A stretch of DNA of 41,154 nt, taken from positions 1 through 41,154 of IMG/VR virus record IMGVR_UViG_3300035210_000088. The stretch is one strand, 5' to 3'. Positions within the stretch are counted from its first letter, which is position 1; the number at the start of each line of letters is the position of its first letter. The translations under genes were made by a program, and so were the position numbers. Shown here piece after piece: positions 1 through 41,154 of this stretch. This stretch comes from a virus. The notes below the pieces were generated by a model. It worked only from the letters and a program-made list of their open reading frames with translations, did not search any database and had not been told where the DNA came from.

Positions 1-11
1 GGCGGCAAGGT
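1..11. repeat. terminal direct repeat, left copy
   Basis: GGCGGCAAGGT is identical to the last 11 bases of the window. It lies 44 bases before the terminase small subunit, where lambdoid phages carry cos. It may be both copies of a cohesive end or an assembly overlap of a circular genome; the sequence alone cannot decide. Confidence 0.6.
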
Positions 12-54
12 CGTTCACCATCTCTAGTTCCGGTAAATTCAGTGAGTTGACACG

Positions 55-600
55 TTGACGCACCTTGCGACACCTCCGGTTGACGGGTTGCCATCACCCC
101 CGCCACCGGGGGTGACGCAGGCAGAACTCGCCCGGATGCGGGGTGTCTCCCGCCAAGCCATCTCCAAGCAGGTCGGCAACGGCTGCCTCTCCGCCGCCAT
201 CCTGCCCGACGGCACCATCGATCCCCGCCAAGCCGCGCTCATCCTCGGCGATCCGCCCGCCACCGTCCGCGCCGCCAAGGCCACCACCCGCCGCAGCGAG
301 GCCGACGACGACGACGCCTCCTTCGCCGCCGCCCGCCGCCGCCGTGAGCACGCCAACGCCGCCCTCGCCGAACTCGAGCTTGCCGAAGCCAGGCGCCGCC
401 TGGTCGACCTCGATGCCGCCGGCCGATCCTTCGAGGAACGCACCCGCCGCCTGCGCGACCGCCTCCTGCTCGTAGCGCGCGACGTCGCCCCGGACCTCGT
501 CCGCCTGACCGACGAGCACGCCATCGCCGCCCGCATCACCCAGGCCCTCAAGGTCGCCCTTATCGAGGCAGCCGACGATGCAACTCGAAGGCCTGACTGA
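55..600 (+). CDS. terminase small subunit (Nu1-like), probable
   Basis: Probable DNA-recognition subunit of the packaging terminase. The N-terminus holds a helix-turn-helix (QAELARMRGVSRQAISKQV, about residues 22-40) of the type used by small terminases to bind cos or pac. The C-terminal half is a long Arg/Glu/Ala-rich helix (about 85-130), typical of the oligomerising part. It overlaps the large subunit by 23 bases, the usual order. The TTG at 55 has no convincing Shine-Dalgarno (SD); GTG at 112 or ATG at 136 are alternatives, the latter cutting into the HTH. The family call rests on position and HTH, not on a distinctive catalytic motif. Confidence 0.75.
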   Translation: MTHLATPPVDGLPSPPPPGVTQAELARMRGVSRQAISKQVGNGCLSAAILPDGTIDPRQAALILGDPPATVRAAKATTRRSEADDDDASFAAARRRREHANAALAELELAEARRRLVDLDAAGRSFEERTRRLRDRLLLVARDVAPDLVRLTDEHAIAARITQALKVALIEAADDATRRPD

Positions 601-2614
601 CCCGGACGCCTTCATCGCGGGCATCTTCGCCGCCGCCATCCGTCCCGACCCCGAGCGCCTCGTCTCCGAATGGGCCGACGCCCACCGCCGCCTCGGCCCC
701 GAGGAAAGCCCCTTCGGCGGCGCCTGGCGCACCGACCGCGTCCCCTACCTCCGCGAACCCATGGACCGCTGCTCGCTCGCTGACCCCGTCCCCATGGTCA
801 CGTTCATCGGCTCGGCGCAGACCGGCAAGACCAACGTCGGCCTCAACACCCTCGGCCAGATCGCCCACGAGACCCCGGCCGCCGTCCTCGGCGTCCTGCC
901 CAGCATTGACGAGGCCCGCGCCTACAACCGCGAGAAGCTGCAGCCGATGATCGACAACAGCCCGGCCGTTCGCGGCCGGGTGCTGGACGTCAAGGGCCGC
1001 GACGAAGCCAGCAGCACCACGCTGCGCAAGGTCTTCCCGGCCGGCAGCATCGAACTCACCGGCGCCAACTCCTCCAAGGGCCTGCAGATGCGCACCAAGC
1101 GCGTCCTGATCATGGAGGAGATCAGCGAATACCCCTTCGACGTCGACGGCCGCGGCGACCCCGTCGCCATGGCCGAGGACCGCCTCACCGCCTGGACCGG
1201 CCGCGGCGCCAAGAACATCGCCATCAGCACGCCGGGCATCAAAGGCCGCTGCCGCATCACCGCCCGCTACGAGGCCAGCAGCCGTGCCCTCTTCGCCGTG
1301 CCGTGCCCGCACTGCGGCTTCGTCCAACCCCTGACCTTCGACCGCTTCCGCTGGACCCAGGGCCAGCCCGAGACCGCCTGCTACCTCTGTGCCGGCCCCG
1401 ACTGCGGCGTCCTGCTGACCCACCACGAGAAAGCCCACATGCTCGCCAGCGGCCGATGGGTACACGAGCGCCCCGAGCTGCAGCTCACCCACGCCGGCTA
1501 TCGCATCAACGCCCTCTACAGCCCGTTCGTGGACTGGCCCTGGATCGCCCGCCGCCTCGAAGCCGCCGCCGGAGACATGCTGCTCGAAAAGGTCGCCACC
1601 CAGCAGGTCCGCGGCGAGGCCTTCGAACAGAAGCACGACGTCGTGCCGCATCAGGTCCTCTACGAACGCCGCACCACCTGGCCGGCCAAGCGCATTCCGC
1701 CCGGCATCCTGTTCCTCCAGGCCTTCACCGACGTCCAGGGCGACCGCCTCGAATGGGGCGTCTACGGCTTCGACCGCGATTTCGGCCAGACCTGGATCGA
1801 CGGCGGGATCCTGCTCGGCGACCCGGCCCAGGACGCCGTCTGGCAAGAGCATGACGAGCTGCTCGCCATGCGCTGGCGCGACGCCTGGGGCCGCGAATGG
1901 AACGCCGAAAGCTGGGGCGTCGATACCGGCTACCTGTCCCAGTCGGTCTACCGCTACGTCCGCCGCCACGCCCACCGCGGCCAGCCCCGCGTCATGGCAC
2001 TCGACGGCCGCGCCAAGTGGAACATGCCGCCGATCGGCTCGCCCAGCGTGGCCGACGTCGATTGGAACGGCCGCAAGATCGGCAGCGTGCAACTCTGGCC
2101 GACCGGCACCTGGGATCTGAAAGCCGAAATCGCCTCCGCCCTCCGCCTCACCGAACAGGGGCCCAACGCCGACGGCGTCTGGCCCCGCGGCGCCATGCGC
2201 TTCCCGGATCGTCTCGACCTCGGCTTCTTCGAGCAGCTCACCGCCGAGGCCTGCGTCGAACGCGGCAGCCGTGCCGGCTTCGCCATGCGGGAATGGATCA
2301 AAATCCGCGCCCGCAACGAGCAACTGGACATCGCCGTCGGCACCCGCGCGCTGGCCCGCCACGACACCGCCGCCTTCACCGACGCCGACTGGACGGCCCT
2401 CGCCGCCCGCCGCCTCGGCGCCGCCACCGACCTCGTCACGCTCATGCAATCCGATCTGGCAGCCGTCCCCTCCGGCACCGCCAGCGTCGCCGCCGCGGCC
2501 CCCCACCAGGACGCGCCGGCGACACCCCCTCCGCCGCCGGACGCCCCTCCAGGCCCGGCGGCGGAGGCTCCCCACGCCGCCTGGATCGATGACCGCAGCG
2601 ACTGGTTTGAATAG
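578..2614 (+). CDS. terminase large subunit, GpA family
   Basis: Packaging ATPase and nuclease that cuts concatemers and pumps DNA through the portal. The N-terminal ATPase has Walker A GSAQTGKT (residues 78-85) and a Walker B-like LIMEE (177-181) followed by EISEYP, as in lambda gpA-type terminases. A Cys cluster CPHC (243-246) plus CYLC and DC (about 268-276) forms the zinc-finger-like element found in this family between motor and nuclease. The nuclease half contains FTDVQGDRLEWGVYG (about 382-396) and GVDTGY, typical acidic segments of the RNase-H-like fold. Its 678 residues match the family. The Pro/Ala-rich tail (about 635-665) is probably disordered. The ATG lies inside the end of the small-subunit gene. 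Confidence 0.95.
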   Translation: MQLEGLTDPDAFIAGIFAAAIRPDPERLVSEWADAHRRLGPEESPFGGAWRTDRVPYLREPMDRCSLADPVPMVTFIGSAQTGKTNVGLNTLGQIAHETPAAVLGVLPSIDEARAYNREKLQPMIDNSPAVRGRVLDVKGRDEASSTTLRKVFPAGSIELTGANSSKGLQMRTKRVLIMEEISEYPFDVDGRGDPVAMAEDRLTAWTGRGAKNIAISTPGIKGRCRITARYEASSRALFAVPCPHCGFVQPLTFDRFRWTQGQPETACYLCAGPDCGVLLTHHEKAHMLASGRWVHERPELQLTHAGYRINALYSPFVDWPWIARRLEAAAGDMLLEKVATQQVRGEAFEQKHDVVPHQVLYERRTTWPAKRIPPGILFLQAFTDVQGDRLEWGVYGFDRDFGQTWIDGGILLGDPAQDAVWQEHDELLAMRWRDAWGREWNAESWGVDTGYLSQSVYRYVRRHAHRGQPRVMALDGRAKWNMPPIGSPSVADVDWNGRKIGSVQLWPTGTWDLKAEIASALRLTEQGPNADGVWPRGAMRFPDRLDLGFFEQLTAEACVERGSRAGFAMREWIKIRARNEQLDIAVGTRALARHDTAAFTDADWTALAARRLGAATDLVTLMQSDLAAVPSGTASVAAAAPHQDAPATPPPPPDAPPGPAAEAPHAAWIDDRSDWFE

Positions 2615-2621
2615 GACCCCC

Positions 2622-2819
2622 ATGGTAATCCAGGATGACATCGACGCCCTCACCTCAGCCATCGCCGGGACGGAACTGCGTGTCCGCTTCGCCGACGGCC
2701 GCGAGGTGTACTATCGCAGCATCGCCGAACTCATTGCGGCGCGGTCGATCCTCCGCGCCGAAACGGAGTCGCCGACGGTGCTCCCCGGCACCGCCTACAG
2801 CAGCTTCGTGCGCGACTGA
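2622..2819 (+). CDS. gpW-like head-tail joining protein
   Basis: A 65-residue protein of the lambda gpW type, which plugs the portal after packaging and carries the tail connector. The pattern 'FADGREVYYRSIAELIAARSIL' is the characteristic amphipathic helix, beta hairpin (DGR turn) and helix of gpW. It sits between terminase large subunit and portal, exactly where lambda W is. Translation starts at ATG 2622, seven bases after the terminase stop, and its TGA overlaps the portal ATG (TGATG), so the two are probably coupled. Confidence 0.85.
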   Translation: MVIQDDIDALTSAIAGTELRVRFADGREVYYRSIAELIAARSILRAETESPTVLPGTAYSSFVRD

Positions 2820-4333
2820 TGGGCGCTTCGTGGATCGACCGCGCCATCGAGGCCGTCGCGCCGGACATGGCGCTGCGGCGCCTTCAGGCGCGTCTCGCCC
2901 ATTCGGCACTCGCCGCCTACGACGGCGCCAAGGTGAGCCGACGCACGCGCGGCTGGAACGCCTCCAGCACGTCGGCGACCACTGAGGCCCGAGACGCCCT
3001 CCCACGCCTGCGTGACCGTGCCCGCGACCTCGTTCGAAACAACCCCTACGCCGCCGCCGGCCTGGACCTGAAGGTCGCCTACGAGGTCGGCACCGGCATC
3101 ATTCCGCGCAGCGCCACCGGCGACGCCGCCCTGGACGAACAGGCCGACGCCGCCTTCGACGCCTGGGCCGAAACGACCGGCTACTACGCCCTGCAAGCCA
3201 TGGTCGCCCGAACGCGCGCCGAGTCCGGCGAGGCGCTGGTGCAGCTCACCGACCTCTCGGCCGCGACCGCCCGCGCCCGCGGCCTGGTTGTCCCGCTCGC
3301 CCTCACCGCACTTGAGCCGGACTATCTCAACGCCTGGCAGGAGGCCAGCACCCCGGACGGCGGGATCATCAGCGGCGGGATCGAACTCGGCCCCGATGGC
3401 TTGGTCCGCGCCTACCACCTGTTCGACCGGCACCCCGGCGACGCCTGGGGAATGCTGCAACTCCGCGGCGTCGTATCCCGCCGCGTCACCACTGAGGATC
3501 TGCTGCACATCTTCCGCGCCGACCGGCCCGGCCAGCTTCGCGGCGTTTCCGACTTCGCCCCCGTCATGATGCGGCTTCGCAGCCTTGACGAATACGAAGA
3601 CGCGCTGCTGGAACAGGCCAAGGTGCAGGCCTGCCTCGCCGTCTTCGTCACCACGGGCGCCGAAGCCGCCAAGGCACCGCTCGCCGGCACCCGAGACCCG
3701 GAAACCGGACAGGTCCGCCGCTCCCTCTCGCCCGGCATGATCGAACGCCTCCGCCCGGGCGACACCGTTACGACCGTATCGCCGCCGAACCCCAACGCCA
3801 CCAGCTACAAGCGCGACCATCTGCTGGCCATAGCGACCGGCATCGGCCTCACCTACGACCTGCTGACCGGCGACCTCACCGGCGCCAACTACAGCAGCCT
3901 GCGTGCCGGCCGCCTGGCCTTCCGCCGCCGCCTCGAAGCGACGCAGTGGCATGTGCTCATCCCCGGCTTCTGCACCCCGACGTACGCACGTTGGGCGCGT
4001 CAGGCGCAGCGGGCCGGCGTGCTGCCGTTCCGGGACAGCCCCTGGCCGGTCGTGTGGAACCCGCCGCAGTTCGAAATGCTTGACCCGGCAGCCGAGTTCG
4101 GCGCAGCGAAAGACGGCATCCGATCTGGCCTCCTGACCTGGGACGCGGCAGTCAGCCAAACCGGCAACGATCCGCGCAAGCAACTCGCTGCCATCGCCGC
4201 CACCAACAAGGCGCTCGATGCCGCCGGCATCATCCTCGATTGCGACCCCCGCCGCATCGCCGCCGCCGCCGGAAGCGCCCAGGACGCCAAGCAGAACGCC
4301 CGCGTCCAGATCGCAGCGACCGGACCGGCCTGA
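2819..4333 (+). CDS. portal protein, lambda gpB family
   Basis: Dodecameric portal at the capsid vertex: DNA entry channel and tail attachment point. Its 504 residues are in the lambda portal family range. Recognisable segments include 'RDRARDLVRNNPYAAAGLDLKVAYEVGTGI' near residues 61-93, the central 'ARTRAESGEALVQL', 'GIELGPDGLVRAYHLFDRHPGD', and 'DLTGANYSSLRAGRLAFRRRLE' near residue 350, all diagnostic of this family. Start overlaps the gpW stop by one base. The gene is followed by a strong hairpin before the capsid gene. Confidence 0.95.
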   Translation: MGASWIDRAIEAVAPDMALRRLQARLAHSALAAYDGAKVSRRTRGWNASSTSATTEARDALPRLRDRARDLVRNNPYAAAGLDLKVAYEVGTGIIPRSATGDAALDEQADAAFDAWAETTGYYALQAMVARTRAESGEALVQLTDLSAATARARGLVVPLALTALEPDYLNAWQEASTPDGGIISGGIELGPDGLVRAYHLFDRHPGDAWGMLQLRGVVSRRVTTEDLLHIFRADRPGQLRGVSDFAPVMMRLRSLDEYEDALLEQAKVQACLAVFVTTGAEAAKAPLAGTRDPETGQVRRSLSPGMIERLRPGDTVTTVSPPNPNATSYKRDHLLAIATGIGLTYDLLTGDLTGANYSSLRAGRLAFRRRLEATQWHVLIPGFCTPTYARWARQAQRAGVLPFRDSPWPVVWNPPQFEMLDPAAEFGAAKDGIRSGLLTWDAAVSQTGNDPRKQLAAIAATNKALDAAGIILDCDPRRIAAAAGSAQDAKQNARVQIAATGPA

Positions 4334-4344
4334 CCCCCTCCCGC

Positions 4345-4396
4345 CCGCATGTCGCGTTTTGCGCCCTCATTTGATGCGCCAAAACGCGGCATGCGG
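4345..4396 (+). other. strong RNA hairpin between portal and protease-capsid genes
   Basis: An almost perfect stem of about 20 base pairs: 4345-4364 pairs with 4376-4396 with one G.U pair (4352/4389) and one bulged C (4380). The loop is 11 bases (4365-4375). There is no T-run after it, so it is not a classic terminator. It ends seven bases before the AAAGGA SD (4403-4408) of the downstream gene. It may be an RNase III or stability element, or an attenuator balancing portal and capsid synthesis. Confidence 0.7.
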
Positions 4397-4417
4397 CGCA
4401 GCAAAGGACCCCGCCGC

Positions 4418-6490
4418 ATGCCGCCCACCCGAACCCCCGGCGCCCCGCTGCCCGACGCGCTGGCAGACCAGCTTCCCGAGTCCGATCGCATCGGCCGCGT
4501 CACCGCTCGGATCACCGGGCAAGGCGCCGCCGAAATCGCGCTGTACGGCGCGATCGGCTGGGACGTCACCGCCGCCGGTGTCCGCGCCGCCCTCAAGGAC
4601 ATCGGCCCGGTCACCAGTCTCGACATCCGCATCAACAGCAACGGCGGAGATGTCTTCGAGGGCTTCGCCATCTACAACATGCTCGCCCGCGCCGCCGCCG
4701 TCCGGACGGTCACGGTCGACGGCATCGCCGCCAGCATGGCCAGCTTCATCGCCATGGCCGGCACCGAAATCATCATGCCTTCCAACGCGTTCATGATGAT
4801 CCACAACCCCAGCACGATCGGCGTTGGCGACGCCACGCAGATGCGCAAATGCGCCGACCTGCTGGACCAACTCCGCGCGCCGATGCTGGCGACCTACACG
4901 GCCCGCACCGGCCGAACGCCGGAAGAAGTCGCCGCCATGCTCGATTGCGAGACGTGGTTCTCCGGTGACCAGGCGCTTGAGGCGGGCTTTGCCGACACGG
5001 TGCTCGCCCCCGTCCAAGCCGCCGCAACCTTCGACCTCTCCGCCTTCCGCAACGCCCCAGGGGCGGCTCTCGCCCTCTACACGCAACAGGAGTCCCCTCG
5101 CATGCTGACCGCCGTAGCCCCCGCCACGATCACCCCTCCGCCGCCCCCGGCGCCCGTCGCGCTGGCGCCCGTGGTCCCGGCGGTCGCCAGCCTCGCCGAG
5201 CTGCAGGCGCTCGCCCAACGGGGTCGCCTCGGCGCCGATTGGATCGTCGCTCAGCTCGCCGCCGGCGCCACCGTCGATGCGGCCCGTGATGCGGTGATCG
5301 ATGCCGTCGTTTCGCCGCTGCCGCCGATCAACCCGGCGAACCCGCGCGCGGTGCTGCTGCGGGATGGTGACGAGACGCTGCGCGACCTCAAGATCAACGC
5401 CTTGCAGTGCCGCGCCAACGTGCCGGGCGTCGTGCTTGCCGACGGTGCCCGCCAGTTCCGCGGCATGACCCTCGCCGACGTGGCGCAGGACTGCCTGGAA
5501 CAGGTCGGCATCAAGACCCGCGGCATGACGAAGATGGAGATCGCCGAGGCTGCGCTCTCGCCCCGTCGCATCTACGCGGCCGGCGGTGAGCACAGCAGCA
5601 GCGACTTCCCGAACCTGCTGGCCAACACCGCCAGCAAGTCGCTGCGGCAGGCATATATCGAGGCCCCCCGCACGTTCCTGCCTTGGGCGACCCAACACAA
5701 CCTGCCCGACTTCAAGAGCTTCAAGGCGATCGCCCTGTCCGGCGCGTCGGACCTTCAGCCCATCTCCGAAAACGGCGAGGTCACCTTCGGAACGATCGGG
5801 GAGGGCGCGGAGACGTGGTCGCTCGCCCGCTACGGCCGCGCCATCGCGATCGGCTACGTCGCCATCGTCAACGATGACCTGTCGGGCTTCACCCGCATCC
5901 CGGCCCTGTTCGCCTCCGCATCGGCGCGGCTTGAGTCCGACATCGTCTACAACCTGGTGAAGGCCAACGCGGCGCTCTCCGATAGCGTCGCGCTGTTCCA
6001 CGCCACACACGGGAACCTGTTGACCGGCGCCGGCTCGGTCCTGACGGCCGACGCGGCCGGCATCTCGCAGCTCGCCGCGGCCGAGGCGAAGCTCAACCTG
6101 CAAACGGCGCCGAACACCACCTCGCCGCTCAACCTCACCGGCCAGTTCCTGCTCGTGCCGACGGCGCTCTCCGCCGTTGCCCGCCAGCTTGCGTCGGGGC
6201 AGTTCTCTGCAGTCGTGCCGGGATCGGTCAACCCCTACGCGTCGCAGTATGACGTGATCGTGGAACCGCGCCTGCAACTCGGCTCGGGCGCCAGTAGCAC
6301 GGCATGGTACGTGCTCGCCTCGCCCGGCAGCATCGACACCATCCACTACGGCTACCTCGAAGGCGAAGCCGGGCCGCGCATCGCCCAGGACATCGACTTC
6401 GACACAGACGGCGTGAAGATCAAGGTCACCCACAATTTCGGTGCAAAGGCGATCGACTACCGCGGCATGACGAAATCGGCCGGCGCATAA
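4418..6490 (+). CDS. ClpP-like prohead protease / Mu gpT-like major capsid fusion
   Basis: One frame encodes the maturation protease and the major capsid protein. With start ATG 4418 (SD AAAGGA at 4403-4408, spacing 9), residues about 20-200 are a ClpP-fold serine protease: INSNGGDVFEGFAIYNML, GIAASMAS (Ser106), MIHNP (His129) and probable Asp176 before ETWFSG. A Pro-rich linker (about 235-250) leads to a capsid with 'FPNLLANTASKSLRQAYIEAP' and 'AETWSLARYGRAIAIGYVAIVNDD', the Mu gpT-type head subunit pattern. An upstream in-frame ATG at 4349 lies inside the hairpin stem and is an unlikely start. An internal ATG at 5102 with AGGAG could make capsid alone. Protease-capsid fusions are known in phage genomes. 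Confidence 0.9.
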   Translation: MPPTRTPGAPLPDALADQLPESDRIGRVTARITGQGAAEIALYGAIGWDVTAAGVRAALKDIGPVTSLDIRINSNGGDVFEGFAIYNMLARAAAVRTVTVDGIAASMASFIAMAGTEIIMPSNAFMMIHNPSTIGVGDATQMRKCADLLDQLRAPMLATYTARTGRTPEEVAAMLDCETWFSGDQALEAGFADTVLAPVQAAATFDLSAFRNAPGAALALYTQQESPRMLTAVAPATITPPPPPAPVALAPVVPAVASLAELQALAQRGRLGADWIVAQLAAGATVDAARDAVIDAVVSPLPPINPANPRAVLLRDGDETLRDLKINALQCRANVPGVVLADGARQFRGMTLADVAQDCLEQVGIKTRGMTKMEIAEAALSPRRIYAAGGEHSSSDFPNLLANTASKSLRQAYIEAPRTFLPWATQHNLPDFKSFKAIALSGASDLQPISENGEVTFGTIGEGAETWSLARYGRAIAIGYVAIVNDDLSGFTRIPALFASASARLESDIVYNLVKANAALSDSVALFHATHGNLLTGAGSVLTADAAGISQLAAAEAKLNLQTAPNTTSPLNLTGQFLLVPTALSAVARQLASGQFSAVVPGSVNPYASQYDVIVEPRLQLGSGASSTAWYVLASPGSIDTIHYGYLEGEAGPRIAQDIDFDTDGVKIKVTHNFGAKAIDYRGMTKSAGA
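5088..5104 (+). promoter_or_regulatory. internal ribosome binding site and ATG for free capsid protein
   Basis: AGGAG (5088-5092), nine bases before an in-frame ATG (5102), sits at the protease-linker boundary of the fused gene. Initiation here would give a capsid polypeptide of about 462 residues without the protease, letting capsid outnumber protease. Seen directly; use in vivo is inferred. Confidence 0.6.
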
Positions 6491-6517
6491 CGCCCGCTCC
6501 AAGGAAAGCATCAATCC

Positions 6518-6865
6518 ATGGCAACAAACTTCGTCCAGAATGACGACGTGCTCTCGGCCGTCGTTCCCTACGCCACCGTCACCGCCGGCCAGGGCATCCT
6601 TGTCGGCGCCCTGTTCGGCGTCTCCGAGGTCAGCGGCGTCTCCGGTGACACTGTTTCGATCGTCACCGAAGGCGTCTTCGACATCACGAAGGAACCGGCG
6701 CTGGCGATCACCGCCGGCGCCCGCGTGTTCTGGGACGGCACCAACCGCCGCATCACCACGACAACGACCGCCAACTATCAGGTCGGCATCGCGACTGCGG
6801 CGGCGCTGGCGGCGGACGCCACGGTGCGCGTCGCGCTCATCCGGTGCCCGCCGGTCGCCACCTAA
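6518..6865 (+). CDS. head decoration protein, DUF2190 family
   Basis: A 115-residue protein with the DUF2190 signature: N-terminal 'MATNFVQNDDVLSAVVPY', then 'AGQGILVGALFGVSEVSG', 'DTVSIVTEGVFDITKEP' and a C-terminal 'VRVALIR'. The family is a small beta-rich capsid decoration or stabilising protein encoded next to the capsid gene, as here. SD AAGGAA (6501-6506) precedes the ATG by 11 bases. A GC-rich palindrome follows the stop. Confidence 0.85.
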   Translation: MATNFVQNDDVLSAVVPYATVTAGQGILVGALFGVSEVSGVSGDTVSIVTEGVFDITKEPALAITAGARVFWDGTNRRITTTTTANYQVGIATAAALAADATVRVALIRCPPVAT

Positions 6866-6884
6866 CAGCCGGTCACGTAGCGAC

Positions 6885-6910
6885 GCCCTCTCCCCCGCGC
6901 GGGAGAGGGC
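6885..6910. repeat. 10-bp perfect palindrome, REP-like hairpin
   Basis: GCCCTCTCCC and GGGAGAGGGC flank a CCGCGC loop. This type of CTCTCCC/GGGAGAG palindrome is common between genes in proteobacteria. The right arm is also the only SD-like sequence (GGGAGAGGG) before ATG 6921, so folding could hide it. There is no T-run. Confidence 0.7.
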
Positions 6911-6920
6911 TGCCAACCGA

Positions 6921-8099
6921 ATGCGAGGCCCAATGGACACCAGCCCACCCCGCGGCCCCCTGATGCGCCGCCTCCTCCTCGCCCTCCCGCTGGCGCTGGC
7001 GCTCGCCGCGTCAGCGTGGGCGCAGCCGATCCCGGCGCCCGGCGCCTCGCTCGCAACACAGGCTCTCGCGTGGTGCCATGGCGCGGACGGCGACGTGTCG
7101 ATCACGTCAGGCAACGTCACCCTCACACGCGACATGTGCTACCGGAACCTGACGATTTCCGGGACGGGCAGACTCAACGTCAACGCATTCCGGATTTTCG
7201 TTGCCGTGGCCCTGGACCTCTCGGCAGCGCCCGCCGGCGCCATTTACAGCAACGGCGTCACCGGAAACAACGCCAGCGGCGCGACTGGCGCGGCGGCAAC
7301 GTCGGCCCTTGGCGGCAACGTCGTGTCAATGTGGATTCCAAACCAGCCCGGCGCGGCTGGCGGAACAGCGAACACGACGGTCGGGACGGCGGGGGCTTCC
7401 AGCAGCACGATCAACAGCCTGGGTGGCGGCGCCACAGTCGGCGCGGTTGGTGGCGCCGGGGCGGGTAATGTCGGCGCCAATGGCGGCGCGGCGGGGCTCG
7501 CCGTGAATGGAGGCGCCAGCTTCTCCTTTACCGGCGGCGAGGTCGGGCGCTGGTTCTTCGTTAGTGGTAACAAGGCTACGGCGAGCACGTCGGGGCCGGG
7601 CGGCGGCGCGGGCGGCGGTGACGGCACCAACATGGGCGGCGGCGGCGGCGGCGGCGGCTACGGCGGCGGAATGGTTGTCATTTCGGCCCGCTTCATCCAA
7701 CGCGGCAGCAACGCCACGGCCAGCATCATCCAGGCGAAAGGCGGCAACGGCGGCAACGGGGCGACGCCGGCCGCAGGCAATACGGGCGGCGGTGCTGGCG
7801 GGTCCGGCGGCGGCGGTGGGTTCGTCTACATCGTGACGGAGTCCTTGTTGGGCACGCAGATCGCCAACGCTGTGGACGTGTCCGGCGGCAACGGCGGCAA
7901 CGGCGGCAACGGGCGCGGCACCGGCAGCGGCGGCAACGCCCCGGCCGGCAGCAATTCGGGCGGATACCAAATCGTGACCCTGAATCCCCCGTCGTTCGCC
8001 GTCCTGACGCCACAGAACGCCGGGGGCGCCGCAGTAGCCCCTTCCGGCACGACCGGCGGCACGGGCGGCACGGGCACCGTTAGCCAGGGAGCACTTTGA
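6921..8099 (+). CDS. secreted glycine-rich beta-helix-like protein
   Basis: A predicted exported protein of 392 residues if ATG 6921 is used (SD GGGAGAGGG, spacing 11). ATG 6933 or 6963 would place a canonical Sec signal peptide (MRRLLLALPLALALAASAWA) right at the N-terminus. After cleavage near AWA-QP comes a beta-helix-like segment (SITSGNVTLTRDMCYRNLTISGTGRLNVNAFRIFV), then a long Gly/Asn/Ala-rich region with GGNGG runs and a nine-Gly tract around 7640-7660. Similar glycine-rich proteins occur among phage fibre or appendage proteins, but a signal peptide on a virion protein is odd. Function unknown. Its stop overlaps the next ATG (TGATG). Confidence 0.7.
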   Translation: MRGPMDTSPPRGPLMRRLLLALPLALALAASAWAQPIPAPGASLATQALAWCHGADGDVSITSGNVTLTRDMCYRNLTISGTGRLNVNAFRIFVAVALDLSAAPAGAIYSNGVTGNNASGATGAAATSALGGNVVSMWIPNQPGAAGGTANTTVGTAGASSSTINSLGGGATVGAVGGAGAGNVGANGGAAGLAVNGGASFSFTGGEVGRWFFVSGNKATASTSGPGGGAGGGDGTNMGGGGGGGGYGGGMVVISARFIQRGSNATASIIQAKGGNGGNGATPAAGNTGGGAGGSGGGGGFVYIVTESLLGTQIANAVDVSGGNGGNGGNGRGTGSGGNAPAGSNSGGYQIVTLNPPSFAVLTPQNAGGAAVAPSGTTGGTGGTGTVSQGAL

Positions 8100-8539
8100 T
8101 GCGCGCGATTTTAGCTGCCGTTATTCTAGCCGCCTTGACCGTTTCAGCCTCCGCAGCAACCGATATTTTCGGCCGAGACGTAACGCAGGTATCCCCGACG
8201 CAGTGGCAGGCCGGCGGGACCGCGGTATCGGCGCCCAATCTTGCGGCGGCGCTCACGACATTTGCCGGCATGGCGCCGGAGGGGTGGCAGCCACCTCCGC
8301 CTCCGCAACAAACGATCATCTCGACGCTGTCATTCGTCCGCCGATTCACCTCTGCCGAGCGCGCGGCAATCAGGGGATCAACGCTCACCGGCGATCTGCT
8401 CTTGCTGATGACCAGCGCCCAAGAGATCGACGTTTCCGACCCTACGATCGTCGGCGGAATTGCGGGTTTGGTCGCGCTCGGCCTCATCACCGCCCCGCGT
8501 GGCGCTCAGGTTCTGGACCTCTCTCAGGTGTCGCCGTGA
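8099..8539 (+). CDS. secreted small phage protein of unknown function
   Basis: 146 residues with a clear signal peptide (MRAILAAVILAALTVSASA, cleavage before ATDIF). The mature part has a Pro-rich hinge (GWQPPPPPQQ) followed by 'TLSFVRRFTSAERAAIRGS...LLLLMTSAQEIDVSDPTIVGGIAGLVALGLI', a helical module that recurs at the C-terminus of small phage proteins next to glycine-rich appendage genes. AGGGAG at 8086-8091 is the SD. It starts on the stop of the glycine-rich gene and ends overlapping the next start (GTGA), so the three are co-translated. Role unknown. Confidence 0.7.
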   Translation: MRAILAAVILAALTVSASAATDIFGRDVTQVSPTQWQAGGTAVSAPNLAAALTTFAGMAPEGWQPPPPPQQTIISTLSFVRRFTSAERAAIRGSTLTGDLLLLMTSAQEIDVSDPTIVGGIAGLVALGLITAPRGAQVLDLSQVSP

Positions 8540-8784
8540 AGCAGTACGCCCGCAACATCCTGCTTGCACTCGACCGCCTCACCGCCGCCCTACTCGGCCG
8601 CAGCGGACTTCGAACGGTCAGCCAGGAGGCCGAAGCAGACCGCCAGGCCGGCGCCGCATGGGCCACATGGATCTGCCGCCAGCTCGGCTTCCTCGGCAAA
8701 CACCACTGCGAAGAATCAATGATCGGCGACAGCACGGCCCGCAGCTTGTGGGGCGCAACAGGAGAGAACGCATGCGCAGACTGA
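8536..8784 (+). CDS. small conserved phage protein, function unknown
   Basis: 82 residues from a GTG that overlaps the previous stop by four bases. Residues about 5-20 (ARNILLALDRLTAALLG) form an amphipathic helix; 'AWATWICRQLGFLGKHHCEESM' carries two Cys. This layout resembles a small uncharacterised phage protein that often accompanies structural appendage genes. No signal peptide or full membrane span is evident. It overlaps the next gene by 13 bases. No function is claimed. Confidence 0.6.
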   Translation: MKQYARNILLALDRLTAALLGRSGLRTVSQEAEADRQAGAAWATWICRQLGFLGKHHCEESMIGDSTARSLWGATGENACAD

Positions 8785-9113
8785 TCATCGCCGCCCTGAC
8801 GCTCGCCCCCGCCCTGGCACACGCCGGCGGCACCACCACGCTCACCACGACGCCACAGACCATCGTCGCCGCCGCCGACGCCCGCTCCTCCCTCGTGATC
8901 CAGGTGCAGTCGCCAACCCAGGTCGCATGCACCGTGGACGGCACGCTGCCGGCCATCTCCGACGGCGCGGCGTGGCAGTTCAGCGGCGCCTCCGGCATCA
9001 CCGGCTGGCAGTGGTCCGCGCCGTCGCCAGTGCCCGCCGGCCCCGTCCGCTGCGTCGCCGCGGCGGACAGCCCGACCTCCATCGTCATGGTCCAGGAAGC
9101 GGCGCGGAGATGA
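8772..9113 (+). CDS. secreted small protein, function unknown
   Basis: 113 residues from ATG 8772 with strong SD AGGAGAG (8759-8765). Signal peptide MRRLIIAALTLAPALAHA, then a compact beta-rich domain (TTTLTTTPQTIVAAADARSSLVIQVQSP...VACTVDGTLP) containing two Cys that could form a periplasmic disulfide. It is the last of the exported-protein cassette; its stop overlaps the connector start (ATGA). Such a fold could be a capsid-external or host-surface protein, but nothing proves either. Confidence 0.65.
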   Translation: MRRLIIAALTLAPALAHAGGTTTLTTTPQTIVAAADARSSLVIQVQSPTQVACTVDGTLPAISDGAAWQFSGASGITGWQWSAPSPVPAGPVRCVAAADSPTSIVMVQEAARR

Positions 9114-9415
9114 CCGCCTTCGACCGCGCCGCCGCCACACTGCACCGGGACAAGAACCTCGGCATGGACGCCTACTATCGCGTTCCGCCAGCCCCGTTCC
9201 CCGATGCGCCGATCCGGGTCATCATCAGCACCCCAACCGACGCGCTCGGCGCCGTCATCGCCGGCACCGTCGCGGCGGATGTGCTCTGCGCCGACGCGAC
9301 CCCCGAGCGCGGCGCAGAACTCCGCATCGGCGCCGCGACATACCGCGTCGAGTCCGCCGACCGCGACGCGCAAGCCACCTCATGGCGCTGCAGCCTGTCC
9401 GGGCGGGCACCGTGA
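9110..9415 (+). CDS. head-tail connector, gpFII-like
   Basis: 101 residues beginning with ATG overlapping the previous stop (ATGA). Size, the opening 'MTAFDRAAATLHRDKNLGMDAYYR', the beta-rich body (IRVIISTPTDALGAVI, GAELRIGAATYRVESADRD) and position before the tail terminator fit the lambda FII / phage_attach family, which finishes the head before the tail docks. The stop overlaps a GTG start of the next gene. Assigned by pattern and synteny. Confidence 0.7.
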   Translation: MTAFDRAAATLHRDKNLGMDAYYRVPPAPFPDAPIRVIISTPTDALGAVIAGTVAADVLCADATPERGAELRIGAATYRVESADRDAQATSWRCSLSGRAP

Positions 9416-9858
9416 CGCCGATCCGCGAGGCGGTGCTTGAGGCCGTCGCCGACCGGCTGGCGGGCGCGCTGGGCGGCATTCCCGTCGAACGTGCCCGCCG
9501 GTCGCTGATCGATATCGACGGCGAACCGCTCCCCCGGATCGTTCTCAAGGGCGACGGTATCGACGCGGACGAGACGGTAGAACCCGGAACGACGCACTAC
9601 ACGGTCGCCTTCGCGGCGATCGGCTACGTGGTGGCGGACACTGACGAAGGCGCCGAACGCGCACTCAATGATCTGCATGCCGCCGTCGTTGCGTGCCTCG
9701 CCGGCTGGACGCCGGACACCCCCGGCCTCAGCGACGCGGCAGAGCAGGGCGCCGAATTCCAGATTTACGACACCACCGACAGCGCGCGTCCGGCCGGCGA
9801 ATTCTCGGCCCGCTTCGAAATGCGCGCCTGCGCCCCCACGGGTTCCCCTTACATCTAA
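9412..9858 (+). CDS. tail terminator, gpU-like
   Basis: 148 residues from GTG 9412, which overlaps the preceding TGA in the four-base GTGA arrangement seen repeatedly in this genome. An in-frame ATG at 9382 exists but lacks an SD. The opening 'TPIREAVLEAVADRLAGALGGIPVERAR' and the alternating strand pattern (HYTVAFAAIGYVVADTDEGAERALNDLHAAVVACLAG) are those of minor tail proteins that cap the tail tube and join it to the head. Located between connector and tail tube, as expected. Confidence 0.75.
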   Translation: MTPIREAVLEAVADRLAGALGGIPVERARRSLIDIDGEPLPRIVLKGDGIDADETVEPGTTHYTVAFAAIGYVVADTDEGAERALNDLHAAVVACLAGWTPDTPGLSDAAEQGAEFQIYDTTDSARPAGEFSARFEMRACAPTGSPYI

Positions 9859-9872
9859 CGGAGTTGATGTCC

Positions 9873-11039
9873 ATGGCTACCAACTTGGTGCGGATGCGGT
9901 TTTCCGCCGTTGCTGTGAAAACCGAAGTCACGAACGGCGTCGATGTCATCGCGGGATCGCCTTCCATTGGGGATTGGGTCGGCGGCGACTGCGAAGTTGC
10001 CTACAACCCCCAGGTCATCCAAGACCCAAGCCAGACCGGATCACTGGATCAGGCCGCGTCGATCATCGGCGGCCTCAAGCCCACCATCAAGATCAAGGTG
10101 CCGTTGCGCGGGTCCGGCACCGCCGGGACGGCCCCGGAGTGGGGCAAGCTGATGACCGCCTGCACCTTCAAGGAGACGGTCACTGCCGCCGCCATCGGCG
10201 TGCCCACGGCCGCGGCGTCCGGAACCACAACGACGGTCACTTGCGGCGCCCCGTTCGCAGCGACGGCGCAGCTATACCGCGGCATGCCCCTGCTGCTCTC
10301 CGGTGATCAGGCCACCACCACAACCGTGTGCGACTACACCGCCGCCAAGGTCATAACGATCGGCGAAACGCTCGGTTCGGCGGCGACCGTCGCCACGCTC
10401 GCGCAGATTCCCATCAACGTCCTCTACAGCCCGACCAGCGACGATTCCTTGGACAAGTCGGTCACGCTGTATTTCTACGCGGACGGCCTGCTGTGGACGT
10501 TCGTGGGCGCTATGGGCACATGGAGCCTTGAACTCACCACCGGCGGCATCGGCTTCGTGACGTTTGAACTTCAGGCGCAGATGGGCGCGCACAGTGCTGT
10601 GGCACTCCCGGCCGGCGCCTCTTCCATCACACGCCTGACCCCGCCTCGCTTCGTGGCCGGCAAGCTGCAATTCGGCAAGATCAAGGCGCAGGCAAGCACG
10701 CTTTCGTTGCAGGCTGGCGTATCCCTGACAGTGCCGGACGATCCGGAAGCCGCGGACGGGTTCGGCACTGCCGTGCCCCTGTCGCGTCAGGCCGCGGGAT
10801 CGATCAACCCGCTCCTCAACACCACCACGAGCGTCGGCCTGTTCAACTCGTTCAAGGCCGGCACCGCCATGTCGCTGTGCGCGGTCATCGGCACCACGGC
10901 CGGCAACCGCTTTTGCGTCACCGGACCGGTCGCCAAGGCAACCGCGCTCAAGCCAGGCACCCGCGACGGCCTCGGCAGCAACGACTTCAGCTTCATGCTT
11001 GAGGGCGCCGACGCATCCCTGTTCCTGGCTCAGTTCTAA
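9873..11039 (+). CDS. major tail tube protein
   Basis: 388-residue tail tube subunit of a non-contractile tail. ATG 9873 is favoured over ATG 9867 because CGGAG lies nine bases upstream of it. The N-terminal half (VKTEVTNGVDVIAG, then QDPSQTGSLDQAASIIGGLKPTIKIKVPLRG) is typical of siphophage tube proteins; the C-terminal third is also beta-rich. It directly precedes the tail chaperone pair and tape measure. No sheath gene is present, supporting siphovirus morphology. Confidence 0.85.
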   Translation: MATNLVRMRFSAVAVKTEVTNGVDVIAGSPSIGDWVGGDCEVAYNPQVIQDPSQTGSLDQAASIIGGLKPTIKIKVPLRGSGTAGTAPEWGKLMTACTFKETVTAAAIGVPTAAASGTTTTVTCGAPFAATAQLYRGMPLLLSGDQATTTTVCDYTAAKVITIGETLGSAATVATLAQIPINVLYSPTSDDSLDKSVTLYFYADGLLWTFVGAMGTWSLELTTGGIGFVTFELQAQMGAHSAVALPAGASSITRLTPPRFVAGKLQFGKIKAQASTLSLQAGVSLTVPDDPEAADGFGTAVPLSRQAAGSINPLLNTTTSVGLFNSFKAGTAMSLCAVIGTTAGNRFCVTGPVAKATALKPGTRDGLGSNDFSFMLEGADASLFLAQF

Positions 11040-11051
11040 AGAGGTCCGCCC

Positions 11052-11669
11052 ATGTCCGATCCCGTCTTCTCACGCCGCGACGCCGAGCGGTTCACCCCGC
11101 CCGGCTCGAAGCGTGCCTACCTCATTGCTCCGCTGACGTTTCGCGAGCGCCAGGCGTACCGCGCCGACCTCGCCCGCGACGGCGGGATTTACCCGTCCCG
11201 ACCGCAGATGATGGATGCGATGCGCGCGGCCGTCACCGAACTCGCCCCCGACAACGCCAGCGAGCTGCTCGCCGCAATCGAGACGGCGGAGGCCAATCCA
11301 GACGACACGGCCGCGGCGTCGCGGATTTTCGCAATCGAGACGATGTGCTCCGCAGTGCCGTCCTACGGCGCACTCCTCAGCGCCCGCCAGCGGCACCTTG
11401 GCATGGCGCCATGGGTTGCCGCACGCCACGCCCTGCGCGGCTGGGAAGGCCCGTCGCTGCCGCCGTTCGCGCGTGTTCGCGGCGCAGTGCCGGAGGATCT
11501 GCTTGACCTCCTCCCTGTTGAGGAAATCGAGGCGATCGGCTGGCGTGCCGTGGTGCTGTTGCAGCCCGCTCCGGCCGCGGTGGGAAACTCCGGGGCGCCC
11601 TCGCCGTCGCCCGAGCGCCCGGAGCCTTCGCCGGCGGCCTCCGACCTGACGACGGAGGCGACTGGCTGA
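11052..11669 (+). CDS. tail assembly chaperone, gpG-like (zero-frame product)
   Basis: 205-residue zero-frame product, the abundant chaperone that coats the tape measure during tail assembly. 'KRAYLIAPLTFRERQAYRADLARDGG' at the N-terminus and an all-helical body fit this role, as does placement between tube and tape measure. The last 26 codons after the slippery site are Pro/Ser/Ala-rich and are replaced in the frameshift product. ATG follows AGAGG (11040-11044). Confidence 0.8.
   Translation: MSDPVFSRRDAERFTPPGSKRAYLIAPLTFRERQAYRADLARDGGIYPSRPQMMDAMRAAVTELAPDNASELLAAIETAEANPDDTAAASRIFAIETMCSAVPSYGALLSARQRHLGMAPWVAARHALRGWEGPSLPPFARVRGAVPEDLLDLLPVEEIEAIGWRAVVLLQPAPAAVGNSGAPSPSPERPEPSPAASDLTTEATG
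11582..11588 (+). promoter_or_regulatory. -1 programmed frameshift slippery heptamer
   Basis: GGGAAAC lies in the exact phase needed: zero-frame codons read GTG GGA AAC (V-G-N). Slippage gives GGG AAA and continues from 11588 in the -1 frame, which stays open to 11896. A stem formed by 11588-11598 and 11615-11624 (one bulge; core GGCGC/GCGCC starting five bases downstream) could act as the stimulator. Confidence 0.85.
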
Positions 11670-11896
11670 TCGGCGACGAACCGTGCCGGGATAACCCACG
11701 CCTCACCATCAGCGCGCCCTGGCACGACTTCGTGCGGCTGTGGTTCGCCTGCCTGGATGGCATGGGCGGCATCGGGCATTGGCCAGACCCCGGCGGCGTC
11801 GGCGATCAAGCCGCCTGGGTGGTGGATGCCTTCGGCGCACTCGGCGGGATCAAGGCGGCGCTTGACGAAGCGGCCCGAAAAATGAGGGGCGAGTGA
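11588..11896 (+). CDS. gpT-like extension of tail chaperone (reached by -1 frameshift)
   Basis: This -1 frame has no good start of its own and is read as the second part of a 281-residue G-T fusion (179 residues of the zero frame plus 102), close to the 279 of lambda gpGT. The T part contains 'DWLIGDEPCRDNPRLTISAPWHDFVRLWFACLDGMGGIGHWPDPGGVGDQAAWVVDAFGAL', a short helical domain that in the lambda model binds tail tube protein. Its TGA overlaps the next gene's start. Function by analogy with lambda; frame and slippery site are seen directly. Confidence 0.8.
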   Translation, partial: LRGALAVARAPGAFAGGLRPDDGGDWLIGDEPCRDNPRLTISAPWHDFVRLWFACLDGMGGIGHWPDPGGVGDQAAWVVDAFGALGGIKAALDEAARKMRGE

Positions 11897-12639
11897 TGTA
11901 CGTCAAGGCCACCCTCTCCGGCGACCTCGGCAAAATGCTCGACCGGGAGGTGCGTGACGTCGCGGCAAAAATCCGCCGCGGCGTCGAGCGCGCCGCGATC
12001 GAGGTGCAATCCGAACTGCGCGCCGACGCCCGCGGCACCGGCTTCAAGGACGGAGGCCGAAGCCTCGCCAACGCATGGCGCATCAGGGTCTACCCGACCG
12101 GAGGCGGCGATCCCCGCACGCTGAAGCCGGCCGCGCTGATCTATTCGAGAATGCCGGAGATCGCCAAGGCGCACGATACTGGCGCCAGCATCACGCACAA
12201 GGGCCAGGGGTGGCTCTGCTTCCCGACCGGCTACAACGCCACCGCAGGCCGGCGGAATGCAGGATCCCGCGGCGGGTTGCGCGTCACGCCTGACCAGATG
12301 AAGCAGGCGAAGGGCGAGGCGTTCGTGATCCGGTCAAAAACCAGCCCGAACGTGCATCTGTGGTGTCTCCGGGTCCGGTCCGCCAGTGGCATAAAATCCA
12401 AGACTGGCCGAGGCGGCGGGCGCCTCAAGCTCTACGTGGCCGGCGCGGCGGAGGTCATGACCGGGCATTTCAAAGGCCGCGCGGCACGCCTGCGCGAAGT
12501 CCAGAAGGCCGGGTTCGTCCCGATGTTCTTCTTGATGAAGCAAGTCAAGCTCAAGAAAAAAACGCATATCGATGACATCCGCAAGAATGCTTCGGGCGTC
12601 CTGGCCAGTTGGCTCTCCCACGAATTGAGGCAGTCGTAA
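11896..12639 (+). CDS. minor tail protein, DUF6441-like
   Basis: 247 residues starting at ATG 11896 on the stop of the frameshift product; GTG 11893 is one codon earlier. The sequence 'VRDVAAKIRRGVERAAIEVQSELRADARGTGF', the 'RSLANAWRIRVYP' block and 'AKAHDTGASI' resemble gp10-like tail-completion proteins; I believe the closest named family is DUF6441, from memory only. The Lys-rich tail (KQVKLKKKTHIDD) may bind nucleic acid or the acidic chaperone. Its TAA overlaps the tape-measure ATG. Confidence 0.6.
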   Translation: MYVKATLSGDLGKMLDREVRDVAAKIRRGVERAAIEVQSELRADARGTGFKDGGRSLANAWRIRVYPTGGGDPRTLKPAALIYSRMPEIAKAHDTGASITHKGQGWLCFPTGYNATAGRRNAGSRGGLRVTPDQMKQAKGEAFVIRSKTSPNVHLWCLRVRSASGIKSKTGRGGGRLKLYVAGAAEVMTGHFKGRAARLREVQKAGFVPMFFLMKQVKLKKKTHIDDIRKNASGVLASWLSHELRQS

Positions 12640-15600
12640 TGAGCGGTTCCGCAACACGCACCGTCGCCATCCGCCTCACGCTTGAGCAGGCGGATGCGGT
12701 TCGCCGCGGCCTCGAATCGATCGGCAGGGATGGATCGGCCGCGCTCCGCCAGATCGAGTCCGCCTCATCCTCGGCCGGCACATCGGTCACCGCCTTGGCT
12801 GGCGTGTCGGACGCCGCAGCCCGCACGATCGGCCGACTGGACGGCGCATTCGGAGGCCTCGGCGCGTCCGCTCTGCGGGCCTCATCCGGCCTGTCCGGCG
12901 CCGCTGCCGGGATGGCCGCGCTGGGGGCTGGCGCCGTCGCCAGCGGCGTTGCCATCGCCAAGATGGGCGATGCCTACACCGCGACCATGCAACGCCTCGG
13001 CAGCGCCACTGGGTCCGTGGAAGCGGCCTCGCGTGCCTACGACAGCCTCTACCAACTCAGCCAAAAAACCGGCGTGGCGATCACCGAAAGCGCCGGGGCA
13101 TTTTCGCGGTTCGCGGTCGCCGCGAAGGACATCGGCGCGACGCAGAGCCAGGTTGTCGATCTCGTCGCGACAATCCAGAAGGCGGGCATCCTGTCCGGCG
13201 GATCGGCGCAAGAGACGGGCGCCGCCGTGCAACAACTTGGCCAGGCCCTCGCGTCCGGCAAGCTACAGGGCGATGAACTCCGCTCGTTGCTCGAAAACAT
13301 GCCGCAGCTTGCGCAGAAGTTGGCGCAGGAATTGGGCGTCGGCATCGGGCAACTGCGCGAGATGGGGTCCGAGGGAAAGCTCACGGCCGATACCGTGTTC
13401 CCGGCACTGCTCCGCGCCGGTGAGAAGCTGAACGAAGAGTTCGACAAGCTGGCCCCGACGATGGGCCGCTCGTTCGATATCCTCGGCTCGTCCATGGTGA
13501 GTTTCGGCGCCAATCTGGACAAGGCGCTCGGCCTGTCGCAGGCGATTGCGGCGGCAGCACAGGCGGCGGCAGGCGCAGTCAACAGCGTTCGGCGCTACAT
13601 CCTCCCGACCGACAGCGAGGCATCCGCCACCAAATCGGCAGCCGAAGTCAAGGCCGCAGAGGACTTGGCGCGAAACCTTCGCCTGGAGCAACGCGCGCGG
13701 GTCGGCGGCGGGCACTCTGACGAAGTCCAAATGCGCACGCAGCACTTGAGCGACGATGCGCTGATGCAGCGCATCGCCGAACAAGACCGCATCATCCATG
13801 ACGGATATGAACGGCGGGAGCGCACGCAGGCCGAGTTCAACGCGCGAGACGACAAAGAGCAGGCGGGCGCAGACGCACGCAAACGCGACCAACAGACCGC
13901 CGCGAATGCCAAGACGGCCGAGGCGCTGATACTCAGTCTCGATAAGCGTGCCGCTGCCGAAAAGAAATACACAGACAGCATCGGCAAAATTCAGGAGTCC
14001 CGCGACGCTGGCGCAATGAGCGCGGGCACGGCGCAGCACCTTGCCGAAATCGCGCTTGCCGAAAAGACGCAGGCGCTCACAGAAAAGACGGAGCACGCCA
14101 AAACTGCCGCCGTGCGCAAAGGCGCCGAGGATCGCCGCGCCGCCTACGATGAGCCCTACCTGGACCCCACGTCCGGCCTGTTGCTCGGCTCAGACGCGGA
14201 GGTGAAAGCCGCGCATCAGGCAAAGGCTGCGGCGGCCAAGTGGGTGTCCGCGAACGAAAGCGCACAGTCCGACATCACCAAGGCGGCCGAGCGCGAGGAA
14301 GAAAAGCGCCAGCGTGTCGCCGAACGCAGCACAGATGACATCGTGCGCTACTCCGGCGACATGTTCGCCGACCTGTTCGCCACGACTGGCGGCGGATGGG
14401 ACAAGATGTGGAAGAACATGCAGACGACGGCGATCGCCACGCTGGCGCGCATCGTCGCAGAGGCCGCCGTTCGTCCGATCGTCACGCCGATTGTCGGGGC
14501 GTTCATGGGCGCCAGCGGGTCGGCGTCGGGGTCCGCCTCGTCCGGCTCATCAATGGTGACCCTCGGGAAGGACATCTACAACGCCGGCAAGAGCCTTTAT
14601 TCCGTCTATGACAATGTGGCTTCAACCGGCAGCTTCTTCGGCCCCGAGACAACCGGAGCCATCAACGCCTGGGGTTCCGCCAACCTGGGAACCGGCGCCG
14701 GCATGTCGGCCGAGTCGATCGCCGCGATGTCCCCGGAGTCGTCCTTCGCCGCGGCGTCCTACGGCAGCGGCGAGGCGCTCGGAGGCACCAGCCTCGCGGG
14801 CGCGGCGTCCCTGGCGGGCGCCGGAATCGCTGGCGTCAGCGGCGGCTACATGCTCGGCGGCATGATCGGAAATGCGATCAACCCAGGCCATGAGGATCAA
14901 ACGCAGGTCGGATCGGCGGCTGGCGCGCTGGCAGGCGCCGCGATCGGGTCAATTATCCCCGGCATTGGAACGGCCCTTGGGTTGTTCATTGGCGGGCTTG
15001 TCGGCGGCGCCGGCGGCGGCGCGCTCGGCTCCATGTTCGGCCCCGGCGCACCCCACAACGGCTGGGGCTTCCACGCCACCGCCGACGCGTCGGGGCAGAT
15101 CCGCAGCACGGACGAGCACTACAACGACGTCGCCAAGGAGAAATGGACCGCGGACATGGCCAATATGGCCAAGGTCAACGCGTTCATGGCGGCGCATGCC
15201 ATCCAGGCCAGCGGAGAGTCTATCGTCGGCGGCAACAACACGGGCGTTGCCGGGCAGGTTGATGACTTCGGCAACACGGCAGGCGCGTTCAAGTTCTCCA
15301 CGACATCCGACAGTGCGAGCCTGAAAACGGTTCTGGACCGCGTTTTCGCGTCCTACAGCGATCTTGAAGATGCTGTGAATGCCTCAACAAACTTCGACAC
15401 GCTGACCGCCAGCGCGCCGGTTGTGGCGACGATCGGCTCTCTCGATACGGCCATCAGCCAGATCAACACGACATTCGATGCGGTCACCGCCAGCGCCGTC
15501 AAATACGGGCTGTCCGAAGATGCGCTGAACGCGGCACGCGCGAAGGCGATTGCCGCCACGAACGCCGAGGCCGACGCGGTCACGACGGCGTATCTCGCGA

Positions 15601-18332
15601 GCTACACGACACGCCAGCAGAAGGCTGTGGGTCAGGACACATACCTTGCCGTCAAGGGCGCCGATGCGGCGGGCGTTTCCGAGATTGCGGCCCTTGGTGC
15701 GTCCTACAAAGCCATCTACGGCGACGCCTATGCGACGGTCGGCAAGTTCCAAGACGCACTGGCCGCCCTCACCACAACTCTGACCGTAGAGCATGACGCC
15801 CTGCTCCGCACGTTCAACAAGGCGCAGAAAACCTCAGACCAAAACTACAACTCCCGCATCCTGACCGCGAACGGCAACACCGCCGGCGCCGCGCTCTACG
15901 CCAACGACAACGCCGCGGCGAACGAACTTCAGGCGCTGGCCGACACGTACGCCGCGGCGTTCGGCGCGGCCTACCTCGGCATGACCGAGTACACCGACGC
16001 GGTGCGGAAACTCACCGCCGTCCTGACGCTGGAACGCGCGGCCCTCGTTCTGTCCCAGGCCCAGGCGGCCCAGGCGACCGCGGAGACCGGTTTGACGGCG
16101 GCGCAGACGGCCGAGAAATCCGCCCGCGACGCCTACGTCAATGCGATCCAGGCCCACATCTCGACGCTGCAATCCAACACCGACGCGCTGGTGAGCGTGG
16201 CCAGCGGGCTGCATGCCTACATCCGCGGAATGGCGACCGGCGCAAACTCGCCGCTATCTCCAGAGGCCCAACTGATCGCGGCGAAGCAGGCGTTCGCGAC
16301 CGACGCTGCCGCGGCACAGAACGGCGACCAAGCGGCGGCAGGCCGGCTCGGCGGCGACAGCGACACCATGCTGGGCAAGGCGGCAGCCTACTACGGCAAG
16401 GCATCGTCGCAGTATGCCGAACTGTTCCAAGACACCAACACGCAACTGACGAAGGCCGAAGCCTACTACATCACCGAAGCGATGGTTTCGCAGCGGACGC
16501 TTGATGTCGAGACGGCAATCTGCAATCTGGCCAAGGACACCAATGTCAGCATCTCCGCGCTGAACGATGCGATCAAGCAGGCCGAACACGGCAACGACGC
16601 CGGGCTTCTGGCGCTTGAGAAGACGGTCGGCGCCACGTCGGCGCTTGACCTCGCCTCTCTTGAAGTGATTCGGTCCGTGATTGACTCGGGGCTTGGCGGA
16701 TCAATTGTTAGCCTGGATGCGCTGAAGCAGGTCACGCACGACACGGGCCTCGGCGACGTTGAAGCGATCAACGCCCTGATCGATCAGACCGAAAATTCCG
16801 GAAACGGCCTCGGCGAAGTCATGAAGGGCGTCGCCACGACGCTTGTAGACGCACAGAAAGACCCAACGTCGATCGGCGGCGTCAACGACAAGCTGCAAGC
16901 GATGATCGATGCCGCGGCGCTTGTGCAGACCCCCAACGACGCCACGCTGCACGGGATCATTGACGCCGTCACGGCTGGCGGGGCGGCCACGGGGGGCAGC
17001 CTCGAAACGCTGGCGGACAACTATCAGGCCCTTGTTGATGCGGCCCAGGCGACCTCTGGCAGCCTCACCAGCATGTCCGGCGCGGTGACTGCGGGCGCCG
17101 GCAGCGTGACCAGCATGTCCGGGGCGGTGTCCGGGGCGGGTGACAGCATCACGGGGCTGTCCGGGGCGGTGACCGCTTCCGGTGACGCTGTGACTGCGCT
17201 GTCCGGTGCGGTGTCCGGTAGCGCGGGCAGCCTCACCAGCATGTCGGGCGCCGTGACGGCGTCGGGCGGTGCCATCACGGGCCTGTCGGGCGCTGTGACG
17301 GCCAGCGGTGACAGTGTGTCGAAGATGGCCGACGCCGTATCCGGCAGCGCAACCAGCCTCTCTGGCCTGTCGGGGGCGGTGTCCGGCAGCTCTGACAGCG
17401 TGTCGAAGATGTCCGGCGCCGTCTCAAGTGGGGCGGACAGCGTGTCGGCGATGGCCAAGGCGTTGTCGGAGCAGGGGTCTCCGTCCGCCGCTATCGAAAC
17501 GATGAAGACGGCTATGGCGACGGCCATCTCAGACGGAACAGGGGGCACAACCAGCAGCATCCACGACCTGATGACCGCCTACAGCAACGGCCAAAAGGGC
17601 GTGGGGGACGCGATCTTGGCGCTGGCGAAGGCAATGGAGCTTACGGCGGTCGCCAAGAAGGAACTCGACGCGGTGTCTACGCCGACGCACACGGCGACCG
17701 TGGCGGCCGACTATCAATCCATGCTGGGTCGCGCTCCCGTCGGCGCGGAATCTGCCCCGTGGGTCGCGCAGTTGGACGCCGGGGCGACGAACGCAACGGT
17801 GCAGGCCAGCATCGCCCAGACCCCGGAATACCTCGTGCGGCAGGACTACCTGGCCCTGCTCAACCGGGCGCCCGACGCTGCAGGGATGAAGACCTGGACC
17901 GACGCCATGACGCAGAAGGGTTGGACCAACGCCATGGTCCAAGCCAGCATCAAGACCCTGCCCGAGTATAAATCTCTGCACGGCCTCGCCGCCGGCGGCT
18001 GGGTGAGCAACGGGGCGTGGAACGAAGACAGCGTCATCGCCATGACGGCGGGCGGCGCGGCGCAACCGCTGGCCGGGGGTGAGTATGTGGTGAGCGCCCC
18101 CGCGGCGGCGCAGTTCGCGGACATCCTCCCGGTGATCAATCGCGGCAGCTACAGCAGCAACGACAACTCGTCCCAGGCGGTGCTGGCCGAGCTGCGCGCG
18201 GTGCGGCTCGAACTGGCCGAGCTGCGGAAGACGACGGCGGCGGTGGGCGTGCACGTCGGCAACAAGGTCGCCGAGGGCACGGCGATCGCCGCCGGCGGAC
18301 AGGCCACCACAAGGCTGAGGGCGGCCCGATGA
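12639..18332 (+). CDS. tail tape measure protein
   Basis: 1,897 residues; at about 1.5 angstrom per residue this predicts a tail near 285 nm. Residues about 110-270 match the tape-measure N-terminal domain (RLGSATGSVEAASRAYDSL, LASGKLQGDELRSLLENMPQ). A lambda H C-terminal-like block follows (SGDMFADLFATTGGGWDKMWK, about 571-597). A glycine-zipper segment (about 725-800) could insert in membranes during DNA entry. Residues about 1474-1611 are tandem 14-residue repeats around SGAV. Two DUF4214-like motifs (DYQSMLGRAP, DYLALLNRAP; about 1690-1781) precede the 'GGEYVVSAP' tail and a terminal coiled coil. ATG 12639 overlaps the upstream TAA. Confidence 0.95.
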   Translation: MSGSATRTVAIRLTLEQADAVRRGLESIGRDGSAALRQIESASSSAGTSVTALAGVSDAAARTIGRLDGAFGGLGASALRASSGLSGAAAGMAALGAGAVASGVAIAKMGDAYTATMQRLGSATGSVEAASRAYDSLYQLSQKTGVAITESAGAFSRFAVAAKDIGATQSQVVDLVATIQKAGILSGGSAQETGAAVQQLGQALASGKLQGDELRSLLENMPQLAQKLAQELGVGIGQLREMGSEGKLTADTVFPALLRAGEKLNEEFDKLAPTMGRSFDILGSSMVSFGANLDKALGLSQAIAAAAQAAAGAVNSVRRYILPTDSEASATKSAAEVKAAEDLARNLRLEQRARVGGGHSDEVQMRTQHLSDDALMQRIAEQDRIIHDGYERRERTQAEFNARDDKEQAGADARKRDQQTAANAKTAEALILSLDKRAAAEKKYTDSIGKIQESRDAGAMSAGTAQHLAEIALAEKTQALTEKTEHAKTAAVRKGAEDRRAAYDEPYLDPTSGLLLGSDAEVKAAHQAKAAAAKWVSANESAQSDITKAAEREEEKRQRVAERSTDDIVRYSGDMFADLFATTGGGWDKMWKNMQTTAIATLARIVAEAAVRPIVTPIVGAFMGASGSASGSASSGSSMVTLGKDIYNAGKSLYSVYDNVASTGSFFGPETTGAINAWGSANLGTGAGMSAESIAAMSPESSFAAASYGSGEALGGTSLAGAASLAGAGIAGVSGGYMLGGMIGNAINPGHEDQTQVGSAAGALAGAAIGSIIPGIGTALGLFIGGLVGGAGGGALGSMFGPGAPHNGWGFHATADASGQIRSTDEHYNDVAKEKWTADMANMAKVNAFMAAHAIQASGESIVGGNNTGVAGQVDDFGNTAGAFKFSTTSDSASLKTVLDRVFASYSDLEDAVNASTNFDTLTASAPVVATIGSLDTAISQINTTFDAVTASAVKYGLSEDALNAARAKAIAATNAEADAVTTAYLASYTTRQQKAVGQDTYLAVKGADAAGVSEIAALGASYKAIYGDAYATVGKFQDALAALTTTLTVEHDALLRTFNKAQKTSDQNYNSRILTANGNTAGAALYANDNAAANELQALADTYAAAFGAAYLGMTEYTDAVRKLTAVLTLERAALVLSQAQAAQATAETGLTAAQTAEKSARDAYVNAIQAHISTLQSNTDALVSVASGLHAYIRGMATGANSPLSPEAQLIAAKQAFATDAAAAQNGDQAAAGRLGGDSDTMLGKAAAYYGKASSQYAELFQDTNTQLTKAEAYYITEAMVSQRTLDVETAICNLAKDTNVSISALNDAIKQAEHGNDAGLLALEKTVGATSALDLASLEVIRSVIDSGLGGSIVSLDALKQVTHDTGLGDVEAINALIDQTENSGNGLGEVMKGVATTLVDAQKDPTSIGGVNDKLQAMIDAAALVQTPNDATLHGIIDAVTAGGAATGGSLETLADNYQALVDAAQATSGSLTSMSGAVTAGAGSVTSMSGAVSGAGDSITGLSGAVTASGDAVTALSGAVSGSAGSLTSMSGAVTASGGAITGLSGAVTASGDSVSKMADAVSGSATSLSGLSGAVSGSSDSVSKMSGAVSSGADSVSAMAKALSEQGSPSAAIETMKTAMATAISDGTGGTTSSIHDLMTAYSNGQKGVGDAILALAKAMELTAVAKKELDAVSTPTHTATVAADYQSMLGRAPVGAESAPWVAQLDAGATNATVQASIAQTPEYLVRQDYLALLNRAPDAAGMKTWTDAMTQKGWTNAMVQASIKTLPEYKSLHGLAAGGWVSNGAWNEDSVIAMTAGGAAQPLAGGEYVVSAPAAAQFADILPVINRGSYSSNDNSSQAVLAELRAVRLELAELRKTTAAVGVHVGNKVAEGTAIAAGGQATTRLRAAR
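17059..17470 (+). repeat. tandem 42-bp / 14-residue repeats in tape measure
   Basis: About ten units with constant 14-residue period, consensus S-G-A-V-x-x-x-G-x-x-(V/I)-x-x-(L/M). Hydrophobic residues at positions 4, 11 and 14 form a heptad-like stripe, so each unit is two heptads of a weak coiled coil. Unit count may vary between relatives and tune tail length. Confidence 0.85.
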
Positions 18333-19918
18333 TCCACCTGGTCGAAATCTCGGGCCTGCCGCCCGGCTCCGACACGCTGCAAACGCTCCGCTACTGCACG
18401 GGCGAAGCCTATGTGACGACGCCCAGCGACGCCCCGCCCAACACTAAATACCTCCCGCGCGTGATCTCGCCCGGAACCTACGAACGGCACCTCTGGCGGG
18501 CCGGCACGACGCGCGGCCGAGGCGAGGTGTCGTACGGCTCAATCGAACTCGCCAACGCCGACGGCGCGCTGGATTTCCTGGCGTCCTGGGACGTGGACGG
18601 TCGCGCCCTGACGATCCTACGCGGCGACCCGGCAGCCGGCCGAGCGGCGTTCCAGACCGTGTTCGCCGGCACCATGGACAGCATCGCCGCCACCTGGGCG
18701 ACGATATCCGTCCGCATCCGCGACGTCGCCGCGGCCGTCGCGGAAAAGCTGGCCGTCTCCGACCGCTACACCGGCGGCAACGTGCTGCCGAACGGCGTGG
18801 AAGGGGTGGCCGACGATCTCAAGAGCAAGTCCAAGCCGCTGCTGATCGGCGAGTGCCAGAACTTCGCGCCGCCGCGGGTCAACGCCAGCCTGCTCATCTA
18901 CCAGATCAGCGCCGCCCCGATTGACGCCATAACCGCCGTCTTCGACAACGGGAACACCCTCACGCCCGGCGTCGCCCGCGCCAACGTCGCGGCCCTGCAA
19001 GCGACGGCGCCGGCGGTCGGGAAATACGACTGGTCTCTCGGCGACACGACAGAAGGCGCCTACTTCCGGCTCGGCTCCACACCGGGCAGCGATGCCATCA
19101 CCTGTAGCGCCCGCGCCGCCCCAGCGGCCGGCTGCACGGTGGCGCAGACGGTGCAGACGGTGCTTGCGCGGGCCGGCGCCACGGTATCCGGCGTCGCCGC
19201 TCTGGACGCGCTACAGCCGGCAGTCGTGGGGTATTTCGTCGGCGTCGGCGGCGACACGCTGGGCGCGACGGACGCGGAGTTGGTGACGGCCGGGACGCAG
19301 ATCGGCGTCGTGCTCGATGCCCTCTGCGCCAGCGTCGGCGCGTCATGGACCCCGGACCGCAACGGTCAGTTCGTGCTCCGCCGCCTGGAACCGCCAACCG
19401 GGCCGCCGATCGTCACGTTCGGGCACTGGCAGATCATTGACGCCCTCACGCTCATCCCCACCGAAGACGACGGGCGCGGCATCCCCGCCTACGAAATCGA
19501 ACTGCACTACGGCCGAAACTGGACCGTCCAGTCCGGCGCCTCCGTCTCAGGCGCCGCCGACGCACGCAAAGACTGGCTCGCGCTGGCCTACCGAACGGCA
19601 CGCGCCACCATTCCAACGGTGTGGAACCCGGCGACGCAGACCGGCCGCAACCCATCGTCCAAGCCATGCACCGTCGAGACGCTGCTACGAGACGAGGCCG
19701 ACGCAATCTCCGAGGCAACGCGCTTGGCGCCGATCTACGGGGCACGCCGGACCTACCTGTCGTTCGTCGTAGCGCCCGATCAGGCGGCAGGCGTGGACCT
19801 CGGATCGATCATCGCACTCGACACGCCCCGCTTCGGCCTTGCCGGGAAGCCGCTCGTGGTGACGGGCATCCTTGAGGATCGCGGCGGCAACAGAACAACC
19901 CTCTTCGCGTGGGGCTAA
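18329..19918 (+). CDS. distal tail / tail hub protein, BR0599 (DUF2163) type
   Basis: 529-residue tail-tip protein. 'TTRGRGEVSYGSIELANADGALDFLASWDVDGRALTILRGDP' near the N-terminus and 'FQTVFAGTMDSIAATWATISVRIRD' are characteristic of the DUF2163/BR0599 proteins of alphaproteobacterial phages and gene transfer agents, which sit in the baseplate hub region. The C-terminal part (EATRLAPIYGARRTYLSFVV...DLGSIIALDTPRFGL) resembles hub beta barrels. Start overlaps the tape-measure stop (ATGA) with GAGGG as SD. Confidence 0.75.
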   Translation: MIHLVEISGLPPGSDTLQTLRYCTGEAYVTTPSDAPPNTKYLPRVISPGTYERHLWRAGTTRGRGEVSYGSIELANADGALDFLASWDVDGRALTILRGDPAAGRAAFQTVFAGTMDSIAATWATISVRIRDVAAAVAEKLAVSDRYTGGNVLPNGVEGVADDLKSKSKPLLIGECQNFAPPRVNASLLIYQISAAPIDAITAVFDNGNTLTPGVARANVAALQATAPAVGKYDWSLGDTTEGAYFRLGSTPGSDAITCSARAAPAAGCTVAQTVQTVLARAGATVSGVAALDALQPAVVGYFVGVGGDTLGATDAELVTAGTQIGVVLDALCASVGASWTPDRNGQFVLRRLEPPTGPPIVTFGHWQIIDALTLIPTEDDGRGIPAYEIELHYGRNWTVQSGASVSGAADARKDWLALAYRTARATIPTVWNPATQTGRNPSSKPCTVETLLRDEADAISEATRLAPIYGARRTYLSFVVAPDQAAGVDLGSIIALDTPRFGLAGKPLVVTGILEDRGGNRTTLFAWG

Positions 19919-19921
19919 CGC

Positions 19922-21526
19922 ATGTCGAAAAACTGCATTCTCGCTGCACCCGACTACGTAATGGCGGCTGGCGTGTCCGTGTCCGGCGGATCATGGCTGC
20001 CGGCGCTGCCCGCGGCGAACCTTGTGCGGCGCGAGTTCGCCCACCTCGCGCGCTCAACCGACACGGCCCCGGCGTCCACGCAATGCCTGATAGACCTCGG
20101 TCAAACGCGTGACGTGATGGTGGCGGCAATCCCGATCTGCAACGGCACGCTGCGGGCTAAGGTGCGGGTTCGGGGCTATGATGCTGCGCCGTCGCGTCCA
20201 AACCTCACACGCGCCTCGATCGCGACTTATACCGACTGCAATGGCTACCTTGCGACAGCCGCCATCGACGAAGCACGGTATCAATACGACCCGGTGACGC
20301 TGGCGCCGCTCGGCGCGCTGATCGAAGCGGCAGACACCAACTACAGCACGAACCCGCGCGGCGAGGGCGGAACGCCCGGCGTTATCGGCGCGGGCGGCGT
20401 GCTGCCGACCGGCTGGACCGTGATTGTCCCCGCGGGGGTGACATGCCAGTACATCGGCCCGGCTATCGAGGACGGAATCCCCGCTCATGATCTGCGGTTC
20501 TTTGGGTCCTCCGCGACGGGCAGCATCCAGCTTTCCGATTGGGGCGCGACCGCCTGGCGCATTGATTGCGACGCCTATGATAACGCTTTCAACAGCGCCA
20601 ATCTTCGTCTTGTCGGAGGCACGCTGAACAACATCGCCGGGCCGGTTGTTAATCTCAACAATTACTATGCGGGACCGGGCACAAATTCATCGTTTGCCTA
20701 CCCCGTCACGTCGGCACCGCTCCGCACCCAGCGAATGACTCTTTCCAGCACGGGCGGCAGCGGCGGGTCATCGGTCTGCTTCGCGCCGCAGTTCTTCCCC
20801 TTGGGCGCGATTGATTTCACCGTGCGCGTTGCTGTGCCACAGTTGTCCAAAACCGGGCACGGGTCGATTATCCTGCCGCCGGTTGGATCGCCGGGCGCCT
20901 CCTCGCGCGCTGCCGATATTCCGCCCGATGTCGCACCGTTCGCAGACACCGGCTGGTGCGACCTCTTCCCGCCGACATACCCGGTTGACGCGCTGTGGTG
21001 GGGCCACCCGTCGCTGTGGGACGGTCGCCCGGCAGCGGAGGACGCAGGATTGTTCCCGCAGCCGTTCGTGGCGGTTCTGCCCGAAGCGGTCATCGCGCGA
21101 TACTGGCTCGTTGAAATCAGCGATCCGCAAAACCCGGACGGCTACGTGCAAATGCCGCGCGTCGTTCTGGCCCCCGGCTGGCAACCCAGCCTCAACCTGT
21201 CCTACGGCGCGACGATCGGCATCGAAGACGGCTCGCAGGTTCAAGAGTCGCTCGGCGGGGCGGAGTTCTTCGACCATCGGGCCAAGAAGCGTGTGGCGCA
21301 CTTCACGCTCACGAACCTGCCGAAATCCGAGGCGGCGGCTCAGGCCCTCGCGCTTCAACAGCGGCTCGGCATCAGCGGCCAGATGTTCTTTGTCATGGCC
21401 CCAGGCGATGCCGAGGGGCTGGCGCGCACGTCGTTCCTCGCGCGCATGCGGACGCTGTCGCCGCTGGAAATGGCTGTCCACGGCCGCATGAGCGCGCCGT
21501 TCGAACTGTTGGAGGTGGTGGCGTGA
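19922..21526 (+). CDS. tail-tip structural protein with probable carbohydrate-binding insert
   Basis: 534 residues, no signal peptide. N-terminus 'CILAAPDYVMAAGVSVSGGSWLPALPAANLVRREFAHLARS' is typical of phage tail-tip proteins that bind a receptor sugar. The central part (about 150-290: TNYSTNPRGEGG...GWTVIVPAGVTCQYIG, TLNNIAGPVVNL) reads like a carbohydrate-binding jelly-roll insert. The C-terminal half has many aromatic residues. It lies between the hub and the fibre gene, three bases after the previous stop. Family name not recognised with certainty. Confidence 0.65.
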   Translation: MSKNCILAAPDYVMAAGVSVSGGSWLPALPAANLVRREFAHLARSTDTAPASTQCLIDLGQTRDVMVAAIPICNGTLRAKVRVRGYDAAPSRPNLTRASIATYTDCNGYLATAAIDEARYQYDPVTLAPLGALIEAADTNYSTNPRGEGGTPGVIGAGGVLPTGWTVIVPAGVTCQYIGPAIEDGIPAHDLRFFGSSATGSIQLSDWGATAWRIDCDAYDNAFNSANLRLVGGTLNNIAGPVVNLNNYYAGPGTNSSFAYPVTSAPLRTQRMTLSSTGGSGGSSVCFAPQFFPLGAIDFTVRVAVPQLSKTGHGSIILPPVGSPGASSRAADIPPDVAPFADTGWCDLFPPTYPVDALWWGHPSLWDGRPAAEDAGLFPQPFVAVLPEAVIARYWLVEISDPQNPDGYVQMPRVVLAPGWQPSLNLSYGATIGIEDGSQVQESLGGAEFFDHRAKKRVAHFTLTNLPKSEAAAQALALQQRLGISGQMFFVMAPGDAEGLARTSFLARMRTLSPLEMAVHGRMSAPFELLEVVA

Positions 21527-22929
21527 CGAATATTATCGGCACATGGTCCGGCGTGCCTATCGACGCCGACGCAATTGCAGGCCGAGGCTACCTTGACCCG
21601 ATCGTCGTCAACGGAGCGACTTACCCGCGCATGTGGGGCTACATGGCGGCGGGCATCGGCCAGTTCGCTACGCACGGCGGGCTGCTGTTCGTAGCATCGT
21701 CGGTCACGAGCGTCGCTGCTGGGGCCGGGTCGCAATCGTTCGTCGTTGACGCGGCCAAAGGGTTCCAAATCGGGCAAACGATCGTCGTCACTTCGACGGT
21801 CGCGCCGACGGTGTGGATGCTGGGCACCGTCACGAGCTACAGCGCGGTCACGGGCGCCCTTGTCGTCAACGTGTCTCTAGTCAACGGCAGCGGAACCTAC
21901 GCGGCGTGGTCCGTGACGTTGTCCGGTCCGCGCGGGGCAGCGGGCGCGGCAGGGTCGGGCACGACGATCAACGCGCAACAGGATGGCGTGAGCGTCACCG
22001 CCGCGCCGCGCGCTGCGATCAACGCGACGTGGTCCGTGACGGCGGTTGACGACTCTGCGGGAGGACGGATCGGCCTGAAGCTGACGGGCGACTCCGCAGC
22101 GCCAGGCGCGCGCCGGGTCTACGGCACGGACGCGAGCGGTGCGCGGGGGTGGCAGACCGGCGCCGGGGTCGCGCGGTCGGCGCGCACGAGCAACACCGCG
22201 CTCGCCGTGGCCGATCTCGGGGCGCTGATCGACGCGTCAGGCACGTGGACGCAAACGCTCGTTGCCGCAGCGACGCTCGGCGCTGGGTGGTCGTGCTGGT
22301 TCGCGAACAGCGGCACGGGGACGATCACGATTGACCCGAACGGATCGGAGACAATCGACGGGCGCACGACGATCACGGCATACCCAGGAGAGTCGTTCCT
22401 GATCCAATGCGACGGCACGGCATTTCACACGCCGGGCAGACCGCGCGGGTGGGTGCCGATGGGCACGACGACGATTCCGGGTGGAGCGCCAACGTCGGTG
22501 GATTTCGAGGCGCCGTTCGGGGATGCTGAGATGTCGTCAATCTCAATCGAGTTCGATAGCCTGCTCGATGCAGGGGGCGTGGCACTTACTGGTCTAGTGA
22601 AGAAGGGCGGAAGTTATCAAACGTCCGGCTACGCGTATACCACCAGTAGCGACACCGCGTCGTATAGCGCGTCAGCGTCCAGCCTGCCGATATGCTCACA
22701 CCTTGACAATTCCATAAAGGCGTCAGGCCGGGTTACAGTTGACGGTTGCTCGGGGGCCGGTCAATCGGGTGCCATTTCGTGGGCGTCGGCGTCTCTGGCA
22801 ACCGGCACATACCCACGAAACGGGTGTGGGATGCAGAGCACCGCCTCGGCCGCCCAAGGGTTCCGGTTTGCCAGCGGATCGTCGTTTCAGGCCGGCGGTT
22901 TGTTTCGCGTCTCTGGCTACAGGGGTTGA
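21523..22929 (+). CDS. tail fibre, receptor-binding candidate
   Basis: 468 residues from GTG 21523 (SD GGAGG, spacing 7; overlaps the previous stop). An N-terminal beta-rich attachment part is followed by a short collagen-like run GPRGAAGAAGSG (about 144-155), a common trimerising linker in fibres, then repeated beta segments. The C-terminal domain (about 330-468) is Ser/Gly-rich with paired Cys (PICSHLDN, DGCSGAG, NGCGMQ), ending in 'GGLFRVSGYRG', like fibre tip domains. It probably sets host range. Confidence 0.75.
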   Translation: MTNIIGTWSGVPIDADAIAGRGYLDPIVVNGATYPRMWGYMAAGIGQFATHGGLLFVASSVTSVAAGAGSQSFVVDAAKGFQIGQTIVVTSTVAPTVWMLGTVTSYSAVTGALVVNVSLVNGSGTYAAWSVTLSGPRGAAGAAGSGTTINAQQDGVSVTAAPRAAINATWSVTAVDDSAGGRIGLKLTGDSAAPGARRVYGTDASGARGWQTGAGVARSARTSNTALAVADLGALIDASGTWTQTLVAAATLGAGWSCWFANSGTGTITIDPNGSETIDGRTTITAYPGESFLIQCDGTAFHTPGRPRGWVPMGTTTIPGGAPTSVDFEAPFGDAEMSSISIEFDSLLDAGGVALTGLVKKGGSYQTSGYAYTTSSDTASYSASASSLPICSHLDNSIKASGRVTVDGCSGAGQSGAISWASASLATGTYPRNGCGMQSTASAAQGFRFASGSSFQAGGLFRVSGYRG

Positions 22930-22931
22930 CC

Positions 22932-23267
22932 ATGCAAAAGCTCGTAGACGGCGTGCTGGTCGATCTCACGCCAGAGGAAATCGCAGAGTTGCAGGCGCCG
23001 CCCGCCGCCGTGGTGCCGCCCGTTGTCCCTATGTGGAAAGCCAAGGGCGCACTTTCCAAAGCCCCGCCGGTCCACACCGGCGCGACGCTGTTGGACGATG
23101 CCAACGCCGTCGTGACAGAGGGCAACGGCGTGGCGGCGATCTATTGGGAATACGCCACGGAACTGCACCGCAGCGACCCGGAGGTTGCGAAGATCGCGGC
23201 CTTGCTCGGCCTCACCGATGCGCAGGTTGATGCGCTGTTCGTCACCGCCGCGGCGCTGACGATCTGA
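22932..23267 (+). CDS. small tail-fibre-associated protein
   Basis: 111 residues starting two bases after the fibre stop, with AGGGG as SD. It opens 'MQKLVDGVLVDLTPEEIAELQAPP', a motif frequent in small proteins that follow fibre genes in siphophages, and ends in a helical domain (EVAKIAALLGLTDAQVDALFVTAAAL). It may be a fibre chaperone or a virion component; no catalytic motif is visible. Confidence 0.6.
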   Translation: MQKLVDGVLVDLTPEEIAELQAPPAAVVPPVVPMWKAKGALSKAPPVHTGATLLDDANAVVTEGNGVAAIYWEYATELHRSDPEVAKIAALLGLTDAQVDALFVTAAALTI

Positions 23268-23271
23268 GAAA

Positions 23272-23301
23272 CGCGCCAGTCCGTTCGTGCGGACCGGCGC
23301 G
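23272..23301 (+). terminator. hairpin between structural and lysis genes
   Basis: 12-bp stem (23272-23283 with 23290-23301, one A.C mismatch) with a TTCGTG loop, right after the last structural gene. No T-run follows, so at most a weak or factor-dependent terminator, or an RNA-processing point. Confidence 0.5.
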
Positions 23302-23334
23302 CACAGACACCCCACACAGCGACAGGAACGCCAC

Positions 23335-23406
23335 ATGGGATCGATTACACCAATGCACATGCGCGGCCGTTTTCGACATCACGCCCGCGTGAGGTGGGCG
23401 AGATGA
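23335..23406 (+). CDS. possible 23-residue basic leader peptide
   Basis: ATG 23335 has a good SD (AGGAA 23324-23328, spacing 6) and reads MGSITPMHMRGRFRHHARVRWAR, with its TGA overlapping the next start (ATGA). The spacing and coupling argue for real translation; very short length and Arg/His richness leave doubt. It may only serve to couple translation into the lysis module. Confidence 0.35.
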   Translation: MGSITPMHMRGRFRHHARVRWAR

Positions 23407-23687
23407 AAGAGGCGGGCGACTGGATCATGCTGGCCCTGACGTGCGGATGGGGCGGCATGTTGCTGTTGGCAAAGGCTTTCAGCGGCAGCATCGCGAAAAA
23501 CGATACGGCCCGGATTGCCGGGGACACGCGGTTGCAGGAGTCGATTGACGCTCTGAAAACCGCGCTTTCTGAGCATCGCGTCGAGAACGCACAAACGCTG
23601 TCCGACCTCGCGCGCCGCGCCGATATCGAGGCGCTGCGATCCAGCGTGGAAGAGGTTCGGCGACATTTAGGGAGGCGCGCGCTGTGA
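23403..23687 (+). CDS. small membrane protein with coiled coil, lysis module
   Basis: 94 residues from ATG 23403 (GAGG upstream). One transmembrane helix (WIMLALTCGWGGMLLLAKAF, about 7-26) is followed by a soluble coiled coil (DTRLQESIDALKTALSEHRVENAQTLSDLARRADIEALRSSVEEVRRHL). This matches small DUF2730-like phage membrane proteins found by lysis genes; it could also be a holin modulator or inner-membrane spanin. The stop overlaps the next GTG by four bases. Confidence 0.65.
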   Translation: MKEAGDWIMLALTCGWGGMLLLAKAFSGSIAKNDTARIAGDTRLQESIDALKTALSEHRVENAQTLSDLARRADIEALRSSVEEVRRHLGRRAL

Positions 23688-24052
23688 TCCGCACCAGAAA
23701 GGTGGCCGGATGGTTGCTCATCGCGGCGAGCGCGGGATGTGCCGCCATGGGTTCGATTGCTGCCAACCGCGCCGTGTCCGATGCCAGGGCGGCCGAGCCA
23801 TACCGCGCGGCTGAAGTCGCCCAGCAACAGGCCGTCATCGGCACGCTGGGCGCCGCACTCTCCGATCAACTCAGCCGGCCCGTGCCGGCACCCATTATCC
23901 GAATGGAGGCGACCCGTGCGCCGATCTGCACCGATGGCCCTGGCATTGCTGTGTCCGCTGCTCTTGCCGGCGTGCGCCGCTCCGCCGCCACCCTCACCGC
24001 TGCCGCCGGCGACGTGCGCGCCGGAACCGCCAGCCCCGCGCGGGGGCGGTGA
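23684..24052 (+). CDS. inner-membrane spanin (Rz-like)
   Basis: 122 residues from GTG 23684. One N-terminal membrane helix (VAGWLLIAASAGCAAMGSIAA, about 7-27) and a short coiled segment (SDARAAEPYRAAEVAQQQAVIGTLGAALSDQL) give Rz topology. Sequence identity to known Rz is not obvious; the strongest argument is the embedded Rz1-like lipoprotein in another frame, the hallmark of overlapping spanin pairs. The role is fusing inner and outer membranes at lysis. Confidence 0.6.
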   Translation: MIRTRKVAGWLLIAASAGCAAMGSIAANRAVSDARAAEPYRAAEVAQQQAVIGTLGAALSDQLSRPVPAPIIRMEATRAPICTDGPGIAVSAALAGVRRSAATLTAAAGDVRAGTASPARGR

Positions 24053-24146
24053 CATGGCGCTGGCATCGTGGATTCAGGCCGTCGTGGCGGCGGGACGGGA
24101 TTGCCGGACGCGGCTGCGCCTGGTGGGCGAGGGGGTGAGGCTGTGA
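23916..24146 (+). CDS. outer-membrane spanin lipoprotein (Rz1-like), nested
   Basis: 76 residues starting at GTG 23916 (SD GGAGG 23905-23909, spacing 6), inside the Rz-like gene in a different frame and running 94 bases beyond it. MRRSAPMALALLCPLLLPAC is a lipoprotein signal peptide with lipobox L-P-A-C (Cys20). The mature part is Pro-rich (APPPPSPLPPATCAPEPPAP), typical of Rz1, then a short basic helix. Its TGA overlaps the endolysin GTG. Together with 23684-24052 it forms the spanin complex. Confidence 0.75.
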   Translation: MRRSAPMALALLCPLLLPACAAPPPPSPLPPATCAPEPPAPRGGGDMALASWIQAVVAAGRDCRTRLRLVGEGVRL

Positions 24147-24763
24147 CCCAACTGACATCCTCCGCCCTCCGCGCCGCCGCCCCCTATGCGGCCCCCGCCG
24201 TGTGGCTCGGCCACCTCCAGGCCGCATTCGACCGGTGGGAGATCAACACGCCGCGTCGGATCGCCGCGGCCCTCGGCCAGTTCGCGGCTGAGGCGGGCGA
24301 TGACCTCGGCGAGCTGGTCGAGATCACCAACTACACGTCCGCCGCCCGCCTGGTCGCGGTGTTCCCGTCGCGATTCCCCTCCGTGGCGTTCGCGGCCGGC
24401 TACGTGTTCCAGCCCGAGCGGATCGCCAATCGCTGCTACGCCGGGAAGCTCGGCAACGGGAACGAGGCGAGCGGCGACGGGTGGCTGTACCGGGGGCGCG
24501 GCTTGATCCAGATCACCGGCCGGGACGAGTACCGTGAGATGGCCAAGGCGATCGGCCTGGGGCCGGAGGATGCGGCGGCTCCGGCGGGCGCCGCCATGTC
24601 GGGGTGCTGGTATCTCGTCTCGCGCGGCTGCCTGCCGCTCGCCGACGACTGGCGCATCAGCGAGATCACGCGGCGGGTGAACGGGTCCGCCATGCTCGGC
24701 AATGCCCTCCGCATCCGGGCGAGCAACGCGGCGCTGGGTGCGCTGCAACAGGAGTGTGTGTGA
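24143..24763 (+). CDS. endolysin, glycoside hydrolase 19 (chitinase-like lysozyme)
   Basis: 206 residues from GTG 24143 (SD GAGGGGG upstream, overlap with the Rz1 stop). Cleaves peptidoglycan glycan strands. 'RRIAAALGQFAAEAGDDLGELVEITNYTS' carries the catalytic Glu50 (general acid) and probable Glu60; 'YRGRGLIQITGRDEYREMAKAIG' is the diagnostic GH19 motif. No signal peptide or cell-wall binding domain, so export needs the holin. Length is typical for phage GH19 endolysins. Confidence 0.9.
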   Translation: MTQLTSSALRAAAPYAAPAVWLGHLQAAFDRWEINTPRRIAAALGQFAAEAGDDLGELVEITNYTSAARLVAVFPSRFPSVAFAAGYVFQPERIANRCYAGKLGNGNEASGDGWLYRGRGLIQITGRDEYREMAKAIGLGPEDAAAPAGAAMSGCWYLVSRGCLPLADDWRISEITRRVNGSAMLGNALRIRASNAALGALQQECV

Positions 24764-25203
24764 TGGCGTTCGACCCTCTGACCGCCGGCATCGAGGCCGG
24801 CCAGGGCGTACTATCTCTACTGACAGGCGTGATCGACCGCATCTGGCCGGACCCGGCACAGGCAAACGCGGCGAAGCTGGAGCTGCTCAAGATGCAGCAG
24901 ACCGGCGATCTGGCGCGGCTCACGGCGGCGACCGGGATGGTGCAGGGCCAACTCGACACGAACAAGGCCGAGGCGGCGAGCGCCAGCGTGTTCGTGGCGG
25001 GTTGGCGGCCGGCGATCGGCTGGGTGTGCGCGGCGGCTCTGGCGTTCCAATACCTCGGCCGGCCCATCGTGTCGGCGGCGCTCGGGGCATCTGGGCACGT
25101 TGTCGTGATCCCCGGCCTGGACGATAGCCTGTGGCAGCTTCTGCTCGGGATGTTGGGCCTGGGAGCGTTACGAACGGCGGAGAAGGTGCGCGGGGTGGCG
25201 TAA
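24763..25203 (+). CDS. 3-TM holin, gene-transfer-agent type
   Basis: 146 residues, ATG overlapping the endolysin stop, SD AGGAG. 'NKAEAASASVFVAGWRPAIGWVCAAALAFQYLGRPIVSAAL' is the signature of the 3TM holin family described for gene transfer agent release. Hydrophobic stretches sit at about 84-100 and 122-135 with a weaker one at the N-terminus. It forms the inner-membrane lesion that releases endolysin. Last gene of the rightward late operon, 36 bases before the terminator. Confidence 0.8.
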   Translation: MAFDPLTAGIEAGQGVLSLLTGVIDRIWPDPAQANAAKLELLKMQQTGDLARLTAATGMVQGQLDTNKAEAASASVFVAGWRPAIGWVCAAALAFQYLGRPIVSAALGASGHVVVIPGLDDSLWQLLLGMLGLGALRTAEKVRGVA

Positions 25204-25239
25204 CGCACGTTTTCGGGCCGGTTGTCAGGCGTGCGAAAG

Positions 25240-25270
25240 GCCCTGGGGAGCGATCCTCAGGGCTTTTTTT
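25240..25270 (+). terminator. intrinsic terminator of the late operon
   Basis: GCCCTGGGGA and TCCTCAGGGC form a 10-bp stem (one G.U) capped by a GCGA (GNRA) tetraloop and followed by seven T (25264-25270). Canonical rho-independent terminator in the rightward direction. Confidence 0.95.
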
Positions 25271-25402
25271 CTGCTCTCATTCCCGTGAGCGATGGGGGGT
25301 CGCCAAGGTGAAAACGGCCCCGGTTGCCGGATTAACCTATTGAAATATATGGCATAGTTTCTATCATGACAAAGATCGGACGCATATAACCTCCTGATTT
25401 CG
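25271..25402. other. AT-rich intergenic stretch, possible attP region
   Basis: No supported gene. From about 25330 to 25440 the sequence is strikingly A+T-rich compared with everything around it. It lies between the late terminator and the end of the leftward int operon, the lambda position of attP. No core sequence can be defined without a host junction. Confidence 0.35.
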
Positions 25403-25636
25403 TTAGATTTTCGTCGGCGTTTTCACGTTTTCAGGCTTTGTTTTGGCAAACAAATGAGAAAACGCGCCAGAGGCGAGGGAGGCTCGCGATGGCCCCACCT
25501 CCGGGCAATCGTCGCACGGGTCGCCACGCAGCCGGGAACCGCAGCATGTCCCGTCCGGTTCCGGCCGATCGGCGCACGTCTCGCAGCCGCGTCCGGGGTG
25601 CCGGCAGGCGCGGCAGGCGGCGTCGGGGTCAGTCAC
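25403..25636 (-). CDS. Cys-rich probable zinc-binding small protein
   Basis: 77 residues from a GTG that overlaps the upstream stop by four bases. Nine Cys in about 40 residues: CRAC, GCETC, TCC and CDDC spacings ('ACRACRHPGRGCETCADRPEPDG') imply one or two zinc knuckles. The C-terminus (KTKPENVKTPTKI) is basic and encoded in AT-rich DNA. Last gene of the leftward operon. No family recognised. Confidence 0.5.
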   Translation of the reverse strand: MTDPDAACRACRHPGRGCETCADRPEPDGTCCGSRLRGDPCDDCPEVGPSRASLASGAFSHLFAKTKPENVKTPTKI

Positions 25637-25986
25637 TGTGGCGCCTTCACGACGGACGGGCACCGGAAGACGATGGCGTCCTGCGTCGCCTCAGCCTCGC
25701 AATCGTCCGGCATCCAAACGGTGTGCCACTTGGCGACGCCGATTCCACCACCACCACCACCACTACCGCCGCCACCACTACCGCCACCGCCACTTCCGGA
25801 ACTGCCTGCGGCGGGGCGCAGTTCGACGCGCCCCGCACCGCGTTGCCAGAAATCGACCGAGATCCTCAGCGCGATTCCGGTGAAGAGGATCGCCAGTGCC
25901 ACGGATGCGACGCGCGTGTAGCGCCGGGGGGTTAGATGGAACGGATTGCGCGAGCGATGTCGGCGCACGCGCTGATGTCGTCGCAT
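25633..25986 (-). CDS. small membrane protein with glycine linker
   Basis: 117 residues from ATG 25986 (GAGG too close) or 111 from GTG 25968. A basic N-terminus is followed by one membrane helix (VASVALAILFTGIALRISVDFW, about 27-48), a Gly/Ser linker with four short G-runs, and a small domain with two Cys (MPDDCEAEATQDAIVFRCPS). It overlaps the upstream stop by about 55 bases, longer than usual here, so the start is uncertain. Unknown function. Confidence 0.45.
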   Translation of the reverse strand: MRRHQRVRRHRSRNPFHLTPRRYTRVASVALAILFTGIALRISVDFWQRGAGRVELRPAAGSSGSGGGGSGGGGSGGGGGGIGVAKWHTVWMPDDCEAEATQDAIVFRCPSVVKAPQ

Positions 25987-26219
25987 ACCTCAAGCGGCTG
26001 TGCATCGTCAGGGTGCGGCATGCGCCAAGTGACGTGCCGTTCCTCCGCAATCTCAGCCGCCTTTGCCTGCGCTGCCCGGTAGCCGCGCCACCATTCCGTG
26101 TTCATAGCGCTTTCGACGGCAACGCGGGTGCGCTGTTCAGTGCCTGGGCCAAGCGGAACGGAGAGAATGACTTCCTCTGCCGTCTTGCGCGGTGTGGCCG
26201 CCAGTTCTTCGCGGGTCAT
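25932..26219 (-). CDS. hypothetical protein
   Basis: 95 residues; ATG 26219 has the strong SD AGGAGG (spacing 4-5). Mostly helical, with 'WWRGYRAAQAKAAEIAEERHVTWRMPHPDDAQPLEVCDDISACADIARAIRSI'. A similar layout (short signal-free protein with an Asp/Cys-rich C-terminus) is common in phage accessory operons. No function recognised. It follows the 79-residue gene by 14 bases. Confidence 0.6.
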   Translation of the reverse strand: MTREELAATPRKTAEEVILSVPLGPGTEQRTRVAVESAMNTEWWRGYRAAQAKAAEIAEERHVTWRMPHPDDAQPLEVCDDISACADIARAIRSI

Positions 26220-26233
26220 GTTGCCTCCTGGGG

Positions 26234-26473
26234 TTATCGAGAAACGTCGGGAGGGACGAGCTTATAGCCGGCAGCGAGCGCGTTCCGCAGGGCGGTATAT
26301 GCCCATTCGCGCCCCTCAAGATCGGTGCCGTCCTTCTTGTGCAGGCTCACCATCGCGTAGCCTAGCGTCTCACGCATCAGGCGGGCGCGCTCGGCCTCGT
26401 CGGTAATGTCAAAGCTGCGCGGCTTGTTCGCCTCGCGGCGGGATACTTCAGCGTCAGTCATCGGCTTGAGCAT
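26234..26473 (-). CDS. hypothetical protein
   Basis: 79 residues from ATG 26473 (SD GAGAGG). 'MTDAEVSRREANKPRSFDITDEAERARLMRETLGYAMVSLHKKDGTDLEGREWAYTALRNALAAGYKLV' is charged and helical. A longer reading from 26533 exists but would overlap the previous gene and lacks an SD. No family recognised. Confidence 0.6.
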   Translation of the reverse strand: MLKPMTDAEVSRREANKPRSFDITDEAERARLMRETLGYAMVSLHKKDGTDLEGREWAYTALRNALAAGYKLVPPDVSR

Positions 26474-26495
26474 GTTGCCTCTCAGGTTATGGGGG

Positions 26496-26765
26496 TTATT
26501 CGGAATCGTCGTCGGCGTCGTCAGAACCGTCACCTGATTCGATGGTCAGGCTGACTCGGAACAAATCCCCGCCAGTATTGGTGAACGTCAGGCTGACGGA
26601 GGTTGATGCGTCGTCAAGCGTCAGGCCGCATGACTGGAACGCAGGAAGGCCATCCGTGACCATTTTGACCCCAAGGTCGGCGGCAATCGCGGGGATGTCT
26701 GATTTCAGTTTTTCTAGGTCTATCACTAGCGGACTCCTATGCGTGGGCGTTGTCGGAATGCTCAT
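26496..26765 (-). CDS. hypothetical acidic protein
   Basis: 89 residues; ATG overlaps the integrase stop (ATGA) and has AGGAGAGG upstream. A helix (VIDLEKLKSDIPAIAADLGVK) is followed by beta strands (TSVSLTFTNTGGDLFRVSLTIES) and a highly acidic tail (DGSDDADDDSE), a composition seen in DNA-mimic or regulatory proteins. That reading is speculative. Confidence 0.55.
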   Translation of the reverse strand: MSIPTTPTHRSPLVIDLEKLKSDIPAIAADLGVKMVTDGLPAFQSCGLTLDDASTSVSLTFTNTGGDLFRVSLTIESGDGSDDADDDSE

Positions 26766-27712
26766 GATGGTCCTCTCCTGTCCGCCAGCCTCACGATCGC
26801 CGCGCCGGCCAGTCGCTCCTGATCGGCCGACTGGGTGTAGAGCTGCACCATCGCCAGCGTACGGTGGCCGGTAATGGCGGCGATCTCGTGCGCGCTACAC
26901 CCCGCTTCTGCAAGCGATGTCGCCGCCAGCTTGCGCAGTCCGTGCACGCCAAGCCTTGGCAGGCCGATGCGATCCAACTCAAGGGGGAGCTGGTAGCTCA
27001 GGTGCTTCGCCTGCCATGGCATTCCGTGCATTGTCGTCAGAATGTGCGTCGATGTCGCGCCGACCTTCCAGGCGTCAAGCTCGGCGCGCAGCGCAGGATG
27101 CGCCGGCAACACCAGCGCGCCGCCGCCCTTCTGCTGCTTCAGCCGAAGCGCCGAGCCGTCCCAGGCGGACCATGTCAGCGCCACCAGGTCGCCGCGGCGC
27201 TGGCCGGTGTAGCGGGCGAGCACCACCACGCGCCGCAGAGGCTCGGGCAGGGCGCTTGCTGCGGCGTCGGCCTGGGCGGCGGTCCAGGCGGTCAGGTGGC
27301 CTCCGGCCAGTGCTTTGATGCGGGTGGCGGGGCTGTGCTCGATCCAGTCGCGGTCCACGGCCCAGCCGAACAGGGCGGAGGACGCGCGCAGGAAGCCGGT
27401 GCTGGCGCCGACGCCGCGGGCGCCGGCAATGGCGTCGCGCAGCGCCAGCAGCGTGCGGCGGCGGACCTCAGCCACAGGCGCGGCACCGAGGTCGGCAACG
27501 TCTCGAAGGTAAATCGTGTAGTTGGCCTGGGTGGAGCGGTTGAGGGCCGCCCACTCCGGGCTGCGCTTGTAGGCGCCGATCAATGCATCAACGGACCCCG
27601 GCGCAACGCGCTGGGTGAGGACCTTAGCCTTTCGAGCGTATTGGTATTCTTTGACTGAACCGTCCGCTAGCGTCCGTCGCACGACGCGCTTCTGCTCGCC
27701 TGATGATGGCAT
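26762..27712 (-). CDS. int: tyrosine-recombinase integrase
   Basis: 316 residues. Integrates and, with an excisionase, excises the phage. Catalytic set visible: Arg172 (TGQRRGDL), His257 and Arg260 (HGLR), His283 (TGHR) and Tyr292 (QLYTQSAD). The core-binding domain lies in about 40-130, with a short N-terminal arm-binding part. Strong SD AGGAGG six bases before ATG. It overlaps the AlpA-like gene upstream by 89 bases, which ties their expression. Function clear; attachment site unknown. Confidence 0.95.
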   Translation of the reverse strand: MPSSGEQKRVVRRTLADGSVKEYQYARKAKVLTQRVAPGSVDALIGAYKRSPEWAALNRSTQANYTIYLRDVADLGAAPVAEVRRRTLLALRDAIAGARGVGASTGFLRASSALFGWAVDRDWIEHSPATRIKALAGGHLTAWTAAQADAAASALPEPLRRVVVLARYTGQRRGDLVALTWSAWDGSALRLKQQKGGGALVLPAHPALRAELDAWKVGATSTHILTTMHGMPWQAKHLSYQLPLELDRIGLPRLGVHGLRKLAATSLAEAGCSAHEIAAITGHRTLAMVQLYTQSADQERLAGAAIVRLADRRGPS

Positions 27713-27938
27713 TGACGGCCTCCTGCTCTATCGCATCGATCCCAGCGGGCTGAGAAGACGTTCCGTGGAACAGCGCGTCAATGGCTGCGCGGTCCCACCT
27801 CGGCGAGCGGGGGCCGAGGTGGAAGGACGGCTCGGGTAGGCGGCCGGCCGACTGCATCCGGGGCAGCAAGTCAACGCGCACGCTGATGTGGCGGGCGAGG
27901 GCGAGGCGATCGAGCCAGCGGGGGGCGTCGTCAGACAT
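27624..27938 (-). CDS. AlpA-like excisionase / DNA-binding protein
   Basis: 104 residues, ATG 27938 with GAGG SD. Residues about 12-57 form a winged HTH of the AlpA/excisionase type: 'LARHISVRVDLLPRMQSAGRLPEPSFHLGPRSPRWDRAAIDALF', with the P-P-x-x-x-x-G-x-x-x-x-R-W end typical of the family. It lies directly before and overlapping int, as recombination directionality factors do. It probably bends attachment-site DNA and may repress int. Confidence 0.75.
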   Translation of the reverse strand: MSDDAPRWLDRLALARHISVRVDLLPRMQSAGRLPEPSFHLGPRSPRWDRAAIDALFHGTSSQPAGIDAIEQEAVNAIIRRAEARRATDASGRFSQRIPIRSKG

Positions 27939-28191
27939 TGATGGCCTCGGCGATGTCTTTCATGCGGTCAAGCCGCTCGATTTCGAAAACGGCAGCGTCG
28001 AAGCTGACGTGGAGTTGTCGGGGGTAGAACCAATGGGGCGGTCCGTCGTCGAACAGCCGGACCAGCCCCTGGGAAAACTCGCTGCGGACCCGGACAAGCA
28101 GGCCGGTGCGTGGCGTTCCATTGGCCAGCACCACCCCTATTTCCTGCCGGCCGCTGCCGTCCCATAGCGTTTCAAGCTCGGCGCGGGTCAT
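27931..28191 (-). CDS. hypothetical protein
   Basis: 86 residues; SD GGAGG before ATG 28191. A compact beta-rich protein: 'EIGVVLANGTPRTGLLVRVRSEFSQGLVRLFDDGPPHWFYPRQLHVSFDAAVFEIERL'. Overlaps the AlpA-like gene by eight bases. The SH3-like alternation could fit a small DNA- or protein-binding barrel, but no family is recognised. Confidence 0.55.
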   Translation of the reverse strand: MTRAELETLWDGSGRQEIGVVLANGTPRTGLLVRVRSEFSQGLVRLFDDGPPHWFYPRQLHVSFDAAVFEIERLDRMKDIAEAINV

Positions 28192-28218
28192 CGGGCCTCC
28201 GGGGGAGATTGATGGGAC

Positions 28219-28773
28219 TCAGCCATGGGAAGCGGCTCCGGACAGCGACCATGGCCGCTTGTCGCGGCCTCGCACGTACGCCACTGCGGCATGCTCAGCG
28301 CAGTAGGGCCGGCCGGCGCTGGCCGGGGCGTCGCAGTAGCGGAAGGTGAGCGTCTTCGGCTCGCCGAGCGGGAAGCAGCACGGGTGATCCGGACGAGGCC
28401 GGAACGGGGGGCCGGACGCATCTGTTGACAGGTCGGGCAGGGCGTCGGGTTTTGTTGCGGAGGCCGCCGCGTAACAGGCCCGGGCAGGCGCTGGAATAAT
28501 TATCGGCATATTTTGCGTGGCGATTTCGGACAGCAGCGGCAGGCACGATCCGACCGGGCGCGGCTTCGCCCGGCTCACGCGTGTTGGGGCGGTGGGCGCT
28601 CCCTTGATCGGGCTTGGCCGGGGCTTCAGGTGCAGGCGGCGTGCTTTGCCGACGATGCCGTTCTTGGTCCGCTTCATGCGTCTGCCGATCTCGGCCGTGG
28701 TGTGACCCTCTGCCCACAGAAGGCGCAGCGTTGCGATATCGGGCGATGTCCAAGGCATCTCGCTGTTAGCCAT
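28219..28773 (-). CDS. gcrA-like: GcrA-family cell-cycle transcription regulator
   Basis: 184 residues. GcrA binds promoters with CcrM-methylated GANTC sites and recruits sigma70 RNA polymerase in alphaproteobacteria. The N-terminal HTH 'WTSPDIATLRLLWAEGHTTAEIGRRMKRTKNGIVGKARRLHLKPRPSPI' (about 8-56) and the C-terminal RNA-polymerase-binding part 'CCFPLGEP...FRYCDAPASAGRPYCAEHAAVAYV' (about 130-170) are both present and complete. A basic, Pro-rich linker separates them. A phage copy suggests takeover of methylation-timed promoters. It overlaps the upstream gene by eight bases. Distinct from the host gene only by context. Confidence 0.9.
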   Translation of the reverse strand: MANSEMPWTSPDIATLRLLWAEGHTTAEIGRRMKRTKNGIVGKARRLHLKPRPSPIKGAPTAPTRVSRAKPRPVGSCLPLLSEIATQNMPIIIPAPARACYAAASATKPDALPDLSTDASGPPFRPRPDHPCCFPLGEPKTLTFRYCDAPASAGRPYCAEHAAVAYVRGRDKRPWSLSGAASHG

Positions 28774-29203
28774 TGCTGATGAGCCCTTCTGCCTCGTTGC
28801 CGTTCAACGTCGAGAGATCAATGGTCTCGCAGTTGCGGGTGTCGGCAAGCACAGACGCGTGGCCGAGGCCATGCCGGGCACGCCATGCCGCGAAAGCCGC
28901 ATTGAGGACGGTTTGCAGGTCCGCCGTCTGCTCCTTGGTCGGGTCCATGAAGAGGTCGCCGTCTTCGTTGGACGCGTCTTCGTTCCAGCAGTGCCAGTCC
29001 TCCAGCACGTCGTCGACGTTGACGATCTCATCCGTCAGCGCCACGTTGGTCGCTTCGCACAGGCTGATGATGTTGCTGCCGGCGATGCGCCCCGCCTGGA
29101 TGGCGTCCGCGCGGGAGGCGTAGGGGCCGTTGAACCTCTCCGCGGCAGGGCCATTGCCCACCCACCAACGCCATTCTGTTGTTGCGGGAATGTCGTTGCT
29201 CAT
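28766..29203 (-). CDS. hypothetical protein
   Basis: 145 residues from ATG 29203, which overlaps the upstream stop (ATGA). 'EWRWWVGNGPAAERFNGPYASRADAIQAGRIAG' at the N-terminus resembles small phage proteins that open with a W-W strand and a DAI-x-x-G-R helix; the middle is very acidic (DEIVNVDDVLEDWHCWNEDASNEDGDLFMD). Function unknown. Confidence 0.6.
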   Translation of the reverse strand: MSNDIPATTEWRWWVGNGPAAERFNGPYASRADAIQAGRIAGSNIISLCEATNVALTDEIVNVDDVLEDWHCWNEDASNEDGDLFMDPTKEQTADLQTVLNAAFAAWRARHGLGHASVLADTRNCETIDLSTLNGNEAEGLISNG

Positions 29204-29394
29204 TTCAATGGACCCCACTTGTGGTCGATCGGGTGATACCCGACTCCATCGGAGACGTGATTCACCCACACCTCGCGCGCCCCACATCTGCATTCCATAT
29301 GCCAGTGCCGAATGCCCCAAATACGAACGAACCAATGTATCCCGAGGCGGCATAGCAACGGCGTCTTAGTGGTTTCAGAAGCGGGGTTCGTCAC
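29200..29394 (-). CDS. small Cys-containing phage protein
   Basis: 64 residues from GTG 29394 (GGAAGG upstream, four-base overlap with the previous stop). An in-frame ATG at 29430 is less likely. 'LLCRLGIHWFVRIWGIRHWHMECRCGAREVW' has a C...CxC arrangement with two His, resembling a single zinc-ribbon half often found in short phage proteins. Unknown role. Confidence 0.55.
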   Translation of the reverse strand: MTNPASETTKTPLLCRLGIHWFVRIWGIRHWHMECRCGAREVWVNHVSDGVGYHPIDHKWGPLK

Positions 29395-29651
29395 TTGCAC
29401 GCCTTCCAATCTCTGCACCACAAAACCCACATCGCTTCGCTGTCGCTGAAGGCGGGCGGCTTATCGTTGTGTGATATCTCCTTCGCAAGGATGCGCTGCT
29501 CACCCACCGCCGTGATCTCAATCACGGTCGGGCCGCAGCCCTCATCTCCAACCAGCCGGGTTCCAGCGGCCCATCCGCGCTCTCGGCAGATGATTGCTGG
29601 TTCACGGTGATCGTTGAGAGTGCTGGCCGATGTCGGATCATCCTTCGCCAT
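29391..29651 (-). CDS. small phage protein, DUF7241-like
   Basis: 86 residues from ATG 29651 (GGAG seven bases upstream; overlaps the previous gene by 14). 'GTRLVGDEGCGPTVIEITAVGEQRILAKEISHNDKPPAFSDSEAMWVLWCRDWK' is a compact beta-barrel-like sequence that I associate with DUF7241 from memory. Such proteins recur in phage accessory operons without known function. Confidence 0.6.
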   Translation of the reverse strand: MAKDDPTSASTLNDHREPAIICRERGWAAGTRLVGDEGCGPTVIEITAVGEQRILAKEISHNDKPPAFSDSEAMWVLWCRDWKACK

Positions 29652-30162
29652 TTGCATTCTCCGCGATGCCGGCTGGCGTGATGCAATACCCAGATCCCGC
29701 AAGATTGCCGTCTTCGGTGGATAAGCCAGAGTGAAACTCGGCCAGCCCCTTGCGTGCCAGAGCGCGGACGGATCGCCGCACTTCATCGCGCGGTAGCCCG
29801 GTGTCACGCGAGATCGGCGCGAACGGCACGCACATTTCGCCGTTTGGCAGCGTGCGATCGGCTAGGTGGGACAGGCACGCGCGTTGCGCCGGGTTGAGCC
29901 TGACCTGGGTGACGGTTGAACCAGCCATTGCGCTGTTTTCAGGAAACTTCGCCTTGGAGATTTGGGCGGTGAGCAGGCTGCTGAGTGTCTTCCACGGATC
30001 CTGCTCCCACTTCGCCCCCTTGCACCCCGCCGCGTGCGGGAAGTCATGCAGCGCAAAGGACACTTGCTGAGGCCGGTTACAGCAGCGGCACCGGAGATAG
30101 TCCCCATCGAGTTTCCACCGATCTGCAAAGGCATTGAGCGGGTGTCGTTGGATCGTGTTCAT
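29638..30162 (-). CDS. zinc-finger plus winged-HTH regulator
   Basis: 174 residues; ATG overlaps the ParB-like stop and follows GGAGG. An N-terminal metal site (C25, C28, H43, C47 in 'LRCRCCNRPQQVSFALHD' and beyond) resembles a small zinc finger. The C-terminal half 'LNPAQRACLSHLADRTLPNGEMCVPFAPISRDTGLPRDEVRRSVRALARKGLAEF' is a MarR-like winged helix ending in 'GSGYCITPAG'. Likely a DNA-binding regulator of the leftward operon or of DNA metabolism. Confidence 0.65.
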   Translation of the reverse strand: MNTIQRHPLNAFADRWKLDGDYLRCRCCNRPQQVSFALHDFPHAAGCKGAKWEQDPWKTLSSLLTAQISKAKFPENSAMAGSTVTQVRLNPAQRACLSHLADRTLPNGEMCVPFAPISRDTGLPRDEVRRSVRALARKGLAEFHSGLSTEDGNLAGSGYCITPAGIAENANGEG

Positions 30163-31817
30163 GCCGCCCTCCGCGGGCCGGGGGCGCCGAATGCCGCCGC
30201 GGCGGGTCGCCAGTCGGGCAGCTTGCCGGCGAGCTGCGCGCGCAGTTCGGTCACCTTCGCCACCGGCTTGATCCCGGCGGATGCTGCCGCCTCGCGCAGC
30301 ACCGCGGCGGAGCAGGTTGCCAGGAAGTCCGGGGTGTCGAAGCGGCCGAGGTTGGCGCTGGCGTCCACGAAGCGGCCGATCCACTCGGCGACCTGGCCGG
30401 CGTCCTTCCGGTAGCCGTTCCGTTCGACGTCGGGCGTGGCGCAGGACAGGCAGCGGGCCAGCGTCTCGGCGACCACCTCTTCGATGTTCGCCACGCTCAC
30501 GTCGTTGTCGAGTGCGTCGCCGGCAGGGTTCACCAGATAGGGCGCCAGGCCGTCAAGGGTGGGGCCGGCAACCGCGTCTTCCGGTTCCTCGGCGCCGCGC
30601 ACCGTGACGTTCGGTGCCGATGTCAGGAGCAGAACCAACAGCGGGGCGAGTTCGCGTGCCGGGGGGCGCGTGGTGGCGTTGCGGAGGCTGGCGCGGAGGG
30701 CGTCGGTCTTCATGGCGGCGATGATCGCTTCGCCGGCCTTGGTGATGCCGAGGGGCTTGGGGGCTGCGGCGCGGGCTGCGAGTTCCGCGTCCTCCCTGGC
30801 ATCGATCTCGTCATCGGTCATGTCGATGTCGGGATCGTCTTCGGACGGTTCCTCCGGGGTGCTGGCGGCGGAGGCTGGCTTGCCGACCTTCGGGACGTTG
30901 TAGACGTAGCCTCTCACGTCGCCGAAATTGTGGCCTTCAAGGATCTCCCACACCACGATGCGGCCGCGCTTCGGCTTGGTTGGATCGCCCGACCATTCGC
31001 GCTCGGCGCCGGGCGGGTCCTTCACCATGCCTGTCTTGGTGGTCTCAGCGAGCCGATAGGTCACGCCCTTCGGCGGGTGCTTGATCCGCTCCTCCAGCGC
31101 CGCGCGCTGCGCCTGCATGAAGCCGGCACGATCCCGCGTGTAGCTCTCCTGCTCATCAGCGGGCGCGAACAGGTCTTCCTCGAAGTCGAGACCCGACGTG
31201 GCGATGTCGAAGATGGCGCGGCTGGCCGGCACCGTCTTGTCCGTGCATGCCTCCCGCATGCGCCACCAGTCGATGTGGCTCCCGTGGTTGGCGGTCTTCA
31301 GCGCCTCCGCCTGACGCTCGGGCGGAGCCATGGCGACGACGGCGAGTTCGTCGTCATCGGGCCACTCTCCGACCTCAAGCGCCGCCAGGACGTCGGGATG
31401 CAGGCGGGAGAGGCGGTCCAGGCGTTTGCCGCTGCGCTCTGTCATGCCGAGGGCGGCGGAGGCGCCGGGCAGGGTGTAGCCTTGCTCCTGCAGCCGCTTC
31501 ATCGCGCGCCACTGGTCAAGCGGCGCCATGGCGGCCCGAACCATGTTGGCAGCGCTCGCCGCGGCGGTGGTCCAGCCGGCCTCCGCCGCAACGGCGAACG
31601 CGGCCGGGATCTCGGAGAGGCCGGCGCGGCTGGCGGCACGCAGGCGCCGGGCGCCGTCAACCAGCCGGTAGCGGTCGCCGATCGGCTGCACGAGGATGGG
31701 TTGCAGCACGCCGAGCGCGGTGATGGAGCGGGCCAGCGCCTGATCGTCGCTGTCGGAGGCGGCGATCCGGCGCACGTTCTCCGCCGGCTGATCTATGAGA
31801 GAGATTGAGAGGTTCAT
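30159..31817 (-). CDS. ParB/Srx-fold domain DNA-binding protein
   Basis: 552 residues. The N-terminus has ParB boxes: 'LARSITALGVLQPILVQP' (about 28-45) and 'YRLVDGARRLRAASRAGLSEIPA' (about 50-72), where the usual GERR CTPase motif reads DGARR. A HTH region follows (about 92-140). The large C-terminal part is unique, with an acidic stretch (about 325-350) and a final SAP-like helix. No parA neighbour exists, so a role in transcription or DNA protection is as likely as partition. ATG 31817 has no clear SD. Confidence 0.75.
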   Translation of the reverse strand: MNLSISLIDQPAENVRRIAASDSDDQALARSITALGVLQPILVQPIGDRYRLVDGARRLRAASRAGLSEIPAAFAVAAEAGWTTAAASAANMVRAAMAPLDQWRAMKRLQEQGYTLPGASAALGMTERSGKRLDRLSRLHPDVLAALEVGEWPDDDELAVVAMAPPERQAEALKTANHGSHIDWWRMREACTDKTVPASRAIFDIATSGLDFEEDLFAPADEQESYTRDRAGFMQAQRAALEERIKHPPKGVTYRLAETTKTGMVKDPPGAEREWSGDPTKPKRGRIVVWEILEGHNFGDVRGYVYNVPKVGKPASAASTPEEPSEDDPDIDMTDDEIDAREDAELAARAAAPKPLGITKAGEAIIAAMKTDALRASLRNATTRPPARELAPLLVLLLTSAPNVTVRGAEEPEDAVAGPTLDGLAPYLVNPAGDALDNDVSVANIEEVVAETLARCLSCATPDVERNGYRKDAGQVAEWIGRFVDASANLGRFDTPDFLATCSAAVLREAAASAGIKPVAKVTELRAQLAGKLPDWRPAAAAFGAPGPRRAA

Positions 31818-31833
31818 GTGTGGGTCTTGGACT

Positions 31834-32091
31834 CTACTGACGGCATGTGAACTGAAGCGCCTTCCGAACCGGGGCGGCGCGCTCTCGGGCGAGGAACGGC
31901 CAGCCGTGTTGGCGGGCGTGGGAGATGGAGCACCAGGCGCATTCGTCGGCGCCGTTCGCCGTCTGGCGGAGCGCAATGACCGCCTCCGGGCCGTCGCACG
32001 CGGCGCCGCAGGTCCGGCAGTGCATGTCGGCAAGCCGAACCGCCTGTGCGGTGGCCGGGGCGATCAGGTGGGTGGCGCTGGTGCGGCGCAT
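31834..32091 (-). CDS. Cys-rich zinc-binding small protein
   Basis: 85 residues from ATG 32091. CRTCGAAC and CAWC (residues about 25-32 and 51-54) plus 'HARQHGWPF' make a treble-clef-like zinc site. Similar short Cys4 proteins are frequent in alphaproteobacterial phage operons. It starts four bases after the upstream stop and sits before the ParB-like gene. Function unknown. Confidence 0.6.
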   Translation of the reverse strand: MRRTSATHLIAPATAQAVRLADMHCRTCGAACDGPEAVIALRQTANGADECAWCSISHARQHGWPFLARERAAPVRKALQFTCRQ

Positions 32092-32094
32092 CGG

Positions 32095-32976
32095 TCATTC
32101 CGCCGCGACGCACATGGGCGTTTCGACCTGGATGAACGGGGCGCGGCCGAGCAGGAGGCGCATCTTGTTGACGGCGGCGATGTTGGCGCCGTCGTAGTCG
32201 ATGCGGAACGTCGAAGCCCAGCGACGGATGGTCATGAAGGGAGCCGGGACCTGCCCGGTTTCATCGACGATGTCGGGGGTCGGCGCGACTGGCGCCACCG
32301 TGGGCGCGGCGACAGGCGGCGTGGCGGCCGGCGGCTTGGAGGCTGGCGGCGCAACAGCGGGGCTCGGCAGGTTCTGTGCCGGCGTCGGCCGGCGGCGCAG
32401 CTTGAGGTAGCCTGATGCCTGCTCCATCAGTCGCCCGCCGTCGATCTGCTTGCCCGGCAGAGCGTTGACCAGCGCCACCATGTCGGGAATCGCCATGGCG
32501 GTCGGATAGTGCTGAAGCAGCACGGCGTTGCGCTCGGATGACCAGACGCGTGCGGGACGAGGCCGGCTGGCAAGGTCCGTGTGCGTGACGCCGGGCATGC
32601 CGCGCGGGCGCTTCAGGCCGCGGCGTTGCGCGCGCATCATGATCGCCTTGTCCGTCAAGGTGGCCCCGGGCAGGGCCTTGATGCGCGCGAGGACGTCGGC
32701 CTTCGGCATCGCGCTCGGGAACAACTCATCCAGGAGCACGTGCCGCTCGTCTGACCACACCACCTGATCGGCGTCCGGGCTGAGGCCCACCGTGGGAGCG
32801 GGCACCGGCAGGATCGGCGTCGTGGCGATGGGAAGGCCGGTGCTCGCGATAAAGGCCGGGGTCGCGGCGATGGGAAGGCCGGTGTTCGCCATCAGGCCGG
32901 TGCGGCACAGGGCTGCCGTCAGGCGATCGATGGCGGCGACAAGGTCGGGGCAATCGATCTGCACTTCCATCTTCAT
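32095..32976 (-). CDS. tandem SANT/HTH-like DNA-binding protein
   Basis: 293 residues from ATG 32976 (overlaps the upstream TGA, TGATG). Two similar units, 'VVWSDERHVLLDELFPSAMPKADVLARIKALPG...KAIMMRAQRRGLKRP' and 'RVWSSERNAVLLQHYPTAMAIPDMVALVNALPG...GRLMEQASGYLKLRR', each resemble the N-terminal HTH of GcrA. A 14-residue duplication (TGLPIAxTP) lies before them, and a Pro/Ala linker leads to a C-terminal 'WASTFRIDYDGANIAAVNKMRLLLGR' domain. Probable transcription regulator. Confidence 0.6.
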   Translation of the reverse strand: MKMEVQIDCPDLVAAIDRLTAALCRTGLMANTGLPIAATPAFIASTGLPIATTPILPVPAPTVGLSPDADQVVWSDERHVLLDELFPSAMPKADVLARIKALPGATLTDKAIMMRAQRRGLKRPRGMPGVTHTDLASRPRPARVWSSERNAVLLQHYPTAMAIPDMVALVNALPGKQIDGGRLMEQASGYLKLRRRPTPAQNLPSPAVAPPASKPPAATPPVAAPTVAPVAPTPDIVDETGQVPAPFMTIRRWASTFRIDYDGANIAAVNKMRLLLGRAPFIQVETPMCVAAE

Positions 32977-33317
32977 CACCGTGCACCTGGGCCAAGCAGG
33001 CGGTTGCGGACGATCGCGGCGAGGTCGGGCAGGGCGGCAATCACCCGGGCGCGCAGATCGGTGGCGGTCGGCGGCTGGGCGGCGCGGTCGGTTGTCTCGC
33101 CAGAGACGGAGCGGGTGAGGTCCGACCATTCCGAGATGATGCAGGCGAGGCTGCGCAGCTCGGCGCGGGCGTTCGGGGGAAGCGCGTTGTAGCCGCCGCC
33201 GTCGATAATGCCGGCGAGTTGCGCTGCGGCGACCGCCTGCCCTTCGGCGAGACGTGCCAGCGTGATGGATGGCGGGGGCGATGGCGAACGCGTGGCGGCA
33301 GAATAGGTGGCGTGCAC
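32976..33317 (-). CDS. hypothetical protein
   Basis: 113 residues from GTG 33317 with SD GGAGG (spacing 7). Helical: 'TLARLAEGQAVAAAQLAGIIDGGGYNALPPNARAELRSLACIISEWSDLTRSV' and 'DLRARVIAALPDLAAIVRNRLL'. Two bases after the upstream stop. No family recognised. Confidence 0.6.
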   Translation of the reverse strand: MHATYSAATRSPSPPPSITLARLAEGQAVAAAQLAGIIDGGGYNALPPNARAELRSLACIISEWSDLTRSVSGETTDRAAQPPTATDLRARVIAALPDLAAIVRNRLLGPGAR

Positions 33318-33319
33318 GG

Positions 33320-33526
33320 TCAATCCTCCATTTTGGGGGCGTTGGGCGAGGCAATGTCGGTGGCGGCGACGCAGATCGTGCGGGCCACGATGGCGGCGAA
33401 CAGCGCGCGGCCGTCGTCGGCTCGCCACCATCCGAGTTGAACCACCTCGGCGCCGGTCGATACGCGGCGCACGCGGCGTGGGGTGATCTCCTCCAGCGTC
33501 AGGCCGGCGGCGAGATTGAGGGTCAT
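33320..33526 (-). CDS. hypothetical small protein
   Basis: 68 residues; ATG 33526 overlaps the upstream stop (TGATG) and has AGGAG nine bases upstream. 'GLTLEEITPRRVRRVSTGAEVVQLGWWRADDGRALFAAIVARTICVAA' is beta-rich and basic. Unknown. Confidence 0.55.
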   Translation of the reverse strand: MTLNLAAGLTLEEITPRRVRRVSTGAEVVQLGWWRADDGRALFAAIVARTICVAATDIASPNAPKMED

Positions 33527-33780
33527 CAGGCCTCTCCTGCCGGCTGCATGCGGGCCAGATGGTCGGACACCAGCGCAGCGCAGCGGCGGTATCCGTTGCC
33601 GGCGGTCGGCAGATCGATGCGGAAATTGATCTCCGCCAGTTCCAGCAGCGCGTCGTGCAGCGCCATCATCGCTTCGGCGTCGGCGCGCGGATCGTCGGCG
33701 AGACGCTGCACCAGGCAGCGGACATCGCTGTCGATGACGATGGCGCCGAGATGCGCGCGGAAGGCTATGTCGGTGCTCAT
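33526..33780 (-). CDS. hypothetical protein
   Basis: 84 residues; ATG 33780 overlaps the upstream stop (ATGA); GGAGG, seven bases upstream, is part of a 14-bp palindrome (33781-33794). All-helical (DSDVRCLVQRLADDPRADAEAMMALHDALLELAEINFRID). Unknown function. Confidence 0.55.
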   Translation of the reverse strand: MSTDIAFRAHLGAIVIDSDVRCLVQRLADDPRADAEAMMALHDALLELAEINFRIDLPTAGNGYRRCAALVSDHLARMQPAGEA

Positions 33781-34418
33781 GCGGAGGCCTCCGCGTCGGT
33801 GTCGATGTTGAAATGTTCGTGGCATGCGCCCTCGGCGGCGCCGGCGGCGTGCTCAAGGGCCTCGGCGAGCGCGTCAACGGCGGCGAAGGCGCGGGCGTAG
33901 GCGGCGGCGCAGCACTCGGGCGGTGTGTGGCGGGTGATCCGTGCCCGCATGTCGCGCGTGACGTCGCCGAGCCAGCGGTAGGCCCTGGCGGCGTGCATCA
34001 GGTCGCCGAGGTCGTGGGGGACGTAGGCGGGCGCCGGGGCAGGCGAGGCCGCGCCGAGCGTGCGGGCGATCGCGGCCTGTAGCAGGTCCCAGGTGTAGGC
34101 GCGGACGGCGACGGAGCCGGCGGCGGGAAGGTTGAGCGTGCCCACCGGCGTGAGCGCGCGGGCGGCCCACAGCAGCACGGCCTCGCGTTGCGTGGCGTCG
34201 GGCGGCACGGCGGGGCCGAACGCCATGACCGGGCTGATGCCGTCGAAATTGAAGGTGCTGGGCGCGCGGGAGATGAAGTGCGGCAGGCGGTCGATGGTGA
34301 TGGCGGGCATGGCGAGCGGCGGTGCGGACGAAGGCGCGGCTGGCGCGGCGGCCTTGGTCTGCGGGCGGCCCTTTCCCTCGCTGGGAAGGGGTGCGCCGAA
34401 CAGGTCGGTGCCGGTCAC
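33777..34418 (-). CDS. hypothetical protein
   Basis: 213 residues from GTG 34418 (GGAG SD, four-base overlap upstream). N-terminal Ala/Pro linker, then 'VLLWAARALTPVGTLNLPAAGSVAVRAYTWDLLQAAIARTLG' and helical 'ARAYRWLGDVTRDMRARITRHTPPECCAAAYARAFAAVDALAEALEHAAG'. Codons 5-13 contain a CCCTTTCCC/GGGAAGGG palindrome (34369-34390), like the REP-type element at 6885. No family recognised. Confidence 0.55.
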   Translation of the reverse strand: MTGTDLFGAPLPSEGKGRPQTKAAAPAAPSSAPPLAMPAITIDRLPHFISRAPSTFNFDGISPVMAFGPAVPPDATQREAVLLWAARALTPVGTLNLPAAGSVAVRAYTWDLLQAAIARTLGAASPAPAPAYVPHDLGDLMHAARAYRWLGDVTRDMRARITRHTPPECCAAAYARAFAAVDALAEALEHAAGAAEGACHEHFNIDTDAEASA

Positions 34419-34717
34419 CGCGTGCTCCGGGCGATGATGTCGCGCGCCTCTGACAGGGCGGTGCCGGCGTCGGCGGATGTTCCGGTCTCAAACCAGCCGT
34501 GGCCCTGGACAAGCCAGGGGATGCGGCCGTTTTGGTCGTTCTGCAGGAGGATGCGGACCATGCAGCCGGAGGCCTCCGCCACCATGGCATGCTGGTTGAG
34601 GCTGTGCACCCGCAGCGAGCGGTAGCTATCCAGCAGCTCGGAGAGGTCGCCGCCGGCAATGGACACCACGGGCTGTCCCGCGGAGGCGGTCAGGTGGGTC
34701 AGGGTGCGGAGGTTCAT
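34415..34717 (-). CDS. hypothetical protein
   Basis: 100 residues, ATG overlapping the upstream stop (ATGA). 'DLSELLDSYRSLRVHSLNQHAMVAEASGCMVRILLQNDQNGRIPWLVQGHGWFETGTSADAGTALSEARDIIAR' looks like a small alpha/beta domain. Unknown. Confidence 0.55.
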   Translation of the reverse strand: MNLRTLTHLTASAGQPVVSIAGGDLSELLDSYRSLRVHSLNQHAMVAEASGCMVRILLQNDQNGRIPWLVQGHGWFETGTSADAGTALSEARDIIARSTR

Positions 34718-34974
34718 GGCGCCGCCGCCGCCTTGTCGGCTTCGCGCTTCAGCAGTTGGGCGAGGCGGCCGGTGTCGAGGCCGCGATGCGCGAGGCCCTC
34801 GGCCACGAAGTCGCGGCCGGTGCCGGCGAACAGATCGGCCAGCCACAGCAGGCGGGCGGGATCGGCGCCGGCGTGGGCGACGGCGCGGCCGGCGAGCATG
34901 CGCAGCGCGTGCGGGCTCATGGGCGCGACGTCTTCGGCGATTGCCGCGAAGCCGGATTGGAAGGGGATGCCCAT
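34714..34974 (-). CDS. hypothetical protein
   Basis: 86 residues from ATG 34974. Helical, Ala/Leu-rich (APMSPHALRMLAGRAVAHAGADPARLLWLADLFAGTGRDFVAEGLAHRGLDTGRLAQLLKREADK). One base separates it from the upstream gene. Unknown. Confidence 0.55.
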   Translation of the reverse strand: MGIPFQSGFAAIAEDVAPMSPHALRMLAGRAVAHAGADPARLLWLADLFAGTGRDFVAEGLAHRGLDTGRLAQLLKREADKAAAAP

Positions 34975-34975
34975 G

Positions 34976-35266
34976 TCAGCAGCCCGGTCCGAAGACTTCG
35001 AGGTCCGGCACGAACGTGGTTGCGGCAGTGGTGTGGTCGTAGGCCGTGGTGATGTAGAGCCAGCCGCCGGCGACACGCAGGCGCGAGATGTCGAGGTAGG
35101 CGTGATCGGACTTACGGACATTCTGCATCGTGTGCAGCATCGGCATGCCCGGAAGCCGCGCGCCGGTGATGGTGATGGGGGTGTTGGCGTCGCGCAGGTG
35201 CGCGGCGTCAGGGGCCTCGGCGTCGCCCAGCGGGAGGCCCTGGGCGGGGGCGATGTCGGCGGGCAT
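34976..35266 (-). CDS. hypothetical protein, first well-supported leftward gene
   Basis: 96 residues from ATG 35266; weak SD. Contains 'ANTPITITGARLPGMPMLHTMQNVRKSDHAYLDISRLRVAGGWLYITTAYDHTTAATTFVPD', beta-rich, with a pattern like other phage early proteins. The opposite-frame reading upstream ends on this ATG (TGATG). Unknown function. Confidence 0.55.
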   Translation of the reverse strand: MPADIAPAQGLPLGDAEAPDAAHLRDANTPITITGARLPGMPMLHTMQNVRKSDHAYLDISRLRVAGGWLYITTAYDHTTAATTFVPDLEVFGPGC

Positions 35267-35838
35267 CAGGATGCCACCGGGGCGATGGTCGTTGTCGTTG
35301 CGATCGGATGCGCCGAAGGCGTAACGTTGCGGGCATGGCCAGAACATACAGAACAGCTAATTTCGATATCGAATTCGGTGGTCTCGGGGAGGTCGCCGAA
35401 GGCTGGTGTCTTCCGGTCCCGGTCGCATTCCGCCCCCGTCTCGACATATTCTGGACGGAGCGCCGAAAGAAAAAGCAGCCGTATTACCTGTGGACGCAGG
35501 GCGTCCCGGCTGACTTCTCCTTCAGCGAGGGCGACGCCGTGATAGACCCCGTTGAGGCGCGGATAGCCCCGTGGGGAACGGTCCCGGTTCGCCTCTACAT
35601 CCAGGTCGTCCCCGCCGACGAGACCGTGCCGAAAGGCCACGTCCCCTTCGACCTCTATCGAGGCTTCCCGGGCAAGGTCGCGCCGGAACGCCACGTGATG
35701 TCGCAAAATGCCTTCGTGCTCTTGCTGCGAAAAGGGGTCGCAGATTGCGACGGAAAGCGACTTGACCTTCGGCCGCTGGTGCCGGCGAAGGCTTAGCCGT
35801 TCAGAAAGGCCAGCGTATCTCTCGGCTACGGCGAACAT
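35266..35838 (-). CDS. possible first gene of leftward operon (alternative to the plus-strand gene)
   Basis: 190 residues. For: GGAGAG five bases before ATG 35838, about 24 bases after the predicted PL start site, and a TGA that overlaps the next ATG. Against: unconvincing amino-acid pattern (many Arg/Asp/His, low-complexity end TTTTIAPVAS), and base use at codon positions is no better than for the plus-strand reading of the same DNA. At most one of the two is likely to be the main product. Confidence 0.35.
   Translation of the reverse strand: MFAVAERYAGLSERLSLRRHQRPKVKSLSVAICDPFSQQEHEGILRHHVAFRRDLAREASIEVEGDVAFRHGLVGGDDLDVEANRDRSPRGYPRLNGVYHGVALAEGEVSRDALRPQVIRLLFLSALRPEYVETGAECDRDRKTPAFGDLPETTEFDIEISCSVCSGHARNVTPSAHPIATTTTIAPVAS
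35335..35796 (+). CDS. hypothetical protein antisense to the leftward transcript
   Basis: 153 residues from ATG 35335; no clear SD. The sequence looks like a folded protein: 'LPVPVAFRPRLDIFWTERRKKKQPYYLWTQGVPADFSFSEGDAVIDPVEARIAPWGTVPVRLYIQVVPADETVPKGHVPFDLYRGFPGKV'. It is the only plus-strand candidate within the leftward side, located between repressor and leftward operon, where lysogeny-expressed accessory genes often sit. Its DNA is less GC-biased than its neighbours. No family recognised. Confidence 0.5.
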   Translation: MARTYRTANFDIEFGGLGEVAEGWCLPVPVAFRPRLDIFWTERRKKKQPYYLWTQGVPADFSFSEGDAVIDPVEARIAPWGTVPVRLYIQVVPADETVPKGHVPFDLYRGFPGKVAPERHVMSQNAFVLLLRKGVADCDGKRLDLRPLVPAKA

Positions 35839-35861
35839 CTCGGCTCTCCATCTCGTGATGA

Positions 35862-35922
35862 TGGAGACAATTTCGCGGAGTGCGAAGGCTACGTCAACTT
35901 AAAACTTCGCACTCCGCGAAAT
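35862..35922 (-). promoter_or_regulatory. predicted leftward early promoter PL with two operators
   Basis: Reading leftward: TTGACG (35897-35892), 17-base spacer, GAAATT (35874-35869), start near 35862. Two perfect 18-bp inverted arms (35870-35887 and 35905-35922) flank the -35; each arm is itself the quasi-palindrome CTTCGCACTCCGCGAAAT. The same -35 and operator layout occurs at PR. The arms could also fold as a terminator after the repressor gene. Confidence 0.6.
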
Positions 35923-36263
35923 CAGCTTTCCTTGTTCTCCTCATCAGGGGCGATGCGGCGGCCGATTGCCAGCCATTCCGCGATCGCCTCTGGCGGCATC
36001 CGCGCCAGAATGGCAGATGCTTCCTTCATATCTATGAACAGTTTATCTCCGGGTGGGGCGAACAGCAGTGCTGCTGGATGCACCCCGTAGGCGTCTGCAA
36101 TCTTCTTGAGATCGTCTAGATCCACGGTTCGGCCTCCTGTTTCCCATCCACTTATAGTGTTGGGCTTGGAGCCGATCCGCTCGGCCAGTTGTTCAAGTGT
36201 GAACTTCGCGACATGTCTCCACGCGCGGAGATGTTCGTGTAACGTTGTGCTGGGTCCGCTCAT
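35922..36263 (-). CDS. CI-like lysogeny repressor (XRE HTH)
   Basis: 113 residues. Residues about 20-65 are a Cro/CI-type HTH: 'FTLEQLAERIGSKPNTISGWETGGRTVDLDDLKKIADAYGVHPAALLF'. The short C-terminal helix part (MKEASAILARMPPEAIAEWLAIGRRI) may dimerise; there is no LexA-like protease domain, so induction would not use self-cleavage. Divergent from the Cro-like gene, with operators on both sides. Likely maintains lysogeny by blocking PL and PR. Confidence 0.8.
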   Translation of the reverse strand: MSGPSTTLHEHLRAWRHVAKFTLEQLAERIGSKPNTISGWETGGRTVDLDDLKKIADAYGVHPAALLFAPPGDKLFIDMKEASAILARMPPEAIAEWLAIGRRIAPDEENKES

Positions 36264-36319
36264 GGCTCACCCTCGCGTCCTGCGAACGCCTTGATGAGAC
36301 CCAAGTTGCGAAACTGCGC

Positions 36320-36356
36320 TTGACGCGAAACTTCGCACTATGCGAAGTTCCTCACC
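36320..36356 (+). promoter_or_regulatory. predicted rightward promoter PR with operator
   Basis: TTGACG (36320-36325), 18-base spacer, GAAGTT (36344-36349). The palindrome CTTCGCA-CTA-TGCGAAG (36331-36347, extended by AA/TT) fills spacer and -10. A start near 36356-36357 would fall at the Cro-like ATG. The 12-mer AAACTTCGCACT is shared with PL. Confidence 0.6.
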
Positions 36357-36731
36357 ATGAAACTCCGCACCTACCTAGAATCGACCAACACCACGCTGAC
36401 GGCCTTAGCCGAGCGTCTTGGTGTCGGTGTTTCGACCGTGCATGGTTGGGTATCCGGACGGCGCGTGCCGACGCTGGAAATGGCACTGCGCATTCGGGAC
36501 ATCACGGATGGTGCGGTGACGCCCGATGATTTGAGGCCGCCGCCCCCTGATTATCCAGGCAGCAGCCAAGGGCTTTCGTCGTCGGCCAGCCAGTCCGATG
36601 GATGCTCGGGCGGCTCGACGGGGAATGGAGAGGGGCCGGGCGATCCCGGCTTTCGGCATGTCCGCCGTCTCAACCGAAGCGCGCATATTTCAAAAATAGT
36701 GCGCGTTTCGGTGCCGGGTGATGTGGCGTGA
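36357..36731 (+). CDS. Cro-like HTH regulator
   Basis: 124 residues. N-terminal HTH 'MKLRTYLESTNTTLTALAERLGVGVSTVHGWVSGRRVPTLEMALRIRDITDGAVTPDDL' (1-59) of the Cro/YdaS type; the rest is Pro/Ser/Gly-rich and probably flexible. No SD precedes the ATG, and the predicted PR start coincides with it, suggesting a leaderless message. First gene of the rightward early transcript, likely the lytic antagonist of the repressor. Confidence 0.75.
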   Translation: MKLRTYLESTNTTLTALAERLGVGVSTVHGWVSGRRVPTLEMALRIRDITDGAVTPDDLRPPPPDYPGSSQGLSSSASQSDGCSGGSTGNGEGPGDPGFRHVRRLNRSAHISKIVRVSVPGDVA

Positions 36732-36751
36732 CGCCGGGTTTGGTCTGCCGT

Positions 36752-37150
36752 TCAGTGGTGGATGCCTTTCGGAGCCAGCCACGCACCGACGTCTTCAATG
36801 ATCTCCCCAGTCTCCGGATCGGAGGCGAGTTCAATGCCGCTGAGCAGGAACGCCCTGGTCATTCCGCGCAGTTCGCACATGGCTTGGATGCGATCGTAGA
36901 TCACGTCCTCGCCCTGGACATGACCGATCAGCCTTTGAACCGACACGGTGCGTTCGCTGGTTCGGCCGGTCGTTCCCCGATAGCGCAAGGCGATCCGGAT
37001 GGATCGTCGGTGGAATTCAACGGTGTAGGCGTCCAGAGCCGGAGGCCGAGCGCAAGCGGTCTGCGTATGCTGCGACACGATTTTCTCCATGGGTTGGTTG
37101 GCACCGTCCATGGTGAGGCAAAGCGACCGGAACCGCAACGTTCCGGTCAC
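36752..37150 (-). CDS. WYL-like regulatory protein
   Basis: 132 residues from GTG 37150 (GAGGG upstream); ATG 37111 or 37090 are alternatives without an SD. 'RSIRIALRYRGTTGRTSERTVSVQRLIGHVQGEDVIYDRIQAMCELRGMTRAFLLSGIELASDPETGEIIEDVGAWL' has the strand-turn-strand and C-E-L-R-G-x-x-R-x-F-x-L order of small WYL-type ligand-sensing domains. Convergent with the Cro-like gene (20 bases between stops). It lies antisense to the early rightward transcript. Confidence 0.6.
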   Translation of the reverse strand: MTGTLRFRSLCLTMDGANQPMEKIVSQHTQTACARPPALDAYTVEFHRRSIRIALRYRGTTGRTSERTVSVQRLIGHVQGEDVIYDRIQAMCELRGMTRAFLLSGIELASDPETGEIIEDVGAWLAPKGIHH

Positions 37151-37224
37151 CGAGCCGCCCTCAGTTTCGCGAGATGACGGGGTTTGATTGCACTTCCGGT
37201 GTTGTGCAGCCGCGGTGCCCCGTC

Positions 37225-37336
37225 GGCACGGAGCGGAGCGGGCAGGCGAGGGCGCCGGTCCGAACCAGCGGCACCGCTCGCCGCGCTCTCTCCGTGCCAC
37301 CCATCCCGAGCCGCGGCGGGGCTGTGCTCCGCGGCT
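37225..37336 (+). ncRNA. candidate structured leader RNA
   Basis: Within the 302-base gap 37151-37452 there is no supported gene. Two hairpins stand out: GGCACGGAG/CTCCGTGCC (37225-37233 with 37290-37298) enclosing GAGCGG/CCGCTC (37236-37241 with 37274-37279), and AGCCGCGG/CCGCGGCT (37309-37316 with 37329-37336). They precede a terminator and may regulate read-through. No match to a known riboswitch recognised. Confidence 0.4.
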
Positions 37337-37381
37337 GCCTGACGGCTCTTCCTCCGGGATGCCATGGAGCATCCCCACTTG

Positions 37382-37442
37382 GCGGCCCGCGCGCGGCTGA
37401 GTTCCAGCCCCATGCGCGGGCCGCGCTTTTTTCCCATTTTCC
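37382..37442 (+). terminator. intrinsic terminator / attenuator before replication genes
   Basis: Perfect 11-bp stem GCGGCCCGCGC (37382-37392) with GCGCGGGCCGC (37424-37434), an inner GGCTG/CAGCC hairpin, then GC and six T (37437-37442). It points rightward and ends only 10 bases before the next ATG, so it should stop early transcripts unless overridden, like lambda tR1. Confidence 0.8.
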
Positions 37443-37452
37443 GAGGGTTCCC

Positions 37453-37755
37453 ATGGCTTCGTCGCTCCCCGTCACGCGTGCGCCGTCGACGCCTGTCCGC
37501 AAGATCGTCTGGATGCCCTGGCGCGGGCGCAACGCCGAGCTGCAGCGCGAGCGCGAAGCCGCCCCGCGCAAGGTCTTCGCTTTCAGCCCACGCGACCCGG
37601 CCGGCTACGTCCAGGCGCTGCCGCGGGCGCCGCTGTTCTACAGTCAGGCGGCGGCAGACCGGGCAGAGCGGGAAAAGCGCGCGGCGTCCGGCCTCAGCAC
37701 CGGCTGGTCGCTGGCGCCGTGCGTGGCGACCAGCAACCTCCGGCGGGCCGCGTAG
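37453..37755 (+). CDS. hypothetical protein, early operon
   Basis: 100 residues from ATG 37453 (GAGGG upstream). Highly basic N-terminal half (TRAPSTPVRKIVWMPWRGRNAELQREREAAPRKVF), which could bind nucleic acid, then a helical 'YSQAAADRAEREKRAASG'. First gene after the terminator. No family recognised. Confidence 0.6.
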   Translation: MASSLPVTRAPSTPVRKIVWMPWRGRNAELQREREAAPRKVFAFSPRDPAGYVQALPRAPLFYSQAAADRAEREKRAASGLSTGWSLAPCVATSNLRRAA

Positions 37756-37759
37756 CGTC

Positions 37760-37966
37760 ATGGATCCGGATCGAAGAGCCATCGTCGGCATCTTCCGCCT
37801 GCGTCGCGTGCCCGGCAGTGCGCCGCTGGTTTGGGAGGGCGATCTCGATCTGTTGGGATTCCCGTATGTACTGACCGCGGAAGTCGAGACCGACCGGGCG
37901 GGAGCGGTGCTGGTGGGACGGGTTCGGCACACGCCGGCCCTGCGGCAGCCGGGGCGTCCGCGGTGA
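37760..37966 (+). CDS. hypothetical small protein
   Basis: 68 residues, ATG 37760 four bases after the previous stop, weak SD. 'RRAIVGIFRLRRVPGSAPLVWEGDLDLLGFPYVLTAEVETDRAGAVLVGRV' is a beta-meander-like sequence similar to small phage proteins encoded before helicases. Stop overlaps the next GTG (GTGA). Confidence 0.55.
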   Translation: MDPDRRAIVGIFRLRRVPGSAPLVWEGDLDLLGFPYVLTAEVETDRAGAVLVGRVRHTPALRQPGRPR

Positions 37967-38391
37967 GCCGTTTCGCAGCCGTGTGCGCGCACGCTGCCCT
38001 TCGGGTTGAGCGAGGCGAAATCACCTATGCCGAGGCGCTGCATGCGCTGGTTTGGCGGGAGCGGTTTCAAAGAGACCGGATTGATGCGGTCGATACCCGC
38101 ACGCCTGAGCAACAGATTGCTGATGACGTCTTCATCCAGGCGCATTTTCTCGACGAATGGTGCGCCCGCGCGGACGACGCGCGGCTCAGGGCCAAAGGTC
38201 GTGCCCGGGCGGCGATCGTGCCGCTGCTGGGGGTTCGGGCGCCGTCGGCCGACTTGCTCGATGCGGCACGTTCGGCGGCCGGCAAGGCAGTGCTCACTGA
38301 TGACGAGATGGTGCGCCTGGTCGAAACGGAAGTGTGGTGGCTGCTGCGGCGCGAGCGCCGGGCGCAGCGGTCGGCGAGGGCATCGGCATGA
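37963..38391 (+). CDS. hypothetical protein before helicase
   Basis: 142 residues from GTG 37963. All-helical; central 'DVFIQAHFLDEWCARADDARLRAKGRARAAIVPLLGVRAPSADLLDAARSAAGKAVLTDDEMVRLVETEVWWLLRRERR'. Adjacent and coupled to the ATPase (ATGA overlap), so it may be a loader or cofactor of the replication ATPase, which is inference from position only. Confidence 0.55.
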   Translation: MSRFAAVCAHAALRVERGEITYAEALHALVWRERFQRDRIDAVDTRTPEQQIADDVFIQAHFLDEWCARADDARLRAKGRARAAIVPLLGVRAPSADLLDAARSAAGKAVLTDDEMVRLVETEVWWLLRRERRAQRSARASA

Positions 38392-40235
38392 GCAACGTTC
38401 TGTCGCTGTACGACAGTGGGCGGGCGCCCAAGCGCGGCGACCTGCCGCCGGCCCCGCCCGGAGATGGTCCGCCGGTGGCATGCGACCCGTGGGCAGAATG
38501 CCCGTTCGTTCCGCTCGGCAAGGCCAGTGGCAAGTTCTGGTTCTTCGATGCAGGCGGTGATCTGGTCGGGTTGCCGGCACAGGCAATGGGCCAATGGGCG
38601 TCGCTGTTGGAACTGTGCGGCGGACGCCAGCAATGGCTGGTCGATGCCTATCCGGCCTATGACCGTGAAGGGGCGCCGCTCAACTGGTTCAACCAGAAGC
38701 ACGCGTGCGCCGGGATCATGGCGCGCAGTGGATCGCTGCCGAAATTCGACCCGACAGAACCGCGCCGCCGGCACGGGTTGTGGGAGGTTCCGGGCGGATG
38801 GGCCTTGCACCTTGGCCATCGTGTGCTGTGGCATGTGGGCGATACCGTCGAGCGCCGCGCGGGCTTTCGTGAAGCCGGGGCGTTGTGGCCCGACCTTCCG
38901 CCACGCCCCGCGCCCCCGGATCCTGAGGATTGCGCGACCGCGGCGGATGGCCAGCGGCTCGAAGCGTTGATCGCGTCCTGGGCCTGGGAGATGCCGACGG
39001 CGGCGGGTGTGCTGCTCGGCCTCACGGCGGTTGGCATGATGGGGGCGCTGGCGCCGTGGCGCGCACACGGCATGTTGGTCGGTCCGGCCGGGTGCGGCAA
39101 GTCAACGCTGCTGCGGATGGTGGCCAATCTCAACCCCTTCAGCCGCTACCTGAACGACTTCACCGAAGCCGGCTTGCGGCAGTCGCTGTCGGAGACGGCC
39201 GCGGCGATGGTTCTTGATGAGGCCGAGGGCGACGGCGAAGGCGATCGGGCGCTGAACCGGGTCATCGTCATGCTGCGCAAGGCGAGCGGCCAGGATGGCG
39301 TGAAGTCGATCAAGGGTGGATCGGACCATGAGGCGCGCACGTTCTCGGTGACGGCGTCCGCCATTCTTGGCACGACGCTGCCGCCGCCGCTCACGCCCCA
39401 GGACGAGAGCCGCATCACGACCCTGGCGCTGCGCCCGCTGGCGACGGCGGCCGATGGCGGCAGCATGGACATCGCGGCGATCGAGGCCGAGGTCGCGGCC
39501 ATGGGCCTCGGCGTGTGGGGCAGGGTGGTGCATCAGGTTGAGCGGGTGCGTGCGCTGTTCCGTCTGCTGCGCCAGCGGCTGCTGGATCGTGGCTGCTCGC
39601 CACGCGTGGCCGACCAGCTCGGCGTGATCGCCGCGGCGCGCTGGGTGCTGGTGCACGATGCGGTCGATGATCCGGCAAGCACGAGTCCGGAGGATGATGC
39701 CGACGCGCCGCTTGCAGTGGTCGCGGCGCTGATCGTATCCGAGGATGATGCGCTGGGCGACAGTGCGGGCAACCAGGCGCTTCAACGCCTGCTGTCATGG
39801 CCGGTCGATATGCAGGGCAACAAGCTCACGATCGGGCAGGCGCTGCGTCGCATGGTGACGGCGTCGGCCACGCTGAGACGGGTGCCGGAGGATGCGTCGT
39901 CGTTGGACGCTCAGGAGGAAAGGCGATCGGCTGTCGGCGTCTACGCGGAGATGTCGCAGCTGCTGGAGGCGCACGGTCTCAAGCTAGGAACGCATCCGCT
40001 GCGTGCTGCTCCTGGCGCCCCCGCACCCCCCACGGGTCTTTACGTGGTCGTTGGCTCGCACCCACGGCTCTTGCGAGCCTACGACGGGACGATCTGGTCA
40101 GGTCAGCGATGGGGCGTGGCACTGGCCGGGCTTCCGGGGGCTAAGAGTTCACGAGAGGCGTCACGCGCACAGATAGGTGGTGGTCAGTCGCGGTGCTGCT
40201 GGATACCCGCGACCACATTGCGCGATCTGACATAG
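38388..40235 (+). CDS. replication AAA ATPase / helicase (DUF927 or primase-helicase-like)
   Basis: 615 residues, ATG overlapping the previous stop, SD GAGGG. N-terminal half (about 30-190) has Trp/Gly-rich segments (GKFWFFDAGGDLVGL, LNWFNQKHACAGIM) like the accessory domain of phage DUF927 proteins. The ATPase core has Walker A GPAGCGKS (232-239), Walker B MVLDEAE (274-280) and a sensor-like 'SVTASAILGTTLPPPL' with a following Arg. No primase active site is evident. It lies directly before the iteron array, supporting a role in replication start. Confidence 0.75.
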   Translation: MSNVLSLYDSGRAPKRGDLPPAPPGDGPPVACDPWAECPFVPLGKASGKFWFFDAGGDLVGLPAQAMGQWASLLELCGGRQQWLVDAYPAYDREGAPLNWFNQKHACAGIMARSGSLPKFDPTEPRRRHGLWEVPGGWALHLGHRVLWHVGDTVERRAGFREAGALWPDLPPRPAPPDPEDCATAADGQRLEALIASWAWEMPTAAGVLLGLTAVGMMGALAPWRAHGMLVGPAGCGKSTLLRMVANLNPFSRYLNDFTEAGLRQSLSETAAAMVLDEAEGDGEGDRALNRVIVMLRKASGQDGVKSIKGGSDHEARTFSVTASAILGTTLPPPLTPQDESRITTLALRPLATAADGGSMDIAAIEAEVAAMGLGVWGRVVHQVERVRALFRLLRQRLLDRGCSPRVADQLGVIAAARWVLVHDAVDDPASTSPEDDADAPLAVVAALIVSEDDALGDSAGNQALQRLLSWPVDMQGNKLTIGQALRRMVTASATLRRVPEDASSLDAQEERRSAVGVYAEMSQLLEAHGLKLGTHPLRAAPGAPAPPTGLYVVVGSHPRLLRAYDGTIWSGQRWGVALAGLPGAKSSREASRAQIGGGQSRCCWIPATTLRDLT

Positions 40236-40241
40236 TGGTTT

Positions 40242-40458
40242 GTGTCTTTTGTGTCTGACATGTGTCTGACATAACGCACTGAAAATGCTCAATAAGACAC
40301 ACAGACACAATAGACACGGGGTTTCCTTATGTGCGTGCGTATGTGCGGGCGCATGTGTGAGCCATTTGGGTGTGTCTTTTGTGTCTTTTGTGTCTAATCC
40401 AATGTTATCAAAAGGATAGGTAAGACACATGCAGAGACACGCAAGACACATTAGACAC
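40242..40458. repeat. double symmetric GTGTCT iteron array, candidate origin
   Basis: 13 copies of GTGTCT/AGACAC. Module 1: forward at 40242, 40251, 40262, inverted at 40295, 40303, 40312. Module 2: forward at 40372, 40381, 40390, inverted at 40423, 40435, 40444, 40453. Repeat spacing is mostly 9 bases; both modules have a 27-base gap between forward and inverted sets. Less GC-rich than the surroundings. Binding target of an initiator or regulator. Confidence 0.75.
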
Positions 40459-41079
40459 CATGACGTTGGCCAAACAATTCGGCTTGACGACTCGGTAACA
40501 ACCTTGCGAGTCCTGGCATCAGACGTTGACTCGCAAGGTGCCCACGGCACCCCGAGTGCGGGAGCCTACCAATCGAGGCCGGCGACCTTCTGGAACGTCG
40601 CCAAGATCAAGCCGGGCTGGGAGCAGGAGCTTCCTGGATACCTCGGCCCCAAGGGCTTCCCGACCTTCTCCCCGACGCTGCTGGCGCGAAACACGAAGCA
40701 CCATCTGGTGCGGGCGCCGCTGTTCGTCGGCTACCTGTTCGTTCGCTTCGACGCGCGCATGCCGGGATGGCACGTCGTTACCCGTGCGGTCGGCGTGTCC
40801 TACCTGCTTCGCGGGGCAGACGGTCTCCCGCAGCCCGTGCCAGAACGTGTGATGAAGCAGTTGCTGGCCCAGCCGGAGATCACTGCCCCTGGGGTGCTGG
40901 TGTCGGACAAGGCAGATCCCGCAGTTGGCGCGGGCATTCGCGTCTGCACGGGGCCGTTCACTTCGTTCGTCGGGTCGGTGGTGCGGATGGTGGCCAAGGA
41001 CAGAGTGGCCGTGCTGCTGACCATCTTCGACCGTTCCGCTCCGATGGAACTGCCCATCTCCGCGGTCGAATTGGTCTGA
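40429..41079 (+). CDS. phage NusG-like transcription elongation / antitermination factor
   Basis: 216 residues. The NGN domain (about 54-148: 'FWNVAKIKPGWEQEL', 'RAPLFVGYLFVRFD', 'WHVVTRAVGVSYLLR') binds the RNA polymerase clamp; the KOW domain (about 166-216: 'GAGIRVCTGPFTSFVGSVVRM', 'VAVLLTIFDRSAPMELPISAVEL') is complete, as in NusG/RfaH. The first 53 residues are an extension encoded by iterons and an inverted repeat. ATG 40429 is the only in-frame ATG; TTG 40503 is the alternative. As the last early gene before terminase it may let polymerase pass late hairpins. Confidence 0.9.
   Translation: MQRHARHIRHHDVGQTIRLDDSVTTLRVLASDVDSQGAHGTPSAGAYQSRPATFWNVAKIKPGWEQELPGYLGPKGFPTFSPTLLARNTKHHLVRAPLFVGYLFVRFDARMPGWHVVTRAVGVSYLLRGADGLPQPVPERVMKQLLAQPEITAPGVLVSDKADPAVGAGIRVCTGPFTSFVGSVVRMVAKDRVAVLLTIFDRSAPMELPISAVELV
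40489..40539. promoter_or_regulatory. GANTC cluster and 12-bp inverted repeat
   Basis: GACTC (40489), GAGTC (40508) and GACTC (40528) lie within 44 bases; the last two end or begin the arms of a perfect inverted repeat ACCTTGCGAGTC/GACTCGCAAGGT (40501-40512, 40528-40539; 15-base loop). TTGACG (40484-40489) overlaps the first site. This suggests a CcrM/GcrA-sensitive site inside the 5' part of the NusG-like gene. Confidence 0.45.
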
Positions 41080-41143
41080 TGGCGGCCGGGGTGACCCTGC
41101 CACCCCCCATGAGTGGGTCCTTCCGGAGCCCCAGGACTATACG

Positions 41144-41154
41144 GGCGGCAAGGT
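41144..41154. repeat. terminal direct repeat, right copy
   Basis: GGCGGCAAGGT, identical to bases 1-11. The 64 bases before it (41080-41143) hold no gene but two small stems: GGGGTG/CACCCC just after the NusG-like stop and GTCCT/AGGAC near 41118-41136. This is the non-coding junction where cos would lie. Confidence 0.6.

Follow-up and report, generated by a model that had tools for sequence, protein, structure and literature searches.

A mirrored hexamer array directly 3' of a predicted helicase gene is a probable replication origin of a temperate phage

The window analysed here is a 41,154-nucleotide stretch of viral DNA (IMG/VR record IMGVR_UViG_3300035210_000088, positions 1 to 41,154). 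It codes for terminase, portal, protease/capsid, tape-measure and endolysin proteins and for an integrase, a CI-like repressor, a Cro-like protein and a ParB-like protein, and this set of genes identifies it as a temperate tailed phage. Thirteen exact GTGTCT/AGACAC hexamers are located between positions 40242 and 40458, while the rest of the 41 kb holds just 10 more. The first site lies 6 bp behind the stop codon of the predicted helicase gene P0002 and the other end of the array meets the start of a NusG-like gene, P0001. The features of the locus are as follows.

38334..40235, plus strand: P0002, predicted AAA+ replicative helicase of 633 aa and proposed initiator (PHROG phrog_21086, 6.9e-100)
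39903..40232, plus strand: C-terminal part of P0002 (residues 524-633), putative iteron-recognition domain according to the covariation of word and identity
40242..40267, plus strand: outer-left triplet, three GTGTCT, steps 9 and 11
40268..40294, no strand: left 27-bp spacer, GC 0.37
40295..40317, minus strand: inner-left triplet, three AGACAC, steps 8 and 9
40318..40371, no strand: central 54-bp spacer, GC 0.57; purines and pyrimidines alternate over 20 nt at 40328-40347
40372..40395, plus strand: inner-right triplet, three GTGTCT, steps 9 and 9
40396..40422, no strand: right 27-bp spacer, GC 0.30, candidate DNA-unwinding element (in 15 loci AT content is highest in the distal spacer)
40423..40458, minus strand: outer-right quartet, four AGACAC, steps 12, 9 and 9
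40429..41079, plus strand: P0001, NusG-like gene (PF02357 1.4e-9, phrog_6386 2e-17), an adjacent gene, presumably outside the origin

Chance was rejected as the source of the repeats, as none of 5,000 first-order Markov sequences modelled on the same 380 bp contained more than 4 hexamers against the 13 observed, and shuffle tests in relatives agree. Read outward from the centre, the steps between sites are 9 8 | 11 9 on one side and 9 9 | 12 9 9 on the other (bars denote the change of strand), and the distance across the change of strand, termed the flip, is 33 bp on both sides. A previous sequence-only reading had described these 13 hexamers and their strands, a same-strand spacing of mostly 9 bases, two 27-base gaps (40268-40294 and 40396-40422), an offset of 130 bases between modules (40242 to 40372) and a position between a replication ATPase (P0002, upstream) and the NusG-like gene (P0001, downstream), and all of these were borne out. 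Its view of the array as two copies of a symmetric module was right about the sites and gaps but not about a duplication: relatives show one structure mirrored about its centre, since the outer and inner steps run in mirrored order on both sides. No second GTGTCT cluster was found in the 41-kb window; the next best cluster with one mismatch allowed counts 6 sites and falls within the tape-measure gene. That gene also carries eight copies of CGGACA (17074-17439) with spacings that are multiples of 6, probably a coding repeat.

Subsequently, we collected relatives of the P0002 helicase. Annotated ones were identified by tblastn in Synechococcus phage MinM1, in 40-kb plasmids of Phaeobacter and Leisingera, in linear plasmids of Arsenophonus that encode a protelomerase and in human gut phages, and further ones by a profile search of whole genomes, giving 73 helicase loci with 68 distinct proteins. 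An IMG/VR search with P0002, P0001 and the MinM1 helicase revealed no close relatives. For each locus the most clustered both-strand hexamer was determined de novo, no word being supplied, and compared with 100 dinucleotide shuffles per region. A cluster beating 100/100 shuffles was present in the 3' flank of 32 of the 68 distinct relatives, in the 5' flank of 2/68 and in the coding region of none (0/68). The 3' flank had no significant exact-hexamer cluster in the other 36/68; in two of the loci the array lies farther from the helicase gene (L008, L012), in one it lies upstream (L018), and in some of the remaining ones no array was found. Degenerate words or prophage decay may explain other cases, and some may simply have no array. 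The clustered word differs between relatives: GTGTCT in the window, TGTGAG in MinM1, CCTAAC in L029, CGTTCC in L047, CGTCCC in L051, and AGAACC, TGTAAT, TGTTAG, CGTTAC, GGTTAC, GTTCCA and others elsewhere. The helicase-array unit is also carried by autonomous replicons, namely the Phaeobacter and Leisingera 40-kb plasmids, in which the arrays are degenerate, and the Arsenophonus linear plasmids. The latter are 8-10 kb in size and encode, besides the protelomerase, a P0002-type helicase, and each carries a single mirrored array (L007:3175-3456; L013:2749-3050); the L007 and L013 plasmids would be minimal natural replicons.

The check proposed by the sequence-only reading, that relatives should keep spacing rather than sequence, came out positive, as a mirrored layout recurs with differing words. 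It consists of outer sites with 11-13 bp steps, a flip of 40-46 bp, inner sites with 8-9 bp steps, a centre of about 50-70 bp and the mirror image of the same, a typical arm reading 9 9 |42-44| 12 11 outward from the centre. A near-perfect mirror was found in L029 (CCTAAC [11,12,42,9,9,56,9,8,42,12,11]), and mirrored layouts with unrelated words occur also in L030, L047, L053, L055 and L004. Geometry was tabulated for loci passing the word-count test only, which gave 32 clean arms from 18 loci. Inner steps in this set measure 8 or 9 (for runs selected at 7-10), and 36/48 outer steps fall at 11-13. Of the 31 arms with a flip between 15 and 75 bp, 22 have one of 40-46 bp (P=1.5e-14 against a uniform 15-75 distribution, for arms that are not fully independent); the helicases in this flip-distance set share a median identity of 27% and a maximum of 80%. 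With its 33-bp flips outside this commonest class, the window array is a compact variant of the family layout; in MinM1 the two flips are unequal, 31 and 42. Flip distances in 10.5-bp steps (33, 43, 54, 64) were considered and were not supported by the exceptions alone (R=0.30).

Base composition follows the layout as well. Over 15 loci mean GC is 0.30 in the distal spacer (the one farther from the helicase gene), 0.45 in the proximal spacer, 0.57 in the centre and 0.63 in the whole locus, the distal spacer being AT-rich with respect to both the locus (p=6e-5) and the proximal spacer (p=0.002). GGTTA-/GGGTT-like words seem to recur near the far end of the distal AT-rich spacers of L002, L004, L006, L020, L028, L030 and L055. 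The centre often contains a long alternating purine-pyrimidine run; in 9/25 loci it ranks among the top 1% when compared with all segments of equal length from that locus. Such alternating (CG/TG) centres, up to 26 nt, were observed in the window (40318-40371) and in L004, L005, L028, L029, L030, L053, L057 and L049.

The helicase gene itself belongs to a PHROG annotated as 'unknown function' (phrog_21086), and a later start at 38388 (MSNVL...) is also possible. An AlphaFold2 model of P0002, built on a 34-sequence alignment, reached a pLDDT of 83.6, and Foldseek matched it to MCM, NrS-1, AsfvPrimPol (ASFV PrimPol), the SaPI5 Rep (7ola) and the poxvirus protein MPXV E5. The model thus predicts an AAA+ replicative-helicase fold, which places P0002 in a class and not in a close family because the TM-scores are low (0.22-0.33 on query). 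A PDB sequence search gave P-loop matches only, and when the C-terminal domain was submitted on its own the fold search found no match, the single-sequence model being poor (pLDDT 60). In the region before P0002 (36357-38388) we recognised no CHC2/toprim primase gene, only small ORFs without PHROG match; L002 and L004 do have such a gene upstream of the helicase.

Across 31 loci, pairs of helicases with more similar C-termini (residues 524-633) tend to have more similar words (Spearman r 0.35; Mantel p 0.002, the lowest value that 500 permutations allow). The correlation is weaker for the N-terminal part (r=0.19, p=0.004), and with the identity of the AAA core none was found (r=0.05, p=0.21). 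We infer that the C-terminal domain of P0002 may recognise the iterons, and the covariation of the word with the helicase C-terminus fits published work in which SaPI Rep and Cch2 read their iterons through the C-terminus (PMC7581432).

On these grounds the array is very likely the replication origin of the phage, read by P0002 acting as a self-loading initiator helicase through its C-terminal domain. Several lines of evidence point to this: the cluster is tied to the 3' flank of the helicase gene, the mirrored spacing recurs as the word diverges, the spacers are AT-rich, the word tracks the helicase C-terminus, the predicted fold matches replicative AAA+ helicases, analogues exist in P4 crr and PICIs, and autonomous replicons carry the helicase-array unit. 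The C-terminal domain of P0002 would bind the GTGTCT sites, and at the facing groups of sites that flank an AT-rich spacer helicase rings would be seated with opposite orientations. Remodelling driven by ATP would then melt this spacer, the distal one (40396-40422) being the likeliest candidate, after which two helicases would depart in opposite directions. Binding by P0002, its stoichiometry, the choice of the melting spacer and the start of replication at the array are put forward as a model. Of the three roles that the sequence-only reading had offered, the origin is the best supported; the loop-forming operator and the partition site are disfavoured.

A parS-like partition site bound by the ParB-like protein is suggested by the fact that the phage encodes such a protein (30162-32033, minus strand), as do some array-bearing relatives such as MinM1. 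However, its gene is 8 kb distant from the array, ParB_N has no match in the whole records of the array-bearing L005, L007 and L013, and in 32 relatives the array stays beside the helicase gene, with the word following the helicase C-terminus, so that we consider a partition function highly improbable. We give equally little credence to a regulatory role of the array, as operator or promoter for the NusG-like gene and the late genes, perhaps via looping. The array does lie directly upstream of the NusG-like gene, likewise in MinM1, Leisingera, L020 and L051, but the Arsenophonus plasmids have arrays with no NusG-like gene beside them, phi3LM21 has nusG and lacks both the helicase relative and the array, and a scan for sigma-70-like promoters, which covers that promoter type only, found none. 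Finally, the array could be solely an accessory cis region with the real start of synthesis at a second site, since P4 carries crr plus a separate ori with the same iterons. This is improbable too, as the 41-kb window lacks a second GTGTCT cluster and the 8-10 kb linear plasmids carry one array each.

The neighbourhood on the far side of the array shows features of its own. The order helicase, array and NusG-like gene is shared by MinM1, Leisingera, L020 and L051; in L004, L006, L020 and L051 the array is followed by the NusG-like gene and then, where annotated (L004, L006), by terminase. This recurring order may couple late antitermination to the replication module. The N-terminal start of P0001 is uncertain, TTG at 40504 being also possible, and a perfect 12-bp inverted repeat (ACCTTGCGAGTC / GACTCGCAAGGT, 15-nt loop, 40501-40539) sits where the NusG-like frame starts. 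As the alternative TTG start falls in its stem, the repeat could regulate how the NusG-like gene is translated. An Rfam search of 38000-41154 returned nothing. The two ends of the contig (1-11 and 41144-41154) have 11 bp in common, GGCGGCAAGGT, which lie between the NusG-like gene and the terminase genes and could represent filled-in cohesive ends or an assembly overlap.

Assignment of the array to replication would provide phrog_21086 and its relatives, a large unannotated family, with a probable function and with a predicted site in cis. In addition, a drifting word on near-fixed geometry is a natural experiment on the co-evolution of initiator helicase and origin, and the geometry provides a rule to find such origins from sequence. 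More speculatively, and with somewhat more doubt than belief, these loci might form a widespread class of bacterial origins with fixed spacing, in which four arms mirrored around a functional GC-rich alternating centre (Z-DNA-prone or hairpin-forming) seat two pairs of helicase rings and the word drifts with the helicase C-terminus.

The earlier statement that no named phage origin has such a layout needs correcting, as P4 crr and the PICI/SaPI origins are close analogues. P4 alpha/crr shares the array immediately 3' of a helicase gene, the short sites on both strands and the two modules. Applied to crr, the same code gives steps of 7 and 11 and a flip of 41 bp around an AT-rich spacer in each module, the type I iterons of P4 as a whole having steps of 7-11 and flips of 41-43 bp, and type I iteron spacing 3' of the helicase gene, as in P4, was found in the family (steps 8-9, flip 40-46; window flip 33). 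In contrast, crr repeats 120 bp in tandem and lacks the four-arm mirror, the ori of P4 is a separate site, and alpha is a primase-helicase that hhalign aligns to P0002 over 34 columns at Walker A with a probability of 4.7%; by sequence comparison P0002 is not demonstrably a homologue of P4 alpha. In SaPI Rep and Cch2 the C-terminus recognises the iterons, which lie 3' in SaPIs (PMC7581432), and PICI origins consist of an AT-rich region flanked by two sets of iterons (PMC7581432, PMC6092414). A self-loading AAA+ helicase, an origin directly 3' of rep and a putative recognition of iterons by the C-terminus are the proposed likenesses to the PICI/SaPI Rep system, and the structures that P0002 matched by fold include that of SaPI5 Rep (7ola). 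Likewise, the array lies immediately 3' of the helicase gene (6 bp; 32/68 against 2/68 in the 5' flank), and AT-rich 27-bp spacers (GC 0.37 and 0.30) separate facing triplets. PICIs, however, are satellites without capsid and tail genes of their own, whereas the window has terminase, portal, protease/capsid, tape-measure and endolysin genes and the elements of the family are phage-plasmids, linear plasmids and temperate phages with a complete gene set. The present loci show four mirrored arms around an alternating, GC-rich centre. SV40 T-antigen and papillomavirus E1 are hexameric AAA+ initiators on inverted short sites as well (an analogy made in PMC7581432), but their DNA-binding domain is N-terminal, and they are compared by analogy. 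The pRN1 origin resides in the non-coding region 3' of the primase-helicase gene for ORF904 (PMC4234260) and differs in being a stem-loop without iterons. By analogy, the array is best read as working like P4 alpha/crr and the PICI/SaPI rep-ori; the novelty lies in a layout of four mirrored arms that keeps a nearly constant spacing although the word drifts, and that occurs in temperate phages, in phage-plasmids and in linear plasmids with a protelomerase.
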